Source of the DNA: a virus
Virus record (IMG/VR): IMGVR_UViG_3300046171_000193
Location: 87,682 to 151,681 of that record
Direction: 5' to 3' (one strand)
DNA length: 64,000 nt
The notes below the pieces were generated by a model. The model had not been told where the DNA came from, did no database searches, and worked only from the letters and a program-made list of their open reading frames with translations. The translations under genes and the position numbers were made by a program. Shown here piece after piece: positions 1-64,000 of the stretch. Within the stretch, counting starts at the first letter, position 1, and the number at the start of each line of letters is the position of its first letter.

Positions 1-1
1 A

Positions 2-829
2 GTACAATTTGAAATCTGGGGACCGGGTGCTTCTACTACTTGGGGATCTTGTTGCGCATTTAGCCCCAATGGTATAACTGGTGCATACTTGTCTCAAATT
101 ATTTGTGTCTCTCCAGGTGATACATTTTGTCTTCAATCAGGATGTGCTATTTGCTGTTATGCAAAAGGCTGTGAAGGTGGTTATCCAGCTAGTAATATAG
201 GAACTCATAGTGCGGTATACGGTTGTACTACTGCAACAGGCTCGGCTGTTTGTATGTGTATGTGTGCAATGAGCGGATATTCTAATCTGGCATGTGAAAT
301 GGTAGAACGTGATGGTTGTTGTGGTGCTTGGACTCAAGGATACTGCAGAGGCTATTGGAATTCTGGTAATTGTCTATGCACTCAAGGTCACTGGATGTGC
401 TTTGAGAACAGCCGAGGAATGTTCGGTTATGAAGGCCACCAAGGACAAGGTGGCTACTGTCAATGTACAATGCCCTATATGCCTTCTAGATGTACAGTTG
501 CATATACATCAATTAACACCGGTTCTTGGAATGACATTAGAGTGCCTAACACTTGTTTTACAGTTCCTGGTATCCTTTCAAAAGGATTTTTTAGTAACGA
601 CAACTACGGAAATGCGTGTTCTCAAGGTACTCCTAAATTCCCATGTATTCAATGTGATTGCTTTACTTCACAAACATGTTGGGGTGGACAGGCCTGCCAA
701 AACTGTTGTGGCTATAGGCGAATTCCAGGTGCAGGTGGGGCGGTGAACCACGCAATGGGTGGTGGTACTGCTTGGTGTGGTGATATTGGCCGCGGCGGCG
801 CAGTATACTTACGATGGGGTTGCATATAA
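2..829 (+). CDS. Cysteine-rich repeat-containing virion-associated protein, 5' partial
   Basis: The reading frame is open from base 2, so the gene starts left of the window; the TTG at 89 is internal. About 31 cysteines fall in the last 246 residues, often as CxC, CC or CxxC, in a Gly/Tyr/Trp-rich background. The start (VQFEIWGPG) and end (HAMGGGTAWCGD, GAVYLRW) match parts of the protein at 1740-2936 (VQFTGWGPG; HTMGGNGNCGD, GAVRITY), so the two are paralogues. I do not recognise a named family. The position upstream of a late promoter, near structural genes, suggests a virion or tail-tip component. Such cysteine density is unusual for a protein folded in a reducing cytoplasm. Confidence 0.75.
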   Translation, partial: VQFEIWGPGASTTWGSCCAFSPNGITGAYLSQIICVSPGDTFCLQSGCAICCYAKGCEGGYPASNIGTHSAVYGCTTATGSAVCMCMCAMSGYSNLACEMVERDGCCGAWTQGYCRGYWNSGNCLCTQGHWMCFENSRGMFGYEGHQGQGGYCQCTMPYMPSRCTVAYTSINTGSWNDIRVPNTCFTVPGILSKGFFSNDNYGNACSQGTPKFPCIQCDCFTSQTCWGGQACQNCCGYRRIPGAGGAVNHAMGGGTAWCGDIGRGGAVYLRWGCI

Positions 830-835
830 TATGAG

Positions 836-843
836 TATAAATA
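836..843 (+). promoter_or_regulatory. T4-type late promoter (TATAAATA)
   Basis: Exact TATAAATA octamer, the sequence read by the gp55 late sigma factor in T4-like phages, 43 bp before the gene at 886 with a GAGGG ribosome site between them. Confidence 0.75.
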
Positions 844-885
844 AACAAAACAAACAAATTCTTAATTCTCTAAGAGGGATATAAA

Positions 886-1728
886 ATGCCAATTACTATT
901 ACATATCCAATTCCTGATGAGCCATATGTCAACTCTTGGGATGCAGGTAAAACAACAACTACAGTATATAATGGACCAAACGATGTTACATTGTATGCTA
1001 ATCAAGACGGTTCAGTATTTGCAACTTCGTTCGATATGGATAGCGATGCAGCTCACGCTTTTAATAGCGATCCTGTAGCGGGAGATGGAGCTCCTACTTT
1101 AAATATTAGACTAGATGCTACTTCAGGAAATAAACATGCGGCTGCGTGTTGGATATTAAGACATTTCCATTCACAAGATAGTGAGAATGCTGAGTGTATG
1201 AATATGCCTCATGACGAGATAGAAGAAGATGCGACTCTTGCAGCAGATAATTCTGTAACATATAAAAGAGTGACAAATCCAAATCTTCATAAAGTATATG
1301 AGCTTTTTGTAAGCAAAGACGTCGATTCTAATGGAGATAAATTTGATAATATTCTATTTAGACAGATAACAAGATCTGCAGAATCTCATAACGCTTTCTT
1401 AGCTAAACAGCGATTGCATAATGTTAGGCATTATTATGAAACCTACGATCTTGGTCCAGCAGGTGAATCAGACGCAGCTTCCTATATAACAAGATTAAAT
1501 ACTTATATAGCCGGAGAAGAAGGTAAATGGCCATGGGCATATACAACTCATCCTTCAAGAACTGAAGTTCCTAAAGTTCCGCTAACTGTGGCTACAGCAA
1601 TTACTACTGTAAAACAAAATGAGCTTTTAGACAATTCAGGCGGTGAACTTAATCAATATCCTGGGAATTCACCTTATGAGTTACCTACACCAGCTAATTC
1701 ACCAGAAGTTTTCAAAGATTTTAATTAA
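886..1728 (+). CDS. Hypothetical late protein between the cysteine-rich genes
   Basis: A 280-residue acidic protein with no signal peptide or membrane segment. A AGAGGGAT ribosome site lies just upstream of the ATG, and a late promoter at 836 precedes it. A His/Cys stretch around residues 90-110 (RHFHSQDSENAECMNM, then PHDE) could bind metal, but nothing confirms it. It is sandwiched between two cysteine-rich paralogues and the next gene starts 11 bp downstream, so the three probably form one structural transcript. I do not recognise the family; a fibre, chaperone or baseplate-associated role is a guess from position. Confidence 0.7.
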   Translation: MPITITYPIPDEPYVNSWDAGKTTTTVYNGPNDVTLYANQDGSVFATSFDMDSDAAHAFNSDPVAGDGAPTLNIRLDATSGNKHAAACWILRHFHSQDSENAECMNMPHDEIEEDATLAADNSVTYKRVTNPNLHKVYELFVSKDVDSNGDKFDNILFRQITRSAESHNAFLAKQRLHNVRHYYETYDLGPAGESDAASYITRLNTYIAGEEGKWPWAYTTHPSRTEVPKVPLTVATAITTVKQNELLDNSGGELNQYPGNSPYELPTPANSPEVFKDFN

Positions 1729-1739
1729 AGGAATAGAGT

Positions 1740-2936
1740 ATGGCAGACGTATTATATTACGCAGCATTAGATAAGTACTTGTATGCCGATACTCAGTTGG
1801 CCGCGGCGCAAGATCAGGCAACTAGAGCAGTAAATAGATTTAACACTGCTAATAACCAAGTCACCGCTTGCCAAACATGTTTAAACTGCTGCAAATGCTG
1901 TTATTGTTGCGAAGAATACAATAAAGTAAACGCCTCTCAAGGATTAGAGGACTTAACTACTTTAAACACGTGTCTTCGAACTGACTCAATGATAGGTCGA
2001 ACCCAGTATTGTAGAGCTTGGAATTGTATTCCAGATCCTTATGTAGAAGGAGCTAGTGGAATCACAACAATTTGGGTAGCAGATCAAACGGTGGCTAATC
2101 CAGGATGTTGTTGCTGTAGTGGATATTGGAGATGCGGTTTTTGTTGTCAATTTACTGTACCATCTGGCGTGTCAAAAGTTCAGTTTACAGGTTGGGGTCC
2201 AGGTAATAGTAGTGGAGGCATATCCGGTTGCGGCGGTTCTCCATACGGTGGTACTGGTGCATTCTTCACAGTAAATCTACCAGTGACTGCTGGAGAACAA
2301 TATACAGTTTGTGCTGGATGTGCTTATTGCTGCTATGTAGGCCAAAACGACACCTATTACACAAACGGCGGTCCTACGTATATACAGGGCCCTGGCATGT
2401 GTAACGTTTGTGCTAACCCTGGCAGACACAGTTTTATGCAAATTGTTTCATTTCAAGGAGGCACGTCTTGCTGTTGTAGAGCTGCTGCACCTTGGTGTTG
2501 GGATTCAGGTGGATGCTGGTGTCAGTGTTCAACATACTATTGCTTTGATAACTCTTGTGCGTCATGCGGAATGGTTGGTAACGTTTCAAATAGAATGTAT
2601 GCTTATGGATGTTCACCAAGATCGGTTATATATAAAGTTCCTGGACACTGGGGCGGTTGGTGCTATGATACAAACCACTACGGATATACCTTTGAGCCAG
2701 GAGTTCCATTCATGTGTAACTCAAATTATAATGGAACATGTTGCGTAGGATGTTGTTTTGGTTGGTCAAGCGGAACATGTTATGGAAAATGTTGTGCTGC
2801 ATGTTGTACCAACGGATCCGGCTGGAGACGCTGGCCAGGATTAGGTGGAACAATGACTCATACCATGGGTGGTAACGGTAACTGCGGAGACTCTGGAAGA
2901 ATGGGAGCGGTAAGAATCACTTATCAAACCCCTTAA
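1740..2936 (+). CDS. Cysteine-rich protein with glycine-rich C-terminal domain
   Basis: 398 residues with about 48 cysteines (roughly 12%). Residues 1-40 look helical; a first cluster at about 44-57 (CQTCLNCCKCCYCC) follows, then CCCC near residue 123 and many CC pairs to the end. From about residue 145 it aligns by eye with the partial protein at the left edge (TGWGPG, later MGGNGNCGD and GRMGAV). The Gly/Tyr/Trp-rich repeats recall fibre-tip or adhesin-like domains. Metal binding, disulfide cross-linking after lysis, or receptor binding are all possible; the sequence does not choose between them. It starts 11 bp after the upstream gene. Confidence 0.8.
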   Translation: MADVLYYAALDKYLYADTQLAAAQDQATRAVNRFNTANNQVTACQTCLNCCKCCYCCEEYNKVNASQGLEDLTTLNTCLRTDSMIGRTQYCRAWNCIPDPYVEGASGITTIWVADQTVANPGCCCCSGYWRCGFCCQFTVPSGVSKVQFTGWGPGNSSGGISGCGGSPYGGTGAFFTVNLPVTAGEQYTVCAGCAYCCYVGQNDTYYTNGGPTYIQGPGMCNVCANPGRHSFMQIVSFQGGTSCCCRAAAPWCWDSGGCWCQCSTYYCFDNSCASCGMVGNVSNRMYAYGCSPRSVIYKVPGHWGGWCYDTNHYGYTFEPGVPFMCNSNYNGTCCVGCCFGWSSGTCYGKCCAACCTNGSGWRRWPGLGGTMTHTMGGNGNCGDSGRMGAVRITYQTP

Positions 2937-2952
2937 TAAATAGGTGTACAAT

Positions 2953-3054
2953 ATGAAATTATTATGGTATAATATTAAAAATTACTTTAAAAGAAGAAGT
3001 AAATTGAAAAAAATGAAAGCGAAAGACCCATTTATTTATGAGTACTACAAATAA
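2953..3054 (+). CDS. Small basic protein ending in a DPFIY-type motif
   Basis: A 33-residue ORF (starts MKLLWYNIKNYFKRR, ends KDPFIYEYYK) that overlaps the next gene by 17 bp. Its strong Lys/Arg content and the KDPFIY ending resemble, from memory, tiny proteins found in many marine T4-like phages, which is why I list it. Function unknown. An AATAAATA near-match to the late promoter lies at about 2936-2943. Confidence 0.5.
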   Translation: MKLLWYNIKNYFKRRSKLKKMKAKDPFIYEYYK

Positions 3055-3934
3055 CAATAATTTTTGGTTGTTCGGTGATAGTTTTACGGCCGGACAACCA
3101 GAAGATCCTCCTGCAGCTAGTTTAAGCTGGTTTAGGCAAGTTCACGCTAAAATTAATGAAACTACAAGAAAAGATATTGATCTTCATAACTTTTCGGCAA
3201 CTGGCTCTTCTATAGAATATACTTTCAAAAACATATTACAGGCAGTTCCTCATATGCAACCAGGGGATTTTGCTGTTTTTCAATTGACTCAATCCTCGCG
3301 AAGATGGTTTGTAAAAGATCGTCCTGATTGGGGAAACATTCATATGCGTGAAGGATACAATCTTCATGATATAAAACCAATAGTGACAGCAATTGATATG
3401 TATAAAGAGCATCTACAAGATGATCTTAATGATCAAGCTCTTTATCAAAGTTTTATTGGGTTTTGTAATTATATAGCGTCAATAAAACGCTTAAGATATG
3501 TTGTAATTCCTGGATTTCCTGAAGCTCATATTGAAGGAATCCCTGTAATGCCTCATGTAGAAGTTTCCGGAAATCTGACCAAAATATCTACTGAAGAATT
3601 TGGAAGTGATCAAGACGAGCATACCAATTTGTGGAAACAAATTATGATAGAGAAATGGCAAGGATGTGACCAAAGATTAAACCATTTAAGCCCAGAAAAT
3701 CATGAACTAGTTGCATACAGAGTATACGAAACATTAATGACTGGAAAAAGGCTAGATTTAATTTCTGACTTTAAGAAAGATTGCGTAAACTTAGATAACT
3801 GGAAAGAAGTAAATAAGGGTAATATATATAGTCATGTATTATCGATAGACGAAGATGGAAATGTAAGAGATCCTGATGGAGATATCGTAAATACAATGCA
3901 AGCCTCTCATTGGTGGGATGCAATGAAAAAATGA
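3038..3934 (+). CDS. SGNH/GDSL-family hydrolase-like protein
   Basis: 298 residues. The N-terminus carries GDSFTAG (about residues 13-19), the block I motif with the nucleophilic Ser of SGNH esterases/acyltransferases; FSATGSS near residue 52 fits the Gly block, and NHLSPENHE near residue 214 could supply the C-terminal catalytic His. No signal peptide, so it acts in the cytoplasm or on the virion. It opens the surface-sugar island, so deacetylation or acylation of a glycan is a reasonable guess. The exact substrate cannot be read. Confidence 0.65.
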   Translation: MSTTNNNNFWLFGDSFTAGQPEDPPAASLSWFRQVHAKINETTRKDIDLHNFSATGSSIEYTFKNILQAVPHMQPGDFAVFQLTQSSRRWFVKDRPDWGNIHMREGYNLHDIKPIVTAIDMYKEHLQDDLNDQALYQSFIGFCNYIASIKRLRYVVIPGFPEAHIEGIPVMPHVEVSGNLTKISTEEFGSDQDEHTNLWKQIMIEKWQGCDQRLNHLSPENHELVAYRVYETLMTGKRLDLISDFKKDCVNLDNWKEVNKGNIYSHVLSIDEDGNVRDPDGDIVNTMQASHWWDAMKK

Positions 3935-3965
3935 ATGAACAAGTAACTACTTTATGGAGTATACA

Positions 3966-4874
3966 ATGGATAAAGCCTTCTTCGTTAACGGCGGGGCCGG
4001 AAGAGTTCTATGTGCAATTCCTGCACTAGAAAAACATATCAAAGAAAATCCAGATGCTATTATTATAGCTGAAGCCTGGCCAGAACTTTATCTAATGAGT
4101 CCTACTCTTAGAGATAAATCGTATGTTCCTACAACAAAAAATCTATTTGAAACTTTCTTAGCTAATCGAGAATGTATTAGCCCTGAGCCGTATAGGCTTA
4201 ATGCATATTATACTCAAAAATGTAGTATGTCTCAGGCCTTTGATATACTAATTAACGAACATGATGATATTCCAGAACCTATGGACTTAAATTTAGAGCT
4301 ATCTAAAAGAGATCAGGTATTCGGTTATAATTTTGTTGAAGATGCTAAAAACAATATGCGTAAGAAAAAGTCTATTGTTTTTCAGCCTTTTGGTTCAGGT
4401 GCTACACTTGAGGGAAGATTTATAATTGATTCTACAGGAAGAAGCTTTGAGTTATCTGATGTTCTTTGGTTCATTGATAAACTTAAAGAAGAATATGCTA
4501 TTATTATGATGAGCTCTTTTCCTATTCCAACTGATAAAGATCTAGGAATTATGATGCCTAAAGATTTGGGGCTTATTCAATGGGCAGCAATTGTAAATGC
4601 TACTGATGGATTTTTTGGTTGTGATTCTGTAGGACAACACTTTGCAAATGCTTTAAATAAGCCAGCAACCGTTGTAATTGGAGGAACTAATCCAGAAAGT
4701 ATTAGTTATCCTAATAATAAAGATTTTAATATATTTGATCTTGGTGAAGGAAAAAGAAAATTCTCTCCTATGAGAGTATCTTTTGATCCATCATATGATT
4801 TAAACAATGAAGGTTTAATGATAATGGATGATAAGAAAAAAAATGAAATACTTAATGTAGTGAAGGAATATTAA
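3966..4874 (+). CDS. Glycosyltransferase family 9-like (heptosyltransferase-like)
   Basis: About 302 residues. The N-terminal NGGAGRVLCAIPAL and the C-terminal GCDSVGQHFANAL followed by VVIGGTNPES resemble the two Rossmann halves of ADP-heptose:LPS heptosyltransferases (GT-B fold, GT9). I chose the ATG at 3966, not 3954, because a GGAG lies at 3956-3959 with correct spacing. Neighbouring carbamoyltransferase and HldD/HldE genes support a role in building or decorating an LPS-like glycan. Donor and acceptor are not determined. Confidence 0.6.
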   Translation: MDKAFFVNGGAGRVLCAIPALEKHIKENPDAIIIAEAWPELYLMSPTLRDKSYVPTTKNLFETFLANRECISPEPYRLNAYYTQKCSMSQAFDILINEHDDIPEPMDLNLELSKRDQVFGYNFVEDAKNNMRKKKSIVFQPFGSGATLEGRFIIDSTGRSFELSDVLWFIDKLKEEYAIIMMSSFPIPTDKDLGIMMPKDLGLIQWAAIVNATDGFFGCDSVGQHFANALNKPATVVIGGTNPESISYPNNKDFNIFDLGEGKRKFSPMRVSFDPSYDLNNEGLMIMDDKKKNEILNVVKEY

Positions 4875-4875
4875 G

Positions 4876-6708
4876 ATGAGTACAGGATATATTTTATCTG
4901 TTACAAGAGGACATAATGGAGGAGCTTGTCTTTTAAAAGATGGAGAAATTGTTTTTCACATAGAAGAAGAAAGGTTAACCCGTCACAAATATGATGGTGG
5001 TCCTTATGCATCTTTAATTAAAACCTTAGAATATACAAATAAGATTGATTATCTTGTTATTGCTCATACTCAGCCATTAGATCAATCTGCTTCAGTAGAC
5101 TTTTCTGGTGATGACGTCTATACAGGATTAGCAAGAAAATTAGGATTAATTGAACGACGGAGAGATACTCGCAATCACCCACAAGTGCTAGACTATTCTC
5201 ACATACACCACAAGCTTCATGCCGCTGCTGCTTTTTATAGATCGGGATGGACTGATGCAGTTGCCGTAATCGTAGATGGGGCAGGTACATTTGCAAATAT
5301 GGAATTTCAAAGCGGTATGGGTCCTAGAGCAGAAATAACATATGAAATTGAAAGCATTATTGATTGTGGATATCCACATAAGTTTGCAAACTTATATAAG
5401 CATCATGGCCATGCTGCTGATATTCCTCCAATGCTGACTCGTAATTTTCAATCTCAAGATGAGCTAGGAACTGACTCTTTTGATATGTTAGTATCTGATC
5501 GTGCAGGTATTACAAAAACATATGAGAGTGTTACGGAATATTGTGGATTTTCGGCGATTGAGGCTGGTAAAACTATGGGCTTAGCTCCGTATGGTAAGCC
5601 TAATCCAGATCTTCCTCCTATGTTTGAACCTGCATATATCGACGGAGAGAATTTTTTCTTAGCAAATCGTGGTAAATTTATACCAACATATCCTAATTCT
5701 GCTATTTATGTTGGTGGAACTAATAGGGTATCAGGTCATAATTTGCATAGACAACAAGGGCAGGATCTTACTACTTTAGAAAATAGAAGAGATGTTGCGT
5801 ATCAAGTTCAGCATGAAACACAGGCTCAAGTGCTTAGATTAATTAAAAAAGCAGTTGATATGTCTGGAAAAACTCAAGTTGTTTTATCTGGAGGATACGG
5901 ATTAAACTGTGTAGCTAATTATGAATATTTAAAAGATTTACAAGAAAAAGGCATTGAATTATATGTTGAACCTATTTCTAGTGATGCTGGTACGTGTATT
6001 GGAGGAGCTCTTCTTTGTTATCATTTAAATACTGCTATTACTGGAGAAGGTCGATATAAATTAACTAGAAGTTGCTATTTAGGTCCAGAACAAAAATATA
6101 ACTTAGATGATGTTAAATCTCTTGTTCCTCAAGATTCAGAGATAAAAGAAAATGTTAAATATTCTGATGTAGTTGATATTATTAAAGATAATACTATTGT
6201 GACTATTTTTCAAGGAAGATCTGAATCTGGTCCAAGGGCATTAGGTAATAGAAGTATATTATATAATCCTGCAGATCCTAATGGCAAAGATCATGTAAAT
6301 CAAGTAAAACGAAGAGAATATTTTAGACCGTTTGCCGGTACAATTCTTGAAGAAGACGTTCATGATTGGTTTGATTTGCGAGGCATGGAATCTAGTCCAC
6401 ATATGATGTATGCCGTAGATTGTAAAGAAGGTGTGGGAGAAAAAATTCCTTCAATTATCCACGTCGACGGAACTTGTAGAATTCAAACTGTAAACGAAGA
6501 ACAAAATCCTCACTATTATAATTTGATAAAAGAGTTTAAAAAACAAACTGGAATTCCAGTAATTTTTAATACATCGTTTAATTTAGGTGGAGAACCTCTT
6601 GTGGAAACATTAGAAGATGCAGTTAATACTCTGGTAAATTCAGCGATTGAACACTTATATTTACCAGAGTTAAATGTTCTAGTTACTATTGCCAATTCAG
6701 AGGATTAG
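4876..6708 (+). CDS. Carbamoyltransferase, NodU/CmcH family
   Basis: 610 residues, full length for the family. The N-terminal ASKHA-type Kae1-like domain starts SVTRGHNGGACLL and holds the metal-site histidines HIHHKLHAAAAFY; VLSGGYGLNC lies mid-protein. The C-terminal YrdC-like domain includes GRSESGPRALGNRSI (about residues 445-459) and FRPFAGTI. The family moves carbamoyl from carbamoyl phosphate, through carbamoyl-AMP, to hydroxyl groups of sugars or antibiotics. Here it sits directly after a GT9-like gene (1-bp gap). Its end overlaps the convergent hldD gene by 23 bp. A second, shorter family member lies at 10288-11175. Confidence 0.88.
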   Translation: MSTGYILSVTRGHNGGACLLKDGEIVFHIEEERLTRHKYDGGPYASLIKTLEYTNKIDYLVIAHTQPLDQSASVDFSGDDVYTGLARKLGLIERRRDTRNHPQVLDYSHIHHKLHAAAAFYRSGWTDAVAVIVDGAGTFANMEFQSGMGPRAEITYEIESIIDCGYPHKFANLYKHHGHAADIPPMLTRNFQSQDELGTDSFDMLVSDRAGITKTYESVTEYCGFSAIEAGKTMGLAPYGKPNPDLPPMFEPAYIDGENFFLANRGKFIPTYPNSAIYVGGTNRVSGHNLHRQQGQDLTTLENRRDVAYQVQHETQAQVLRLIKKAVDMSGKTQVVLSGGYGLNCVANYEYLKDLQEKGIELYVEPISSDAGTCIGGALLCYHLNTAITGEGRYKLTRSCYLGPEQKYNLDDVKSLVPQDSEIKENVKYSDVVDIIKDNTIVTIFQGRSESGPRALGNRSILYNPADPNGKDHVNQVKRREYFRPFAGTILEEDVHDWFDLRGMESSPHMMYAVDCKEGVGEKIPSIIHVDGTCRIQTVNEEQNPHYYNLIKEFKKQTGIPVIFNTSFNLGGEPLVETLEDAVNTLVNSAIEHLYLPELNVLVTIANSED

Positions 6709-7633
6709 GATCATCCATATCTAAGTCAGATAAAAATTGAATGATTTCTGTCCAATCAAAATCACCACCTAAGGCTGCCTCTAACATTTTAGGGTTGGCC
6801 TTAGTGTAGTATTGATAATGCGCTTTAAGATTTTCTGGCATTTCTTTTTTATATACACTAAACCCCTTATATTTTGTCATGATATTAGCTAAATGTTCAA
6901 AGCTATAGCATATTCCTGTTCCTACATTATAAATTCCAGAATATGGAAGATCTAACATTCTCCTATGTATTTCACATATATCTTTTACGTGAACAAAATC
7001 CCTAAACATTGATTTGCTATCTTCAAATATTTCCGCTTTATTATCTCTTATCCATTTACTAACGACACTAGCTTGTTCACCCTTATGTTCTTCATGCGGG
7101 CCATACACATTAAAATATCTAAAGCCTTTAATATGGATAGGTATATTAACCCTTAACGTATCTTTTACTAATCTATCAAACATGTATTTAGACCAGGCGT
7201 ATGCATTCTGAGGGTCTGGTAAACCTTCTTCATGCGTACCATCATGATCCATTGGATCAAGTATAGGGTTTCCGCCAGTTTCATAAAGTTCGTCTTGCCT
7301 TGATTTAATTTCATCTAAAGTAAAACCATTCTTTTTTCCATATACCGAAGCTGAAGATGCATATTGAAAATCTACTTTATGTTCTAGACATTGCATCAGA
7401 AGTTTATAACTAAAATTATAATTGTGATCTAATATTAGATCGACATCAGTTTCCGTTGTACTCGAGATAGCTCCTAGATGTATAACTTCATCTATTGAAT
7501 CCATAATTGTTGCATCAGGAATTGCATATGGAGTATTCCATTCTATAGTTTCTATATTATTATTATTAAAGTACTCTACTAGATTTTTTCCAATAAATCC
7601 TTCTGTACCAGTTATTAACACTCTTTTTTTCAT
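6686..7633 (-). CDS. hldD: ADP-L-glycero-D-manno-heptose 6-epimerase-like (HldD/RfaD)
   Basis: 315 residues, close to the usual 310. Short-chain dehydrogenase fold: NAD(P)-binding GTEGFIGKN at residues 9-17, LGAISSTTETD typical of HldD, catalytic SSASVYG and YAWSKY (Tyr-x3-Lys), and RYFNVYGPHEEHKG. HldD converts ADP-D,D-heptose to ADP-L,D-heptose for LPS inner core. Its start overlaps the kinase gene by 4 bp (ATGA), so the two are translationally coupled. Other heptose enzymes lie at 7630 and 11518. Confidence 0.88.
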   Translation of the reverse strand: MKKRVLITGTEGFIGKNLVEYFNNNNIETIEWNTPYAIPDATIMDSIDEVIHLGAISSTTETDVDLILDHNYNFSYKLLMQCLEHKVDFQYASSASVYGKKNGFTLDEIKSRQDELYETGGNPILDPMDHDGTHEEGLPDPQNAYAWSKYMFDRLVKDTLRVNIPIHIKGFRYFNVYGPHEEHKGEQASVVSKWIRDNKAEIFEDSKSMFRDFVHVKDICEIHRRMLDLPYSGIYNVGTGICYSFEHLANIMTKYKGFSVYKKEMPENLKAHYQYYTKANPKMLEAALGGDFDWTEIIQFLSDLDMDDPNPLNWQ

Positions 7634-8499
7634 TGTAATACCTTTATTGATTCTATCCAGTCTTCGCCTGTAATAGTATAAGTTCCGTTATGTGATACTG
7701 CTATACCAGCTAATTTATTTGCGGTTCTTGTTGAGGCTGATATAGACATGCCAGCCTCTGTACCTAAAGCTAATCCTGCCATAAATGTATCTCCTGCACC
7801 AGTCACATCAAATACTTCTTCAACTTCTGATTCATAGTGCTCTATAGTATCTCCGACCAATAACACTCCGTCTTCTCCTAATGTAACAACTAAATGTTCT
7901 AATTCTAAATGATCTCTTGTTAGTTGCGCTTTAGCCATTAACTCCTTTGGTGTCTTACAGACTCCTACATAATCTTCAAATTCTTTTTGGTTTGGCTTTA
8001 AAAGATATGCGCCTTTATAATTATCTAATGATAACTTAGGATCTACTAACACTTTAGCTTTAGCATTTTTTATAAATTCTAAAGGATTTTTTATAGTTCC
8101 TTTATTATAATCTGATAATACAATAAGTCCACTTTCTGCATTCCATAGTTTTAGTATTTTATCTTCTAATTCAGAATTTTGTATATACTCTTCATCATCT
8201 ATCCGAGACATATATCGATTATTTGACATAATTCTAGTTTTTAGAGGTATTTTATTTGTATCAAAAAATGCATGGTAAGGATTAATTGGAAACATGTCTA
8301 AATTAGAATTATCTTTATAACAAGCTAATCTAGCGGTAGAATAGACTTGTACAATATTATTGTATACATTGCCACAACCTCCCCATCGCTTTTCGCGTGA
8401 GGTTAAATCTACAATGGGGACTGGTGCTTCTGGAGAAATGCGAGTTGTAGTACCATAGATATACTCATCTATAATCATATCACCTGTTACATATATCAT
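7630..8499 (-). CDS. hldE: Heptose 7-phosphate kinase (HldE N-terminal domain, PfkB family)
   Basis: 289 residues. PfkB/ribokinase fold: GDMIIDEYIYG at the N-terminus, SPEAPVPI, RWGGCGNVYNNI, and the C-terminal anion hole/catalytic signature DVTGAGDTFMAGLALG (about residues 233-248). This is the kinase half of HldE; the nucleotidyltransferase half is a separate gene at 11518-11916, so the bifunctional enzyme is split here. It phosphorylates D-glycero-D-manno-heptose 7-phosphate at C1. No good ribosome site is visible before the ATG at 8499. Confidence 0.87.
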   Translation of the reverse strand: MIYVTGDMIIDEYIYGTTTRISPEAPVPIVDLTSREKRWGGCGNVYNNIVQVYSTARLACYKDNSNLDMFPINPYHAFFDTNKIPLKTRIMSNNRYMSRIDDEEYIQNSELEDKILKLWNAESGLIVLSDYNKGTIKNPLEFIKNAKAKVLVDPKLSLDNYKGAYLLKPNQKEFEDYVGVCKTPKELMAKAQLTRDHLELEHLVVTLGEDGVLLVGDTIEHYESEVEEVFDVTGAGDTFMAGLALGTEAGMSISASTRTANKLAGIAVSHNGTYTITGEDWIESIKVLQ

Positions 8500-8506
8500 A
8501 TAAATA
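8499..8506 (+). promoter_or_regulatory. T4-type late promoter of the bilin genes
   Basis: Exact TATAAATA, 27 bp before the ho1 start and overlapping the first base of the divergent kinase gene. It implies that the bilin pair is expressed late. Confidence 0.65.
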
Positions 8507-8532
8507 TCTATTTCATAATTAAGGGTTACATT

Positions 8533-9066
8533 ATGGCGTTACGAGACTTAGTTAAAGACGTACACGGCAGAGCCGAAAATAGTCCTTTTGCAAAATTACT
8601 AATGTCAGGAGAAATACCTGAACAGCAGTATGCAAACTATTTATATCAGCAAAAGATCATGTATAGGGGACTTGAAAATCATGCTGATGATTTAGGTATA
8701 TTAAAAGATATTCCTCATATAAAAAGACATGAAAAAATATCTAATGATTTAGATAGTATAAAGTGCATTAAAGATTTTAGAATATACGATGTTACTCAAG
8801 AATACGTTGATTATGTAAAAACTATAGATGAACAACAATGTTGGGCACATATCTATGTTAGACACTTTGGTGACATGTACGGCGGAAACATGATCTCAAA
8901 AAGAATTCCATATGGCTTACATAGTATGTATCAATTCGATGATAAAAAAGAATTAATCGAATATGTTAGAAACAAACTAAGTGAAGACATGGCCGATGAA
9001 GCCAAGAAAGTATTTAAATATGCCACTACATTATTTAGAGAATTAGAGCAAGAATATGATCTTTGA
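8533..9066 (+). CDS. ho1: Heme oxygenase
   Basis: 177 residues, slightly shorter than bacterial HO-1. The proximal heme ligand is His11 in DVHGRAENS. The distal helix signature is AHIYVRHFGDMYGGNM (about residues 105-120), with the flexible Gly-rich GD...GG that lets O2 bind. It opens heme to biliverdin IX-alpha, Fe2+ and CO, using ferredoxin as reductant in phage/cyanobacterial types. An AAGGG precedes the start and a late promoter lies at 8499. It overlaps the bilin reductase gene by 11 bp, so product and next enzyme are coupled. Confidence 0.9.
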   Translation: MALRDLVKDVHGRAENSPFAKLLMSGEIPEQQYANYLYQQKIMYRGLENHADDLGILKDIPHIKRHEKISNDLDSIKCIKDFRIYDVTQEYVDYVKTIDEQQCWAHIYVRHFGDMYGGNMISKRIPYGLHSMYQFDDKKELIEYVRNKLSEDMADEAKKVFKYATTLFRELEQEYDL

Positions 9067-9706
9067 AAAACTTATAGAAACTAGTGAAAAAATGAGAGAG
9101 CTTTTAGAATCTCTTTCTACTACTAAACATATACACGATTTTCCGTGGCCTGCAACTACATATTATTCTCCTGACATTTGGCGCAGAGCAGACTTAGACA
9201 TTATTGATGCGCGAGAAGATCGAAAACTATGGATGATGCATTTGTGCGTCTATCCACATGTTAACGATCCTGCACCGATTTACGGTTTTGATATTATTGC
9301 TGGACCAAAGAAAGTAACCGGAGCCTTTCACGACTTTAGTCCTATTGATCCTGATAGTCATATATTATCACAGTTTAAAGAGAATGTACACAGTTTTATT
9401 CCATCAAAGAAAAGAGAATTGCCTGATTGGGCAAAGGCTATATTCAGCGGTTCCATGGTTTCAGCTGGTAACGTTAGAGACCCTGACGAATTACAGGAGT
9501 TATTGGATCTTGCTGTCAATAACTTAGAATACTTTGTAAATAATATAGGACTGAGTACTAAAACAAATTATACTCATAAACATAATTGGTATGCAATCAA
9601 TCAGAAGAAAAATCCACATACACCAAGAGTAATGGAAAATATGGGTGTGGCTCCTGATGTAGTTAGGAAATATATAGACGAATGTTTATTTCCTGAGATT
9701 ACTTAA
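9056..9706 (+). CDS. pcyX: Ferredoxin-dependent bilin reductase, PcyX/PcyA-like
   Basis: 216 residues. MMHLCVYP (His62) aligns with the ILHCVMFP strand of PcyA that carries active-site His88, and GAFHDFSP (Asp93) with its catalytic Asp105 region; PIYGFDII between them matches the PxFGxD core. The family reduces biliverdin to phycobilins using ferredoxin electrons. PcyX enzymes have been described from oceanic phage metagenomes next to heme oxygenase and make phycoerythrobilin; I assign PcyX by context (non-cyanophage, ho1 neighbour), not by a tree. PebS or PcyA are alternatives. It ends convergent with the next gene with an 8-bp overlap. Confidence 0.82.
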   Translation: MIFEKLIETSEKMRELLESLSTTKHIHDFPWPATTYYSPDIWRRADLDIIDAREDRKLWMMHLCVYPHVNDPAPIYGFDIIAGPKKVTGAFHDFSPIDPDSHILSQFKENVHSFIPSKKRELPDWAKAIFSGSMVSAGNVRDPDELQELLDLAVNNLEYFVNNIGLSTKTNYTHKHNWYAINQKKNPHTPRVMENMGVAPDVVRKYIDECLFPEIT

Positions 9707-10295
9707 GGGTCTTTTCAAACTCTGTAAGTGATTTAAATATTCGTGTTTTCTTTTTTATCTTTTGATTAGCAAAGCTATTAAGCTTCTTAATCGTTTCTTC
9801 TGTTGGATTAATTAATGCTGTTCGCGAACCAACCTTAAATGCAGCTTTAGCATCTGCAATAGTATAACCTACATACCATCCATTTTTAAAAACAATTCCC
9901 TGTTCTTGCACTGCTCTTTTAAACATTCCTGTACTTGGCTTTACAAAAGGATCTTGTTTTTCTATTCCAATAGAATAGTACATATAGTCAATAGTCATAA
10001 TACCAGCATCACCAAATACTTTCATAAGTCCTTGTAGCATAGATTCTGATTTTTGTTCAGTGGAACCAGCTTCATCCATAATTAATCCGACTTTATAACC
10101 TTTTAGTCTTAGATTTTTTATAGCTTCTAAAGCTCCTTCAATAGGTTCTAACGATGCTCCTTGTGTAATAACATCTTTCCGTTCAAATGCTATATTAGTT
10201 TTAGGAAATGTTTTAGGCCAAATCACCTGGTTATTTTTATTTTCTACCTGACCAGGATTATAATCAGGTATTTCCATTGCTTTTAAATCAACCAT
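9699..10295 (-). CDS. Degenerate HAD-superfamily protein, GmhB-like
   Basis: 198 residues. The order of elements resembles heptose-1,7-bisphosphatase GmhB: EPIEGALEAIKNLRLKGYKVGLI, then DPFVKPSTGMFKRA (motif III Lys) and GYTIADAKAAFKVG (motif IV region). The expected N-terminal DxDGT nucleophile motif is missing, motif II TNQ reads MDE, and the GD of motif IV is GY. If related to GmhB it may have lost activity or changed substrate. It is the last gene of a five-gene minus-strand operon and overlaps the upstream carbamoyltransferase-like gene by 8 bp. Confidence 0.6.
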   Translation of the reverse strand: MVDLKAMEIPDYNPGQVENKNNQVIWPKTFPKTNIAFERKDVITQGASLEPIEGALEAIKNLRLKGYKVGLIMDEAGSTEQKSESMLQGLMKVFGDAGIMTIDYMYYSIGIEKQDPFVKPSTGMFKRAVQEQGIVFKNGWYVGYTIADAKAAFKVGSRTALINPTEETIKKLNSFANQKIKKKTRIFKSLTEFEKTLK

Positions 10296-11175
10296 TATTT
10301 AAATACGCTAATACTGCGCCCTCCGCTGAACCTGTATCACTTGGATTTGGCGGAATGTATAAGTCATCCCAGGTTTTACCAACAAGCTTTGGCATTGATT
10401 TATTAAATGCCACTCCGCCACTTATTACTAAATTTTTACTAGTTGTAATTTTTCTTGCATATCTTAATATGTAAGTTATACACTGTTCAAATATTCCTCT
10501 TGTTGCACTTGCTATCTCTTTATTGCCTTTACCCCACCACATTCCTCGTGCGCCACGATGAAAGTTCATTTTAAATTTAGGCATAGGTTCCCATTTTTTT
10601 ATTATATCTATTTCAATATGGGTTCTTAATAGAGAAAATGGTGTAAAAGAGTGTGACATCTCTTCAAACTTTGCTTCATCCTTTTGTGGCTTTAATCCTA
10701 CACGATCGGTCATAGCAGAATAAAATAATCCCAAGCTATGAGGATATTTTGATGACTTTAGCTTTTTAAGTTTACCGTTCTCTGCTTTCCATATCGTAGT
10801 ACAATCAAATTCTCCTATACTATCAAAGACAACTACTGTTGCATCTTCAAATCCGCTTTTATAAAAAGCGGCAGCATGAGACTCATGATGTCCAACATAA
10901 GTCCATTTACAGTCAATTTGTATATCACGTAAATAACGTTTAATATTATTTCTATGAAACGGTCTCTTTTGTCCGGCTAAAAATTGCCTAATAGCTTTAA
11001 GATACGGATTTTCATACCATACTACTAAATCAGGTTCGCCTTCTTGTTTAGCATCTCTAACTGCTTTAAGTGTATGCTTACGTCCTTTACCAGATATAAC
11101 TCTAATAAGTTCTTTATCTTTAAATATGGCAATTGCCCAGTCATGGCCATTCTTTGACATACCCCATATTATCAT
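10288..11175 (-). CDS. Carbamoyltransferase N-terminal (Kae1-like) domain protein
   Basis: 295 residues, about half a NodU protein. GMSKNGHDWAIAIF at the start, GHHESHAAAFYKSGFEDATVVVFD with the metal-binding histidines, VISGGVAFN, and PPNPSDTGSAEGA are ASKHA/NodU features. The C-terminal YrdC-like domain present at 4876-6708 is absent and no second ORF supplies it nearby. It may be a stand-alone family member or work with the full-length paralogue. It overlaps the upstream cupin gene by 4 bp (ATGA). Confidence 0.75.
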   Translation of the reverse strand: MIIWGMSKNGHDWAIAIFKDKELIRVISGKGRKHTLKAVRDAKQEGEPDLVVWYENPYLKAIRQFLAGQKRPFHRNNIKRYLRDIQIDCKWTYVGHHESHAAAFYKSGFEDATVVVFDSIGEFDCTTIWKAENGKLKKLKSSKYPHSLGLFYSAMTDRVGLKPQKDEAKFEEMSHSFTPFSLLRTHIEIDIIKKWEPMPKFKMNFHRGARGMWWGKGNKEIASATRGIFEQCITYILRYARKITTSKNLVISGGVAFNKSMPKLVGKTWDDLYIPPNPSDTGSAEGAVLAYLNNG

Positions 11176-11531
11176 TTTTGACTATTGCCTTTTGCAACTC
11201 TATAATTATCTTCTACGGAATCTGGAGTAGAAACTTCTATAATAGTTCCTTTTTGCACGCATATGAGTTGATGCGGTATCAAAGGTTTAATTCTTCTGCT
11301 ATCTCCAGCCGTTAATCTTTCTTTTTTTACAGTAGCGTCTAAAGTTTCTATTGTGAGTAAATCAAACACTCCTTCAAGAACAAACCATGATTCATCTTTT
11401 TCTGCATGGAAATGCATTGAAAATCTTGATCCTTCATTAAATGCTAATAATTTTCCACAATACTTATCATTAGTAGCAAAGATATTTTCATGGCCCCAAC
11501 CTTTTTCGACAAAGCCTTCAAGTTGTGTCAT
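11172..11531 (-). CDS. Cupin-fold sugar enzyme (phosphomannose isomerase type II-like)
   Basis: About 119 residues from the ATG at 11531, chosen over 11546 because AAAGGA lies 7 bp upstream of it. Cupin motif 1 is SMHFHAEKDESWFVLEG (HxH...E) and motif 2 is PLIPHQLICV. Small cupins of this type occur beside nucleotide-sugar genes as isomerases or epimerases; the GWGHE start resembles the cupin half of mannose-6-phosphate isomerases. Its start overlaps the HldE nucleotidyltransferase gene by 14 bp. Confidence 0.7.
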   Translation of the reverse strand: MTQLEGFVEKGWGHENIFATNDKYCGKLLAFNEGSRFSMHFHAEKDESWFVLEGVFDLLTIETLDATVKKERLTAGDSRRIKPLIPHQLICVQKGTIIEVSTPDSVEDNYRVAKGNSQK

Positions 11532-11916
11532 TGCGAATCCTTTCAATAAATTTAGTAGTAGAATACCCTATTGTATATGGTATAATTTTTATCCTAGCTA
11601 AATCGTTACCTATAACATTATCTGGAACATAATCACCACCTTTGGTAATTATGTCTGGTCTTATATATTTAATTAATTCATATGGGTTTGGCTCATCAAA
11701 AATATAAACACGATCAACAAAGCTTAAACATTCTAATGCAAACTTTCTGTCTTCTTCTTTATTTATTGGCCTATCTGAACCTTTTAGTTTACGTACACTA
11801 CTGTCTGAGTTGATACCGACAATAAGTCTTTCTCCCCAAAAGGCAGATTCTTTTAAATAATCTAAGTGACCTCGATGTAAAATGTCGAAGCATCCATTTG
11901 TAAATACTGTTTTCAT
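11518..11916 (-). CDS. hldE: Heptose 1-phosphate adenylyltransferase (HldE C-terminal domain)
   Basis: 132 residues. TNGCFDILHRGHLDYL (residues 6-21) is the HxGH nucleotidyltransferase signature with the wording of the RfaE/HldE C-terminal domain; GINSDSSVRKLKGSDRPIN follows in the usual place. It makes ADP-heptose from heptose 1-phosphate and ATP. Together with 7630-8499 it reconstitutes HldE. It starts exactly where the upstream oxygenase gene stops (TAATG). Confidence 0.88.
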   Translation of the reverse strand: MKTVFTNGCFDILHRGHLDYLKESAFWGERLIVGINSDSSVRKLKGSDRPINKEEDRKFALECLSFVDRVYIFDEPNPYELIKYIRPDIITKGGDYVPDNVIGNDLARIKIIPYTIGYSTTKFIERIRNDTT

Positions 11917-12497
11917 TAAAAATATATATTAGCTGATAAGCATTTCCTAATATTTTCGGTTTTATTTTTAAACACGCCGTGTTCTAACCAACTTGGAAAT
12001 AATAATAGCTTCCTTTCTTGTGGAGATATTCTTACCATATTTGGTAAATGCGATGTATTAGCTGCATACTTTTGTTGTCCAGGGTTAGAAAAATAGAAAT
12101 CTCCATCTTGCCCATTACTAGCAATGTAATAAGCTACCGATATGCTTGCTGAACCATGTGAATGCTGCTGAGCATAGTCACCCTTTTCATATTTTGTTAT
12201 CCAAGAAGTTCTTGAAAAGTCTCCAATATATCCTCCAATGTTTTTAGAATATTCTTGTATATGCTTTATAAGCTCATCATTAAATTCTGATAAGTCAAAT
12301 TGTGATATAACATCGGATTGAAAATTTGCAGTTCCGTCGGCGGATATATTCATTTTATGTGCTTCTGAAGAATGTTCAACCGGATAATCCCATTGAACAT
12401 TTTCTAATTTATCCATAGTTGTATTATGAACAGCTTCAGTAATTTCACCTTCATATACATTAATTGGAAAAATTTGTATTGTGTTTCCAGTTATCAT
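11916..12497 (-). CDS. Putative 2OG-Fe(II) oxygenase
   Basis: 193 residues from the ATG at 12497. IQIFPINVYEGEI at the N-terminus, SWITKYEKGDYAQQHSHG (iron-binding His), SVAYYIASN and LLLFPSWLEHGV (second His) match the phage-typical putative 2OG-Fe(II) oxygenase family. An upstream in-frame GTG at 12515 is rejected because the -10 element covers it. The ATG lies only 7 nt from the -10 box, so the transcript may be leaderless. First gene of the minus-strand sugar operon; target unknown. Confidence 0.72.
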   Translation of the reverse strand: MITGNTIQIFPINVYEGEITEAVHNTTMDKLENVQWDYPVEHSSEAHKMNISADGTANFQSDVISQFDLSEFNDELIKHIQEYSKNIGGYIGDFSRTSWITKYEKGDYAQQHSHGSASISVAYYIASNGQDGDFYFSNPGQQKYAANTSHLPNMVRISPQERKLLLFPSWLEHGVFKNKTENIRKCLSANIYF

Positions 12498-12503
12498 TGT
12501 TCT

Positions 12504-12532
12504 ATTATAACACACTTCCTAGTAATTGTAAA
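12504..12532 (-). promoter_or_regulatory. Sigma70-like phage promoter (TTTACA-17-TATAAT)
   Basis: On the minus strand TTTACA (12527-12532) is followed by a 17-bp spacer ending in GTGTGT and by TATAAT (12504-12509). It drives the five-gene sugar operon and lies 2 bp from a divergent late promoter. Confidence 0.8.
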
Positions 12533-12534
12533 CG

Positions 12535-12542
12535 TATAAATA
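12535..12542 (+). promoter_or_regulatory. T4-type late promoter of the neck genes
   Basis: Exact TATAAATA, 28 bp before gp13, with an AAAAGGA ribosome site between. Confidence 0.85.
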
Positions 12543-12569
12543 GATAAAAGTTTTTGAAAAGGAACGAAT

Positions 12570-13325
12570 ATGGCAGCACCAACATCAAGGCAAGGATTGA
12601 TCGACTATTGTCTTCGTAGACTCGGTGATCCTGTATTAGAGATCAATGTAGATGACGATCAACTTGAAGAGAGAGTTGATGATGCATTACAGATGTATCA
12701 AGAGTTTCACTCTGACGCTACGATTAAAACATACCTAAAGCATCAGGTTACACAAACTGATGTTGATAATGGTTATATTCCTATTTCTTCTAATATTATA
12801 TATGTATCTCGCTTATTACCGATCAATTCTTCATTCGGCTCTTCTCGTAACTTCTTTGATATAAAATATCAGTTGATGTTAAATGATATTGCTGATATGC
12901 AAAACTTTGCCGGTGACTTGGCTTACTATGAGCAATTGCAACAATATCTATCGTTATTAGATATGAAGCTAAATGGGCATCCGCAAGTAGAATTTGCTAG
13001 ACGACAAGATAGGCTTTATATACATGGTTCGTTTGCTGAAAAAGAAATAAAGGTAGGAGATTTTGTAGTTGCAGAGATATATCAAATAATAGATCCAGAT
13101 ACTCATACAAGTGTATATGATGATATGTGGTTAAAAGAATATTCTACTCAGCTAATAAAACAACAATGGGGCGCAAACCTAATTAAGTTCGAAGGAATGC
13201 AATTACCTGGAGGCGTTACACTAAACGGTAGACAGTTATACGACGATGCTTTACAAGAAATTGATAGGCTTCGCGAACGCATACGTTTAGAACATGAACT
13301 TCCACCTAACTTTTTTGTAGGTTAA
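12570..13325 (+). CDS. gp13: Neck protein gp13
   Basis: 251 residues. The N-terminus (TSRQGLIDYCLRRLGDP, LEINVDDDQLEERVDDALQ) is the conserved start of gp13 in marine T4-like phages. gp13 and gp14 form the head completion/neck complex that seals the packaged head and receives the tail. First gene of the gp13-14-15-16-17 late operon, with 1-bp gap to gp14. Confidence 0.92.
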   Translation: MAAPTSRQGLIDYCLRRLGDPVLEINVDDDQLEERVDDALQMYQEFHSDATIKTYLKHQVTQTDVDNGYIPISSNIIYVSRLLPINSSFGSSRNFFDIKYQLMLNDIADMQNFAGDLAYYEQLQQYLSLLDMKLNGHPQVEFARRQDRLYIHGSFAEKEIKVGDFVVAEIYQIIDPDTHTSVYDDMWLKEYSTQLIKQQWGANLIKFEGMQLPGGVTLNGRQLYDDALQEIDRLRERIRLEHELPPNFFVG

Positions 13326-13326
13326 C

Positions 13327-14199
13327 ATGGCACGAAATATTTATTTCTCAGATGCAATTAGATCTGAACAGAAGCTCTATGAAAATATAATCATAGAATC
13401 TCTAAAGATGTATGGACAAGATGTCTATTATCTACCGCGTACTGTTGTAAATGAGAATAGAATATTAGGCGAAGACGTATCGTCAAAATTTAGTAACTCT
13501 TATAAGATTGAGATGTACATTGAAAACACAGAAGGATTCGACGGTGAAGGAGACTTATTCACTAAGTTCGGAGTTGAGATACGGGATGAAGCTACTTTTA
13601 TCGTGTCTCGAAGACGTTGGAATACTACGGTTGGCAAAGTTGATAACCAAATAGAAGGTGAAAGACCGAGAGAAGGAGATCTCATATTCCTTCCACTTTC
13701 TAAATCAATGTTTGAAGTTATGCATGTAGAACACGAGCAACCATTTTATCAGTTAGCAAATCTACCTACATTTAAAATGCGTTGTCAACTATTTGAATAT
13801 TCTGGTGAAGATCTTGATACGGATCTTACCACCATAGATACTATAGAACAAACAAATGCATACGAATTTGATATGGTATTAAGCGGTGTGAGTGGAGATT
13901 TCCAAATAGGCGAGAGAGTAACACAAACTCTTGTTGATGGAACTGTATTAGGTGCAGAGGTTTCTGAATGGGTATCTAGTGCAAATTCGCTTTCAGTTAT
14001 TCATTTAGGCGGAAGTGACGGAAAATTCCATCTGCCAACTACCGGAAAACTTATTACTGGTCAAGAATCAAATGCAACTGGAACTGTATCATCGTTTACG
14101 GAAGATAATCAAATGCATGCCAATGAACAAAATGATGATTTTGAAGGTTTAGATTTTATTGACTTTAGTGAGACAAATCCATTTGGGGATCCTGGATAA
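13327..14199 (+). CDS. gp14: Neck protein gp14
   Basis: 290 residues. FSDAIRSEQKLYENIIIES, MYGQDVYYLPR and the following VIRDE-like core (EIRDEATFIVSRRRW) are conserved gp14 features. With gp13 it forms the head-tail connector. Its stop shares one base with the gp15 start (TAATG). Confidence 0.92.
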   Translation: MARNIYFSDAIRSEQKLYENIIIESLKMYGQDVYYLPRTVVNENRILGEDVSSKFSNSYKIEMYIENTEGFDGEGDLFTKFGVEIRDEATFIVSRRRWNTTVGKVDNQIEGERPREGDLIFLPLSKSMFEVMHVEHEQPFYQLANLPTFKMRCQLFEYSGEDLDTDLTTIDTIEQTNAYEFDMVLSGVSGDFQIGERVTQTLVDGTVLGAEVSEWVSSANSLSVIHLGGSDGKFHLPTTGKLITGQESNATGTVSSFTEDNQMHANEQNDDFEGLDFIDFSETNPFGDPG

Positions 14200-14984
14200 T
14201 GTTTGGAAATTATTTTTATCATCAAAGAATAAGAAAAGCAGTAGCTACTTTTGGTGCTATGTTTAACGACATATACGTTTTGCGTAAAGACGCTAGCGGT
14301 GGTATTATTAACACACAAAAAGTACCTTTATCTTACGGACCTAGGTCTAAGTTTCTCGATAGAATCAGAGAAGTACCTGATCTAGAAGAACGCAGAGTAG
14401 CGATAAAGCTTCCTCGTATGTCATTTGAGATTATGAATATTTCTTATGATCCTGCAAGACAGTTGCCAAAAGCTAACGTTACTGCACGTGCCCCCGTGGC
14501 CGGTACAGTTTTATCTCGTAGTAAGATAGAAGTTGGCGTTCCATATATGATTAGCTTTCAACTGAGCGTTTTTGCAAAAATGCAAGACGACGCTTTGCAG
14601 GTGGTTGAACAAGTTATACCATATTTTAATCCACAATATACTTTAAGCATTAAACCTTTTGACGATATTGATACTATAAAAGAAGACGTACCAATTATTT
14701 TGACTGGCGTTACAATGAATGATGACTATGAAGGTGAGGTTGCTTCACGTAGAACAATAGTATATACCATGGACTTTGATATGCATATTACGTTTCACGG
14801 ACCGGTTACATCTAGTGGTATTATACGTACAGCTATTACTGATATTCTCGATATTAATGCCGGGCTTAATGATTCAGACGTTCCATTAGAAAGAATAACA
14901 GTGACACCTAATCCAGGCAGTGCTAGCCCAGACAGTGACTTTGGATTTACAACAAATATATTAGGAATTGACAGTGCGTTATGA
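14199..14984 (+). CDS. gp15: Tail sheath stabiliser gp15
   Basis: 261 residues. MFGNYFYHQRIRKAVATFG, FNDIYVLR, KVPLSYGPRSKFL and RVAIKLPRMSFEI are diagnostic of gp15, which caps the tail tube and sheath at the head-proximal end. Overlaps gp16 by 4 bp. Confidence 0.92.
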   Translation: MFGNYFYHQRIRKAVATFGAMFNDIYVLRKDASGGIINTQKVPLSYGPRSKFLDRIREVPDLEERRVAIKLPRMSFEIMNISYDPARQLPKANVTARAPVAGTVLSRSKIEVGVPYMISFQLSVFAKMQDDALQVVEQVIPYFNPQYTLSIKPFDDIDTIKEDVPIILTGVTMNDDYEGEVASRRTIVYTMDFDMHITFHGPVTSSGIIRTAITDILDINAGLNDSDVPLERITVTPNPGSASPDSDFGFTTNILGIDSAL

Positions 14985-15319
14985 TGGATTCAAACACAGC
15001 TAATAATGACTTTGAGTATGCTCGACAGATATATCATGATCTGTTAGCAAAAGGATCTGAGTCAATGGAAGAGATGATGGAGGTTGCAAGAGCAACTGAA
15101 CATCCTCGTGCCTTTGAAGTTTTATCTAATATGATGAAAAACATATCAGATATTAATGGCAATCTTATGGATATGCATAAGAAGAAAAAAGACTTTGAAC
15201 AAAAAGAACAGAAAGCTTTGCCTCAAGGGCAGACTACAAATAATGTTTTTGTTGGATCTACTTCAGATTTACAACGTATGCTACAAGATGAAATGATTGA
15301 TGTTACTCCAAAAGAATGA
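14981..15319 (+). CDS. gp16: Small terminase subunit gp16
   Basis: 112 residues, shorter than T4 gp16 (164) but normal for marine relatives. The central ARATEHPRAFEVLSNMMKNISDINGNLMD helix is the oligomerising coiled-coil region. It recognises DNA and stimulates gp17 packaging. Overlaps the gp17 start by 20 bp. Confidence 0.88.
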   Translation: MMDSNTANNDFEYARQIYHDLLAKGSESMEEMMEVARATEHPRAFEVLSNMMKNISDINGNLMDMHKKKKDFEQKEQKALPQGQTTNNVFVGSTSDLQRMLQDEMIDVTPKE

Positions 15320-16901
15320 CACATACTTAGGTAATCCTAATATAAAACGAGACGGAATAGTTACTCAATGGACAAACGAAGAAGTTCTTGAGTATGCTCG
15401 TTGTATGAAAGATCCGTCACACTTCGCCACAACTTATTGTAAGATTATATCCCTTGATGAGGGATTAGTTCCTTTTGAATTATATGCTTACCAAGAAAAA
15501 ATGTTTAAAGCGTTTGATGCAAATCGCTTTAATATAGTATTAGCATGCCGACAGTCTGGTAAATCTATATCTTCAGTGGCATATCTATTATGGTACGCTT
15601 TATTTCATACAGAAAAAACTATTGCTGTTATGGCAAACAAAGGTGCTACAGCTCGCGAGATGCTGGGTCGTATTACTCTTATGCTAGAAAATTTACCTTT
15701 TTTCTTACAGCCCGGTTGTAAGGCTTTGAATAAGGGTTCAATCGAGTTTTCAAATAATTCCCGTATCGTTGCAGCGGCAACGTCAGGCTCCTCGATTCGA
15801 GGTATGTCTGTGTCGTTATTGTATTTAGACGAGTTTGCGTTTGTGGAAAATGCTGCTGAGTTTTATACGTCGACATATCCGGTTATCTCATCTGGTACAA
15901 ATACTAAAATCATTATTACATCTACTGCTAATGGTATTGGTAACGTATTTCATAAAATCTGGGAAGGTGCTGCGCAAGGAATAAATGAGTTTAAACCTTT
16001 TCGCGTTGACTGGTGGGACGTACCTGGACGTGACGAGAACTGGAAAAACCAGACAATAGCAAATACGTCTCAGCTACAATTTGACCAAGAGTTTGGAAAT
16101 ACATTTTTTGGTACCGGAGATACATTAGTTAACGCCGAAACATTACTAAAGCTTCGAGCAAAAAATCCTCTGCGCTATCTTGAAGGCGGTGACCTTAAGA
16201 TCTACGAAGAAACACAAAAAGATAACGAGTACGTTATGTTAGTTGACGTATCGAAAGGAAGAGGACAGGATTATTCTACATTTAATTTAATCGATATAAG
16301 CTCTAGACCTTTTAAACAGGTTGCCGTTTATCGCAACAATCTTATCTCTCCATTACTCTTCCCTAATATTATATATAAGTGGGCGAATTCCTATAACAAA
16401 GCATATGTCGTAATTGAGTCAAATGATCAAGGTTCTCTTGTGACAAATGGTCTCTATCATGATCTAGAATATGAGAATATGCATGTTGAGTCTGCCATTA
16501 AAGCAAATGCTCTTGGAATTGAAATGACTCGTAAAGTTAAAAGGCTTGGCTGCTCATCATTTAAAGATATAATAGAAAATAACAAACTAGACATATGCGA
16601 TGATGATACTATTTTAGAAATATCTACATTTGTAGCAAAAGGAGTATCATACGAAGCTTCTCCTGGAAATCATGACGATTTAGTGATGAATCTAGTAATG
16701 CTAGGTTATTTTATGTCAACACAATATTTTAGCGATATGACTGATATTAATCTAAAAGAAATAATGTTTAAACAAAAGATGAAAGAAATAGAAGATGATC
16801 TCCCTCCATTTGGATTTATTGATGATGGACTACCTGCTCACCCAACAGAAGAAGAAATTGAAGGAAGGCAGTGGGCTATAGAATATATGCCAGATATTTA
16901 A
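15300..16901 (+). CDS. gp17: Large terminase subunit gp17
   Basis: About 533 residues. Walker A ACRQSGKS (residues ~82-89), Walker B LLYLDEFAF, coupling motif TSTAN. The RNase H-like nuclease domain follows with Asp in MLVDVSKGRGQDYS, Glu in VVIESNDQG and Asp in NHDDLVMN. It packages DNA into proheads and cuts at headful. I take the ATG at 15300; a TTG sits one codon upstream. Confidence 0.95.
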   Translation: MLLQKNDTYLGNPNIKRDGIVTQWTNEEVLEYARCMKDPSHFATTYCKIISLDEGLVPFELYAYQEKMFKAFDANRFNIVLACRQSGKSISSVAYLLWYALFHTEKTIAVMANKGATAREMLGRITLMLENLPFFLQPGCKALNKGSIEFSNNSRIVAAATSGSSIRGMSVSLLYLDEFAFVENAAEFYTSTYPVISSGTNTKIIITSTANGIGNVFHKIWEGAAQGINEFKPFRVDWWDVPGRDENWKNQTIANTSQLQFDQEFGNTFFGTGDTLVNAETLLKLRAKNPLRYLEGGDLKIYEETQKDNEYVMLVDVSKGRGQDYSTFNLIDISSRPFKQVAVYRNNLISPLLFPNIIYKWANSYNKAYVVIESNDQGSLVTNGLYHDLEYENMHVESAIKANALGIEMTRKVKRLGCSSFKDIIENNKLDICDDDTILEISTFVAKGVSYEASPGNHDDLVMNLVMLGYFMSTQYFSDMTDINLKEIMFKQKMKEIEDDLPPFGFIDDGLPAHPTEEEIEGRQWAIEYMPDI

Positions 16902-16905
16902 ATAT

Positions 16906-16913
16906 TATAAATA
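16906..16913 (+). promoter_or_regulatory. T4-type late promoter of the tail sheath gene
   Basis: Exact TATAAATA just after the gp17 stop and 69 bp before gp18; GAGAGGA lies before the gp18 ATG. Confidence 0.85.
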
Positions 16914-16981
16914 AGACTGAGTGAAAAAGAATTCGTATTATGAACCCGCATATAATTTAAATTTTCGAGAGGACAGAAATT

Positions 16982-18718
16982 ATGGCATTTTCAGAATCTC
17001 CGGCAATTACGGTAAGAGAGATAGACGCGTCTGGTGTAGTGCCAGCAGTTTCTTCTTCTACTGGCGCATTTGTTGGTAATTTCCGTTGGGGCCCTGTTGA
17101 GAAACCAGTTTTGATTTCTAATGAAGCACAGCTGGCAGAAACATTTGGGACGCCAACACCCGCTAATTCTGTCGATTTCCATTCGGCAGCGTACTTTCTT
17201 AAGTACACAAATGCCCTTCAAGTTGTTCGTGTATTAGGCGATACAGATGGTTATAACGCTTATAATCATAACGAAGTAGCTAAGGGCAAAAATGTCAGAG
17301 TTAAAGATGGTGATGCATGGGATGCAGCACTAGCAGGATTTGATTCTGATAAACATACATTCGTAGCTAAATGGCCAGGTGCACTGGGCAATAGCTTAAG
17401 AGTTTCTTTATGCCCACAACAAGGTGCTGATTCAGCATATAATGGATGGGCATATAAGGATAATTTTGATACACCTCCCGGTACATCAGGTTTTGCTGAA
17501 GGCAAAAACGCAGTGAACGACGAAATTCACGTTGCAGTTGTCGACCAAGGCGGCAAATTTTCCGGTACAAAGGGAACAGTATTAGAAACATATCCATTTG
17601 TTTCAGTGGCAGCAAATGCTAAAACATCAGATGGTTCAACAAACTTTGTGAGAGACGTAATCAATAGAAAATCAGCATACATTTGGATGGCTGGTTTTGA
17701 TTCAGATTACACTGTTGCAAACTCTGGACTAGATGCAGATTCTGGAAAAGATTTCCAACTTTCTGCTGGCGTACTAGCTGCTAAAAACTACGAACTAGAT
17801 TCTGGTGATGAGTCAGAAAATATGGACGTAGGTGATTACATTACTGGTTTTGATAAGTTTGAAGACAAAGATAATATCCAAGTAGATCTTATGATTGCTC
17901 CTCAAATGTCATCAAGAACAGATACGACAACAATCGTTAACGATTTGGTAAGTATTGCTCAAGGTCAACGTAAAGACTGCGTAGTAGTTGCTTCACCAGC
18001 AAGAAGCGATATCGTTGGTGCAACTCCGGCAAATGCTAATACTGCTGCTGTGACGACCGCTAATACATTTACTGCTTCTTCATATTTAGTTGTCGACAAT
18101 AACTTTCTTAAAGTCTATGATAAATATAACGATGAGTTTATCTTTGTCCCCGCAAACTCTTCAACCGCAGGCGTTATGGCTGCGACTGATGTAACAGCGG
18201 CAACTTGGTTCTCACCAGCTGGTCCGCGACGTGGTCAATATCTTGGTGTAACAGGTATTTCATACTCTCCGAACAAAGCTCAGAGAGATGTGCTATATCG
18301 TAACGGTATTAACCCGATTGCGAATATTCCTGGTCAAGGATTGCTACTATTTGGTGATAAGACAAAACTCGCAAGGCCTTCGGCATTCGATCGTATTAAC
18401 GTACGTCGTTTGTTCTTGACTATCGAAAGAGCAATCTCGATTGCAGCTCGAAACGTAATGTTCGAATTCAACGATGAATTCACAAGAGCAGAGTTCGTTG
18501 GAGTTGTAGAGCCATTCTTAAGAGACATCAAAGGTCGCCGTGGTATAACAGACTTCCGTGTGATTTGTGACGAAACAAACAATACGGGTGCAGTTATAGA
18601 TAGAAATGAATTTGTTGCGACAGTCTTAGTCAAACCTGCACGTTCGATCAACTTTGTTACTCTTAACTTTGTTGCCGTACGTACCGGAGTTGATTTCGCA
18701 GAAATCGCTGGGGTGTAA
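16982..18718 (+). CDS. gp18: Tail sheath protein gp18
   Basis: 578 residues. The start SPAITVREIDASGVVPAVSSSTGAFVG and the C-terminal domain (PNKAQRDVLYRNGINPI, GDKTKLARPSAFDRINVRRLF) are hallmark gp18 sequences. The contractile sheath protein assembles around the gp19 tube. GC is slightly higher and codons more uniform than in the sugar island, as expected for a highly expressed core gene. Confidence 0.95.
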   Translation: MAFSESPAITVREIDASGVVPAVSSSTGAFVGNFRWGPVEKPVLISNEAQLAETFGTPTPANSVDFHSAAYFLKYTNALQVVRVLGDTDGYNAYNHNEVAKGKNVRVKDGDAWDAALAGFDSDKHTFVAKWPGALGNSLRVSLCPQQGADSAYNGWAYKDNFDTPPGTSGFAEGKNAVNDEIHVAVVDQGGKFSGTKGTVLETYPFVSVAANAKTSDGSTNFVRDVINRKSAYIWMAGFDSDYTVANSGLDADSGKDFQLSAGVLAAKNYELDSGDESENMDVGDYITGFDKFEDKDNIQVDLMIAPQMSSRTDTTTIVNDLVSIAQGQRKDCVVVASPARSDIVGATPANANTAAVTTANTFTASSYLVVDNNFLKVYDKYNDEFIFVPANSSTAGVMAATDVTAATWFSPAGPRRGQYLGVTGISYSPNKAQRDVLYRNGINPIANIPGQGLLLFGDKTKLARPSAFDRINVRRLFLTIERAISIAARNVMFEFNDEFTRAEFVGVVEPFLRDIKGRRGITDFRVICDETNNTGAVIDRNEFVATVLVKPARSINFVTLNFVAVRTGVDFAEIAGV

Positions 18719-18728
18719 GGAGGTTTAA

Positions 18729-19263
18729 ATGGCTATTTTAGGTATCGACGATTTTAAATCCAAACTTGCAGGTGGGGGGCGCACGTCCAAATCTGTTTAA
18801 AGTCACTGTAAACTTTCCAACAGCAATTCCCACTGCGGGTGATGCTGAATTAACTTCTTTCTTATGTAGAGCGGCTCAGTTGCCTGGTTCTACGATTCCA
18901 CCTATGCCAGTGCCTTTCCGAGGCCGAGTGCTAAATATGGCTGGTGATCGTACATTTGAACCATGGACTGTAACTTGTATGAACGATACAAACTTTACAA
19001 TTCGCGATTCAATGGAAAGATGGATGAATGGGATTAATGCTCATTCACTTAATACAGGGGAAGTGAATCCAGTAAACTATCAAGCTGATTTAAAAGTTGA
19101 CCAATTGGATAAGGACGAAAAAGTTCTTAAAACATACAACTTTATTGCGGCATTCCCAACAGCAATCTCACCAATCGAGCTTGCTTATGATGCCAATGAT
19201 CAGATTGAAGAGTTCACAATTGAGTGGACTTACCAGTACTGGACATCAAACACAACTAGCTAA
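18729..19263 (+). CDS. gp19: Tail tube protein gp19 (frame disrupted)
   Basis: The true start is the ATG at 18729 (MAILGIDDFKSKL) after AAGGAGG, not the TTG at 18766. The frame breaks at about 18773-18779, where GG(T)(G) GGG GGC GCA CGT has one base too many; removing one restores AGGGARPNLFKVTVNFP. The rest (AAQLPGST, PFRGRVLNMAGDRTF, WTVTCMNDTNF) is standard gp19. About 178 residues when repaired. A sequencing or consensus error is far likelier than real loss of an essential protein. Confidence 0.9.
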
Positions 19264-19270
19264 GTTGTTC

Positions 19271-19300
19271 AGGAGGCCAGGTTCTCTGGCCTCCTTATTT
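19271..19300 (+). terminator. Intrinsic terminator after gp19
   Basis: Perfect 10-bp stem AGGAGGCCAG / CTGGCCTCCT with a 5-nt loop, followed by TTATTT, between the gp19 stop and the portal gene. Confidence 0.85.
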
Positions 19301-19315
19301 AATTTAGGATGAAGT

Positions 19316-20836
19316 ATGGCCGACAATAATGCATTAAAAATATTTGGCTTCGAAATTCGGAGAGCAAATAAAAAAGAAGAAGACAAGAAGTTACAATCTA
19401 TTGTACCTCGTCAAGACGACGATGGTGCAGGATACGTTACTGCTTCTGGTTCTCATTATGGTCAGTATATTAATATTGATGGAGATGATTCTAAAGACAA
19501 TCATCAGATGATAATGAAATACCGTGGCGTTGCAACACATCCGGAAGTTGATGCCGCAATAGAAGATATTATTAATGAATCTGTTTCAGCTTCAGAAGAA
19601 GAGGCACCAGTCACAATTGTTCTTGATAAAGTTGAAGTATCAGATCAGATTAAAAAAGGAATTACAGAAGAGTTCGATAACGTCTTATCGATGTTGGACT
19701 TTACAAATAATGGCCACGACATGTTTAAACGTTGGTATATTGATGGCCGTTTATATCATCACCTTGTTGTAAATGAATCTAATATTAAAGCAGGTATTCA
19801 GGAGATTCGTCCTATTGACTCTGCAAAGATTCGTAAAGTAAAACAAGTAAAGAAAAAGAAAGATCCAGTCACTGGAGCTAACTTAGTTGAATCAGTTGAT
19901 GAATATTACATTTATCAAGAGAAACCTGGGCAACAGACATCAGGCGTAAAACTATCTCATGATTCGGTAAGTTATGTGACATCTGGACTTTTATCAGCTG
20001 ATAGAAAGAAAGTTGTATCACATTTACATAAAGCTCTGAAGCCAATTAACCAGCTTCGAATGATGGAAGACTCACTGGTTATCTACAGGCTTGCACGGGC
20101 GCCTGAGAGACGAATATTCTATATTGACGTAGGTAACTTACCACGAGGTAAGTCTGAACAATATATGAAAGATATTATGGCTCGTTACCGTAATAAACTT
20201 GTATATGATGCAGACACAGGACAAATAAGAGATGATCGCAAACATATGTCAATGCTCGAAGATTTCTGGCTACCAAGACGTGAAGGTGGAAGAGGCACTG
20301 AGATCTCTACTTTACCAGGAGGAGAAAATCTCGGACAGATTGACGATATCGTCTATTTCCAAAAGCGTCTTTATCGGTCTCTTAATGTACCGATTAATCG
20401 CTTAGAACAGGAAGCACAGTTTAGTCTAGGTCGATCTACTGAGATAAGTAGAGATGAATTAAAATTTCAGAAGTTTATTGACAGACTTCGTAAACGTTTC
20501 TCAATGTTGTTCTTAGAAATTCTAAAGAAACAACTTGTGATGAAAGGTTTAATCACTGACGAAGATTGGAATGAATGGAAGAACGATTTAGTTATTGATT
20601 ATACAAGAGATAATCATTTTACAGAATTAAAAGATGCCGAACTATTAAGAGAAAGACTGCAAACGCTTGATCAAGTAAGTCAATACGTAGGTGATTACTT
20701 CTCAAAAGAATGGGTTATGAAAAATGTGTTAATGTTTAACGACGATGACATTAAACAAAACGCTGAGCAAGATGCTGAAGAACAGCCGAATCAGGCAGAT
20801 CAGGATAATGCGCAACAAAATCAAGATGAAGAATAA
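19316..20836 (+). CDS. gp20: Portal vertex protein gp20
   Basis: 506 residues. IMKYRGVATHPEVDAAIEDIINE, RPIDSAKIRKVK, YRLARAPERRIFYIDVGNLP and LEDFWLPRREGGRGTEISTLPGG are classic gp20 landmarks. The dodecameric portal initiates head assembly and is the DNA channel. The C-terminal 25 residues are Asp/Glu/Gln-rich. Confidence 0.95.
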   Translation: MADNNALKIFGFEIRRANKKEEDKKLQSIVPRQDDDGAGYVTASGSHYGQYINIDGDDSKDNHQMIMKYRGVATHPEVDAAIEDIINESVSASEEEAPVTIVLDKVEVSDQIKKGITEEFDNVLSMLDFTNNGHDMFKRWYIDGRLYHHLVVNESNIKAGIQEIRPIDSAKIRKVKQVKKKKDPVTGANLVESVDEYYIYQEKPGQQTSGVKLSHDSVSYVTSGLLSADRKKVVSHLHKALKPINQLRMMEDSLVIYRLARAPERRIFYIDVGNLPRGKSEQYMKDIMARYRNKLVYDADTGQIRDDRKHMSMLEDFWLPRREGGRGTEISTLPGGENLGQIDDIVYFQKRLYRSLNVPINRLEQEAQFSLGRSTEISRDELKFQKFIDRLRKRFSMLFLEILKKQLVMKGLITDEDWNEWKNDLVIDYTRDNHFTELKDAELLRERLQTLDQVSQYVGDYFSKEWVMKNVLMFNDDDIKQNAEQDAEEQPNQADQDNAQQNQDEE

Positions 20837-20842
20837 TTTTAT

Positions 20843-20850
20843 TATAAATA
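20843..20850 (+). promoter_or_regulatory. T4-type late promoter of the prohead core genes
   Basis: Exact TATAAATA 7 bp after the portal stop and 19 bp before gp67. Confidence 0.85.
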
Positions 20851-20868
20851 ATAGGAAACGGAGTTATT

Positions 20869-21159
20869 ATGGAAAACATTGAGCAATTGATACAGCAAGC
20901 AGCTGATAAAGATTATGCTGGAGCTAATACTACATTTGTAGATATTATGAATCAAAAGCTTTCTGATACTTTGGAACAAGAAAGAATCAAAGTGTCTGGA
21001 CAAATATATAATGGATTAGAATCCGAAGAAGATGAAGAACAACTAGAACTAGATTTAGACGATGACATAGAATTAGAAGATGAGTCTGAAGAGGATGAAC
21101 ACGATGTTGACGACGAGCCTGATACAGACGAATCCGATGAAGACCCTGAAGAATCTTAG
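20869..21159 (+). CDS. gp67: Prohead core protein gp67
   Basis: 96 residues: a helical N-terminus (ENIEQLIQQAADKDYAGAN) followed by an extremely acidic tail from about residue 45, as in T4 gp67. It is an internal scaffold component degraded by gp21 during maturation. Position between gp20 and gp21 supports the call. Overlaps gp68 by 23 bp. Confidence 0.87.
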   Translation: MENIEQLIQQAADKDYAGANTTFVDIMNQKLSDTLEQERIKVSGQIYNGLESEEDEEQLELDLDDDIELEDESEEDEHDVDDEPDTDESDEDPEES

Positions 21160-21340
21160 AGAAGCCGTAACAAAAGAGCGGACAGTATATCAAAGAAAAT
21201 ATACGGGTTTCAGACTAGAGATTATACAGAAGTATGATAAGTTTGAAGCATATGTAGACGGTGAGAAATTAGACACTTATGACACGAAAAAGCATGCAAT
21301 GAAAATGATTATGCAATTCGTTAGGGAAGTAGATCAATGA
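21137..21340 (+). CDS. gp68: Prohead core protein gp68
   Basis: 67 residues from the ATG at 21137 (MKTLKNLREAVTKER); an upstream ATG at 21080 would run entirely inside gp67. The C-terminal FRLEIIQKYDKFEAYVDGEKLDTYDTKKHA resembles the small gp68 of marine T4-like phages. Scaffold component; overlaps gp21 by 4 bp. Confidence 0.75.
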   Translation: MKTLKNLREAVTKERTVYQRKYTGFRLEIIQKYDKFEAYVDGEKLDTYDTKKHAMKMIMQFVREVDQ

Positions 21341-21996
21341 AGCTTATTGCTGAATACACTGAACAGAATATACAATGCTTGGTGGAAGCCAAGGAGGACG
21401 GTAGTAAGAGTTATACTATCGAAGGCGTATTCGCGCAAGCTGAACAAAAGAATAGAAATGGACGTATATATCCGCAGCCAATTATGGAAGCTGCAGTAAA
21501 GAAATACGCCAAAGAACAAGTTGCAACTAAACGGGCCGTGGGTGAATTAAACCATCCCGAAGGTCCTACTGTCAACTTGGACAAAGTTTCCCATCTCATA
21601 ACTGACCTCAAAGTTGAGGGTAAGGATGTGGTGGGTAAGGCAACTATATTGGGCACTCCAATGGGTGAAGTCGTTAAAGGCTTACTTGAAGGTGGTGTGC
21701 AACTAGGTGTCTCAACTCGTGGTATGGGTAGCCTTGAGAGACGTGGCGATGCCATGTATGTCAAAGATGACTTTATGCTTAATACGATTGACATCGTACA
21801 AGATCCATCAGCTCCCGGAGCTTTTGTTAATGGAATTATGGAAGGCGTTGACTGGATCTGGAATAATGGCATCATTGAAGCTCAAGAAATTGAAAAAATG
21901 GAGACTGAAATTAAAACAGCTCCACGTGCTGATCTCTATGAGACTCAGACTCGTGAGTTTAAGAATTTCCTCTCGTTACTGAAAACTAAACTATAA
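21337..21996 (+). CDS. gp21: Prohead maturation protease gp21
   Basis: 219 residues. Herpes-type serine protease fold: His73 in GELNHPEGP and Ser126 in LGVSTRGMG are the catalytic pair, with NRNGRIYP upstream. It degrades the scaffold and trims gp23. A likely cut site in gp23 is FLTE|AAP after residue 55. Confidence 0.93.
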   Translation: MKLIAEYTEQNIQCLVEAKEDGSKSYTIEGVFAQAEQKNRNGRIYPQPIMEAAVKKYAKEQVATKRAVGELNHPEGPTVNLDKVSHLITDLKVEGKDVVGKATILGTPMGEVVKGLLEGGVQLGVSTRGMGSLERRGDAMYVKDDFMLNTIDIVQDPSAPGAFVNGIMEGVDWIWNNGIIEAQEIEKMETEIKTAPRADLYETQTREFKNFLSLLKTKL

Positions 21997-22011
21997 TATA
22001 GGAGTCAAGAC

Positions 22012-23064
22012 ATGACTGACCAAATCCAAGATCAGGATGTTGAGCTCGACGAGAATGAAATCGAAGAAGCTCACGATCCCAAAAATGCAGAGGCGCAATC
22101 AGTTGCTTCTGTAAAGGGTGCTGAAGGAAAAGGAAAGACTGCTAAAGAGCCAGGTGGCAAAGGCGGTCCGAAAGATCCTATGCAAAAGTTGCCAGGAACC
22201 AAAGCTGGTATGATTAATGCAATGTACATGAAAGCAAGCAAAATGAAGAAAGAAGAGCTTGCTGGCATGTATGCTAAACTTATGGGCGAAACTGTGTTAG
22301 AAGAGCTAAATGCTGATGATCAACCACTCGTTGAATATCAGGCTGACTTTTCTGAAGATCTAGACGCATTAATCGAGTCTGAAGCTACTCTTTCTGAAGA
22401 GTTTAAAGCTAAAACAGCCGTAATTTTTGAAGCAGCTATTAAATCTAAACTATCTGAAGAGATCGATCGTTTAGAAGAAAACTATGCAACTGAACTCGAA
22501 GAAGAAGTATCAGCTACTAAAGCAGATATGGTCGAGAAAGTTGACAGCTACCTCAACTATGTTGTTGAGAATTGGATGGAAGAAAATAAACTTGCAGTAG
22601 AAACCGGTCTGCGTACCGAGATTTCTGAGAAGTTTATGAATTCATTGAAAGACCTGTTTACAGAATCTTACATTGAAGTTCCAGAATCTAAAGTTGACCT
22701 AGTTGACGAACTTTCCCTAGAAGTAACAGATCTTGAAGAAGCTCTGAACAATTCTATGGCAAAAGCAATTCAGGCTTCTGAAGAGCTAGAAACAATGAAA
22801 CGACACGAAGTAATTCGTGAAGCTTCAAAAGATCTTGCTGAAACACAAGTTGAAAAACTTGCGAAGCTTGTAGAAGATATTACTTTTGAAGATACAGAAA
22901 CCTTTTCTCAAAAAGTTAAAACTGTAAAAGAGTCATATTTCAAAAAAGAAGCTGTTGAGTCTGTAATTGAAGACGGAGTTGAAGATGACGATGGAAACAT
23001 CGTTGAAGCAACTGGCCCAATGGCGCAATACCTCACCGCGATCCGCAAGTCGGCGCAAACATAA
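22012..23064 (+). CDS. gp22: Prohead core scaffold protein gp22
   Basis: 350 residues, mostly Glu/Lys-rich helix with long coiled-coil potential. The N-terminal KGGPKDPMQKLPGTKAGMI and MYAKLMGE are typical of gp22 in marine relatives. It is the main scaffold around which gp23 assembles. The start follows TAGGAGTC. Confidence 0.92.
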   Translation: MTDQIQDQDVELDENEIEEAHDPKNAEAQSVASVKGAEGKGKTAKEPGGKGGPKDPMQKLPGTKAGMINAMYMKASKMKKEELAGMYAKLMGETVLEELNADDQPLVEYQADFSEDLDALIESEATLSEEFKAKTAVIFEAAIKSKLSEEIDRLEENYATELEEEVSATKADMVEKVDSYLNYVVENWMEENKLAVETGLRTEISEKFMNSLKDLFTESYIEVPESKVDLVDELSLEVTDLEEALNNSMAKAIQASEELETMKRHEVIREASKDLAETQVEKLAKLVEDITFEDTETFSQKVKTVKESYFKKEAVESVIEDGVEDDDGNIVEATGPMAQYLTAIRKSAQT

Positions 23065-23082
23065 ATTTGGGAGTCCAAACAA

Positions 23083-24416
23083 ATGCAATCTTATGACAAA
23101 TTAGTCGAAAAGTGGGCACCAGTACTTAATGAAGAATCTGCCGGTACTATTAAAGATGCTCATAGACGTAGTGTAACAGCTGCGATTCTAGAAAACCAAG
23201 AGGTCGCTCTTCGTGAAGAACGTTCTCAGAATAACTTCTTAACAGAAGCTGCACCAGCCGGTGCTAACACAGGTTCCATCGGAACATGGGATCCTGTATT
23301 AATCTCACTCGTACGACGTGCGATGCCAAACCTAATGGCGTATGATGTTGCTGGTGTTCAGCCAATGTCAGGTCCAACTGGTCTCATCTTTGCGATGAAA
23401 TCACGCTTTGACGGTGGTGCAACTAACCAAACAGAAGCTCTCTTTAACGAAGCTCCTACACGTCACTCAGGTACAAAAACATCTGCAGCCTCAGGTACAG
23501 ATGGCTCAGGTCTAAACGTAACAAATACTGGTGGCGGTGCTGCTGCTCTTACAATCGATTCCGATCGTGTAACAGATCTGAAGAACATGGGTATGACTAC
23601 AGACTCTGCTGAAGCTCTTGGTGACTCAGCCTCAAATGCTTTCGAGCAAATGGGTTTCACCATTGAAAAAGCAACTGTGACTGCAAAGTCACGTGCGTTG
23701 AAAGCGGAATATACTCTAGAACTAGCACAAGATCTTAAAGCCATTCATGGTCTAGATGCTGAAACAGAACTAGCAAACATCTCTATCAACTGAGATTCTT
23801 GCTGAAATCAACCGTGAAGTTATTAGAACTATCAACAGCCAAGCTAAAACATGGTGCAGACATCTAACAGCTGCTTAACGGTATCTTCGACATAGTCATC
23901 AGATGCTGATGGTCGTTGGTCAGTTGAGAAGTTCAAAGGCTAATCGTTCAGATTGAACGTGAAGCTAACGTAATTGCTAAAGAAACACGTACGCGGTAAA
24001 GGTAACTTCATGTATGTTCTTCTGACGTTGCTTCTGCTCTTCAGCTTCTGGCATGTTGGATTACTCTCCTGCATTGTCAACAAACTTGAACGTTGATGAC
24101 ACAGGCAACACATTCGCTGGTGTTCTTAACGGTCGTACACGAGTATACATCGACCCGTATTGCAACTGCTGATTACGTAACTGTTGGTTACAAGGGTACT
24201 AACCCTTATGACGCTGGTCTATTCTATTGTCCATACGTACCATTAACTATGGTTCGTGCGGTAGGGGAAGAAAACTTCCAGCCAAAAATCGGTTTTAAAA
24301 CTCGATACGGCATGGCATCAAACCCATTCGTAGGTGCAACACCTGCAAACGGTTTGGCAGCTGCGAAATCAAACCAATACTACAGAATTTTCCGTGTAGA
24401 CAATATCATGGCATAA
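23083..24416 (+). CDS. gp23: Major capsid protein gp23 (frame disrupted)
   Basis: The N-terminal 230 residues read cleanly (LNEESAGTIKD, FLTEAAPAGANTG with the gp21 cleavage site, PMSGPTGLIFAMKSRF) and so does the C-terminus (GTNPYDAGLFYCPYVPL, FQPKIGFKTRYGM). Between 23781 and 24161 about a dozen single-base insertions and deletions break the frame (for example 23781-23782, 23851-23852, 23897-23898, 23990-23991). Correcting them recovers the expected INREVIRTIN..., GRWSVEKFKG and NLNVDDTGNTFAGVLNG. Length when repaired is about 445 residues. Treat as a functional capsid gene with a bad consensus. GGGAGTC precedes the start. Confidence 0.93.
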
Positions 24417-24436
24417 GCCAACGGAAATACCTCCAC

Positions 24437-24464
24437 AAGGGTCGCTTCGGCGACCCTTTTTTTT
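24437..24464 (+). terminator. Intrinsic terminator after gp23 (TTCG tetraloop)
   Basis: AAGGGTCGC, TTCG loop, GCGACCCTT, then a run of eight T. A textbook Rho-independent terminator insulating the capsid gene. Confidence 0.93.
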
Positions 24465-24466
24465 AT

Positions 24467-24474
24467 TATAAATA
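24467..24474 (+). promoter_or_regulatory. T4-type late promoter
   Basis: Exact TATAAATA directly after the gp23 terminator, 23 bp before the gene at 24497, with AAAGGA between. Confidence 0.82.
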
Positions 24475-24496
24475 GTGACATATAAAGGAAGATTAT

Positions 24497-25039
24497 ATGG
24501 CTATATCGACAACAACCACATCTGCTGGGATTTTAGAATCTACTATTACATCTAATGCAAACTATCTACAACCTACTGGGTTTAAGATAGGCATTAATCG
24601 TAAGTACTTTCCAAACGTAGAATACTTTGCACAATCTATTATGCATCCAGATATGTCAGTAACTCAAATAGAAGTACCATATAAAAGAATTGGCGGCGTT
24701 CCACTTACAGGAGATAAATTAAATTTCGGTGAGATGACAGCAATGATTATCATGGATGAAAATTTATCAGCATATACAGAAATGTATAACTGGTTAAAGT
24801 CTTTTGTTGAGGCGCCAGACGTTAAAGCATCAGAAGCAGCAAACAGTTCAAAGGGACCTTCTGAAGCAGATATAACTCTCTCTATATTAACAAGTCATAA
24901 TAACGTTGCAAAGAAAATTATATATAGAAGTGCCTTCCCAACATTATTAGGAGATGTAAATTTTGAAGCTTCTACTGGCGATGTTCAATATATTACATTC
25001 CCAATTTCATTTAGATTTACATACTTTGACATTGAATAA
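24497..25039 (+). CDS. Virion structural protein, possibly tail completion gp3-like
   Basis: 180 residues. In marine T4-like phages the slot between gp23 and uvsY holds a tail completion/tube-associated protein often labelled gp3, and the late promoter and terminator on the left agree with a structural gene. IEVPYKRIGGVPLTGDKLNFGEMTAMIIMDENLSAY recalls the tube-fold pattern seen in gp19. I cannot separate gp3 from another gp19/gp54-type protein by eye. Confidence 0.6.
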   Translation: MAISTTTTSAGILESTITSNANYLQPTGFKIGINRKYFPNVEYFAQSIMHPDMSVTQIEVPYKRIGGVPLTGDKLNFGEMTAMIIMDENLSAYTEMYNWLKSFVEAPDVKASEAANSSKGPSEADITLSILTSHNNVAKKIIYRSAFPTLLGDVNFEASTGDVQYITFPISFRFTYFDIE

Positions 25040-25054
25040 AAACTAGGATATATT

Positions 25055-25498
25055 ATGGATTTGAAAGTGATTCTCGACATGTGGTCGAGTGACTGTGCTA
25101 TTGCACAAACTAGTTTAGACGAATCATCTAGACAAACCCCGATGCTACACGCAAAATATTTAGAACTTCTTTCTACTATGAAATTGAGGTTAAAGAAAGC
25201 TGAGCAACAACAGAAAATATTACTTAAAGACAAATGGCTTTATTATAATGGAAAGATGGATCAGGATCAAATAGTTGATAAGGGGTGGAAGCCGGACCCT
25301 TTTGATGGACTTAAAATACTAAAAGGTGAAATGGATTACTACTACGATTCTGATCCAGAAATTCAGCAGTCTGTTGATAAAATAGAGTATCTAAAAACTA
25401 TAATAGATACTTTAAATGAGATTATGAATAATATAAATTGGAGACATCAGACTATCGGTAATATGATCAGATGGAGGATCTTCGAAAGTGGTGGCTAA
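25055..25498 (+). CDS. uvsY: Recombination mediator UvsY
   Basis: 147 residues (T4: 137). MWSSDCAIAQTSLDESSRQTPMLHAKYLELL and the C-terminal MNNINWRHQTIGNMIRWRIFESG match the UvsY family. It loads UvsX on gp32-coated single strands. Its end overlaps the next small ORF at GTGGCTAA. Confidence 0.88.
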   Translation: MDLKVILDMWSSDCAIAQTSLDESSRQTPMLHAKYLELLSTMKLRLKKAEQQQKILLKDKWLYYNGKMDQDQIVDKGWKPDPFDGLKILKGEMDYYYDSDPEIQQSVDKIEYLKTIIDTLNEIMNNINWRHQTIGNMIRWRIFESGG

Positions 25499-25658
25499 AT
25501 ATAATAGAGAGTTTAAATTAGATGTAAAAGATATTGAAATAATTGAAAATGCGTTAATAAAATATCAAAGAGATGATGCTAAAGCAACTGAGATATTAGC
25601 AAAACTATATCACCAAAAAGTATGGTACAGACCAGATGAGAATTTTGTAAGTGGCTAA
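25491..25658 (+). CDS. Small conserved protein between uvsY and uvsW
   Basis: 55 residues, GTG start, with an IIENALIKYQ helix and a LAKLYHQKVWYRPDENF C-terminus that, from memory, matches small ORFs at the same locus in marine T4-like phages. It overlaps both neighbours by 8 bp, each time through the same GTGGCTAA junction (stop TAA, start GTG). Function unknown. Confidence 0.6.
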   Translation: MAKYNREFKLDVKDIEIIENALIKYQRDDAKATEILAKLYHQKVWYRPDENFVSG

Positions 25659-27168
25659 CATTAAAATATGGAAGAAAAATGAAAGCATAGCTCTTGTTGA
25701 TTGCGATGCCGGAATTGCAAAAGAACTAAGTGATTATTTTTCTTTCTTTGTTCCTGGTTACAAGTACATGAAACTGTACAAACGTAAAATATGGGACGGC
25801 AAAATAAGATTATTTAATAATGTAAGTAAAGAACTTCCTGCAGGTTTATATCCATTTGTCGACGAATTCTGTAAACAAAGAAGTTATACTCTTGAAACAG
25901 AATCAACTAAATATGGCGCGCCGCAGGATAAAAGTGAAGAAGATCCTAAAGAAATATATGAATACATAAAAGATTTAAATTTAACTAGTCGCGGCCAGCC
26001 TATTGAGATTCGTGACTACCAGTTTGATGCGGTAATGAAAGCATTAAACATAAATCGCTGTGTATTGCTGTCTCCTACAGGTTCTGGTAAATCTTTAATA
26101 ATTTATTGTATTTCACAATTATGGCTAAAGTATATCTCAGATGGATTCAGATACCCACGTGCCGGAAGAGTATTAGTAGTTGTACCTACAACATCGTTAG
26201 TAGAACAAATGCAGAAAGATTTTGTTGATTATGGTTTAGGCGAGAAGGCTATACACAAAATATATTCTGGTAAAGATAAAGATAATATAGAATCTTCTGT
26301 AGTAATATCTACATGGCAATCAATATATAAGTTGCCAAAAGAGTGGTTTGATCAATTTGGCATGGTAGTTGGGGATGAGTGTCATGGATTTAAATCAAAG
26401 TCGCTAACTGATATTATGAACAAATGTACCGAAGCAAAGTATAGGATTGGCACAACTGGTACTCTGGACAATGCACAAGTCCATCACCTCGTCCTACAGG
26501 GCCTATTCGGAAAAATACATAGAGTAACAACTACTAAAGCTCTGCAAGACAATAATACTCTTGCTAAACTTGATATAAATATAATTATGTTAAAATATAA
26601 CGAAGAGACACGTAAGTCTTTTGGGAAGATGACATACCAGGATGAAATTGATTGGATCGTTAGAAATAATTCTCGCAACACTTTCATTCGCAATTTGGCT
26701 TTGGATGCTGATGGCAATACTCTCGTCTTATTTAATTTTGTTGATAAGCACGGTAAGCCTCTCTTTGATATGATAAATGCCAAAATTGAAGAAGGAAGAA
26801 AAGTATTTTATGTATCAGGTGAAGTAGAAACGTCAGATAGAGAAGCTATAAGAGAGATTACGGAGAAACAAAAGAATGCTATCATTGTTGCAAGCTTGGG
26901 TACATTTAGTACAGGAATCAACATTAAAAATTTGCATAATATTGTTTTCGCCTCGCCGTCAAAATCTCAAATCAAAGTCCTCCAGTCAATCGGCCGAGGA
27001 CTCAGAAAAGCGGATGATGGCCGCATCACAAGACTATATGATATCGCGGACGACTTACAAACGAAAAGCAGGAAGAACTACGCGATCCTCCACAGCGAGG
27101 AAAGAATAAAAATATATAATAAAGAGAAATTTGATTATAAAGTCATAGAGGTGCCAATTGGAAATTAG
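25651..27168 (+). CDS. uvsW: RNA-DNA/DNA helicase UvsW
   Basis: 505 residues (T4: 503). Superfamily 2 motifs: Walker A SPTGSGKSLI (~residues 146-155), DECH in VGDECHGF, motif III TGT, and motif VI IGRGLRKADDGR. It unwinds branched intermediates and R-loops and shifts T4-like replication from origin to recombination mode. GTG start coupled to the upstream ORF. Confidence 0.93.
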   Translation: MANIKIWKKNESIALVDCDAGIAKELSDYFSFFVPGYKYMKLYKRKIWDGKIRLFNNVSKELPAGLYPFVDEFCKQRSYTLETESTKYGAPQDKSEEDPKEIYEYIKDLNLTSRGQPIEIRDYQFDAVMKALNINRCVLLSPTGSGKSLIIYCISQLWLKYISDGFRYPRAGRVLVVVPTTSLVEQMQKDFVDYGLGEKAIHKIYSGKDKDNIESSVVISTWQSIYKLPKEWFDQFGMVVGDECHGFKSKSLTDIMNKCTEAKYRIGTTGTLDNAQVHHLVLQGLFGKIHRVTTTKALQDNNTLAKLDINIIMLKYNEETRKSFGKMTYQDEIDWIVRNNSRNTFIRNLALDADGNTLVLFNFVDKHGKPLFDMINAKIEEGRKVFYVSGEVETSDREAIREITEKQKNAIIVASLGTFSTGINIKNLHNIVFASPSKSQIKVLQSIGRGLRKADDGRITRLYDIADDLQTKSRKNYAILHSEERIKIYNKEKFDYKVIEVPIGN

Positions 27169-27424
27169 ACAATTTAAATTAGCTAACAACGATGAAATTA
27201 TGTGTGAAGTAGTAGAGTATCATGAAGATGATGATGCTATTGTTATACGAAAAACTATGAAGATGGTACAAATGGATAACATGGCAAACGGTACTCGTTA
27301 TTACGCGTTTCGCCCATTTATGATGTATCAGCATACAAAAGTAGGCTTTTCAAATCGATTTAACCGCGAACATATTATCGCAGAAGCAAATCTCGAATCA
27401 AGAATTGATATTAGAATATTTTAA
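27158..27424 (+). CDS. Small conserved Sm-like hypothetical protein
   Basis: 88 residues from a TTG that overlaps the uvsW stop. The pattern LANNDEIMCEVVEY, IVIRKTMKMVQMD, RYYAFRPFMMYQ looks like a small beta-barrel (Sm/LSm-like) and resembles proteins encoded beside uvsW in marine T4-like phages. Function unknown. Confidence 0.65.
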   Translation: MEIRQFKLANNDEIMCEVVEYHEDDDAIVIRKTMKMVQMDNMANGTRYYAFRPFMMYQHTKVGFSNRFNREHIIAEANLESRIDIRIF

Positions 27425-27454
27425 GGCGATCGAAACTTTCTTTAGGATAAGAAG

Positions 27455-27559
27455 GTGAGAAAAAGAAAAATATGGATGACATTGAGAGATGATGGGTACA
27501 ATACGTATGTCAAACAACAAAGTGAATTGTTATCCGAACTAGATTCCGTATCGGGATGA
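27455..27559 (+). CDS. Possible small basic ORF
   Basis: 34 residues from a GTG (VRKRKIWMTLRDDG...), with AGGATAAGAA upstream. No known relative; listed because the 335-bp gap between 27425 and 27759 is otherwise long for this genome. It may be chance. Confidence 0.28.
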   Translation: MRKRKIWMTLRDDGYNTYVKQQSELLSELDSVSG

Positions 27560-27650
27560 TGTAAGTACGTAATATAATTTACGATAGACAAAATATGATC
27601 GGCATTGTAGGTATTCCTATCCATCCCTCAACTGTACTCTTTAATTATAC

Positions 27651-27665
27651 ACCAGTTTTACTGGT
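27651..27665 (+). other. Short inverted repeat in the gap before gp55
   Basis: ACCAGT-TTT-ACTGGT, a perfect 6-bp stem with a 3-base loop, about 45 bp before the gp55 promoter. No T-run follows, so it is not a standard terminator; it may be an operator or RNA hairpin. The rest of the 27560-27708 gap shows nothing I recognise. Confidence 0.35.
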
Positions 27666-27708
27666 ATTGTACACAGTTAATTTAGCAATAAATAAATATT
27701 TTTTTTAG

Positions 27709-27737
27709 TGTACATCCGTGCTTAAACGTGATAGAAT
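27709..27737 (+). promoter_or_regulatory. Sigma70-like phage promoter of gp55
   Basis: TGTACA (27709-27714), 17-bp spacer ending in ACGTGA, then TAGAAT (27732-27737). Start codon of gp55 lies 23 bp downstream after TTAAGGA. Confidence 0.82.
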
Positions 27738-27759
27738 TATATTATATTAAGGATATATT

Positions 27760-28359
27760 ATGAAACCTAAAGACAGACCACATTATGTAAATAATGCACA
27801 ATTCTCACAGGCAGTAGTTGATTACGTTACTGTTGTACGTGAAGCAAAGAGTGAAGAAAAACAACTTCCTATTGTGCCTGATTACATCGCTACTTGCTTT
27901 CTTAAAATAGCAGAAGGACTTTCCCATAAATCTAATTTTATCCGATATACGTATCGAGAAGAAATGGTTATGGACGCAGTCGAAAATTGTCTTAAAGCAA
28001 TAGAAAATTATAATCTAGAAGCAGCTACACGATCTGGCAAACCTAATGCATTTGCATACTTTACCCAGATTTCTTGGTATGCATTCTTGCGACGTATTGC
28101 TAAAGAAAAGAAACAGCAAGACATTAAGTTTAAATATATGTCACAATCAGGGAGTAGAAGCTTTCTTACTAGATGAAACAGACAATAGCGTAGCAGCTAA
28201 CTTTGTTGATACTCTAAAAGACAGAATCGATAAAAGTCAGAGGTTATGACACTGAAAGTAAAAGAATTTGCTAAGAAAGAGAAGAAACGTAAAAGACCTG
28301 TACAAAAAGTAGATTCTGATTTAACAGGCTTTTTTAATGAAGGTAGCAATAATAAATGA
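27760..28359 (+). CDS. gp55: Late transcription sigma factor gp55 (frame disrupted)
   Basis: The first 130 residues are intact: FLKIAEGLSHKSNFIRYTYREEMVMDAVENCLKAIENY and FAYFTQISWYAFLRRIAKEKKQQ correspond to sigma region 2 of gp55. At about 28153 the frame breaks at GG(G)(A) GTA (remove either base: SGVEAFLLDETDNS). A second single-base loss near 28234 would join the C-terminus VMTLKVKEFAKKEKKRKRP...DLTGFF, whose acidic-hydrophobic end could be the clamp (gp45)-binding tail. That last junction is inferred. It overlaps gp47 by 23 bp. It recognises the TATAAATA sites in this window. Confidence 0.85.
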
Positions 28360-29400
28360 CACTCATTGTGGGATTCGCAATTCTTCTGACGTCTTTCTCG
28401 ATAACGCAGAAAAATTTTATAATGATGTATTTTTTCCTACTCTTTTGGAACGGGGTATTAGCCATATTATCCATCTTGGTGATTACTTCGATCACCGGAA
28501 GTTTATCAATTTCCGTGCCCTTAACCGTAACCGGCATGTATTTCTTGAACGGCTTAGGAAAGAACGAATAACAATGGATATTATTTGTGGTAATCATGAT
28601 ACTTACTACAAAAATACTAATGACTTAAACTCACTCAAAGAATTACTAGGACATTATATGAATGAGGTTCATATTATACATGAGCCTACTGTTATGGAAT
28701 ACGGTTCTTTAAAGATGGGTATGGTTCCATGGATATGTGACGAGAACCATGATAAGACTATGGAGTTTTTAAAGACTGCTAAGTGTGATTGGATCGGTGG
28801 TCATTTTGAGTTTGCAGGGATTTAGCGTATTACGTGGCGTACTTGCTCCTCATGGATTAGATCACACACAACTATCACGATTTGAAAAAGTATTATCTGG
28901 TCATTATCATACAAAGTCTCAAAAAGATAATGTAACATATCTTGGCACACAAATGGAATTCTCTTGGAATGATGCACACGATCCTAAGCATTTTCATATT
29001 CTCGATACAGAAACACGTGAGCTAGAAGCCATACAAAATAATAACACTTTATTTCAAAAAATAGTGTACAATGACGATGAAATAGATTATAATAAATATA
29101 ACGTAACTGATTTAGACGGTAAGTTTGTCAAGGTAGTTGTTGTCAATAAAAAAGATCTATTTACATTTGATAGATTTATTGACAGAATACAGAATAGAAA
29201 GATTCACGATCTTAAGATTGCTGAGAACTTCGATGAGTTTTTAGGATCTAGCGTAGAAGATGAATCAGTTTCTATTGAAGAAACAACTGAACTATTAGAT
29301 ACGTACATTGAAGCAGTAGAAACTGATCTTGATAAAGGCAGGTTAAAACTTTCTATGCGTAATCTTATGACTGAAGCACAGGCTATCGAAAGCAGTATGA
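28337..29400 (+). CDS. gp47: Recombination nuclease subunit gp47 (Mre11-like, frame disrupted)
   Basis: Metallophosphoesterase motifs are clear: NDTHCG, LGDYFDHR, GNHDTYYK, then GGHFEFAGF, and SGHYHTKSQ. The frame breaks at about 28815 in GCA GG(G)(A) TTT, where either base is redundant. A further shift near 29390 would end the protein at the TGA at 29398-29400, overlapping the gp46 ATG as ATGA. With gp46 it resects DNA ends for recombination-dependent replication. Confidence 0.88.
29065..29093 (+). promoter_or_regulatory. Candidate internal promoter in gp47
   Basis: TGTACA, 17 bp, TATAAT: a full match to this phage's sigma70-like consensus, but 300 bp before gp46 and inside a coding region, so it could be chance. 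Confidence 0.4.
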
Positions 29401-31128
29401 TCGTATTTACATCGTTAAAGTTTAAGAATTTCCTATCTACCTGGAAACGCTTGGACTGATATTAAACTAGATAAATCTAAGTCTACTTTAATTGTAGGCC
29501 AGAATGGTGCTGGTAAATCTACCATGCTAGATGCTATAGCGTTTGGTTTGTTTGGTAAACCACACCGTAATATCAATAAACCTCAGTTAATTAATACTAT
29601 CAACAATAAGAACTGTATTGTTGAAGTAACATTTGTAATAGGTAAAGCAAAATATAAAATTATACGTGGCATAAAGCCAAACGTATTTGAGATTTGGAAG
29701 AATGGTGATATGATTAATCAATCATCTCATTCCAAAGAGTACCAGAAGATTCTCGAGCAAAACATCTTGAAGCTAAATCATAAAAGCTTTCATCAGATCG
29801 TTGTCTTGGGGTCCTCCTCCTTTGTTCCTTTCATGCAACTCCCTGCACAACACCGGCGAGATGTGATCGAGGATCTTCTGGACATTAACGTATTCTCAAA
29901 AATGAATAATCTTCTAAAAGAAAAAACTACTGGGCTGAAAGATAAAATGAAAGATTTGTCTTTTCAGTTAGACGTTGAATCTAATAAGATCACAACTCAG
30001 AAAAAATATATTAATGACTTAAGAGCATTGAATAGAACGGCTAAGGATAAGAAAGATGCTCAGGCTGCTAAACTTAAGACTGAACTCAATAATCTCGTCG
30101 AAGAAAATTCAACGCTCACGACACAGATCCAAGACGAACAAGGTCCGCTTGAAAAAGAACTCAATGCGTTACATGATCGCAAACAAACGTTTACTCAATA
30201 TAGTGGGCAGTTCAGACAACAAATGTCTCAGGTCGTTAAAGAATCTAAATTTTACGAAGAAAATGAAAACTGTCCAACCTGCTCACAAGAAATCACGGAG
30301 TCCGTCAGGAGTGCTAAGTTACAATCCTCGAAGGAAAAAGCGAAAGAACTCCAAGATGCAATGCAAGAAGCGTCTGTAAAATCCGGTGAGTTAGAAGATA
30401 ATATAGAAAAGGTTACTGAGAGACTAAACAATGTGAGATCTATTCAGTCTACGGTTAATAGTAATAATCAATCTATTGGTCGTATGCAAGCTGAGATCAC
30501 GGAATTAGAAGCAGAAATAAATCAAACAGGTGATATTGAATCTGCTAAAGAAGAACTTGATTCAATGGAAAATACTGTAAATGAATTTAATGTTGAAAAA
30601 TTTAAACTAAACGAAGATTATTCTTACAATAATGTTATGTCTGAGATGCTCAAGGATACTGGTATCAAGACAAAGATTATTAAACAATACATACCTGTTA
30701 TTAATAAATTAGTAAATCAATATTTGCAGATACTAGATTTTTATGTGCATTTTGATTTAGATGAAAGTTTTACCGAAACGATTCGATCACGTCATAGAGA
30801 TCAGTTTTCATACGATTCTTTTTCTGAAGGTGAAAAGCAACGTATTGACTTAGCTTTATTATTTACATGGCGGATGATTGCTAAAATGAAAAATTCAATA
30901 TCAACTAACCTTCTACTTCTTGATGAGACATTCGATTCAAGTCTAGATCATGATGGCGTTGAGAACCTAATGAAGATTCTGCATTCTCTTGATGAGAATT
31001 CGAATACGTTTATTATATCGCACAAGGGTGATATTCTTGACGGTAAGTTTAAAGACAAGATAGAATTTGTAAAAGAAAAGAATTTTAGTAAAATAAAAGA
31101 TTTACAAGTCCTAGAAGATGTGATATAA
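29397..31128 (+). CDS. gp46: Recombination nuclease subunit gp46 (Rad50-like, frame disrupted)
   Basis: SMC-like ATPase. It starts MIVFTSLKFKNFLST; the frame breaks at about 29443 in AC(C)(T) GGA. Walker A VGQNGAGKST lies just past the break at ~29494-29523. Long coiled coils flank a zinc hook NCPTCSQE (~30268-30291). The C-terminal half has the signature SFSEGEKQRIDLAL and Walker B LLLLDETFDSSLD. About 577 residues when repaired. Partner of gp47. Confidence 0.9.
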
Positions 31129-31129
31129 T
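31101..31129 (+). promoter_or_regulatory. Sigma70-like phage promoter of gp45
   Basis: TTTACA (31101-31106), 17-bp spacer ending ATGTGA, TATAAT (31124-31129), inside the last codons of gp46 and 27 bp before the gp45 ATG. Confidence 0.82.
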
Positions 31130-31155
31130 AGTATGATAAACAAACGAGGTATATA

Positions 31156-31833
31156 ATGGAACTGAAAGACGAAACACTTTCTGTATTGAAGAATTACGCA
31201 TCTATTAATCCTAATATAGTAATTCAACAAGGCAACACAATTAAGACAATGACTGAGGCACGTAATGTGTTATCCTCTGCAACATTGTCAGAAGACTTCC
31301 CACAAGAGTTTGGCATTTATGATCTCAATGAGTTTCTAGGTGTCATCAATCTTGTTGGAGAACCAAGACTTAAATTTGAAACTGATTACGTGGTTGTTAC
31401 AGATAGTAGCAATCGTTCTCGTGTCAAATACTTTTATTCTGATCCTGAGATGCTGACAACTCCAACCAAAGATGTTAAAATGCCACCAGCAGATGTATCA
31501 TTTCTTTTAGATAACGATACGCTAGGCCGTATTAAAAGAGCAGCATCAACCTTAGGTCATTCAGAACTTTCTATTAAAGGAAAAGACGGTGTGCTTAGTC
31601 TATCAGTTGTTGATAGCCAAAACGCTACGTCAAATGCATTCTCTATCGATATCGAGTGGAGAATTTACAGAAGAGAACTTTAACTTTATATTTGATATTA
31701 AGAATTTAAAAATGATTCCTGGGCGATTATCAAGTTGGACTATCTTCAAAACTCATTTCACATTTTGTTAACAAAGAAACTGGCATCGAATATTGGATCG
31801 CCCTTAGAAAAGACATCAACCTTCGGAGTATAA
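31156..31833 (+). CDS. gp45: Sliding clamp gp45 (frame disrupted)
   Basis: The first 168 residues read cleanly (LKDETLSVLKNYASINPNI, FPQEFGIYDLNEFLGV, KTSSFLLD-like ADVSFLLDNDTL). Breaks follow at about 31657 GA(G)(T) GGA, 31721 GG(G)(C) GAT and 31805 CT(T)(A) GAA. Repair gives GEFTEENFNFIFDIKNLKMIPGDYQV... and an end at the TAA 31831-31833, about 225 residues. The trimeric clamp serves the polymerase and late transcription. Confidence 0.9.
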
Positions 31834-31834
31834 T

Positions 31835-32084
31835 ATGTCAGATAAAAAAGAAGAAACAACGGAAGCAGTGAGATCCACATGCTCCTATCTATGAAACAGG
31901 TAATCGTGCTGCTCGTAGTATGATTGCAGTTGTTGATACTATGTGTCAACGTGGTGGCCTTTAAAGGTGAAGAGCTTTCTACTATTGGTACGACTTCGCG
32001 ATCAATGTGTACAGATTAATTCAAATGGCAGAGAACTATCAGCAGGAGCAAGCTCAAGCTGAAAATAATGTACTTTCCTATTGA
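31835..32084 (+). CDS. Small hypothetical protein downstream of gp45 (frame disrupted)
   Basis: Starts ATG at 31835 right after gp45 (MSDKKEETTEAV). With single redundant third-position bases removed near 31871 (GT G/A), 31952 (GG T/G), 31994 (AC G/A) and 32005, it reads DPHAPIYETGNRAARSMI, RGAFKGEELSTIG and RLIQMAENYQQEQAQAENN, about 80 residues. The coherence of all three pieces argues for one real gene. Function unknown; its place between clamp and clamp loader resembles small clamp-locus ORFs of marine T4-like phages. Confidence 0.6.
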
Positions 32085-32098
32085 AACTGTGTTATAAT
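32069..32098 (+). promoter_or_regulatory. Sigma70-like phage promoter of gp44
   Basis: TGTACT (32069-32074), 18-bp spacer ending TGTGT, TATAAT (32093-32098), 21 bp before the gp44 ATG, with GAAGGA between. Confidence 0.7.
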
Positions 32099-32118
32099 AT
32101 AATTATGAAGGAAAGACT

Positions 32119-33049
32119 ATGTCAAGCGAATTTTTATGGGTCGAAAAATATCGACCAAAAGTAATTTCTGAAACGGTATTGCCTCCCCGACTTAAAGATA
32201 CGTTTCAGAAAATGGTGGATACCGGTGAATTGCCTAATATGCTTTTCACCGGTACCGCTGGTCTGGGTAAAACCACAGTTGCCAAAGCACTGTGTAATGA
32301 ACTTGGTTTAGATTATATTATAATCAACGGTTCAGAAGAAGGCAATATAGATACTCTTCGAACTAAGATAAAACAATTTGCATCTTCTATTTCGTTACAA
32401 GGCGGATACAAAGTTGTCATACTAGACGAAGCAGATTATCTTAATCCACAATCTACTCAACCAGCTCTTCGTGGATTCATTGAAGAGTTTAGTAATAATT
32501 GTAGATTCATTCTCACATGCAATTTTAAGAATCGTATTATTGAACCACTACATTCTCGTTGTGGTGTTTATGAATTCAATACGACTAAAAAGAAATGGCA
32601 GAGCTCGCCGCTGATTTCACAAACGACTCGTATATATATTAAAAGAAGAAGGTATACAAACAGATCAAAAAGCTGCAGCAGATCTTATTCTTAAACACGC
32701 TCCTGATTGGAGGAGAATTTTAAATGAGTGTCAGCGGCTTTCTATTGGTGGGTCTGATATTAGCAATAGCTCTACGGATATTAATAATACAAGCGATCTT
32801 GTAAAAAGTTTAAAAGATAAAGACTTTAAAAAGATGAGGCATTGGGTCGCAAACAATATGGACATTGATGCATCTACAATATTTCGTAGCTTGTATGATA
32901 GTATGACAGATACGGTAGCCAACAGGTCAATACCTCAGCTAGTTTTAATTTTAGCTGACTATCAATATAAACATGCCTTTGTGGCAGACCATGAGTTAAA
33001 CGTTGTAGCTTGTATGACGGAGATAATGGCAAACGTAGAGTTTAAGTAA
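32119..33049 (+). CDS. gp44: Clamp loader large subunit gp44 (frame disrupted)
   Basis: AAA+ ATPase. EKYRPKVISETVLPP, Walker A FTGTAGLGKTTVAKAL (~residues 44-59), Walker B VVILDEADYL, sensor I LTCNFKNRIIEPLHSRC (arginine finger). Two single-base losses in A and T runs near 32591 and 32613 break the frame; the rest continues as LVYILKEEGIQTDQKAAADLILKHAPDWRR to NVEFK at 33049. About 310 residues when repaired. Works with gp62 to load gp45. Confidence 0.9.
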
Positions 33050-33252
33050 TGAAAGAATTTGTATTAGTAATTAGCATGTGGGGCAATAATGGCACCGTAT
33101 GGGAATATATAGGTAATCAATATGTGATGAATGAAAAATTTACAGAAGCTCAATGTGAGATTTTAGTAGATAATTCTAATTGGAAAAAACACATAATAAA
33201 CGAATACTATAAATTACAATTCGATTGTTTTCACGAGGACAACCATAACTAA
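33049..33252 (+). CDS. Small hypothetical protein
   Basis: 67 residues, ATG overlapping the gp44 stop by one base and ending with a one-base overlap to the next gene. Trp/Asn-rich (MWGNNGTVWEYIGNQYVMNE), no recognised domain. Coupled translation with gp44 supports it as real. Confidence 0.6.
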   Translation: MKEFVLVISMWGNNGTVWEYIGNQYVMNEKFTEAQCEILVDNSNWKKHIINEYYKLQFDCFHEDNHN

Positions 33253-34292
33253 TGTTAGTATTATATACGCAACCTAGATGTCACTATTGTGAGATCATGA
33301 AAAGGATGCTGAGTAAGATGGACGAGGCCGAAGGCTTTCAAACCTTAGACATTACTAAAGATCCTGAAGCTAGAGCCTTTCTAAAAAAGAAAGGTCACAA
33401 AACCGTTCCTATGCTTTATTTAAAAGTGCCTGATCATGAGATATGGATTAATAAAGATATTGATACTAGAAAGCTAACAGGCGAAAACTTAGGTAAAAGA
33501 ATAACAGATGCTATAGCACAGACAAAGAAGGATAACTGTCTAGTATTTGATGTTGATGGTACGTTAACACCAAGTAGAGAAAAGATAGATCCTGCACATG
33601 CTGAAATAATAATGGATCTTGCTAGTAAGGTCGACATTTACATTATAACAGGATCAGACTTTGCCAAAACAAAAGAACAATTAGGAGACATTACTAAAGT
33701 TGTAAAAGGTTCCTATCAATGTGCAGGCAATGAATTATGGGTAAATGATAAGTTAGTTCAATCTGTTCCTGAATTTAATATGTCTAAAGTAATGGTACAA
33801 TGGTGTAAGCAAAAACTAGAAGAAAGCAGATTTCCTCATAGGACAGGCAAGAAGCATATTGACCTTCGGCCGGGTATGATGAACTTTTCTATTCTTGGTA
33901 GAGGCTGTACTAGAGCTCAAAGAAAACAATACATTGATTATGACACAAAAAATAATGAGAGAGAAGTTTTAGCAAGCGAGTTTAATTCAATATTCCATAC
34001 ATACTCTGCCCAAATAGCTGGAGAAACAGGTATTGACGTGTGCGAACGAGGAAGAGATAAAGGGCAGGTGTACAAACCGCTAGAAACATTGTATAATAGT
34101 ATTATCTTCTTTGGCGATGATACGCAAGAAGGTGGGAACGATTATCCGTTTGCAAAGCAAATAGAAGGATTCCCGCATCGGTGTTTTCATGTCAGCGGAC
34201 CGGAAGAAACATTTGAATCTTTAGAAGGTATCAAAAGATTATTTCTTGATGAATGGCCTGGCCAAGATAGTGGAATAGAAGGACAACTATGA
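33252..34292 (+). CDS. Glutaredoxin-phosphomannomutase fusion (eukaryotic-type PMM)
   Basis: 346 residues in two domains. Residues 1-90 are a glutaredoxin: LYTQPRCHYCE with the redox pair Cys10/Cys13 and cis-proline TVP (51-53). Residues 96-340 match alpha-phosphomannomutase of the eukaryotic HAD type: VFDVDGTLTPSR (Asp100/Asp102), ITGSDFAKTKEQLG, DLRPGMMNFSILGRGC, and IIFFGDDTQEGGNDYPF. PMM interconverts mannose 6- and 1-phosphate for GDP-mannose. The gene sits between the two clamp-loader genes, far from the other sugar genes. I know of no standard protein with this domain pair. Alternatively the HAD domain acts on another phosphosugar. Confidence 0.82.
   Translation: MLVLYTQPRCHYCEIMKRMLSKMDEAEGFQTLDITKDPEARAFLKKKGHKTVPMLYLKVPDHEIWINKDIDTRKLTGENLGKRITDAIAQTKKDNCLVFDVDGTLTPSREKIDPAHAEIIMDLASKVDIYIITGSDFAKTKEQLGDITKVVKGSYQCAGNELWVNDKLVQSVPEFNMSKVMVQWCKQKLEESRFPHRTGKKHIDLRPGMMNFSILGRGCTRAQRKQYIDYDTKNNEREVLASEFNSIFHTYSAQIAGETGIDVCERGRDKGQVYKPLETLYNSIIFFGDDTQEGGNDYPFAKQIEGFPHRCFHVSGPEETFESLEGIKRLFLDEWPGQDSGIEGQL
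34069..34097 (+). promoter_or_regulatory. Sigma70-like promoter inside the fusion gene, upstream of gp62
   Basis: TGTACA (34069-34074), 17-bp spacer, TATAAT (34092-34097). It would start transcripts about 190 bp before gp62-regA. Confidence 0.55.
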
Positions 34293-34675
34293 ATCCCTTT
34301 GAATTTTTAAATGCTATTAATACAACTAAAAAAGATGTTATAACAGATGATATAACAGAAAAGGCTTATAACAGTTTTATGGTTAATCGCTCACTTTCTT
34401 ACTTTAATGATACTGTTGTATTAGCTAATGAGATGAATCGCTACCACCACCTCGATAATAAACTACAATTCGACTTTCTTATAAATATGGTTAGAAAGCG
34501 CAAACGCTTTTCTAAATGGATAAAGCCTCAAATTGAGAGTGACGTCGAAGTGGTAAAAGAATATTATGGCTATAGCAATGAGAAAGCTCGTCAAGTATTG
34601 CCGCTTCTGTCACCCGAACAAATAAATGGGTTAAAGAAGAAGGTGAATAAAGGTGGAAGAACAAGCACTAGTTGA
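34289..34675 (+). CDS. gp62: Clamp loader small subunit gp62
   Basis: 128 residues, shorter than T4 gp62 (187) as in other marine relatives. NPFEFLNAINTTKKDVITDD, NRSLSYFNDTVVLANEMNRYHHLDNKLQFDF and YYGYSNEKARQVLPLLS are the conserved landmarks. Overlaps the fusion gene by 4 bp and regA by 23 bp. Confidence 0.9.
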   Translation: MNPFEFLNAINTTKKDVITDDITEKAYNSFMVNRSLSYFNDTVVLANEMNRYHHLDNKLQFDFLINMVRKRKRFSKWIKPQIESDVEVVKEYYGYSNEKARQVLPLLSPEQINGLKKKVNKGGRTSTS

Positions 34676-35063
34676 GTGGTCTCCAACTTCAATGTTGGAA
34701 GTAACTCTACACGAACCAGACGATTTTCTAAAGGTTCGTGAAACACTGACACGAATAGGTGTCGCATCCCGAAAAGATAAAAAACTATTTCAGTCTTGCC
34801 ATATATTACATAAGCAAGGCAGATATTTTATTGTACATTTTAAAGAATTATTCTTACTTGATGGTAAGAAAGCAAATTTAGAAGAAAACGACGTAGCACG
34901 TAGAAACACTATTACTACTTTGATGTCAGACTGGGGTTTAGTTGAGATTCAAAATAATGAAGAAGCTAAACCGCTAGCGCCATTACGGCAAATCAAAATT
35001 ATTCCGTTTAAAGAAAAGGATCAATGGGAACTTTGTCCTAAATATAATATCGGAAATAAGTAA
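34653..35063 (+). CDS. regA: Translational repressor RegA
   Basis: 136 residues. EPDDFLKVRETLTRIGVASRKDKKLFQSCHILHKQGRYFIVHFKE is nearly the T4 RegA core. RegA binds start regions of early mRNAs and shuts off their translation. The GTG at 34653 gives an 13-residue N-terminal extension typical of marine relatives; the ATG at 34692 would match T4's start. Confidence 0.93.
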   Translation: MEEQALVEWSPTSMLEVTLHEPDDFLKVRETLTRIGVASRKDKKLFQSCHILHKQGRYFIVHFKELFLLDGKKANLEENDVARRNTITTLMSDWGLVEIQNNEEAKPLAPLRQIKIIPFKEKDQWELCPKYNIGNK

Positions 35064-35105
35064 AAAAATGTATATCTGCTATGTACTTTTTGAATAGATA
35101 CACTA

Positions 35106-35113
35106 TATAAATA
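35106..35113 (+). promoter_or_regulatory. T4-type late promoter of hsp20
   Basis: Exact TATAAATA. A partial sigma70-like element (TGTACT at 35082, TATATA at 35104) overlaps it, so hsp20 may be expressed both early and late. Confidence 0.8.
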
Positions 35114-35169
35114 ATATGGGTGCCGAATGATCGGGCCCATTTTAACCTTGCTAGTCATAGGAGGAAAAC

Positions 35170-35634
35170 ATGACAAGTAATTTCGTATATCCACGGAACG
35201 CATTCTTAGGTTTCGACCACATCTTCGATCAGCTGGAGTCTATTCACAGCCACGCGAAGGATACTTATCCCCCACATAACGTAATTAAACACGACAATAT
35301 GAAATATGAGATTGAACTTGCTGTTGCAGGTTTCAATAAAGATCATATTGATATTGAAATCAAAGACCACGTGCTCACTATCACAGGTGATAGACCACAA
35401 AGGCGTGATCAAAATAGTTACGTTCACAAAGGGATTAGTGCTCGAAGGTTTAAGAAGTCGTATCGTCTAAGCGAATACACAGAAGTCACTGGAGCAGACA
35501 TGAAGGATGGGATTTTGACAGTCGGTTTAGAAGTCGTCCTACCAGAAGAGAAGCGTCCTCGTAAAATCAATATTGGTCAAAACGAGGTAATCAATGACAA
35601 ATCTACTAAAGAACTTCTTACAGAAGCTACGTAA
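35170..35634 (+). CDS. hsp20: Small heat shock protein Hsp20
   Basis: 154 residues. Alpha-crystallin domain with YEIELAVAGFNKDHIDIEIKDHVLTITGD, RRFKKSYRLSEYTEVTGADMKDGILTVGLE. The N-terminus (FLGFDHIFDQLES) is IbpA-like. It holds unfolded proteins in the cytoplasm; hsp20 genes are common in marine T4-like phages. AGGAGG precedes the start. Confidence 0.93.
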   Translation: MTSNFVYPRNAFLGFDHIFDQLESIHSHAKDTYPPHNVIKHDNMKYEIELAVAGFNKDHIDIEIKDHVLTITGDRPQRRDQNSYVHKGISARRFKKSYRLSEYTEVTGADMKDGILTVGLEVVLPEEKRPRKINIGQNEVINDKSTKELLTEAT

Positions 35635-35797
35635 CAGACAAACCTATAGAAACACTTATAATGAACTTTCAAGCCTTACAGATTATGAATTAAATGATAT
35701 TGGCATTACTCGAGGGGACATTAAAAGAGTAGCTATGGGAGATCCATCTTATCGATTAGTCACAGACTATAATGATAATCTGAAAGGATGGGTTTAA
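35594..35797 (+). CDS. DUF1127 (YjiS-like) small protein
   Basis: 67 residues. ELSSLTDYELNDIGITRGDIKRVA is the DUF1127 signature (LSxLxDxELxDIGIxRxDI). Such proteins are abundant in alphaproteobacteria, where some bind RNA or act in stress and phosphate responses. Its start lies inside the 3' end of hsp20, and it abuts the next DUF1127-like ORF. Confidence 0.82.
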   Translation: MTNLLKNFLQKLRNRQTYRNTYNELSSLTDYELNDIGITRGDIKRVAMGDPSYRLVTDYNDNLKGWV

Positions 35798-35961
35798 TGA
35801 CAATTATAACGTCTTATATATTCTCGCCATTGTCGGGATTGTGGTCTTCATTAGACCGTACTATGAAGGTGATAGGGTACTCACGGGCAGCGGCAGAACT
35901 AACGCGGCTTGGGTATCACGAGCAATCTAAACGGCTTATGATGGAATTTAAGAACTTATAA
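35797..35961 (+). CDS. Second DUF1127-like small protein
   Basis: 54 residues, ATG overlapping the preceding stop by one base. The C-terminus YSRAAAELTRLGYHEQSKRLMMEF follows the usual alphaproteobacterial DUF1127 pattern (RAAAELxRLGYHExxKRLM). The late promoter at 35957 overlaps its end. Function unknown; perhaps mimics a host regulator. Confidence 0.65.
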   Translation: MTIITSYIFSPLSGLWSSLDRTMKVIGYSRAAAELTRLGYHEQSKRLMMEFKNL

Positions 35962-35964
35962 ATA
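35957..35964 (+). promoter_or_regulatory. T4-type late promoter of the doxX operon
   Basis: Exact TATAAATA 24 bp before the gene at 35988, with AGAGGTG between. Confidence 0.78.
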
Positions 35965-35987
35965 AGAGAACAATAGTCAGAGGTGAT

Positions 35988-36395
35988 ATGATAAAAAACA
36001 TTGTTAATAAAATTCCAGAATTTTGTATGAGTCATTGGCTTTTTCGTATTCCATTGGCTATTGTTTTTCTACAGCAAGGCTTTAGTAAATTACCGGTAAC
36101 AATAGAAGGTGCAGAAAGTTTTGACTTGCCTTACATTGTGTGGTGGTTTGCAGCATACGGTGAGATCGGTGCTGGTATTGGCTTGCTTGTAGGCGGAGCC
36201 ATTATATGGCAGAAGCTAAAAGAAATTAATGATATTATAACTCGGTTCAGCGGTATTACAATTTGTAGTATTATGACAGGAGTTATATGGGTAGGTCAAC
36301 CAGAAAGTTTCTGGGATGTTATCTTGTACGATAACTTCCATGTGTTTCTTTGGGTTGGCGGTTTATATTTTGCACTGAGAGGTAATAGAACATGA
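35988..36395 (+). CDS. DoxX-like membrane protein
   Basis: 135 residues with four hydrophobic segments. FRIPLAIVFLQQGFSKLP and the later FAAYGEIGAGIGLLVGG and DNFHVFLWVGG follow the DoxX/DoxD pattern of small quinone-linked inner-membrane proteins. First gene of a run of small membrane proteins that ends with a pseudoazurin, so a link to respiration or redox balance is plausible. Overlaps the next gene by 4 bp. Confidence 0.68.
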   Translation: MIKNIVNKIPEFCMSHWLFRIPLAIVFLQQGFSKLPVTIEGAESFDLPYIVWWFAAYGEIGAGIGLLVGGAIIWQKLKEINDIITRFSGITICSIMTGVIWVGQPESFWDVILYDNFHVFLWVGGLYFALRGNRT

Positions 36396-36592
36396 GAGAG
36401 CAACTAATTAAGGCAGCTAGAATGCACGCAGAAGGTGAGCTAGAGCGGGCCAAAACTAATTTTGAGGTCTACTTAAATCATCCTGTAGGCATTGGTGAAC
36501 ATAGCGATATTGTTGAAGCTATGCAGAAAGAGCTAAGTACTATGGGTCATGCATCCGAACGATTAGAAATGCTAGCTAAGCATTTTGAATAA
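36392..36592 (+). CDS. Small conserved phage protein (MREQLIKAA family)
   Basis: 66 residues, all helical. REQLIKAARMHAEGELERAKTNFEVYLNHPVGIGEHSDIVEAM is, from memory, strongly conserved in marine T4-like phages, with no known function. Overlaps both neighbours (4 bp and 1 bp). Confidence 0.75.
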   Translation: MREQLIKAARMHAEGELERAKTNFEVYLNHPVGIGEHSDIVEAMQKELSTMGHASERLEMLAKHFE

Positions 36593-36747
36593 TGAGCGAG
36601 AACTATTGTACTACTAAAGGGCTAGGATGGGCCTTTCTAATTATTATTATTGGAATGGTAGGTATGCCTATTCTTGGGGCAGCGATTGCTTATCCAGACA
36701 ACTGTAAGCAGTCCATTCTTATTCCATGCATAGGACTAGGTGAATAA
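36592..36747 (+). CDS. Small single-span membrane protein
   Basis: 51 residues. One transmembrane helix at about residues 12-34 (AFLIIIIGMVGMPILG) and a short tail with two cysteines (NCKQSILIPC). The ATG overlaps the upstream stop by one base and the stop abuts the next ATG. Function unknown. Confidence 0.6.
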   Translation: MSENYCTTKGLGWAFLIIIIGMVGMPILGAAIAYPDNCKQSILIPCIGLGE

Positions 36748-36939
36748 ATGCACTTTACTATTATTAATAATAGCACAGGTGAAACATTTGATATGGAATT
36801 TGATTCTCATGAACAGAAAGAAAAGTGGCTTGATCTGTCCAAGGGGTTTAAATGCCTTGGTGAAGTACAAGGTGACTATCTTCCAACTCGTCACGTGAGA
36901 ATGAGAAACAAAGAGGAACACGCAGGATGGGGGAGTTAG
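36748..36939 (+). CDS. Small hypothetical protein
   Basis: 63 residues, soluble, beginning MHFTIINNSTGETFDMEFDS. No domain recognised. It is packed between membrane-protein genes and overlaps the next start by 13 bp. Confidence 0.55.
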   Translation: MHFTIINNSTGETFDMEFDSHEQKEKWLDLSKGFKCLGEVQGDYLPTRHVRMRNKEEHAGWGS

Positions 36940-37145
36940 ACCCAAGAGCAGAAGCTCAAGAAGAAGCCGAAGTAACATTTGACGCTTTTATGTTATGGAC
37001 AAAAAGAGTTACGATGTATGCTGCAATATTTCTTGGTATTGTTGTGTTTGGTTGTAATGCAGGAGTAGAAACTGGTAAAAATAAGACTGGCTCTCAATAT
37101 AACGGAGAACAGTACGACCCATATAATTTAAATAAGGATAAGTAA
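36927..37145 (+). CDS. Single-span membrane protein, weakly like aa3 oxidase subunit IV
   Basis: 72 residues. An acidic N-terminus, then EVTFDAFMLWTKRVTMYAAIFLGIVVFG with one membrane helix. The TFDAFMLWTKR pattern before the helix recalls the tiny alphaproteobacterial aa3-type cytochrome oxidase subunit IV (TYxGFLKLTK), but that is a weak match by eye. Neighbour to DoxX-like and pseudoazurin genes. Confidence 0.5.
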   Translation: MGELDPRAEAQEEAEVTFDAFMLWTKRVTMYAAIFLGIVVFGCNAGVETGKNKTGSQYNGEQYDPYNLNKDK

Positions 37146-37471
37146 TGAATGGAAGTATAAAAGCATTTCCTCCTATGGCTTTGTGGATAGTAGCCAAGGA
37201 AGGATGGAAGAGTATAATGACTATAGAGCATTCGCCTCTTCGTAAACTACCACCTCAACTCGGATTAATGGTATTTTTAATTCTGTCAGTTATGTGGAGT
37301 GGTATCTTTGCTGCTCTTATAAGCAATCCATACATATTTGGTTGGACAGCTGGCGGACATGTTCTAGTTATTTCCGGAATTTTTATAACAGCAATCGTTC
37401 ATCAGCAGGCTGATAAGTATCCCACACACATGAAGTATAGTGGAAGAAGCGCTAATGGTGAACACGAATAA
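37145..37471 (+). CDS. Two-span membrane protein
   Basis: 108 residues with two hydrophobic helices (about residues 41-62 and 68-87). HSPLRKLPPQLGLMVFLILSVMWSGIF recalls a conserved small membrane protein of marine T4-like phages. Function unknown; coupled to the upstream gene by a one-base overlap. Confidence 0.6.
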   Translation: MNGSIKAFPPMALWIVAKEGWKSIMTIEHSPLRKLPPQLGLMVFLILSVMWSGIFAALISNPYIFGWTAGGHVLVISGIFITAIVHQQADKYPTHMKYSGRSANGEHE

Positions 37472-37480
37472 GGATAAGAT

Positions 37481-37912
37481 ATGAATAAAGCTCTAATATT
37501 TACTATGGTACTTACCTTTTTGAGTACTATGATTATATCAGCTGCTAACGCAGGAGATATTACTATTGAAATGTTGAACAAACGTGACGATGGACAAAAG
37601 ATGGTTTACTCTGCAGATATTGCTAGAGTAGAAGTAGGTACTACAATAACATGGATTCCGACGTCAAAAGGACATAACGTAGAATTTATTGCTGGACCTG
37701 ATGAATGGGATATGCCGAAGAAATCAAAGAACAATAAAGAAGTTTCTATTACCTTTGATGTTCCAGGCGTTTATGTATATCAATGTACGCCACACGCAAC
37801 AATGGGCATGATTGCTTTAGTTGTAGTTGGTGATGGTGATAATGACGTATCTAAAGCAAAGGTACGAGGAAAGTCTAAAAGAAAGCTAAAGGAACTTTTA
37901 AAGGAGCTGTAA
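37481..37912 (+). CDS. Pseudoazurin-like blue copper protein
   Basis: 143 residues. A signal peptide (residues 1-24, cut after AANA) sends it to the periplasm. Cupredoxin fold with the type 1 copper ligands His65 (KGHNVEF), Cys102 and His105 (QCTPHATMGM) and Met110, at the exact pseudoazurin spacing C-x2-H-x4-M. TPHATMGMIALVVVGD is pseudoazurin wording, not plastocyanin. Pseudoazurin carries electrons from cytochrome bc1 to terminal or denitrification reductases in proteobacteria. The basic C-terminal tail (KAKVRGKSKRKLKELLKEL) is an unusual extension. Confidence 0.87.
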   Translation: MNKALIFTMVLTFLSTMIISAANAGDITIEMLNKRDDGQKMVYSADIARVEVGTTITWIPTSKGHNVEFIAGPDEWDMPKKSKNNKEVSITFDVPGVYVYQCTPHATMGMIALVVVGDGDNDVSKAKVRGKSKRKLKELLKEL

Positions 37913-37956
37913 TGCTTGATCCTGATCACTCATATCGAAAAAAAGTTGGAAAATAA
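37912..37956 (+). CDS. Possible 14-residue micro-ORF
   Basis: MLDPDHSYRKKVGK, ATG overlapping the pseudoazurin stop (TAATG) behind a strong AAAGGAG. It ends at the terminator. Could be a leader or spurious. Confidence 0.3.
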   Translation: MLDPDHSYRKKVGK

Positions 37957-37981
37957 AAAGGGCGCTTCGGCGCCTTTTTTT
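37956..37981 (+). terminator. Intrinsic terminator before the polymerase gene (TTCG tetraloop)
   Basis: AAAAGGGCGC, TTCG, GCGCC and a seven-T run. It closes the pseudoazurin operon and separates it from the gp43 promoter two bases on. Confidence 0.92.
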
Positions 37982-37982
37982 G

Positions 37983-38011
37983 TTTACATTGCCCGCAAAG
38001 TGTGATAGAAT
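37983..38011 (+). promoter_or_regulatory. Sigma70-like phage promoter of gp43
   Basis: TTTACA (37983-37988), 17-bp spacer ending GTGTGA, TAGAAT (38006-38011), then GGAGG and the TTG start of gp43. Confidence 0.85.
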
Positions 38012-38034
38012 AAGTATATCGTTGGAGGTTTAAT

Positions 38035-40545
38035 TTGTCATTTTATACATCAGTCAATCGCTATGGGTCTCAGATCCTATATTGTGGCTATAACGACAAT
38101 GGCGTACGTGTCGAAAAGAAAATAAAGTTTGCGCCCACACTTTTTATTCCAAGTAAAAATAAAAATACCGAGTGGCTTGCCCTTGATGGCACGCCAGTAG
38201 AACCTTTAGGTTTTCCCACAATGAGGGATGCCAAGAATTTTGTAGATCAATACAAAGATGTTGATGGTATGAAAGTCTATGGCAATACTAATTATATTCA
38301 TCAATGCATTACAGACATGTTTCCGGAAGAAATTAAGTTTAAACCAAGTCAAGTAAATGTTGTAAACTTTGATATTGAGGTTGCTTCTGACGATGGCTTT
38401 CCAAAACCAGAAGAAGCAATTCAGCCAATTATTTCTATTGCTTTAAAATCAAGTCAGTCATCAATATATCACGTTTGGGGTTTAGGAGATTACGATTATG
38501 AAAAATGTAATATTGAAATGCATGGCGATCTTATACAATATCGTAAGTTCGATACCGAAGAAGCTTTATTGGCTAGCTTCCATAAGTTTTGGTGCGCTAA
38601 CAGGCCGGACATCGTCACTGGTTGGAACAGTCGCTTTTTCGATATTCCTTACCTTATTAATCGCATCGCACGTATTGGAACTATTGAAGCCGTAAAAAGA
38701 TTATCACCATGGAATATGGTAAACGAACGTAATACAGAAATTACTGGCCGTACACAGTATGGCTATGAGATTGTTGGCATACAACAAGCCGACTATCTCG
38801 AACTATTTAAGAAATTTGGTTATTCATATGGCGCACAAGAATCATACAAGCTTGATCACATTGCTCACGTTGTTCTCGGTGAAAAGAAGTTATCTTACGA
38901 AGAACATGGCAATCTATATACCCTGTATAAAGAAGATCATCAAAAGTTTATAGACTATAATATCAAAGACGTTCAGCTCGTCAATCGCATCGAAGAAAAG
39001 ATGGGGCTTATTCAGCTGGCACAGACTATGGCATATCGTGGCGGTGTTAATCTCCAAGATACATTCGGCACTACGGCCATATGGGATTCTATTATCTATC
39101 GCGAGCTTAACAAGAAAAAGATTGCCATACCACCTAACTATGAAAAGATTAAGAATCCGTATCCAGGCGGTTATGTAAAAGAGCCACAAGTTGGTTTACA
39201 TGATTGGGTTGTATCTTTCGATCTTAATTCTCTGTATCCAAACCTAATTGTACAATACAATATGTCACCAGAGACTCTTGTGGGTCAGACAGAGCGATCT
39301 GGTGTCGATCACTATCTTAACATAGACGGTAAAGTTTCGTCTGAACATTCTGTTGCTGCAAATGGTTCAACATATCGTAAAGACTTTCAAGGCATTTTAC
39401 CTAAGATTATTGAAGCATATTATGCTGAGCGTACGCAAATTAAAAAAGAAATGCTGAGTATCGAGCAAGAGTATCAGAAAAACAAAACGGTTGAACTCGA
39501 GCGAGAGATTAATCGATATAACAATCGCCAAATGGCTATTAAAATTCTACTTAATTCTCTCTATGGCGCGCTCGGTAATAAATACTTTAGATACTTTGAT
39601 ATGCGTATGGCCGAAGGTATTACCCTATCAGGCCAGTTATCAGTCATATGGGCCGAAAGAGCCATTAACAAGGAGATGAACAATGTTCTCAAAACTAGAG
39701 ACGTGGACTACGTTATTGCGATTGATACTGATTCTCTCTATATTAACATGGGCGCTTTGGTAGAACAATTTAAACCTAAAGATCCAGTCAAGTTTCTTGA
39801 TCAGATATGCTCAGACCATTTTGAAAAGATATTAACTAAATCGTATGCCAAATTGTTTGACAAGATGAATGCATATAAACCTCGTATGGAGATGGGCCGA
39901 GAAGTCATTGCTGATCGTGGTATCTGGACTGCAAAGAAGCGTTACATTTTAAACGTGCACAATTCTGAAGGAGTTCAATACGCTGAACCAAAGCTTAAGA
40001 TCATGGGCATTGAAGCCATTAAGTCTTCAACTCCAGAGGTTGTACGCGATAAGTTTAAGAAGGCATTTAAGATTATTATAAGCGGTAACGAGAAAGACAC
40101 ACAACAATTTATTACCAACTTCTATAATGAGTTTAGGTCTCTTCCACCTGAAAACATTTCTTTCCCACGTGGTGCACGTGAAGTAACTAAGTGGGCAACA
40201 AAAAAAGGTGAAAAAATCGCATATAAAAAGGGAACGCCTATTCACATCCGTGGCAGTTTGTTGTATAATGGTCTTATCGATAAATATAATTTACATAAGA
40301 AATATGCCAAGATTCAGAATGGCGAGAAGGTAAAGTTTTGTTATCTCAGGACACCTAATCCAATTCATGAAAATGTGATTGCGTTTCCTGATTACTTGCC
40401 AAAAGAATTTGGCTTAGAAAAATATGTGGATTATGACTTACAGTTTTCTAAAACGTTTAGCGATCCGCTTAAACCGATTTTAGATCCGACTGGATGGTTT
40501 ATTAATTATGATAACTCAAACACGTTGGAGGAATTCTTTGTATGA
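38035..40545 (+). CDS. gp43: DNA polymerase gp43 (family B)
   Basis: 836 residues, uninterrupted. Exonuclease motifs NFDIEVAS (~residue 111), GWNSRFFDIPYL and YNIKDVQLV; polymerase motif A DLNSLYPN (~396-403), motif B KILLNSLYGALGN, motif C AIDTDSLY (~562-569). TTG start with GGAGG 6 bp upstream. It replicates the phage genome with gp45 and gp44/62. Proofreading residues all look present. Confidence 0.96.
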   Translation: MSFYTSVNRYGSQILYCGYNDNGVRVEKKIKFAPTLFIPSKNKNTEWLALDGTPVEPLGFPTMRDAKNFVDQYKDVDGMKVYGNTNYIHQCITDMFPEEIKFKPSQVNVVNFDIEVASDDGFPKPEEAIQPIISIALKSSQSSIYHVWGLGDYDYEKCNIEMHGDLIQYRKFDTEEALLASFHKFWCANRPDIVTGWNSRFFDIPYLINRIARIGTIEAVKRLSPWNMVNERNTEITGRTQYGYEIVGIQQADYLELFKKFGYSYGAQESYKLDHIAHVVLGEKKLSYEEHGNLYTLYKEDHQKFIDYNIKDVQLVNRIEEKMGLIQLAQTMAYRGGVNLQDTFGTTAIWDSIIYRELNKKKIAIPPNYEKIKNPYPGGYVKEPQVGLHDWVVSFDLNSLYPNLIVQYNMSPETLVGQTERSGVDHYLNIDGKVSSEHSVAANGSTYRKDFQGILPKIIEAYYAERTQIKKEMLSIEQEYQKNKTVELEREINRYNNRQMAIKILLNSLYGALGNKYFRYFDMRMAEGITLSGQLSVIWAERAINKEMNNVLKTRDVDYVIAIDTDSLYINMGALVEQFKPKDPVKFLDQICSDHFEKILTKSYAKLFDKMNAYKPRMEMGREVIADRGIWTAKKRYILNVHNSEGVQYAEPKLKIMGIEAIKSSTPEVVRDKFKKAFKIIISGNEKDTQQFITNFYNEFRSLPPENISFPRGAREVTKWATKKGEKIAYKKGTPIHIRGSLLYNGLIDKYNLHKKYAKIQNGEKVKFCYLRTPNPIHENVIAFPDYLPKEFGLEKYVDYDLQFSKTFSDPLKPILDPTGWFINYDNSNTLEEFFV

Positions 40546-40751
40546 CAAACTGGCTAAAAAGACTTTTGTATGACAAGTACGAAGTCACAATATGGTTTAC
40601 AGAAGATGGCAAGAAAACTAAAAGTTTCTTTGAATTAACTGAACTAAATAAGATTGACCAAACATCTTTGCGCGGTAGAGATATGGATGGTCGTAAAATT
40701 AATATCAAGACTACCGAGAAATTTGATTATCAAGTGAGGAAAATATACTAA
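40542..40751 (+). CDS. Small hypothetical protein downstream of gp43
   Basis: 69 residues (TNWLKRLLYDKYEVTIWF...EKFDYQVRKIY). A protein with a similar FDYxxRKIY end follows gp43 in marine T4-like phages, from memory. Overlaps gp43 by 4 bp. Function unknown. Confidence 0.68.
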   Translation: MTNWLKRLLYDKYEVTIWFTEDGKKTKSFFELTELNKIDQTSLRGRDMDGRKINIKTTEKFDYQVRKIY

Positions 40752-41161
40752 TGAGTGATTGGGCTAATGACATTTATATGATGCATAATAAGTTTGGCGT
40801 CAAAGAATGGTTCGAAAAAAATAAAGATGATAAAGATCTCATGCGGAAATATATTATGTTTCGTATGCTTATGATCGGTGAAGAATATCAAGAAACATTA
40901 TCTGCTATTAATAACTCTGACGCTGAAGAAGTTGTTGATGGTTTGATTGACATGTGTGTCTTTGCTATCGGCACTCTTGATGTTATGGGAGTAGATGCTA
41001 ATAAAGCATGGGACAAAGTCTATGAAGCTAATATGGCTAAGACACCAGGTGTGAAAGTTGGTAGACCAAATAAATTCGGTTTGCCTGATTTAATTAAACC
41101 TGCCGGATGGCAAGGTCCTGATCATGATGGAAACCATGGCGATATCCCTAACACTATTTAA
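40751..41161 (+). CDS. MazG-like NTP pyrophosphohydrolase
   Basis: 136 residues. All-alpha NTP-PPase signature: GEEYQETLSAI and AEEVVDGLIDMCVFAIGTLD supply the metal-binding Glu/Glu/Asp helix pair; EANMAKTPGVKVGRPN is a typical phage-type C-terminus. It hydrolyses nucleoside triphosphates, perhaps dCTP or an alarmone; relevant because of the gp42-like gene downstream. Confidence 0.78.
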   Translation: MSDWANDIYMMHNKFGVKEWFEKNKDDKDLMRKYIMFRMLMIGEEYQETLSAINNSDAEEVVDGLIDMCVFAIGTLDVMGVDANKAWDKVYEANMAKTPGVKVGRPNKFGLPDLIKPAGWQGPDHDGNHGDIPNTI

Positions 41162-42065
41162 AAGCGTCTTTGATAATAAGACGCATCGTAGAATGGACTT
41201 CGAAGACTGGCAACAGTTCTCGGAGCTTTTCTACAAACTGTCTAAACAACCTTTGAAGGGAAAGAAAGATGCGCAACTTATATCACCAGCTGTATACGTT
41301 CCTGATACAACTAGGGCCAACAAGAATGTGGATGCTTGGGCAGGTTGGGCTGCTATTGATGTTGATGATCACGCTTTTAAAGGCAAACTAGAAGATGAAC
41401 TTAATGAGCGCTTTGGTAATTACACATATGTGTGTTATAGTACCGCTAGTAGCACTCATGAATTTCCAAAGTTTCGTGTGGTTTTCCCGCTTAAAAGTTC
41501 GGTTGAGCAAGATAAGATCAAGCACTTCTGGTATGCGCTCAACTCAGAGCTTGGTAACATGGCAGACAAACAGACTAAAGACTTATCTCGTATGTATTAT
41601 ATTCCTGCAACTTACGATAACGCTTATAACTTCATCTTCTCTAATGATAATGGCGAATATGTTGATCCAGCCAAACTCATGGGAAAATATGAGTATGCAC
41701 AAAAATCAAGCAAAAACTTTATCGACAGACTCCCTGAAGCTTTACAAAAACAAGTTCTTGAACACAAAAAATCAAAACTAGATAATACAAATATAGTATG
41801 GACAAGTTATCGTGACTGCCCTTTCTGGCCAAAGAAATTAGCTAGCGAATACCAGATTATATCTAATACAGGTTGGTATCATAAAATGTATCAGATAATG
41901 GTTGCGGTTGCGGCAAGAGCTGTTGAACGACAGTATCCAATCACATCACATGAGATAACTAATCTATGTCGAGAGTTTGATATGGGAACCGGTAACTGGT
42001 ATGAGAATCGTCCTATGGACGTAGAAGCAGATAGGGCATTAGAATATGTGTACAAAAACATTTAA
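41136..42065 (+). CDS. Archaeo-eukaryotic primase-like protein
   Basis: About 309 residues from the third Met of the ORF (first ATG at 41124). AGWAAIDVDDHAFKG gives a DxD-type motif I; CYSTASSTHEFPKFRVVFPL matches motif II (SxH) of AEP primases used with replicons and viruses; the C-terminal third is helical. I do not see a T4 gp61 primase in this window, so this could be the helicase partner, but it may be elsewhere. Metal residues and function are inferred. Confidence 0.5.
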   Translation: MAISLTLFKSVFDNKTHRRMDFEDWQQFSELFYKLSKQPLKGKKDAQLISPAVYVPDTTRANKNVDAWAGWAAIDVDDHAFKGKLEDELNERFGNYTYVCYSTASSTHEFPKFRVVFPLKSSVEQDKIKHFWYALNSELGNMADKQTKDLSRMYYIPATYDNAYNFIFSNDNGEYVDPAKLMGKYEYAQKSSKNFIDRLPEALQKQVLEHKKSKLDNTNIVWTSYRDCPFWPKKLASEYQIISNTGWYHKMYQIMVAVAARAVERQYPITSHEITNLCREFDMGTGNWYENRPMDVEADRALEYVYKNI

Positions 42066-42077
42066 ATGTGTTATAAT
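42049..42077 (+). promoter_or_regulatory. Sigma70-like phage promoter
   Basis: TGTACA (42049-42054), 17-bp spacer ending ATGTGT, TATAAT (42072-42077), in the 3' end of the primase-like gene and 21 bp before the next ATG. Confidence 0.82.
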
Positions 42078-42097
42078 AGAATGAGAAAGGATATATT

Positions 42098-42415
42098 ATG
42101 AAAACAAAAACTATGTTCGAAAAAACAAAAGATGGCAGCTATCAGGGATTTAATTTTTATCACCTTAATAAAACCGGAGAATATCAATTACGTTTTTACG
42201 TTGATAACTATTTTGGTAAAAAAGGCAAAAAGTATAATCAATGGTGTGGTAGTGGATGTCGATTTAATACACGGTGCGAAGCAATGGATTTCGGAATATT
42301 CGTATGTAAGAATCTTAAAACCTCAAAAGATTTTACTGTAATCAGAGATTTCTTAACAAGTAATGCAAAATTTTTAAAATCTACGTCTATTGACTTAATG
42401 GAGTTCGCAGCATGA
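42098..42415 (+). CDS. Hypothetical protein
   Basis: 105 residues, basic, aromatic-rich (YQGFNFYHLNKTGEYQLRFYVDNYFG), with CGSGCRFNTRC that could bind metal. AAAGGA precedes the ATG and a strong promoter lies upstream. No family recognised. Confidence 0.6.
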   Translation: MKTKTMFEKTKDGSYQGFNFYHLNKTGEYQLRFYVDNYFGKKGKKYNQWCGSGCRFNTRCEAMDFGIFVCKNLKTSKDFTVIRDFLTSNAKFLKSTSIDLMEFAA

Positions 42416-42756
42416 AAGAATCACTAAAAGTCCTGCAAGAATGTGCAGAAATTCAAGCAAGAAAATCTAACGACTATCAGAACGAAAACTCACGTATTCG
42501 TCAAGCTGATTATTATCCACGTGGCGTTATGTCAATCATGGAATTGATTAACACAAAGACTATTCGTCTATGGTCTGTACTCGAAGCTATGGAAAATGAT
42601 CCTAACTATGAGCCTAACTTTGAAGGTGTCGAAGACTCGCTCAAAGATCTAATTAATTATTCTTCTTTTGCTGTTGCGTATGCCCGCGGTAAGATTGACG
42701 GTCAAGATCCTAACAGAGATTTTTTAAATAGGGCAAAGAAAAATGACGAAGTATGA
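42412..42756 (+). CDS. DUF1599-like, nucleotide modification-associated domain
   Basis: 114 residues. ARKSNDYQNENSRIRQADYYPRGVMSIMELINTKTIRLWSVLEA and DSLKDLINYSSFAVAYA match the all-helical DUF1599 (nucleotide modification-associated domain 1) pattern. That family is often linked with phage DNA modification loci; here gp42- and hypermodification-like genes lie 3-6 kb downstream. Overlaps the upstream gene by 4 bp. Confidence 0.65.
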   Translation: MKESLKVLQECAEIQARKSNDYQNENSRIRQADYYPRGVMSIMELINTKTIRLWSVLEAMENDPNYEPNFEGVEDSLKDLINYSSFAVAYARGKIDGQDPNRDFLNRAKKNDEV

Positions 42757-42946
42757 AGAAATAGATTTATTAAAAAGAAATATTCAGGATTTGCAAAGAC
42801 AATTACAGGATGCTTATATTAGAATCAAGGAATTAACTGGTGAGATTCCTGATGGAACTGGTCATGGTCCAGCTATTGTAGATGATGGGTGGGCAGATGA
42901 AACTGATATTCAAATCATGTCTACTAGTAGAGGGCACAACCAATAA
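42743..42946 (+). CDS. Small coiled-coil protein
   Basis: 67 residues; residues 3-33 form a heptad-like helix (IDLLKRNIQDLQRQLQDAYIRIKEL), the rest is acidic and disordered. Overlaps both neighbours. Function unknown. Confidence 0.6.
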   Translation: MTKYEEIDLLKRNIQDLQRQLQDAYIRIKELTGEIPDGTGHGPAIVDDGWADETDIQIMSTSRGHNQ

Positions 42947-43731
42947 TGTTAAGAGTTATTGCTGGACCATGTCAACACGAATCGCTAGAGCAATCAATGG
43001 AGATTGCCAAGCATTGTAAAGATGTATGCGATAAGTATGATATTGAATACATCTTTAAAGCTAGTTTTGATAAGGCAAATAGAACATCTCTTAATGGTGA
43101 ACGAGGACCAGGACTGGTGCCAACAGCACATAGTTTTGTAGATATTAAACAAGAGATTCCTGGATTAAAAACATTAACAGATGTTCATAGTGTTGAACAA
43201 ATCAGAACGATTAGAGATCAGTTTAATTATTGCATTGATGTGTTACAGATACCAGCATTCTTATGTAGACAAACCGATATAATTAGAGAAGCTTGTCGTA
43301 CAGATAAGATAGTTAATATTAAGAAAGGCCAGTTCTTGGCACCTTGGGATGTGGCTGGCATTCTAAGTAAAACAAAAGATGCTAAAGAAGTCTGGATAAC
43401 AGAAAGAGGAACGAGTTTTGGTTATAATAATCTTGTTGTTGATTTTAATGGTTTGCAGTACATGCTTGATAACTATAGCGTTCCGATTGTATTTGATGCA
43501 ACACACTCGTGCCAGAAACCTGGTGGAAGCGGTGAAAGTTCAGGTGGCAATCGTGCTTGGGTCCCAGGGCTTACTCGTGCTGCTTCTGCTATGGGTGTAT
43601 CTAACTTCTTCTTAGAAGTACATCCAGATCCAGATAACGCACCAAGTGATGGACCCAACATGTTACGACTAGATAATTTTGAAGAGGTGATAAATGATAT
43701 CGACCGCTATTCTTATACCGGCTCGTTATGA
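42946..43731 (+). CDS. kdsA: 3-deoxy-D-manno-octulosonate 8-phosphate synthase
   Basis: 261 residues. DAHP/KDO8P synthase barrel: AGPCQHES, FKASFDKANRTS, GERGPGL, LTDVHS, IPAFLCRQTD, IVNIKKGQFLAPWD, ITERGTSFGYNNLVVD and FDATHSCQKPGG all match KdsA. It condenses arabinose 5-phosphate with PEP to Kdo-8-phosphate for LPS inner core. Next gene overlaps by 38 bp and encodes the activating enzyme. Confidence 0.93.
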   Translation: MLRVIAGPCQHESLEQSMEIAKHCKDVCDKYDIEYIFKASFDKANRTSLNGERGPGLVPTAHSFVDIKQEIPGLKTLTDVHSVEQIRTIRDQFNYCIDVLQIPAFLCRQTDIIREACRTDKIVNIKKGQFLAPWDVAGILSKTKDAKEVWITERGTSFGYNNLVVDFNGLQYMLDNYSVPIVFDATHSCQKPGGSGESSGGNRAWVPGLTRAASAMGVSNFFLEVHPDPDNAPSDGPNMLRLDNFEEVINDIDRYSYTGSL

Positions 43732-44371
43732 GTCAAGTAGATTTCCAGGCAAACCACTCGTAGATCTTGGTGGTATGACTATGATCGAGCGTGTATATAA
43801 TACATGTATCGGAACAGGATTAGACACTTACATTCTTACTGATGATCTCCGTATTTTTGATTTGTTTGGTCCTCACAAATGCTGGATTGAGAAAGCAGAA
43901 TATGCAAACGGAACTGAAAGATGTTCTGGCGCATTAAGATGGAACGCCTTAAATCGGTATGATCAATTTATTAATGTCCAAGGTGATATGCCAGATGTAA
44001 CTGCCGATATGATTGAAAAAACCCGAATACAACTAATGAAGTATAAGGTATCAACAGTTTGTACAATGATGCCTGAAGAAGAACAGAACAACCCTAATTC
44101 CGTTAAATTAGTAAGAGGCAATGGTAAGTGCTTATGGTTTGGTAGGGGAATGACTGGTTATGGTGATTGGCATTTAGGCATATATGGTTATCAACGCGAA
44201 GCGTTACAATCATATTCAGACTTGATTGGTACTCGTGAAGAACAAGTTGAGCAATTAGAACAATTGCGTTGGCTGAAAAATGGCTGGGACATTAGTGTTC
44301 ATCCAGTAATATTTAACGGAATAGAAATTAACACACCAGAAGATGCAAGGAAATGGAATGATAGCAGGTAA
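43694..44371 (+). CDS. kdsB: CMP-Kdo synthetase
   Basis: 225 residues. IPARYESSRFPGKPLVDLGG, NGTERCSGALR, FINVQGDMP and HLGIYGYQREAL, then EQLEQLRWLKNG, are KdsB landmarks. It couples Kdo to CMP. Slightly shorter than bacterial KdsB (~245). No Kdo-8-phosphate phosphatase (KdsC) is obvious; the host could supply it. Confidence 0.92.
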   Translation: MISTAILIPARYESSRFPGKPLVDLGGMTMIERVYNTCIGTGLDTYILTDDLRIFDLFGPHKCWIEKAEYANGTERCSGALRWNALNRYDQFINVQGDMPDVTADMIEKTRIQLMKYKVSTVCTMMPEEEQNNPNSVKLVRGNGKCLWFGRGMTGYGDWHLGIYGYQREALQSYSDLIGTREEQVEQLEQLRWLKNGWDISVHPVIFNGIEINTPEDARKWNDSR

Positions 44372-44699
44372 AGTTTGGGGACAAACAGAACTCGTAGAAG
44401 CAAATGGAGCTTTAGAGTTTCATCGTATTGAGATGAATAAAGGCGGAGTATGCTCTAAACATCTTCATGAATTTAAGTGGAATGGTTTTTATGTTGAGTC
44501 AGGACAAATGCTTATTCGTGTCTGGCAAAATGATTACAATTTAATTGATGAAACTATTTTAAATCCAGGAGATTACACAAAAGTTAAGCCAGGTGTTTAT
44601 CATCAGTTTGAATGTTTAGAAGACGGTGTTGCATTTGAATTGTATTGGGCAGAATTTAATCATAACGATATTAAACGAGAAACAGTAGGCCACGCGTGA
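44358..44699 (+). CDS. Cupin-domain protein
   Basis: 113 residues from the ATG at 44358, which has AAGGAAATGGA upstream. Cupin motifs: CSKHLHEFKWNGFYVESG and PGVYHQFECLEDG. Probably a sugar-related isomerase or regulator given kdsB upstream (14-bp overlap) and a nucleotidyltransferase downstream (4-bp overlap). Confidence 0.7.
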   Translation: MIAGKVWGQTELVEANGALEFHRIEMNKGGVCSKHLHEFKWNGFYVESGQMLIRVWQNDYNLIDETILNPGDYTKVKPGVYHQFECLEDGVAFELYWAEFNHNDIKRETVGHA

Positions 44700-45118
44700 A
44701 GGTAGGATTTACAGCATCTACATTTGATTTGCTTCATGCCGGTCATATTGCTATGCTCCGAGAAGCAAAATCAGTCTGTGACTATTTAATTTGTGGCTTA
44801 CAAATAGATCCCACGTTAGATAGGCCTAAGAAAAATAGTCCTGTTCAATCGATTGTAGAACGACAGGCTCAACTCGCTGCAATAAAATATGTCGATGAAG
44901 TAATTATTTATTGTACAGAATCAGAATTATGTGATATAATAAACATGTATCCAATTGATGTAAGGATATTGGGTGAAGAGTACAGAGATAAAGATTTTAC
45001 TGGTAAAGATGAATGTCGTAAACGTGGCATTCAACTTTACTTCAATAAACGAGACCATAGGTTCTCGACGTCTGATTTAAGGAAAAGAGTACAGTATGCA
45101 AATGACAGCAGTCCGTGA
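44696..45118 (+). CDS. Cytidylyltransferase-like nucleotidyltransferase
   Basis: 140 residues from a GTG start. TASTFDLLHAGHIAML is the HxGH signature; LICGLQIDPTLDRPKKNSPVQSIVERQAQL and RFSTSDLRKRV (ISSTxIR-like) complete the fold of TagD/RfaE-type enzymes. Its partner sugar or polyol phosphate is unknown. A sigma70-like promoter for the gp42-like gene lies inside it. Confidence 0.8.
   Translation: MKVGFTASTFDLLHAGHIAMLREAKSVCDYLICGLQIDPTLDRPKKNSPVQSIVERQAQLAAIKYVDEVIIYCTESELCDIINMYPIDVRILGEEYRDKDFTGKDECRKRGIQLYFNKRDHRFSTSDLRKRVQYANDSSP
44912..44940 (+). promoter_or_regulatory. Sigma70-like promoter inside the nucleotidyltransferase gene
   Basis: TGTACA (44912-44917), 17-bp spacer ending ATGTGA, TATAAT (44935-44940); about 155 bp before the gp42-like gene, it could start the base-modification operon. 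Confidence 0.65.
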
Positions 45119-45779
45119 CATTCGACAATTTTTTATTGATGAATTAAAAGACGAAGCATTTACAATCGATAAGACCGGCGCCAAGACAATAGAGTTGATT
45201 GGCGCATCTTTCATTGCAGATGAACCGGCTATTTTTGGCGAAGTTAATTATGATTATGTCCAAGAAGAATTAGATTGGTATGACAGCCAGTCTACAAATA
45301 TTAATGACATTCGTGATGAACCACCACAAGCCTGGAAGTATGCTGCGAATAAGCATGGTGAAATTAATTCTAATTACGGACACCTTATCTTTTCAGACAA
45401 ATATTATAACCAATATGGCTGCGTGCTGGATGAATTACTAGAAAATCCTGACGGTCGACGTGCTTCCATGATTTACAATAGACCGTCTATTTGGATGGAG
45501 TATAATGAAAATGGAAAATCGGATTTTATTTGTACTAACAGCGTCACTTACTATATTCGTGATAATATATTACATTCTGTAGTTCAGATGCGTTCTAATG
45601 ATGTTGTGTTTGGTTATAAAAATGATTATGCATGGCAACGTGAGGTAATGAAAAGATTAGTCAGAGATTATAATGCTCTAAGTACTTACGACGCAAATAA
45701 CGTAATTGAAGAAGGACACATTACTTGGCAAGTACAAAACCTACACGTCTATGAAAGGCATTTTCACCTTGTCAACTAA
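45096..45779 (+). CDS. gp42: dCMP hydroxymethylase, T4 gp42-like
   Basis: 227 residues. DKTGAKTIELIGASFIADEP, GEINSNYG, NPDGRRASMIYNRPS and MRSNDVVFGYKNDYAW track T4 gp42 closely. Cys146 (DFICTNSV) is the catalytic nucleophile. Asp177 (KND) replaces the Asn that thymidylate synthases use to pick dUMP, the known switch to dCMP in gp42. It would make 5-hydroxymethyl-dCMP. The C-terminus is about 20 residues shorter than T4's. Start is 45096 or 45102. Confidence 0.9.
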   Translation: MQMTAVRDIRQFFIDELKDEAFTIDKTGAKTIELIGASFIADEPAIFGEVNYDYVQEELDWYDSQSTNINDIRDEPPQAWKYAANKHGEINSNYGHLIFSDKYYNQYGCVLDELLENPDGRRASMIYNRPSIWMEYNENGKSDFICTNSVTYYIRDNILHSVVQMRSNDVVFGYKNDYAWQREVMKRLVRDYNALSTYDANNVIEEGHITWQVQNLHVYERHFHLVN

Positions 45780-46206
45780 GTGGGATCATCGGTATTTAGA
45801 AGTAGCCAGAGTTGTAGGAACTTGGTCTAAAGATCCATCTACGCAGATCGGTGCGGTCGCTGTTGGACTTAAAGGTCAAATACTAGCACAAGGTTATAAT
45901 GGATTTGCACGAGGGATTCTTGACGATGTAGATAGGTACGAAGATAGACCGACTAAATACAAGTACATTGTTCATGCGGAACAAAACTTAATTTACAATG
46001 CAACTTACAATGGTGTGTCTTTAGACAAATCTATCTTATACGTAACAGGCTTACCGGTATGCTCTGAATGCGCTAAAGGAGTTATTCAGGTTGGTATACA
46101 AAGAGTTGTAATGCCTAAAGACTTTGACATTAAAGGATGGGGAGATTCATGGGAATTATCTGCATCTATGTTTAGAGAAGCCGGCGTTTTATATGAGTTT
46201 ATATAA
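45751..46206 (+). CDS. dCMP deaminase
   Basis: About 151 residues from the ATG at 45751. Zinc ligands His in YIVHAEQN (with proton-shuttle Glu) and Cys in GLPVCSECAKG; STQIGAVAVG and YNGFARGI are typical. It turns dCMP into dUMP for dTMP synthesis (ThyX at 55194). Alternative start TTG at 45769 would give the usual STKWD N-terminus. Confidence 0.9.
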   Translation: MKGIFTLSTKWDHRYLEVARVVGTWSKDPSTQIGAVAVGLKGQILAQGYNGFARGILDDVDRYEDRPTKYKYIVHAEQNLIYNATYNGVSLDKSILYVTGLPVCSECAKGVIQVGIQRVVMPKDFDIKGWGDSWELSASMFREAGVLYEFI

Positions 46207-46301
46207 TGGATGATGAAGTATTATTGCTACTAGCTTTGATGGCAGTTATCTTTGGCGGTACGTTAATTATTAATTGGATATTTTGGGGAATAGCCGGATG
46301 A
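46206..46301 (+). CDS. Very small membrane protein
   Basis: 31 residues, almost all one transmembrane helix (LLLLALMAVIFGGTLIINWIF). ATG overlaps the dCMP deaminase stop by one base; its TGA overlaps the next ATG (ATGA). Gene packing supports it. Function unknown. Confidence 0.55.
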   Translation: MDDEVLLLLALMAVIFGGTLIINWIFWGIAG

Positions 46302-47254
46302 ACGTAATTACAAATCCTATATCAAATATTCCAAAGAATGAGAAGTCGCATGTTCATGGCTGGTCGCAGTTATGGCGTGATCAACTTAGTGCCTTTATTG
46401 ATCACAAATGTACTCCACAAATAACAAAAGCAGATGTTGTTTATATAGATCATGGTGCTAACTTTGGCGGCAGTTTAAATTTATTTGGCGGAGCTAATAA
46501 AGAAGTTTATGATAGAATTAATCTTGTAATGTCATGTTCTAATATTGTTTCTCTTGATTGGGATATGCCTGACTATGGGGCAATGTTAAAGAAAAGACTT
46601 TCTGCTGCGACAACCTATAAAGGTATTACGGACAAGTGGTGTGATTCTGTTTCTAAACGAATTAAAAGTATTACATCTCTTAAGCAGAAGGATTTAAAAA
46701 CCGATGGCATTATCTTTGGAGATTCACATACAATCGCTTACGGCGGGTCTGGCGATCGCGTGTACCGTACTGATGGTAAAACTTTATTTGGTACTATTCG
46801 AAGAGGATTACGTACTGAGATATCGGAATCAGTCGGATGCCTTACATTATGCATGGGCTCAATTGACATTAGGCATCATGTTTTACGTCACGGTGATTTT
46901 TCTCTTAGATATACAATCAAGGAATATGTAAGACAAGGCAATGAATTAGCTGACGATGTATGGTTTACAGCTCCAGTACCGGTAGAGTTTGAAGGCAGAC
47001 GTATACCTAAATCAGGATTTTATAAGAAGACTCCATTCTTTGGTTCATGGAAAGAACGTTGGGATCTTACTAACGAATTTATTGACGTACTTAATGATGA
47101 GTCTAAAGGCAAAGTTATTATGCCACCAAAAGAATGGTATATAATGGATCCTGAAAAATACGCAAATACTTATATGGAACACGGTTCTAGTTTTCATATA
47201 GCACCTCCGTATTATAGACGTAACGATTGGGGAGTATCACCTCTTGCCGCATAA
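46298..47254 (+). CDS. SGNH-like protein of the putative base-modification cassette
   Basis: 318 residues from the ATG at 46298, coupled by ATGA. IIFGDSHTIAYGG (GDSH at 141-144) resembles an SGNH hydrolase block I, followed by RTDGKTLFGTIRRG and CMGSIDIRHH. The first 130 residues have no recognised domain. It lies between a dCMP hydroxymethylase/deaminase pair and a PLP enzyme, so a role in handling modified bases is plausible but unproven. Confidence 0.5.
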   Translation: MNVITNPISNIPKNEKSHVHGWSQLWRDQLSAFIDHKCTPQITKADVVYIDHGANFGGSLNLFGGANKEVYDRINLVMSCSNIVSLDWDMPDYGAMLKKRLSAATTYKGITDKWCDSVSKRIKSITSLKQKDLKTDGIIFGDSHTIAYGGSGDRVYRTDGKTLFGTIRRGLRTEISESVGCLTLCMGSIDIRHHVLRHGDFSLRYTIKEYVRQGNELADDVWFTAPVPVEFEGRRIPKSGFYKKTPFFGSWKERWDLTNEFIDVLNDESKGKVIMPPKEWYIMDPEKYANTYMEHGSSFHIAPPYYRRNDWGVSPLAA

Positions 47255-48128
47255 TAACCACGTCATAGATAGAGTCAATAAAGACATTAATCCGTTTTAT
47301 GGAGATCCAAAAGAATATTATTTAGAACTAGCAAAAGATTGGGAGGATCCTTATGGAATACCAGATGTTAGAGAACATGATACTATTCGTGTTGTTCGTG
47401 ACGATCGCTTGGTTGGTTCTAAAGTTCGTGGTGGTGATTGCCTTATCAGCAGTCTCCCTGATCATATCGATACTATCGTTTATGTTCAACCCCGTACTGG
47501 TCTTGCTGGTGTTAGCATTCTTGATGTGGCAAAGCGTCACGGAAAAGAAGTCATGCTCTTCATGCCCTCAAGTAAACGAATCAGTGAGCATCAAGCCTGC
47601 TGTATTGAACGGGGAGCACGTACTAGTTTCCATAGAATAGCAGCTATGCCTAACCTTAATCTGATTGCAAAGAAATGGGCAGATGAAAGAAAGAACGCTT
47701 TCTTTGTACCGCTAGGACTTAAACATGAAATGGTAACCGCTGGCATTGTAAAGGCTGCTTCTAAGATAAGAGAACCTGAAGAAGTATATACTGCCACGTC
47801 CACGGGCGTGCTCACACGGGGGCTGCAGATTGCTTGGCCTAATGCCAAGTTTACTTCTGTTTGTGTGTCACGTAATATGAAAGCTGGTGAATTAGGTATT
47901 GCAGAAGCCGTATCAGAACCATTAGCATTTACGGCTGCAGAGAAAAAAAATAATCTTCCACCATTCCCGACTATAGATACCTACGATGGTAAGGTATGGA
48001 AATATATTCCAAAGAATACAGGACGTGATATTTTATTCTGGAACGTTGGTAAAGAACCGATATTACAGAATCAAGACTTACCAAATACAATAGATTCATA
48101 TAGAGATTGGGAAAAGAATGTGGCTTAA
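47244..48128 (+). CDS. PLP-dependent enzyme, fold type II-like
   Basis: 294 residues from a TTG overlapping the upstream stop. RVVRDDRLVGSKVRGGDCL places Lys60 where ACC deaminase/D-cysteine desulfhydrase-type enzymes bind PLP. VYVQPRTGLAGVSILDVAKRHGKEVMLFMP and ATSTGVLTRGLQIAWPNAK (phosphate-binding Gly/Ser/Thr loop) fit the two subdomains. PLP enzymes are predicted members of phage thymine/cytosine hypermodification systems. Substrate unknown. Confidence 0.62.
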   Translation: MPHNNHVIDRVNKDINPFYGDPKEYYLELAKDWEDPYGIPDVREHDTIRVVRDDRLVGSKVRGGDCLISSLPDHIDTIVYVQPRTGLAGVSILDVAKRHGKEVMLFMPSSKRISEHQACCIERGARTSFHRIAAMPNLNLIAKKWADERKNAFFVPLGLKHEMVTAGIVKAASKIREPEEVYTATSTGVLTRGLQIAWPNAKFTSVCVSRNMKAGELGIAEAVSEPLAFTAAEKKNNLPPFPTIDTYDGKVWKYIPKNTGRDILFWNVGKEPILQNQDLPNTIDSYRDWEKNVA

Positions 48129-48658
48129 CGAAGAAGCAATTGACGTTCTTGTAAACTACTATTATCCGAAAGCAGGCTGGTTACAAGACAATGTAAACTG
48201 GGGTCCATTAGATTATGAAGGACCGGAAGCAAATGAAATTATTAACGACCCTCTTCTGCAGAAGATTGACATCTATGATTGTAAAACAAGAAACGCTGCA
48301 AGGCTTTTCAAATGTATTACAAGATTTAAGATACGGATCTAAAACTCCTAAGTGGAGATGGCAGAAAGAAGATAGACGTAAGATCTCAGCGTCTAATGAC
48401 GATATTAGTTGGTCTATTGAAACATGGCTATATACATTTCTTTGTCATCGAATTACTGGGTCAGGAGCTTCATTTGAAAACGATCATGGTTATCGTAACA
48501 ATATAATTCAGCATTGGGGTAAGCATAGAGACATTAAAGATATGGCAGAAGATTTAGTTGAGACTAAAGCCTCTGGAAAACCAATGTTTACTTCTATAGG
48601 TAATCAACCTCCAGCTCCTAAGAAGGGAGTTAGTAATGTTGACTTTATGGTAAAATGA
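48118..48658 (+). CDS. Putative amino acid:DNA transferase-like protein (frame disrupted)
   Basis: Begins MWLNEEAIDVLVNYYYPKAGW at 48118; near 48273 the frame shifts at AT(C)(T) ATG, after which VKQETLQGFSNVLQDLRYGSKTPKWRW and WLYTFLCHRITGSGASFENDHGYRNN follow to 48658. The RITGSGASF...GYRN stretch resembles phage proteins labelled alpha-glutamyl/putrescinyl thymine pyrophosphorylase or amino acid:DNA transferase, recalled by pattern only. About 180 residues. It could attach a side chain to hydroxymethylated bases. Confidence 0.5.
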
Positions 48659-49138
48659 GTTGCCAGAAGTTATTAATAAATTTACAGATTTTCTTTTACT
48701 AAAAAGAAGAGGTCATAAAGAAATAGTTGATCATTTAAACGAACATAATAAAAAAGCAGGCCATCGTAAATTTAATTTTCAATATGCAGGCTTTTTCTAT
48801 GGATTGCTCTGACTATTTTCCTGAAAATCGCCGATGTAGATTCTCATACATATTTAGGCAATAACGCAGTAAGGTGTATGAAAAAATTATCTAAAGGTTG
48901 GAAAGATGATGACTTTATGGATCTACTAAGAGAAAAAACTGGTGGCAAACCAAAAGACCTTGAAGATGTTATGTGTGATTTTGTTAGATTCGGGCAAAAC
49001 TATGTGCCACGAGGTAATGGAACATTTGATCATATTCCTTCGACGTTAGCAAATGCATCTGGATGGGAATCTGGATGGGAACAAAGGCAAGGAACTCCGC
49101 CTATTAGAGGTGTACAACTTGACGAATTTATGGTATAA
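48655..49138 (+). CDS. Second cassette protein, relative of the upstream gene (frame disrupted)
   Basis: ATG at 48655 overlaps the upstream TGA. After a lost T near 48660 it reads LPEVINKFTDFLLLKRRGHKEIVDHL; redundant bases near 48804 (GG A/T) and 48829 (AA T/C) then join FFYGCSDYFPENADVDSHTYLGNNAVRCMKKLSKGW to the clean C-terminus ending VQLDEFMV. The ends of this and the upstream protein look alike (PPxxKGVxxxDFMV). About 160 residues; possible partner subunit. Confidence 0.5.
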
Positions 49139-49139
49139 T
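49111..49139 (+). promoter_or_regulatory. Sigma70-like phage promoter of ugd
   Basis: TGTACA (49111-49116), 17-bp spacer, TATAAT (49134-49139). The ugd ATG is only 6 nt downstream, so the mRNA should be leaderless. Confidence 0.8.
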
Positions 49140-49144
49140 AACAT

Positions 49145-49996
49145 ATGTTAAAAATTACAATCATTGGCCACGGCTTTGTTGGCAAAGCAATCGACTACGC
49201 ATTTCAAGATGACGTAGAAAAACAAATCATTGATCCTAAGTATGACGTTCATTTACACGATGTAAGATTATCTGCTGACGTAACGTTCGTTTGCGTTCCA
49301 ACGCCAATGCATGAACATGGACAATGTGATGTAAGCATTCTTCAAGATGTTTTAAAGAAAATTGCTCAACGAAGAAGTGGACTCATAGTTGTCAAATCTA
49401 CAGTACCACCTGATCAAATAGAAAATTTATTTCGTGGTTCTGCTAAACATAGAATGGTTTATAATCCAGAATTTTTGACAGAAAAAAATGCAAATGAAGA
49501 TATTATAAATCCGTTTGTACATATTTTTGGTGGCGATAACGAGGCTACTGAAAAGCTGGAAAGATTTTATAAAGAATATAGTATATGTAAGCCATGTCCA
49601 GTATCTCGTATGTCAGCAACAGATGCTAGCTTTGTTAAGTATGGAATCAATACTTTCTTAGCAACTAAACTTACATTTTTTAACGAATTTTATGATGCAA
49701 TAAAAAACTTTGGAGGTAATTATGGTCGTATCGCAAACGCAATTGGTACTGATCCAAGAATTGGGCACTCCCATACTCGTGTCCCTGGTTTTGACGGCAA
49801 GCGTGGTTTTGGCGGTGCTTGTTTTCCAAAAGATGTTTCCGCCTTCATAAACTTTACAACTCAAACTCCCTTACTAGAATATGTTATGGATCGTAACAAT
49901 CAATATCGATCCGAATATGAAAAGGATGATCGAGAAATAGAACAAAACATTCAGTATGATATGACTGGCCAAACAGCACACGTGAATGAACGATGA
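49145..49996 (+). CDS. ugd: UDP-glucose 6-dehydrogenase-like, short form
   Basis: 283 residues against about 390-430 for typical enzymes. NAD-binding IIGHGFVGKAI, VPTPMHEHGQCD, STVPP, YNPEFLTEKNA, FVKYGINTFLATKL and Cys226 in GFGGACFPKD are all present. The C-terminal UDP-binding domain is missing or much reduced. It oxidises UDP-glucose to UDP-glucuronate. The next gene is a UDP-glucuronate 4-epimerase, overlapping by 4 bp. Confidence 0.87.
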   Translation: MLKITIIGHGFVGKAIDYAFQDDVEKQIIDPKYDVHLHDVRLSADVTFVCVPTPMHEHGQCDVSILQDVLKKIAQRRSGLIVVKSTVPPDQIENLFRGSAKHRMVYNPEFLTEKNANEDIINPFVHIFGGDNEATEKLERFYKEYSICKPCPVSRMSATDASFVKYGINTFLATKLTFFNEFYDAIKNFGGNYGRIANAIGTDPRIGHSHTRVPGFDGKRGFGGACFPKDVSAFINFTTQTPLLEYVMDRNNQYRSEYEKDDREIEQNIQYDMTGQTAHVNER

Positions 49997-50943
49997 AGAT
50001 ATTCATAACAGGAATATCAGGGTTTATAGGATTCCACTTAGCCAGAGAACTTAAAGCCTACGGTCATGATGTCTGCGGTTGTGATAATTATAACCGCATG
50101 TATGATCCATCTCTAAAAATATCTCGATACAAGATTTTAGAGATGTCAAATATTCCTGTTGAGAATGTCGATATAAGTCCTCAACCTGGCGTCAAACGAT
50201 TAAGCGAAGATATGATTGAAGACTGCGACGTTATTGTACATTTAGCAGCTTGGGCCGGTGTAAGACACTCATTAGAACAACCAAATGTTTATACACAAAA
50301 TAATATAATGGGAACACAAACCATTATAGATATTGCTGAGAAGCTAAACATTCCTGTAGTGTATGCTTCCTCATCAAGTGTATATGCAGGTCAAACGCCG
50401 CCATTCATGGAAGACATGAGTTTTACGCATCATCTAAATCCTTATGCTTGGAGTAAATATGTTAATGAATGCCAGTTCAAACATAGTAACGTACCTTCGT
50501 CAATCGGCTTCAGATTTTTTACAGTGTATGGTCCTTATGGACGGCCTGACATGGCACTTCATGGATTTACGAACAACATTATAAAAGATGAACCAATAGA
50601 AGTTTATGGTCATGGTGATATGTCACGTGATTTTACATATGTACAAGACATCGTAAATGGTGTACAATTGTTAATAGATAAAGTTTCTAAAATAAATGAT
50701 CATCAAATCTATAATATTGGTAGTGGTGAATCAGTTCCGCTTATGAGTTTTGTAAGACTCATAGAAGAAAATTTAGATCGCAAAGCAAAGATTAATTATG
50801 TTGATATGCATCCAGCGGATATTCGACATACTTTAGCTGATATAACAGAAATAAAAAGATTAGGCTATCGACCGATGACTTCTATTGAAACCGGTATTCG
50901 AAGCTTTATTAGCTGGTACAAAGATTATTATCAGAAGAACTAA
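49993..50943 (+). CDS. UDP-glucuronate 4-epimerase-like
   Basis: 316 residues. Rossmann GISGFIGFHLA, HLAAWAGVRHSLEQP, ASSSSVYAG, YAWSKY and RFFTVYGPYGRPDMA are the pattern of bacterial/plant UDP-glucuronate epimerases. With ugd it would deliver UDP-galacturonate, a common alphaproteobacterial inner-core sugar. Confidence 0.88.
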   Translation: MKIFITGISGFIGFHLARELKAYGHDVCGCDNYNRMYDPSLKISRYKILEMSNIPVENVDISPQPGVKRLSEDMIEDCDVIVHLAAWAGVRHSLEQPNVYTQNNIMGTQTIIDIAEKLNIPVVYASSSSVYAGQTPPFMEDMSFTHHLNPYAWSKYVNECQFKHSNVPSSIGFRFFTVYGPYGRPDMALHGFTNNIIKDEPIEVYGHGDMSRDFTYVQDIVNGVQLLIDKVSKINDHQIYNIGSGESVPLMSFVRLIEENLDRKAKINYVDMHPADIRHTLADITEIKRLGYRPMTSIETGIRSFISWYKDYYQKN

Positions 50944-50955
50944 TGAAAATATATT

Positions 50956-51638
50956 ATGACTTTAAAACATAAAGATGTAGGAACTGAAATCGAAGATCTT
51001 ATTGTTCCTCTTAAGACACAGCCAAAATGGTATGAAGCACTACCTCCATTTTATATGGATTTAAGAATGCGGCATCTCTAATAAAAACTGGATGGAATGA
51101 TATATTTCAAGGAGATCAGGTAGGAGCTAATAGTGGATTTACAACCATTAGACATTGTCCTGGATTTACTGGATTATTTAAATATAGTTTAGTTACTAAA
51201 TTTCCAGCAGAAATTTTTTTAGAAACTAGGGAAGATGGACATTACAGAGCATCAACACCTACATTATCACAGACAATTCTTGATCATCCAGAAGAACAAT
51301 TTGGTCCAGGTTTAGGAAAAGACTGGATAGTAATTAAATTTAATTTAAATGTAGGAATAAAAGTAAGTGAAGATTGTACAGTTACTTCAATTGATCCTGT
51401 CATATGGAATAAGCAACCATATAGGTCGTGTCCTGGTATAATTGAATTAAAAAAGAACAAATTATTTTCGTTAAATCAAATAGTGCTATTTCCTAAAATA
51501 GATGCAAAGTATGTTTTTAAAGCAGATCAAATAATGATGGCGTATAGTTTTAGTAAGGCACCAACTAAATTAATAAAGGCTGATTTTACACATGATTATA
51601 ATAGATTATATAATCACAGCCGCTGGACTATTAACTAA
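50956..51638 (+). CDS. Hypothetical protein (frame disrupted), fills the 50.9-51.7 kb gap
   Basis: ATG at 50956 gives MTLKHKDVGTEIEDLIVPLKTQPKWYEALPPFYMD; one T is missing near 51060 (TTTT read as TTT), after which KNAASLIKTGWNDIFQGDQVG runs without stops to the TAA at 51636-51638, about 227 residues in all. Long open continuation and unbiased amino acid use argue that it is real. No domain recognised; FTTIRHCPGFTGLFKYS and DDPVIWNKQPYRSCPG-like stretches suggest a beta-rich fold, perhaps an oxygenase-like protein. Confidence 0.65.
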
Positions 51639-51658
51639 TAATTGGAAAAGGATGTAAC

Positions 51659-52705
51659 ATGTCAATAATGGATAAACTCAAAAAGAACTCTAAGTTAAAA
51701 AATACGGAGGTTCTTTCTGAGTCAAAATTCTTTAACGAAAAGGATATGACTCCAACAGATGTGCCAATGGTAAATGTGGCACTATCTGGATCTGTCGATG
51801 GCGGTTTAGCTTCGGGCCTTACTGTTCTTGCAGGTCCATCAAAACATTTTAAAACGTCATTCGCTCTACTAATGGCTGCAGCATATCTTAATAAACATAA
51901 AGATGCTGTTATGCTATTTTATGATTCTGAGTTTGGTTCACCTCAAGCTTATTTTGAACAATTTGGTGTTGATACATCTAGAGTCCTTCACACTCCTATT
52001 ACAAATGTAGAAGAACTCAAATTCGATATGATGGGCCAACTAGAAGGTCTTGAGCGCAAAGATAAAGTTATCGTTGTTATCGATTCAATTGGTAACTTAG
52101 CATCTAAAAAAGAAATGGAAGATGCTTTAAACGAAAAGTCAGTAGCTGATATGTCAAGAGCAAAAGCTCTTAAAGGATTATTCCGAATGGCAACACCATA
52201 TCTTGCTATGAAAAATATTCCAATGCTTGCTGTAAATCATACGTATATGGAGATTGGATTATTTCCAAAAGCTATTGTCGGTGGTGGCACAGGCATTTAC
52301 TACTCAGCAGATAATATATGGATTATTGGTCGTCAACAAGATAAAAAAGGCACTGAGGTTCAAGGTTATCATTTCGTTATTAATGTGGAGAAATCAAGAT
52401 ATGTTAAAGAAAAGTCTAAAATACCTATTACCGTTAGTTGGGATGGTGGTGTTCGTAATTATAGTGGGCTCCTTGATGTCGCTCTCGCAGGCTCTTACAT
52501 CATTAAACCATCGAACGGCTGGTATGCACGAGTCGATCAAACAACTGGAGAGTATGGTCCAAAAGTTAGATACGACCAAACCTTAGAAAAAGAATTCTGG
52601 GATCCTATCTTTGCTGAAACTGATTTCAAAGAATTTATTAAAAAGCAATATACGATAGGTCATAAAGAACAGGTATCGATGGATGAAATCGTAGAAGAAG
52701 CATGA
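51659..52705 (+). CDS. uvsX: RecA-like recombinase UvsX
   Basis: 348 residues. Walker A AGPSKHFKTS (residues 58-67), DSEFGSPQAYFEQFG, Walker B VIVVIDSIGNLASKKE and VNHTYMEIGLFPK are typical of UvsX. It drives strand exchange in recombination-dependent replication with UvsY and gp32. AAAAGGATG precedes the start. Confidence 0.95.
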   Translation: MSIMDKLKKNSKLKNTEVLSESKFFNEKDMTPTDVPMVNVALSGSVDGGLASGLTVLAGPSKHFKTSFALLMAAAYLNKHKDAVMLFYDSEFGSPQAYFEQFGVDTSRVLHTPITNVEELKFDMMGQLEGLERKDKVIVVIDSIGNLASKKEMEDALNEKSVADMSRAKALKGLFRMATPYLAMKNIPMLAVNHTYMEIGLFPKAIVGGGTGIYYSADNIWIIGRQQDKKGTEVQGYHFVINVEKSRYVKEKSKIPITVSWDGGVRNYSGLLDVALAGSYIIKPSNGWYARVDQTTGEYGPKVRYDQTLEKEFWDPIFAETDFKEFIKKQYTIGHKEQVSMDEIVEEA

Positions 52706-53010
52706 TCAATATAGATAAACTTTCTGAAGGGGTTGACTATGAGTTAATCCCTTCTCCTGAAAATGAACAGGCATGGAACATAAGATTTAAGACAGGCCCT
52801 TATGTTGAGACTGTTGTACAGTTTGGTGCTATTTCTATTAATGGACCTGATGAAGCAATTAATTTTAATTTTACTATCATCGAAAGTCCTGATGATAATT
52901 TAACTCCTGACAACCCAATGTTTCAACAAGTTTGTGGATTAGTCTTACATGACGTCATTGAAATGGCTATAAGTAAAGACGAATTAATCATGAGCGAGAG
53001 GAAAGAATGA
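52702..53010 (+). CDS. Conserved hypothetical between uvsX and gp41
   Basis: 102 residues, acidic, with VETVVQFGAISINGPDEAINFNFTIIESP and a helical C-terminus. Proteins of similar size and start (MINIxKL) occupy this slot in marine T4-like phages. Function unknown. 4-bp overlaps on both sides. Confidence 0.7.
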   Translation: MINIDKLSEGVDYELIPSPENEQAWNIRFKTGPYVETVVQFGAISINGPDEAINFNFTIIESPDDNLTPDNPMFQQVCGLVLHDVIEMAISKDELIMSERKE

Positions 53011-53429
53011 GAATATTAATTATGGGTTTACCTGGTTCTGGCAAGACACATCTTGCAGTCAGGTTACAAGGACTTTTAAAAGACTGTGCATGGTATAATG
53101 CTGATGCTATTCGTAAGATGGCTGACGATTGGGACTTTACCGAATCAGGTAGACACAGACAAGCAGAACGAATGAACACACTAGCTAACTTTGAAGGTGC
53201 TCGAGGCCGTACAGTCATATGTGACTTTGTGTGTCCAACAATTGAAACTAGAAAACTATTTGATCATGACATTATGATTTGGATGAATACTATAGAGCAA
53301 GGCAGATTTGCAGATACAAACAAAATGTTCCAGAATCCTGATAATCCTACATACACTGTCAAGGGATTTCAGTCAGACGAAGAAATACAAAAATTTGCAA
53401 CACAATTAGGGAGCGCATATGGCATTTGA
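53007..53429 (+). CDS. APS kinase (CysC)-like P-loop kinase
   Basis: 140 residues. Walker A MGLPGSGKTHLA at residues 6-17; CAWYNADAIRKMADDWDFTESGRHRQAERM is close to the substrate loop of adenylylsulfate kinases; GRTVICDFVCP follows. No sulfate adenylyltransferase is evident here, and similar kinases act on other small alcohols, so the substrate is open. Overlaps the nucleotidyltransferase gene by 11 bp. Confidence 0.72.
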   Translation: MRILIMGLPGSGKTHLAVRLQGLLKDCAWYNADAIRKMADDWDFTESGRHRQAERMNTLANFEGARGRTVICDFVCPTIETRKLFDHDIMIWMNTIEQGRFADTNKMFQNPDNPTYTVKGFQSDEEIQKFATQLGSAYGI

Positions 53430-53832
53430 TTGGAAGAAACCAACAGCACAGATGTTGGGACGATGGCAACCATGGCACAAAGGCCATACTAATTTATTTA
53501 AAAAAGCATTAGAGCAAACCGGTCAAGTAGCTATTATGGTTCGAGATGTTGGTGGAATCATCGGTCAGGATGCTGGCGGTGGTAGAACAGTAAAACAAGA
53601 TGATAACCCATTTGATTTTAATTTTGTTTCTGCACAAATTATTCTTAATTTGCAAAATGAAGGATTTACAATAAACGAAGAATATGTTATAATGGAAGTA
53701 CCAAACATTGTTGACATTAGTTATGGTCGTGGTGTTGGGTATACATTTACAGAGCACGATCTTGGAGAAGAGATTCATAAGATTAGTGCTACCAATATCC
53801 GTAAAAACATGCGAGAAAGTGGAATGCTTTGA
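53419..53832 (+). CDS. NadM/cytidylyltransferase-like nucleotidyltransferase
   Basis: 137 residues. GRWQPWHKGHTNLFKKAL carries HxGH; DVGGIIGQDAGGGRTVKQDDNPF and ISATNIRKNMRES (ISxTxIR) complete the active site. Similar proteins near uvsX-gp41 in marine T4-like phages are called cytidylyltransferases. Paired with the upstream kinase. The gp41 promoter lies inside. Confidence 0.78.
   Translation: MAFDWKKPTAQMLGRWQPWHKGHTNLFKKALEQTGQVAIMVRDVGGIIGQDAGGGRTVKQDDNPFDFNFVSAQIILNLQNEGFTINEEYVIMEVPNIVDISYGRGVGYTFTEHDLGEEIHKISATNIRKNMRESGML
53665..53693 (+). promoter_or_regulatory. Sigma70-like promoter of gp41
   Basis: TTTACA (53665-53670), 17-bp spacer, TATAAT (53688-53693) inside the nucleotidyltransferase gene, 135 bp before gp41. 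Confidence 0.62.
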
Positions 53833-55197
53833 ACACAAACATTGAACAGACTATATTGCGAAACCTTCTGGTGGATGATAAATTCATGCGGAAGGTTTTG
53901 CCTTTTATAAAGAATGAATATTTTGAAGGTGTCTATCGCCAACTGTTTAAACAAGTCGGACTATATGTTCAGAAATATAATAAACTACCAACACAAGAAT
54001 CTTTTAAAATTGAATTAGATGATGCTGATAATTTTAACGATGAGCAATATCGCCATGCAGTAGAAATCCTACCTGAGATATTTAAGACAGAAGAAATTGA
54101 TAATGAATGGCTGATTGACAAGACCTGAGAAGTGGTGTCAAGATAGAGCATTACATAATGCTGTAATGGAATCTATCAGTATTATAGATGGTAAACATCA
54201 AAGTCTTTCAAAGAATGCGTTACCAGAGATCCTCTCTGATGCTCTGGCAGTCAACTTTGACGCAAATATCGGTCATGACTATCTTGGTAACTTTAATGCT
54301 CGATATGAGTTTTATCATAAAGAGGAAGAACGTGTAGCATTTGATTTAGAATATTTTAATAAAATTACAAAAGGCGGTTTGCCAAATAAGACTTTAAACA
54401 TTTGCCTTGCCGGTACGGGTGTCGGTAAATCGTTGTTTATGTGTCACCAAGCTTCGGCTGCTCTTACAGATCAAAAGAATGTTCTTTACATTACAATGGA
54501 AATGGCAGAAGAACGTATCGCAGAGCGTATTGATGCCAACCTTCTTAATATTCCAATCGATCAACTAGATAAACTTTCAAGAGATATGTTCTCGCAGAAA
54601 GTATCTCAGCTTGCTAAACAAACAAACGGTCGATTAATTGTAAAAGAATATCCTACTGGCTCTGCACACTCTGGTCACTTCCGTGCATTACTTAACGAAC
54701 TAAAACTAAAAAAGAAATTTGTGCCAGATATTATCTTCATTGATTATCTTAATATCTGTGCATCTTCACGTATGAAAGCAATGGGAGGATCAATCAATTC
54801 CTATACGTACATTAAAGCAATTGCTGAAGAGCTACGTGGTCTTGCGGTCGAGTTTGACGTACCGGTCGTCTCTGCAACGCAAACGACTCGTAGTGGTTAT
54901 TCTAACTCAGATATTGGGCTTGAAGATACGTCCGAGTCTTTTGGATTACCCGCAACCGCCGACTTAATGTTTGCACTTATCTCTTCTGAAGAGCTTGAGA
55001 AAGAAGGCAAGATTATGGTCAAGCAATTAAAGAATAGATATAACGATCCAACTTATAAAAAGAAATTTGTAGTAGGCGTCGATAGATCTAAGATGAGATT
55101 GTACGACGTTGATGAAACTAGTCAGACTCTTAGTGATGATACTCCGGTCTTTGATCGGGCAGAAATGAACAAGCGATTTGAGGACTTTAAACTTTGA
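53829..55197 (+). CDS. gp41: Replicative helicase gp41 (frame disrupted)
   Basis: TTG start overlapping the upstream TGA. The N-terminal 99 residues (MNTNIEQTILRNLLVDDKF...) are followed by a break at about 54126 in AAG AC(C)(T) GAG AAG TGG; dropping either base rejoins WLIDKTEKWCQDRALHNAV. DnaB-type helicase: Walker A LAGTGVGKSLF, YITMEMAEERI, IDYLNICASSR and ATQTTRSGYSN. About 456 residues when repaired (T4: 475). Confidence 0.93.
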
Positions 55198-55847
55198 AGG
55201 TAAGATTAATTGGTTACACTCAACCACCAGAAGATATCGTCGGTCTCGACGATCTACAAGACATCGTCGCGTATTGTGCCCGTGTCTCCAACCCATCCAA
55301 CCAAATCAACTCAGAGACATCGGGAAAACTCCTCGACTACCTCATCAAGCACAAACACTGGTCACCGTTCGAAATGTGCTCGGCCACGCTCGAAGTCGAA
55401 ACGACAAGAGATATTGCGAGACAGTTCCTCAGGCACAGGTCGTTTTCCTTTCAAGAGTTTAGCCAGCGTTATGCTGATATTCGTTCTTTTAATAATTCTT
55501 TTGTGATACGTGAGGCAAGACTTCAAGACGAAAAGAATCGGCAAAATAGCGTAGCTAATACAGATAAGAAGCTTTCTATGGAATGGGACGCTAAACAAAA
55601 TAAAGTAATAAAAGAAGCTAAAGCTGCTTATAATTGGGCAATAGAAAATGGAATCGCAAAAGAACAAGCAAGAGCAGTGTTGCCAGAAGGTAACACCGTT
55701 AGTAAGCTCTATGTTAATGGCACCATTCGTAGCTGGATACATTATATCGAGCTCCGTTCTGCAAATGGGACACAACTTGAACATATGGAATTGGCAAGAG
55801 AAGTCGGACAAACAATAGCAAAGATTTTTCCATATTTTGCAGAGTGA
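55194..55847 (+). CDS. thyX: Flavin-dependent thymidylate synthase ThyX
   Basis: 217 residues. The ThyX motif RHRSFSFQEFSQRY lies at residues 80-93; KHKHWSPFEM and the C-terminal IRSWIHYIELRS are also typical. It methylates dUMP using FAD and folate. TTG start overlaps the gp41 stop (TTTGA). Complements dCMP deaminase at 45751. Confidence 0.95.
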   Translation: MKVRLIGYTQPPEDIVGLDDLQDIVAYCARVSNPSNQINSETSGKLLDYLIKHKHWSPFEMCSATLEVETTRDIARQFLRHRSFSFQEFSQRYADIRSFNNSFVIREARLQDEKNRQNSVANTDKKLSMEWDAKQNKVIKEAKAAYNWAIENGIAKEQARAVLPEGNTVSKLYVNGTIRSWIHYIELRSANGTQLEHMELAREVGQTIAKIFPYFAE

Positions 55848-55885
55848 CAATTATGTTACACATAACCGCTGAGACAAAATAACTG

Positions 55886-55914
55886 TGTACATTTGCTTTT
55901 TTATGTGGTAATAT
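55886..55914 (+). promoter_or_regulatory. Sigma70-like phage promoter of the lysin gene
   Basis: TGTACA (55886-55891), 17-bp spacer ending ATGTGG, TAATAT (55909-55914), then GAGGCA before the ATG at 55943. Confidence 0.8.
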
Positions 55915-55942
55915 AGTATCATATAAAAAATGAGGCAGTACA

Positions 55943-56431
55943 ATGAAAAAGTTAATATCAGCAGTATTAATCAATACCGTTATAGCAACATCAGTTGCAT
56001 ACGCAGGTATTGACGTTGTTAAGAAGAAGCAACAATCAGAGAACTTAGAATGTTTGGCTTTAAATATTTACTTTGAGACTTCAGCTCGCAGTTTAGCAGA
56101 TTCTATGGCTGTAACAGATGTTGTCTTAAATAGAGTTGAGAGTACACGCTATCCAGATAATATTTGTGACGTTGTGCATCAAGGATATAAAAAAGGCAGT
56201 CGCTATTGCCAGTTCAGCTGGTATTGTGACGGCAAATCAGACACACCTCATAATGATGAGGTATGGGAAAAGTCACGTAAGTTTGCACGTGACATGTTAG
56301 TCAACGGCCAGTTTAGGGGTATAACTGAAGGAGCAACACATTATCATGCTACTTACAGTAAACCATTCTGGTCATCTAAACTTAATCGTATTGCTCGTAT
56401 CGGAGCACACATATTTTATTGGGAGAAGTAA
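55943..56431 (+). CDS. Secreted cell wall hydrolase (SleB-like endolysin)
   Basis: 162 residues. Signal peptide at 1-21 (LISAVLINTVIATSVAYA), then a SleB/CwlJ hydrolase domain: LECLALNIYFETSARSLADSMAVTDVVLNRV with the catalytic Glu, YPDNICDVVHQG, CQFSWYCDGKSD, and GATHYHATY. A peptidoglycan hydrolase with its own export signal, likely the endolysin. Two Cys pairs could form disulfides in the periplasm. Confidence 0.86.
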   Translation: MKKLISAVLINTVIATSVAYAGIDVVKKKQQSENLECLALNIYFETSARSLADSMAVTDVVLNRVESTRYPDNICDVVHQGYKKGSRYCQFSWYCDGKSDTPHNDEVWEKSRKFARDMLVNGQFRGITEGATHYHATYSKPFWSSKLNRIARIGAHIFYWEK

Positions 56432-56808
56432 TGATAAATTCAACTATGGCATCAGATAGCATAACAACAATATCTCTAGATGATCCAAGAGACACAATTG
56501 TTACCTTAACAGGTGATACTACATTTGATTATGTTGATTATAAGTTCGGTGAGAATAAATACTTACAAGAGCTAAAGGAGTATATTGACTCAACTTATCA
56601 AGGACACTATGCTACAAATAAATTTCAGTCAACAGAAGTTATTATTGCTAGAGGTCATGGTACAGGTTTCTGTATGGGCAACGTTGATAAGTACGCTAAT
56701 CGATACGGTAAAAAAGGTACTAAGGAGGATGCTCGTAAGGATCTCCTAAAAGTTATCCATTACGCATTATTACAATTGTATGTACACGATAGTGAAGAGG
56801 AAAAATAG
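56431..56808 (+). CDS. DUF3310-domain protein
   Basis: About 125 residues from the ATG at 56431, behind GGGAGAAG. YIDSTYQGHYATNKFQSTEVIIARGHGTGFCMGNVDKYANRYGKKG matches the phage DUF3310 pattern (HYxxxxxQxxE, FCxGNxxKYxxRYxxKG). Often annotated as nucleotide kinase-like without proof. Confidence 0.75.
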   Translation: MINSTMASDSITTISLDDPRDTIVTLTGDTTFDYVDYKFGENKYLQELKEYIDSTYQGHYATNKFQSTEVIIARGHGTGFCMGNVDKYANRYGKKGTKEDARKDLLKVIHYALLQLYVHDSEEEK

Positions 56809-56926
56809 ATACGTAGCATATGACGATAGAGGTTATGTGATAATTATATCACATAATCCACGTATAGTTAAGCATCAAGCCAAATTGGAGATGCAAAGAA
56901 GGGTAAATAACCCCATAGATGATTGA
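56792..56926 (+). CDS. Possible 44-residue ORF overlapping the tmRNA 5' end
   Basis: GTG start; begins VKRKNRYVAYDDRGYVIIIS and ends NPIDD. It overlaps the previous gene by 17 bp and the tmRNA acceptor piece by about 26 bp. The protein reads naturally, but the overlap with a structured RNA and poor ribosome site make it uncertain. Confidence 0.33.
   Translation: MKRKNRYVAYDDRGYVIIISHNPRIVKHQAKLEMQRRVNNPIDD
56831..56858 (+). other. 12-bp inverted repeat upstream of the tmRNA
   Basis: GGTTATGTGATA and TATCACATAATC pair around an ATTA loop with one G-T pair. No T-run follows. It could be an operator for ssrA, an RNA processing hairpin, or part of the small ORF by chance. Confidence 0.4.
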
Positions 56927-57130
56927 GGATATACAGGACCCCGGGGCGGTACCGGGCGCCTCCACCAAAAGCACAGTTAGATAAGTGTGTTTTTATGGGG
57001 GCGAAATAGGAATCGACTGGTATTTGAGTCTATAAATCACAAATGCAAACAATAATTTTGCACCTTCTAATTACGCCTTAGCGGCATAATTAAGGGGGCG
57101 GCCACTGCCTAGCAACAGAAGTGTGGCGTT
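56901..57130 (+). ncRNA. ssrA: Circularly permuted (two-piece) tmRNA
   Basis: The acceptor piece comes first: a T-arm (CCCGG at 56940-56944, 7-base loop, CCGGG at 56952-56956), then CGCCTCC (56957-56963) and ACCA ending at 56967. A 29-nt spacer with an 8-bp hairpin follows. The coding piece starts GGGGGCG at 56997-57003, which pairs with CGCCTCC over all 7 bp and leaves a G3-U70 pair, the alanine identity signal. AAATAGGAATCGACTGG matches the tmRNA 5' domain. A tag frame at 57045-57089 encodes ANNNFAPSNYALAA. Ends are approximate. The layout is that of alphaproteobacterial tmRNA; it rescues stalled ribosomes. Confidence 0.92.
57045..57089 (+). other. ssrA: tmRNA proteolysis tag reading frame
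   Basis: Resume codon GCA at 57045, 14 codons giving ANNNFAPSNYALAA, then TAA. The YALAA end is the ClpXP-type degron of many bacteria; the ANxNxAP start resembles alphaproteobacterial tags. Confidence 0.9.
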
Positions 57131-57152
57131 TTAACTAATCAAGGGGACAACT

Positions 57153-57386
57153 ATGGAAATCTTAAACAAAGTAAAAGCCTGGGCTGGAGGACTAGCTGAG
57201 GTTGGTCTTAGTTTAGCAGCTCTAGCGATTATACTTGAAATCTTAGGCCTACGTAATATGCCATTTATGCCAGCAAATATGAGCGTGGTTGACAATGTCA
57301 CTGATATGGTATCAGCTATAGGATCTCAAGGTGTAATAGGTTTGATCGCTGTTTGGATTCTATATGAAATCTGGAATCGTAAATAA
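57153..57386 (+). CDS. Small two-span membrane protein
   Basis: 77 residues: helices at about 14-31 (AEVGLSLAALAIILEILG) and 57-74 (GVIGLIAVWILYEIW) around MPFMPANMSVVDNVTDMV. A similar protein occurs in marine T4-like phages, from memory. Near a lysin gene it could be a holin candidate, but nothing proves it. AAGGGGAC precedes the start. Confidence 0.65.
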   Translation: MEILNKVKAWAGGLAEVGLSLAALAIILEILGLRNMPFMPANMSVVDNVTDMVSAIGSQGVIGLIAVWILYEIWNRK

Positions 57387-57398
57387 AAGGAACGAATA

Positions 57399-57764
57399 AT
57401 GAAATATGCTGCTTTAACAGCTGCTGCTCTACTAACAGCAACATCCATCCAAGCTGCCGAGATTGGTGCCACTGGCATTTCAATCGGTGCTTCTGCAACA
57501 TCTGAATATAACGTTGATGCAGAAAACATGACACTAGAAGTTACTCCTTCAATGGGCTATGAGCTCTGGGGAACAGATCTAAGTGTATCTACTGATCTTA
57601 TGATTTACAACGATGAGTTTGTATTCATGGACGTTAATCCAACAATTGATTTCAAAGTTGGATACGGCATCTGGGATAATGCAGAAGTCTATGTAGAGAC
57701 TGGTTATGATTTAGAAATGGAAGATATGTCAGACGTTGTAGTCGGCGCAACTTTCTCATTCTAA
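57399..57764 (+). CDS. Small outer-membrane beta-barrel (porin-like) protein
   Basis: 121 residues. Signal peptide 1-19 (cut after SIQA), then alternating beta strands (GATGISIGASATSEYNV, SMGYELWGTDLSVSTDLMI, IDFKVGYGIWDNAEVYVETGYDL) and a C-terminal Phe, the BAM recognition signature. About 100 mature residues allow roughly eight strands. It may alter the host outer membrane or block superinfection; role inferred. Confidence 0.72.
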   Translation: MKYAALTAAALLTATSIQAAEIGATGISIGASATSEYNVDAENMTLEVTPSMGYELWGTDLSVSTDLMIYNDEFVFMDVNPTIDFKVGYGIWDNAEVYVETGYDLEMEDMSDVVVGATFSF

Positions 57765-57772
57765 TATAAATA
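57765..57772 (+). promoter_or_regulatory. T4-type late promoter of the oxidative gene cluster
   Basis: Exact TATAAATA one base after the porin-like stop. A terminator-like hairpin lies about 24 bp downstream, before the desaturase. Confidence 0.75.
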
Positions 57773-57795
57773 GTGTCACGACTTAAATAGTGCGC

Positions 57796-57820
57796 GGGGG
57801 CCATGGTTAGCCCCCATTTT
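57796..57820 (+). terminator. GC hairpin between late promoter and desaturase (terminator or attenuator)
   Basis: GGGGGC (57796-57801) pairs with GCCCCC (57810-57815), 8-nt loop, followed by ATTTTCT. It could end the porin-like transcript, but it also lies in the leader made from the late promoter at 57765. Confidence 0.7.
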
Positions 57821-57838
57821 CTATGGATATATAGTACT

Positions 57839-58480
57839 ATGGAATTAGTTTACGCAATAATATTAGGTATACTTTGGAGTCAAGTGATTTCTCACTGGGG
57901 CGCTAGCATACTTTTACATAGACATTATTGTCATAATCAATTTAAAGTACCGGTATGGTTTGAAACTATTGGTTTGGCCATGCTAATGATTGCGTGTATC
58001 AGAACACCAATCGGTTGGATTGCATCACACAGAATGCATCATCAACATTCAGATACAGAAGACGATCCTCATGCCGCAGAGCATGTAGGTTATTGGAAAG
58101 TATTGTTTACTACATGGGATATTCCTAATATACCATCTAAATACGCTAGAGATCTATATAAAAATCCTAGATTAGTTTTTTGCCATAAACATTGGCTAAA
58201 AATATTAATCGTTGTTAATGTCATTAGTTTTATTATTAGTCCTTATTTCTGGATAGCATTTTGCGCAGTACCGTTTGTATTTGCAAAGATAGGATTCGGA
58301 TTGCTAAATACTGTAGGACATAAAGAAGAAGGTGGAGCAAACGTTCCTTGGTTAAATTTTTTTATAGCAGGTGAAGGTTATCATAAAAATCACCATGATA
58401 ATTGGAAAAGAGTAAGGCTGCATAAATACGATACCGCTGGATGGATTGCTGAAAAATTATTTAAAAATGAAAAAGCATGA
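57839..58480 (+). CDS. Fatty acid desaturase (acyl-lipid/acyl-CoA delta-9 type)
   Basis: 213 residues from the ATG at 57839; the ATG at 57803 lies in the hairpin loop. Three histidine boxes bind the di-iron centre: HRHYCH, HRMHHQHSD and HKNHHD, with SHWGASILLHRH and GEGYHKNHHDNW in usual context. Hydrophobic segments at 1-20, 38-57 and ~125-155. It introduces a double bond in membrane fatty acids; known from other marine T4-like phages. Shorter than bacterial enzymes. Confidence 0.9.
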   Translation: MELVYAIILGILWSQVISHWGASILLHRHYCHNQFKVPVWFETIGLAMLMIACIRTPIGWIASHRMHHQHSDTEDDPHAAEHVGYWKVLFTTWDIPNIPSKYARDLYKNPRLVFCHKHWLKILIVVNVISFIISPYFWIAFCAVPFVFAKIGFGLLNTVGHKEEGGANVPWLNFFIAGEGYHKNHHDNWKRVRLHKYDTAGWIAEKLFKNEKA

Positions 58481-59087
58481 ATTACCCACAATAGCAAACT
58501 TTAATCTAAATATTGATTTAAAAGATTTGCAATACGAAGCGCATAAGCTTTACGAAAAATTTACTGATGTACGAACTGCTAATCCAATGTTATGTGACAA
58601 TCATATGGAATTAGTTAAGAACGTATACGATAACTTTGAACAGATTAATCTAACGGAGCCAAGCGAAATACTTCCATATACGGAAAGTATTAAAGAACGG
58701 CTTAAGCGTAGGGAAGAGCATTTATATAATGTTCCAACTGAAGATTATACTAATAGTTATTTTGAAAAGATTGTCACACAACTTAAATCGCCAGCCAGTA
58801 GAGTTCGAATAACCAAATTGGCACCAGGCAAAACAATTCCGTTCCATGTTGATTATGATGTATCGTATGCGGTAAGATGCATATGTCCAATCTATGGTGG
58901 TAAGAATGTTATAAATCTCTTTAGAAGAGACGGTAAACTTGAAGCATATAATTTAGAAGACGGAAATGCATACTTTCTGAATATAGGTTACCCTCATGCA
59001 GTTGTGAACATGAGTGATGCACCTAGGATTGCATTGATGTTTAGTTTGGATGGAACAGATGACCTTACAGATCTCAGATTACGCTGA
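58467..59087 (+). CDS. 2OG-Fe(II)/aspartyl hydroxylase-like protein
   Basis: About 206 residues from the ATG at 58467, inside the desaturase 3' end. IPFHVDYDVSYAVRC (HxD) and GNAYFLNIGYPHAVVN (distal His) with RIALMFSLDG form a double-stranded beta-helix iron site like aspartyl beta-hydroxylases. Substrate unknown. Overlaps the next gene. Confidence 0.7.
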   Translation: MKKHELPTIANFNLNIDLKDLQYEAHKLYEKFTDVRTANPMLCDNHMELVKNVYDNFEQINLTEPSEILPYTESIKERLKRREEHLYNVPTEDYTNSYFEKIVTQLKSPASRVRITKLAPGKTIPFHVDYDVSYAVRCICPIYGGKNVINLFRRDGKLEAYNLEDGNAYFLNIGYPHAVVNMSDAPRIALMFSLDGTDDLTDLRLR

Positions 59088-59844
59088 TGGACAATTAAGA
59101 CAACTTTGCACAGATGTTCAGTTTTATGGCTGGCAAATAATGCATGAGCAAGATCTTAACGAAAGCCAACTAGCAGATTTATTTAAACGAATAGGAGACT
59201 GTGAAACTCCTGATCTGTTTATGAATCATAAAGAAAATCCAGAAATATTTAACGTCTCAGGTGAACGTGATAGTGCCGGCAAGAAGATTGGAATGTTTGG
59301 GGATGGAGAGCTGGGTTGGCATTCTAATGGAAACAGTAGACACCTTATTGATAAAATTCTAATCGGATTATATTGTGTTAAAGGTGACGTCAACACTACG
59401 TTAAGTGTTTGTAATACATCAAAGCCATTTTTAGATATGTCTGAAGATGAACAAGAGTATTATCGTAGCATAAAAATTAAGTTAAAATTTAAAAATCATA
59501 CCATGTATAGTTTAGACGAAGATGATCCTGAGCTTGAGTTCATGAGTAAGAACAAAGGTAGTATTAGGCCATTAGTTGGCCAGCATCCACATACTAACGC
59601 CGATTATTTTTACTTTCCATACCATTTTATTTGTGGAGCATGGGAAGGTAAGAAGAAAGTAGATCACGAACCAATCATTGAAAAACTTATGCCAAAAATA
59701 TTTAAAAGTAAGTATATGATCCATCATATATTTCAAGAAGGTGATTTGTTATTAATGGATCAATTCACTTCCTTACATAGAAGAACACCAGTAATGGGAC
59801 CTAGATTATTATGGAGAGTAGCGAGTGATTACTCAAAAATTTAG
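59050..59844 (+). CDS. TauD/TfdA-like dioxygenase with HxN triad (copy 1)
   Basis: 265 residues (or from ATG 59059). Clavaminate synthase/TauD fold: GYGWQ-like FYGWQIMHEQDL, LGWHSNGNSRHLIDKILIGLYC and the distal SLHRRTPVMGPRLLWRVASDY (His and 2OG-binding Arg). The iron motif reads H-S-N instead of H-x-D. The second copy at 60721 has the same change. Either the triad tolerates Asn or chemistry is altered. Confidence 0.78.
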   Translation: MEQMTLQISDYADGQLRQLCTDVQFYGWQIMHEQDLNESQLADLFKRIGDCETPDLFMNHKENPEIFNVSGERDSAGKKIGMFGDGELGWHSNGNSRHLIDKILIGLYCVKGDVNTTLSVCNTSKPFLDMSEDEQEYYRSIKIKLKFKNHTMYSLDEDDPELEFMSKNKGSIRPLVGQHPHTNADYFYFPYHFICGAWEGKKKVDHEPIIEKLMPKIFKSKYMIHHIFQEGDLLLMDQFTSLHRRTPVMGPRLLWRVASDYSKI

Positions 59845-60724
59845 GAACTATCCTTACGTGGATGTCCCCTGTCATTTTGAAGTAGCAAAGGTATTTGACA
59901 ATCAAAAAGTATCAGATACTTATTTTGCTAGAGGTAGAGGTGAGGCAATCGCAAACTTAGAAGAGACTGAAGCAATGCATAGAGAATGGGTTAGCTCTAT
60001 GATTGACTTATCAGACTTTCTATATTGTTATGCCACTCATGGTACTACCGATGCAATACATCATTGGGTTATGACAGAAAACCGCGGTTCACAAGTTATG
60101 TGCTATGGAGAGTATGAATATTCAAGTATGATTGGATTACCTCGTACTGTTACTTGTGATGTGCCGGGACAGTACATGGAGAATGGCAGATCGGCTATAC
60201 CTGGTATTGCATTGCCTGACGTGCCATTGTTTGTATCAATTCCCTCTGCGGCTGATGGAAATATATTTAATCCTGGCTTTGAGAATTGGAAAGTAAAACC
60301 ACCAGTCATATTAGACTGCACGTACGTAGGTTCTACTAAGATTGAAAAAATAAACGTACCATCTACAACAGAACAAGTGTTTTTTAGTTTCTCTAAGGGC
60401 TTTGGCGCAATAGGTCAACGCTTAGGTTTGGTATACACTAAAAAGCCACATGCTAGTTTACATAGATTAAAAAAATATGAGAACTGGAACTATGGATCTG
60501 TTATGACAATGAAATTGCTTATGGAGACATTTACAGTAGATGAAATGTGGAATACATATAGTGGTAGACAGCTAGAAATTTGTAAAGAATATGGGTTTAA
60601 GCCGTCGAGTGTTTACTATCTAGCTACTACAAAAGATGAATATTATAAAAAAAGACGAAGAATGAAATGGAATGATGATGCAAGAATATGTCTAACGCCG
60701 TTGTTTGAAGAGAGAATAAGATGA
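59825..60724 (+). CDS. PLP-dependent aminotransferase-like (fold type I)
   Basis: 299 residues from a GTG overlapping the upstream stop. VILDCTYVGSTKIEK (Asp for PLP nitrogen), FFSFSKGFGAIGQRLGLVY (Schiff-base Lys) and YCYATHGTTDAIHHWVM (Gly/Thr phosphate region) fit class I/II aminotransferases. Shorter than usual (~350-400). Sits between the two TauD-like genes, so all three may act on one substrate. Confidence 0.73.
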   Translation: MITQKFRNYPYVDVPCHFEVAKVFDNQKVSDTYFARGRGEAIANLEETEAMHREWVSSMIDLSDFLYCYATHGTTDAIHHWVMTENRGSQVMCYGEYEYSSMIGLPRTVTCDVPGQYMENGRSAIPGIALPDVPLFVSIPSAADGNIFNPGFENWKVKPPVILDCTYVGSTKIEKINVPSTTEQVFFSFSKGFGAIGQRLGLVYTKKPHASLHRLKKYENWNYGSVMTMKLLMETFTVDEMWNTYSGRQLEICKEYGFKPSSVYYLATTKDEYYKKRRRMKWNDDARICLTPLFEERIR

Positions 60725-61599
60725 AACAAATATTAGATTACACACATGAAGATTTTGCAGAGCTTGTAACTAAAATAGTTGATAAGGGTTCAGCTGTACT
60801 TTATGATCAGAAGTTAACCCGCCAAGAACTAGCAGCGGTTTGTGCTAAAATGGGTAAAGTCGAAGAACTAGATTATTTTATGAATCCAAAAGATAGTCCT
60901 CAGATTAGCATTGTATCCGGTAAAGTAATTGATGGTAAAGCTATAGGAATGTTTGGACCTACTGAACTTGAATGGCATGCAAACGGTACTGGTCGATATG
61001 ACTTTGATGAGGTTTGCGTAGGATTGTATTGTCAAACGGAATGCATTGATACAGTACTATCTCTCGTAGATCAGCGAGCAAGCTTTGCAGAATTATCTGA
61101 AGAAGATAAAGAATATTTTCGCAGCATTGATATTAATTTAAATAATTCTGGACCTCGTGCAAGAATCTGGCGAGATGACGGCGTATATTCAAAGGCTTAT
61201 AAAAGTCAAGGCGAGGCAAGCTTTCGTATAGGGCAAGAACATTACAAAGAAACTATTGATAGACGTCCATTAGTAGCAAAACATCCTGTAGATGGAACAG
61301 AATACTTTTATCCTATGTTTATCTATTTGTATAAAGCATGGGTGAATGATGTAGAAATGACACAAGAAGAATTTGACAAGTTTTTTGACAGGCTAAATAG
61401 TATTGTTACTCGCTCAAAATATATGGTTCATCATGTATTTAGGGAAGGCGACTTATTGTTCATGGATCAGTTAATTACAAGTCATCGTAGAAGTGCTGTT
61501 AAAAATAAAGACAGACAGCTTTGGAGAACAGCTTTTGATTATAGTGTTGCAGTTAAAGATTATACACCGGTAAGATTTGATGAATCAAAACGCGATTGA
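60721..61599 (+). CDS. TauD/TfdA-like dioxygenase with HxN triad (copy 2)
   Basis: 292 residues. LEWHANGTGRYDFDEVCVGLYC and TSHRRSAVKNKDRQLWRTAFDY correspond to the iron/2OG sites of copy 1; again the residue two after His is Asn. An insert around residues 140-180 sets it apart. 4-bp overlap with the aminotransferase gene and 20 bp with the methyltransferase gene. Confidence 0.78.
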   Translation: MKQILDYTHEDFAELVTKIVDKGSAVLYDQKLTRQELAAVCAKMGKVEELDYFMNPKDSPQISIVSGKVIDGKAIGMFGPTELEWHANGTGRYDFDEVCVGLYCQTECIDTVLSLVDQRASFAELSEEDKEYFRSIDINLNNSGPRARIWRDDGVYSKAYKSQGEASFRIGQEHYKETIDRRPLVAKHPVDGTEYFYPMFIYLYKAWVNDVEMTQEEFDKFFDRLNSIVTRSKYMVHHVFREGDLLFMDQLITSHRRSAVKNKDRQLWRTAFDYSVAVKDYTPVRFDESKRD

Positions 61600-62254
61600 T
61601 GTTCCCTGGCCTAAAATACATAAGTTAGATAATTTAGTAAAGGATAGTACTGAAAAGGTTAATGTTCCTTTACAAGAAAATTATTCTATGGAGGACATGT
61701 GGTATTTAGATACGCCTGAAGCATATCCTTTATTTGAAAAACAGGCTAGAATAATCACAGAACGCAAATACAAAAACATCTTAGATGTCGGTTGTAGACA
61801 TGGTCCAGTAAATAAAATACTACATGAAGACTTTGATTATATTAATTATTCTTATTTCGGTTTTGATACTTCAGAAGAACCCATTGAACTCGCAAATGAA
61901 ACATGGAAATATTATGAGCATATAAAATACGAATGTGCTAGTTGGGAAAATAATATAGATGTAGGATTTACTCCAGACGTTATTATATTCAGCGGAGTGC
62001 TATTATATATTAAGGATGATAGTGATCGCTCTAATTTCTTTGATGAGATTATGTTAAAAAACAACTGCGTCAATGCCATAATTCAAGAACCATATCATGA
62101 ACAAAGATATTGGGATGATAGACTTATTCTAAACACAATAACAAATGGCGGATTAGATTTTCTCAACGAGGAGTATAATGTAGATAAACATTACTTAGAC
62201 CTTCCTGTATTTGCTGGAAAGAGAATGATATACGATGTCACTTATAAGTCTTAG
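61580..62254 (+). CDS. SAM-dependent methyltransferase
   Basis: 224 residues from the ATG at 61580. Class I Rossmann: ILDVGCRHGPVNKIL (motif I), YFGFDTSEEPIELA (motif II acidic), FTPDVIIFSGVLLYI (motif IV). Likely a small-molecule or O-methyltransferase of the cluster; no DNA methylase DPPY motif. Confidence 0.78.
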   Translation: MNQNAIDVPWPKIHKLDNLVKDSTEKVNVPLQENYSMEDMWYLDTPEAYPLFEKQARIITERKYKNILDVGCRHGPVNKILHEDFDYINYSYFGFDTSEEPIELANETWKYYEHIKYECASWENNIDVGFTPDVIIFSGVLLYIKDDSDRSNFFDEIMLKNNCVNAIIQEPYHEQRYWDDRLILNTITNGGLDFLNEEYNVDKHYLDLPVFAGKRMIYDVTYKS

Positions 62255-62828
62255 TACCAGCTCATCGGAAAATGCTTTAAACTATAGAGGATTGTTAGTT
62301 TTAAATGAGCTAGTAGATTTAGGAACTATAGATGGACTACACAATTATAATCTCCCAGTAATTAATGTAAATGGCATAGACGAGAAAATACCTGACGAAG
62401 TAAATAGACTTATAGATTATATGCATACCTTTGATCAGTTTATATTCACAGTACCAGAATTTACCGGTATGATGAGCGCGTCTACAAAAAATTTATTAGA
62501 TTGGTTAGTGGTTGCAACTAATATGAATTTAGATCATGGCAAAGGTTATCCGTTTAGTGATAAGCATACAATGATATTTACTTTTACTCCAAGTGGTTCA
62601 GAAGGTGGCGGTAGACACATGCCACAAACCAAAGATATATTTAAGAAGTTAGGCGCTAACGTAATTCATACAGAAGTGTTTAATTACGGATGGGAAACGG
62701 TAGTTCCTGGAAATACTGAACCGTTTAAAGATGCTGCTGATAGAATAAATAATTATTTAAACTATAAACCAGATCAATCACAGGCTTTTAAACAAAAATA
62801 TAATGAATGGAATGATAAGTGGAATTAA
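62235..62828 (+). CDS. NADPH-dependent FMN reductase-like flavoprotein
   Basis: 197 residues. Flavodoxin-like fold: ISLSTSSSENALNYR (phosphate loop), FDQFIFTVPEFTGMMSASTKNLLDWL (PEYNG...KNxxDW-type signature). It could pass electrons to the oxygenases or bilin reductase. Overlaps both neighbours. Confidence 0.75.
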   Translation: MSLISLSTSSSENALNYRGLLVLNELVDLGTIDGLHNYNLPVINVNGIDEKIPDEVNRLIDYMHTFDQFIFTVPEFTGMMSASTKNLLDWLVVATNMNLDHGKGYPFSDKHTMIFTFTPSGSEGGGRHMPQTKDIFKKLGANVIHTEVFNYGWETVVPGNTEPFKDAADRINNYLNYKPDQSQAFKQKYNEWNDKWN

Positions 62829-63220
62829 ATAACAAAGGGCTTTACATATTAAAAAATGGTGATTATGTGCCATATAATATACCACAAGATAAAGTAATAC
62901 TATGCGGAGTACCAGGAGCATTTACACCAGGATGTAATAAACACCTACCAGGCTTTGCAAATAATTTAGATAAATTAGACGCTAAGGTAGTATTTGTTGC
63001 GGTAAACGATCCGAGCGTTATGCACGAATGGAATGTGTTATTTGGTCATCCTGATATTGATGCTGTAGCAGATCCGCTGGCAGTGTTTACTAAAAATATT
63101 AATAAAGATATTGACTTCGGAGACTATATGGGCATTAGATGCAAAAGATATGCTATGCTTATACAAGATGGAGTATTTGTAAAAGAATACGAAAACCCGT
63201 TTATTGAAGGTGTACTATGA
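62819..63220 (+). CDS. Peroxiredoxin (Prx5/AhpC-TSA type)
   Basis: 133 residues from a GTG overlapping the upstream stop. GVPGAFTPGCNKHLPGF carries the peroxidatic Cys in the Prx5 setting (PGAFTPxCxxxHLPGF); VAVNDPSVMHEW follows as expected. It removes peroxides, sensible beside many iron oxygenases. Confidence 0.85.
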   Translation: MELNNKGLYILKNGDYVPYNIPQDKVILCGVPGAFTPGCNKHLPGFANNLDKLDAKVVFVAVNDPSVMHEWNVLFGHPDIDAVADPLAVFTKNINKDIDFGDYMGIRCKRYAMLIQDGVFVKEYENPFIEGVL

Positions 63221-63882
63221 TACCAGGAATTGCAGAGTACGTAGACGTTAATCCACAACACGAATTATTACTTAGTTTGTATGATAAAGTAAGGGGCGTA
63301 CGTGCAGGAGAAGATTTTAATACATTTGGCAAAACTCCGTTCGAAAGTTATTCATTAGAGTATAGTATGACTGGTAAAGATACTGGATACGAACAAGTTT
63401 ACGATCCAATATTATCTCTTCATAGAAAAGTGCATCCACATTATCAGTTTAGATCAACTGGATTTAACACTGCAGATAGTACAGAGAAAGATGTATTCCC
63501 TCATACAGACATAGATCAGAACAGAGAACACAGTCAAGGGTATAATATTATCTACCCCGTACTTGGTGCAAGCCGCTTGGATTATTATGAAACATTAGAA
63601 GATGAAATATGTTTACCTGAAAAGAACGCTCAAGGATATTATTACTATCACGAATTTAAAGCTCAAGCAGAGATGGGACAGGGTACACCTGAGTTTGAAA
63701 AATTCTTAGCTGACCGTAAGATAGGTGAAATTATTATCGACAAACCATGTCTTATTGACACCGAGACAATGCATAGGGTTGTTATCACTGAAGCACCTAG
63801 ATGCGCATTTGTAACAAGATGGAATAATATACCTCCTATTGATTTTCATTCTTTTAAAGAAAGAGTTGAATCGATATTATGA
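63217..63882 (+). CDS. 2OG-Fe(II) oxygenase-like protein
   Basis: 221 residues. FPHTDIDQNREHSQGYNIIYPV gives HxD, DTETMHRVVITEAPRCAFVTRWN gives the distal His and Arg. Fourth iron-oxygenase-type protein of the cluster. 4-bp overlaps on both sides. Confidence 0.68.
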   Translation: MIPGIAEYVDVNPQHELLLSLYDKVRGVRAGEDFNTFGKTPFESYSLEYSMTGKDTGYEQVYDPILSLHRKVHPHYQFRSTGFNTADSTEKDVFPHTDIDQNREHSQGYNIIYPVLGASRLDYYETLEDEICLPEKNAQGYYYYHEFKAQAEMGQGTPEFEKFLADRKIGEIIIDKPCLIDTETMHRVVITEAPRCAFVTRWNNIPPIDFHSFKERVESIL

Positions 63883-64000
63883 GAATAGTAAGCTTGCATG
63901 AAGAACCTAACTTGTGTATGGCTGCGATACAAAAAGCAGAAGAAGAAAGTAAAGGCGACAGATTAGCTAATAACTATACTAAGAATAAATTAAATTTAGA
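63879..64000 (+). CDS. Partial CDS at the right edge
   Basis: ATG at 63879 overlapping the upstream stop; MRIVSLHEEPNLCMAAIQKAEEESK and on, frame open to the window end. Too short to identify; continues the oxidative cluster operon. Confidence 0.6.
   Translation, partial: MRIVSLHEEPNLCMAAIQKAEEESKGDRLANNYTKNKLNL

Follow-up and report, generated by a model that had tools for sequence, protein, structure and literature searches.

Electron carriers encoded by phages are so far best known from photosynthesis, as illustrated by the plastocyanin (PetE) of cyanophages. Phages also carry sulfur-oxidation AMGs, including soxYZ, soxC, soxD, dsrA, and dsrC (PMC8190135), and in the S. meliloti sorT-cytochrome c-pseudoazurin operon the pseudoazurin is the proposed electron acceptor through which electrons from sulfite reach the respiratory chain (PMC3511301). 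Here, we describe a gene block of marine, T4-related phages, known only from metagenomes, in which a pseudoazurin-like copper protein is encoded together with a DoxX-family membrane protein, a small protein resembling subunit IV of aa3-type oxidases (COX4-like), and several other small proteins. The block lies within a stretch of 64,000 nucleotides (the window), corresponding to positions 87682 to 151681 of a 151681-base IMG/VR virus record (IMGVR_UViG_3300046171_000193). We propose, with roughly even confidence, that it is a phage-encoded respiratory electron-flow module, with electrons from sulfur compounds or quinol reaching an aa3-type oxidase. No report of a pseudoazurin in a phage was found in the literature searched; most subscription journals lie outside that literature, and the absence is not proof.

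Organization of the block

The window codes elsewhere for T4-like functions, including the tail sheath, portal, head scaffold, helicase, SbcC, clamp loader, primase, and DNA polymerase, the last of which is 57% identical to that of Phage C48C1 and no more than about 50% identical to the others among the matches listed. The block (35988 to 37912) is situated between the Hsp20/DUF1127 genes and the DNA polymerase gene, and all of its genes are on the + strand (Table 1). The DoxX-like protein, subunit IV-like helix, small membrane proteins, and cupredoxin recognized in an earlier, sequence-only reading of this DNA are all present and encoded end to end, and the conserved set is broader than first named, also including the 108-aa, 51-aa, and 63-aa ORFs.

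For the late promoter and terminator proposed in that reading, a late-promoter match and a strong terminator are found (Table 1). There are 11 occurrences of TATAAATA on the + strand of the window and one on the - strand, with an expectation of 6.7 per strand, and the match ahead of DoxX is kept solely in DoxX-first blocks near to that of the window (8 of 49 distinct blocks, in 8 close relatives). The block is probably expressed late in infection. The upstream genes are common neighbors of related blocks, with DUF1127 nearby in 33 and Hsp20 in 25 of 81 loci; the DUF1127 family is associated with stress and RNA regulation in alphaproteobacteria. We also note a conserved 57-aa ORF 3' of the phage DUF1127 gene, a 14-codon ORF (MLDPDHSYRKKVGK, 37912 to 37956) that overlaps the pseudoazurin stop codon and ends where the terminator begins, and a 346-aa fusion (33252 to 34292) of a thioredoxin-family domain (PHROG 22) and a PHROG 29277 domain, which appears HAD-like by eye.

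Table 1. Features of the block and its upstream neighbors (window coordinates)
Feature	Position	Strand	Remarks
Hsp20 chaperone, upstream	35170..35634	+	Own TATAAATA at 35106; frequent block neighbor in relatives
DUF1127 small protein, upstream	35594..35797	+	Pfam 5.4e-14; overlaps Hsp20 end
T4-type late promoter match TATAAATA	35957..35964	+	31 bp 5' of DoxX ATG
DoxX-family membrane protein, 135 aa	35988..36395	+	Pfam DoxX PF07681
66-aa protein, PHROG 1811, function unknown	36392..36592	+	4.4e-27
51-aa single-helix protein, conserved Cys (NYCTTKGLGWAF...C...C)	36592..36747	+	Alignment
63-aa soluble protein, conserved end LPTRHVRM-NKEEFAGWGS	36748..36939	+	Alignment
72-aa COX4_pro_2-like helix, lipobox-like Cys, conserved tail of ~30 residues	36927..37145	+	Pfam, profiles
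108-aa two-helix membrane protein, invariant C-terminal GEHE	37145..37471	+	Host homologues exist
Pseudoazurin precursor, 143 aa	37481..37912	+	Signal peptide about 1-24; Cu ligands H65, C102, H105, M110
Intrinsic terminator, end of unit	37955..37980	+	11-pair stem and T run

The copper protein

The cupredoxin matches the Pfam Copper-bind family (PF00127) with 58.5 bits (E = 9e-16), and its type-1 copper ligands are unchanged in all 34 phage homologues. The ligand spacing had been read as exactly that of pseudoazurins; the ligands themselves prove invariant, but the Cys-x2-His-x4-Met loop is also present in plastocyanin and is not pseudoazurin specific by itself. More telling are the gap of 37 residues between the first His and the Cys, and the C-terminal helix. 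The TIGR02375 pseudoazurin model gives the highest score of the cupredoxin models (97.9 bits, with 46.1 for amicyanin and 29.7 for plastocyanin), and pseudoazurins are likewise the best matches in a sequence search of the PDB (S. meliloti 3tu6, 1.8e-22), ahead of amicyanin (5e-10) and plastocyanin (1.6e-6). With an AlphaFold model of the protein (pLDDT 89.6) as the query, a fold search of the PDB returns pseudoazurins at all of ranks 1 to 27 (TMt up to 0.88), with plastocyanins next (7e-8). By sequence, profile, and predicted fold, the copper protein is pseudoazurin-like and not plastocyanin-like, in agreement with its initial assignment. We note, however, that its score falls short of the TIGR02375 equivalog cut-off of 109.85 bits, and it is thus pseudoazurin-like but not a certified equivalog; among host proteins, the sox-linked SAR116 pseudoazurin is also below this cut-off (104.5), and that of SAR11 HTCC9565 is above it (119.8). 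A plastocyanin (PetE) identity was considered separately and rejected, the TIGR02656 score being far below the cut-off of 87.85 bits and the leading fold matches all being pseudoazurins.

There are 245 relatives of the pseudoazurin in IMG/VR. In a 143-row tree, a quick version built from 123 columns in which the deep forks are not separated, the phage copies form essentially one group; two of them (L055 and L089) fall outside its core, and it takes in a single bacterial row, that of Rhodobacteraceae MED-G08 (L087). The closest sequences to the phage group, with moderate support, come from marine Rhodobacteraceae and SAR116, along with a few others. Three phage-like contigs inside MAGs of the genome collection (L083, L088, and L089) are counted as phage; L089, a 335-kb contig binned as Neomarinimicrobiota, has the look of a large phage and codes for two 108-aa-family-like proteins as well as the pseudoazurin.

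The subunit IV-like protein and other block members

The 72-aa protein had been described as weakly like aa3 oxidase subunit IV, and profile comparisons in both directions indicate that the likeness is real at the family level. The window protein itself scores 19.7 bits against COX4_pro_2 (PF07835; E = 1e-3), just below the 22-bit gathering cut-off, and 16 of 20 phage homologues match this family, the best at 1.1e-5. A profile built only from the phage proteins has three matches among 240 alphaproteobacterial genomes (E ≤ 0.01). Every one of these is a subunit IV gene; two adjoin pntA, and the third has the typical sequence MAEHEHGSMDIKVQEKTFEGFIKW... Alignment of the phage family with 15 host sequences by hhalign yields a probability of 95.9% and a score of 42.5, whereas 60 column shuffles score no higher than 21. 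The shared region spans 25 columns and includes an acidic stretch, TF-x2-F, a basic residue, and the start of the membrane helix. However, the host subunit IV stops after the helix, and the tail is the most conserved part of the phage protein; a V-x-[GSA]-C-N lipobox is also perfect in 20 of 20 aligned members. The sequence is compatible with two readings, a helix of the oxidase type that continues into a periplasmic tail and a lipoprotein whose signal peptide is unusual. The profile has no sequence match in the PDB, and IMG/VR contains 482 relatives.

DoxX passes the PF07681 gathering score (32.1 bits with a cut-off of 23.6; E = 1.8e-7) and has 364 relatives in IMG/VR, with no match in PHROGs. 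The 108-aa protein is modeled by AlphaFold with helices at residues 37 to 59 and 62 to 91 (mean pLDDT 75), and neither its sequence nor its fold has a meaningful match in the PDB. The 66-aa PHROG 1811 protein is an irregular member, present in 25 of 81 loci, and the 63-aa gene is found at 9 of 36 distinct pseudoazurin loci. The 51-aa gene is close to pseudoazurin in 15 of 36 distinct loci and to COX4-like in 21 of 34.

Recurrence and constraint in marine phages

The DoxX, COX4-like, and pseudoazurin genes and one coding for a 2-TM protein stay linked across many contigs of related marine phages. At 36 distinct pseudoazurin loci with flanking sequence, DoxX is nearby in 23, COX4-like in 21, and the 108-aa gene in 12, in about 20 different gene orders. 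Median dN/dS values are 0.08 to 0.19 for the block genes and 0.07 for the polymerase, indicating purifying selection on every member tested, and this constraint, together with recurrence in shuffled order in other phages, places the block beyond chance. In the reciprocal direction, pseudoazurin is near 20 of 30 distinct DoxX loci and 8 of 34 distinct COX4-like loci, and the membrane proteins thus form a core of their own. The DoxX, COX4-like, and 108-aa genes are often found with no copper protein nearby, which is thus a common associate that the block can do without. A c-type cytochrome does not evidently take its place, as blocks without pseudoazurin contain just a few CxxCH ORFs in no particular pattern.

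None of 50,697 named phages, including Pelagibacter phage HTVC008M, has a match to the pseudoazurin, DoxX, COX4-like, or 51-aa protein, and a homologue of the 108-aa protein is present in Phage C48C1 alone (31.5%). By this comparison, the DoxX and COX4-like partners are new to phages.

Host homologues and their neighborhoods

The sulfur donor that we propose for the pseudoazurin is drawn solely from host gene context, which suggests a link to sulfur-compound oxidation. In SAR116-type genomes (nine loci), pseudoazurin heads a cluster of the form paz-thioredoxin-soxY-soxZ-soxC-soxD-soxB, and in two SAR11 genomes, one of them HTCC9565, its neighbors include a molybdenum sulfite-dehydrogenase-like gene along with cytochrome c and Moco genes (the SoxY and Mo domains are confirmed, and the other names are read from the sequences). 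The neighbors differ in OCS116, Rhodobacteraceae, and most SAR11 genomes, and the sox/sulfite-dehydrogenase context is therefore not universal. The sequence-only reading had the copper protein feeding denitrification reductases as one option; this option is not supported, as no denitrification genes are seen in the host pseudoazurin neighborhoods read, where Sox or sulfite dehydrogenase and Moco genes are found instead.

The closest host DoxX proteins (48 to 58% identical to that of the window) belong to one alphaproteobacterial order with genomes of 0.9 to 2.0 Mb, in which DoxX is present in 14 of 32 genomes (E ≤ 1e-46), pseudoazurin in 18 of 32, and COX4_pro_2 in 25 of 32. A blastn comparison with named loci yielded no match for this order. 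Host DoxX adjoins a type II NADH dehydrogenase (NDH-2) gene in four loci read (L221, L244, L245, and L246), and the NDH-2 domain is confirmed in L261. Elsewhere in this group, a Cys-rich, metallothionein-like small ORF lies by a Fur-family gene near host DoxX (L260:5945-6094), a possible metal link.

Relatives of the 108-aa protein are encoded by 19 of 240 alphaproteobacterial genomes and are also present in SAR11, SAR116, and OCS116; one from SAR116 ends in SANGEHE, as does the phage protein. A PsiE gene lies 3' of the 108-aa family gene in both SAR116 (L173:4153-4865) and SAR11 (L175:3579-4417), an uncharacterised conserved pair, and in an OCS116 single cell (L174:1-4803) the family gene adjoins a carotenoid and beta-carotene dioxygenase cluster. 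Such clusters accompany proteorhodopsin.

Proposed role and alternatives

We infer a path in which the pseudoazurin would act as a periplasmic carrier between host sulfite or thiosulfate dehydrogenases, or the quinol/bc1 branch, and an aa3-type terminal oxidase. DoxX would work at the quinone/NDH-2 end, within the membrane, and the COX4-like protein would be inserted into the oxidase or lie against it, with a periplasmic tail that may aid docking of the carrier; the benefit would be sustained proton-motive force and ATP as host protein synthesis declines. Such a role is favored by the TIGR02375 score, the 27 fold matches, the invariant ligands, the subunit IV likeness, conserved linkage, purifying selection, and host context, and by the precedent of the S. 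meliloti sorT operon, S. meliloti pseudoazurin being also the top PDB sequence match. The sequence-only reading had staked its respiratory proposal on the copper protein not grouping with plastocyanins or non-electron-transfer cupredoxins and on oxidase similarity among its neighbors, and both are found. These data suggest, but do not prove, that the phages keep host respiration running during infection.

Several observations weigh against this role. No oxidase gene is recognized within the block, nor in the small number of other window ORFs that were scanned, and a blastp search with the SAR116 sox cluster against the phage flanks and the window matches pseudoazurin only, leaving no Sox donor in the flanks searched. 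The pseudoazurin is under the NCBI equivalog cut-off, DoxX function is poorly defined, the membrane proteins are frequently encoded without pseudoazurin, and host relatives of the 108-aa protein have PsiE, photolyase-related, PAS, or carotenoid-retinal genes as neighbors rather than oxidase genes. Cleavage by SPase II at the COX4-like lipobox would remove the subunit IV-like part, and given the perfect lipobox and the many blocks without pseudoazurin, oxidase docking is only a candidate step. A bolder version, in which a phage subunit IV variant recruits the phage pseudoazurin via the periplasmic tail and rewires the host aa3 oxidase to the phage carrier, is one that we consider fairly unlikely.

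A fairly unlikely alternative is that the block acts on the donor side, where oxidation of sulfur compounds in the periplasm would be the limiting step, with host sulfite dehydrogenase or SoxCD as the main source of electrons for the phage pseudoazurin. The sulfite would derive from taurine, other organosulfur compounds, or thiosulfate, the gains would be reduced sulfite toxicity and energy, as with the soxYZ/soxCD genes of phages, and the COX4-like protein would be incidental. The SAR116-type and SAR11 gene neighborhoods, the S. meliloti operon, and the known sulfur-oxidation genes of phages all fit this, but apart from the pseudoazurin the proteins of the SAR116 sox cluster are unmatched in the phage loci and the window, host neighborhoods vary among clades, and the COX4-like and two-helix proteins are left unexplained.

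We regard as unlikely a stress module, acting late in infection, in which Hsp20, DUF1127, DoxX, pseudoazurin, and the two-helix protein guard the envelope against oxidative or metal stress and the pseudoazurin serves to sequester copper or drain off electrons. Hsp20 and DUF1127 adjoin the block, and hsp20 is directly 3' of pseudoazurin in two SAR11 genomes and near host DoxX in two loci (L241 and L243). Host DoxX is also near Fur-family and CobW genes, host 108-aa relatives have the photolyase-related, PAS, and carotenoid-retinal neighbors noted above, and the C48C1 homologue is near an annotated peroxiredoxin. However, only 25 of 81 loci have Hsp20 close by, conservation of the type-1 copper site is like that of electron-transfer cupredoxins, and the COX4 likeness is unaccounted for.

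It is quite improbable that the small membrane proteins serve in lysis timing or phage exclusion, the COX4-like protein being a lipoprotein whose signal peptide resembles subunit IV and the pseudoazurin a mere neighbor. The invariant lipobox, highly conserved tail, upstream late-promoter match, and numerous COX4-like loci without pseudoazurin are compatible with such functions, but the conserved cytoplasmic EAExTFxxFMxWxKR matches subunit IV and is unneeded in a signal peptide, no lysis role is known for DoxX or pseudoazurin, and the pseudoazurin linkage survives many rearrangements. Finally, a hypervariable cargo site between Hsp20 and the DNA polymerase, gathering unrelated host genes by chance, would fit the variable gene order and the different content upstream of polB in C48C1, but is most improbable and largely refuted by the conserved linkage, with the same set found together in about 20 orders and at many loci with no polymerase nearby, and with each member tested under purifying selection.

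Comparison with known systems

The phage copper protein resembles bacterial pseudoazurins (TIGR02375; 3tu6, 1bqk, and Paracoccus pantotrophus 4bwu) in its fold, ligands, C-terminal helix, and secretion signal, but differs in being phage-borne, in scoring below the equivalog cut-off, and in having its own group in the tree. DoxX is over the PF07681 cut-off and has close alphaproteobacterial homologues, some adjoining NDH-2, although neither PHROGs nor the named phages contain a match to it. The COX4-like protein shares 25 aligned columns with aa3 subunit IV (COX4_pro_2, PF07835), including TF-x2-F and the helix start, but adds the lipobox and a tail of ~30 residues and is not beside pntA, unlike subunit IV in several host genomes.

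Like the block described here, the sulfur AMGs are phage genes proposed to raise the use of inorganic electron donors (PMC8190135); those code for enzymes or sulfur carriers, whereas the block codes for an electron carrier and membrane partners, with no Sox protein found. Cyanophage plastocyanin (PetE, PHROG 515) is a parallel in how it works, being likewise a phage-borne soluble blue-copper carrier. However, the window pseudoazurin matches PHROG 515 only weakly (2.8e-5) and has alphaproteobacterial pseudoazurins as its relatives, no photosynthesis genes are seen, and its partners are DoxX and the COX4-like protein. If the proposed role is correct, phages of heterotrophic marine bacteria also seize the electron-transport chain, at its respiratory end and possibly tied to sulfur-compound oxidation, and a rewired oxidase would do for respiration what the electron-transport genes of cyanophages do for photosynthesis.
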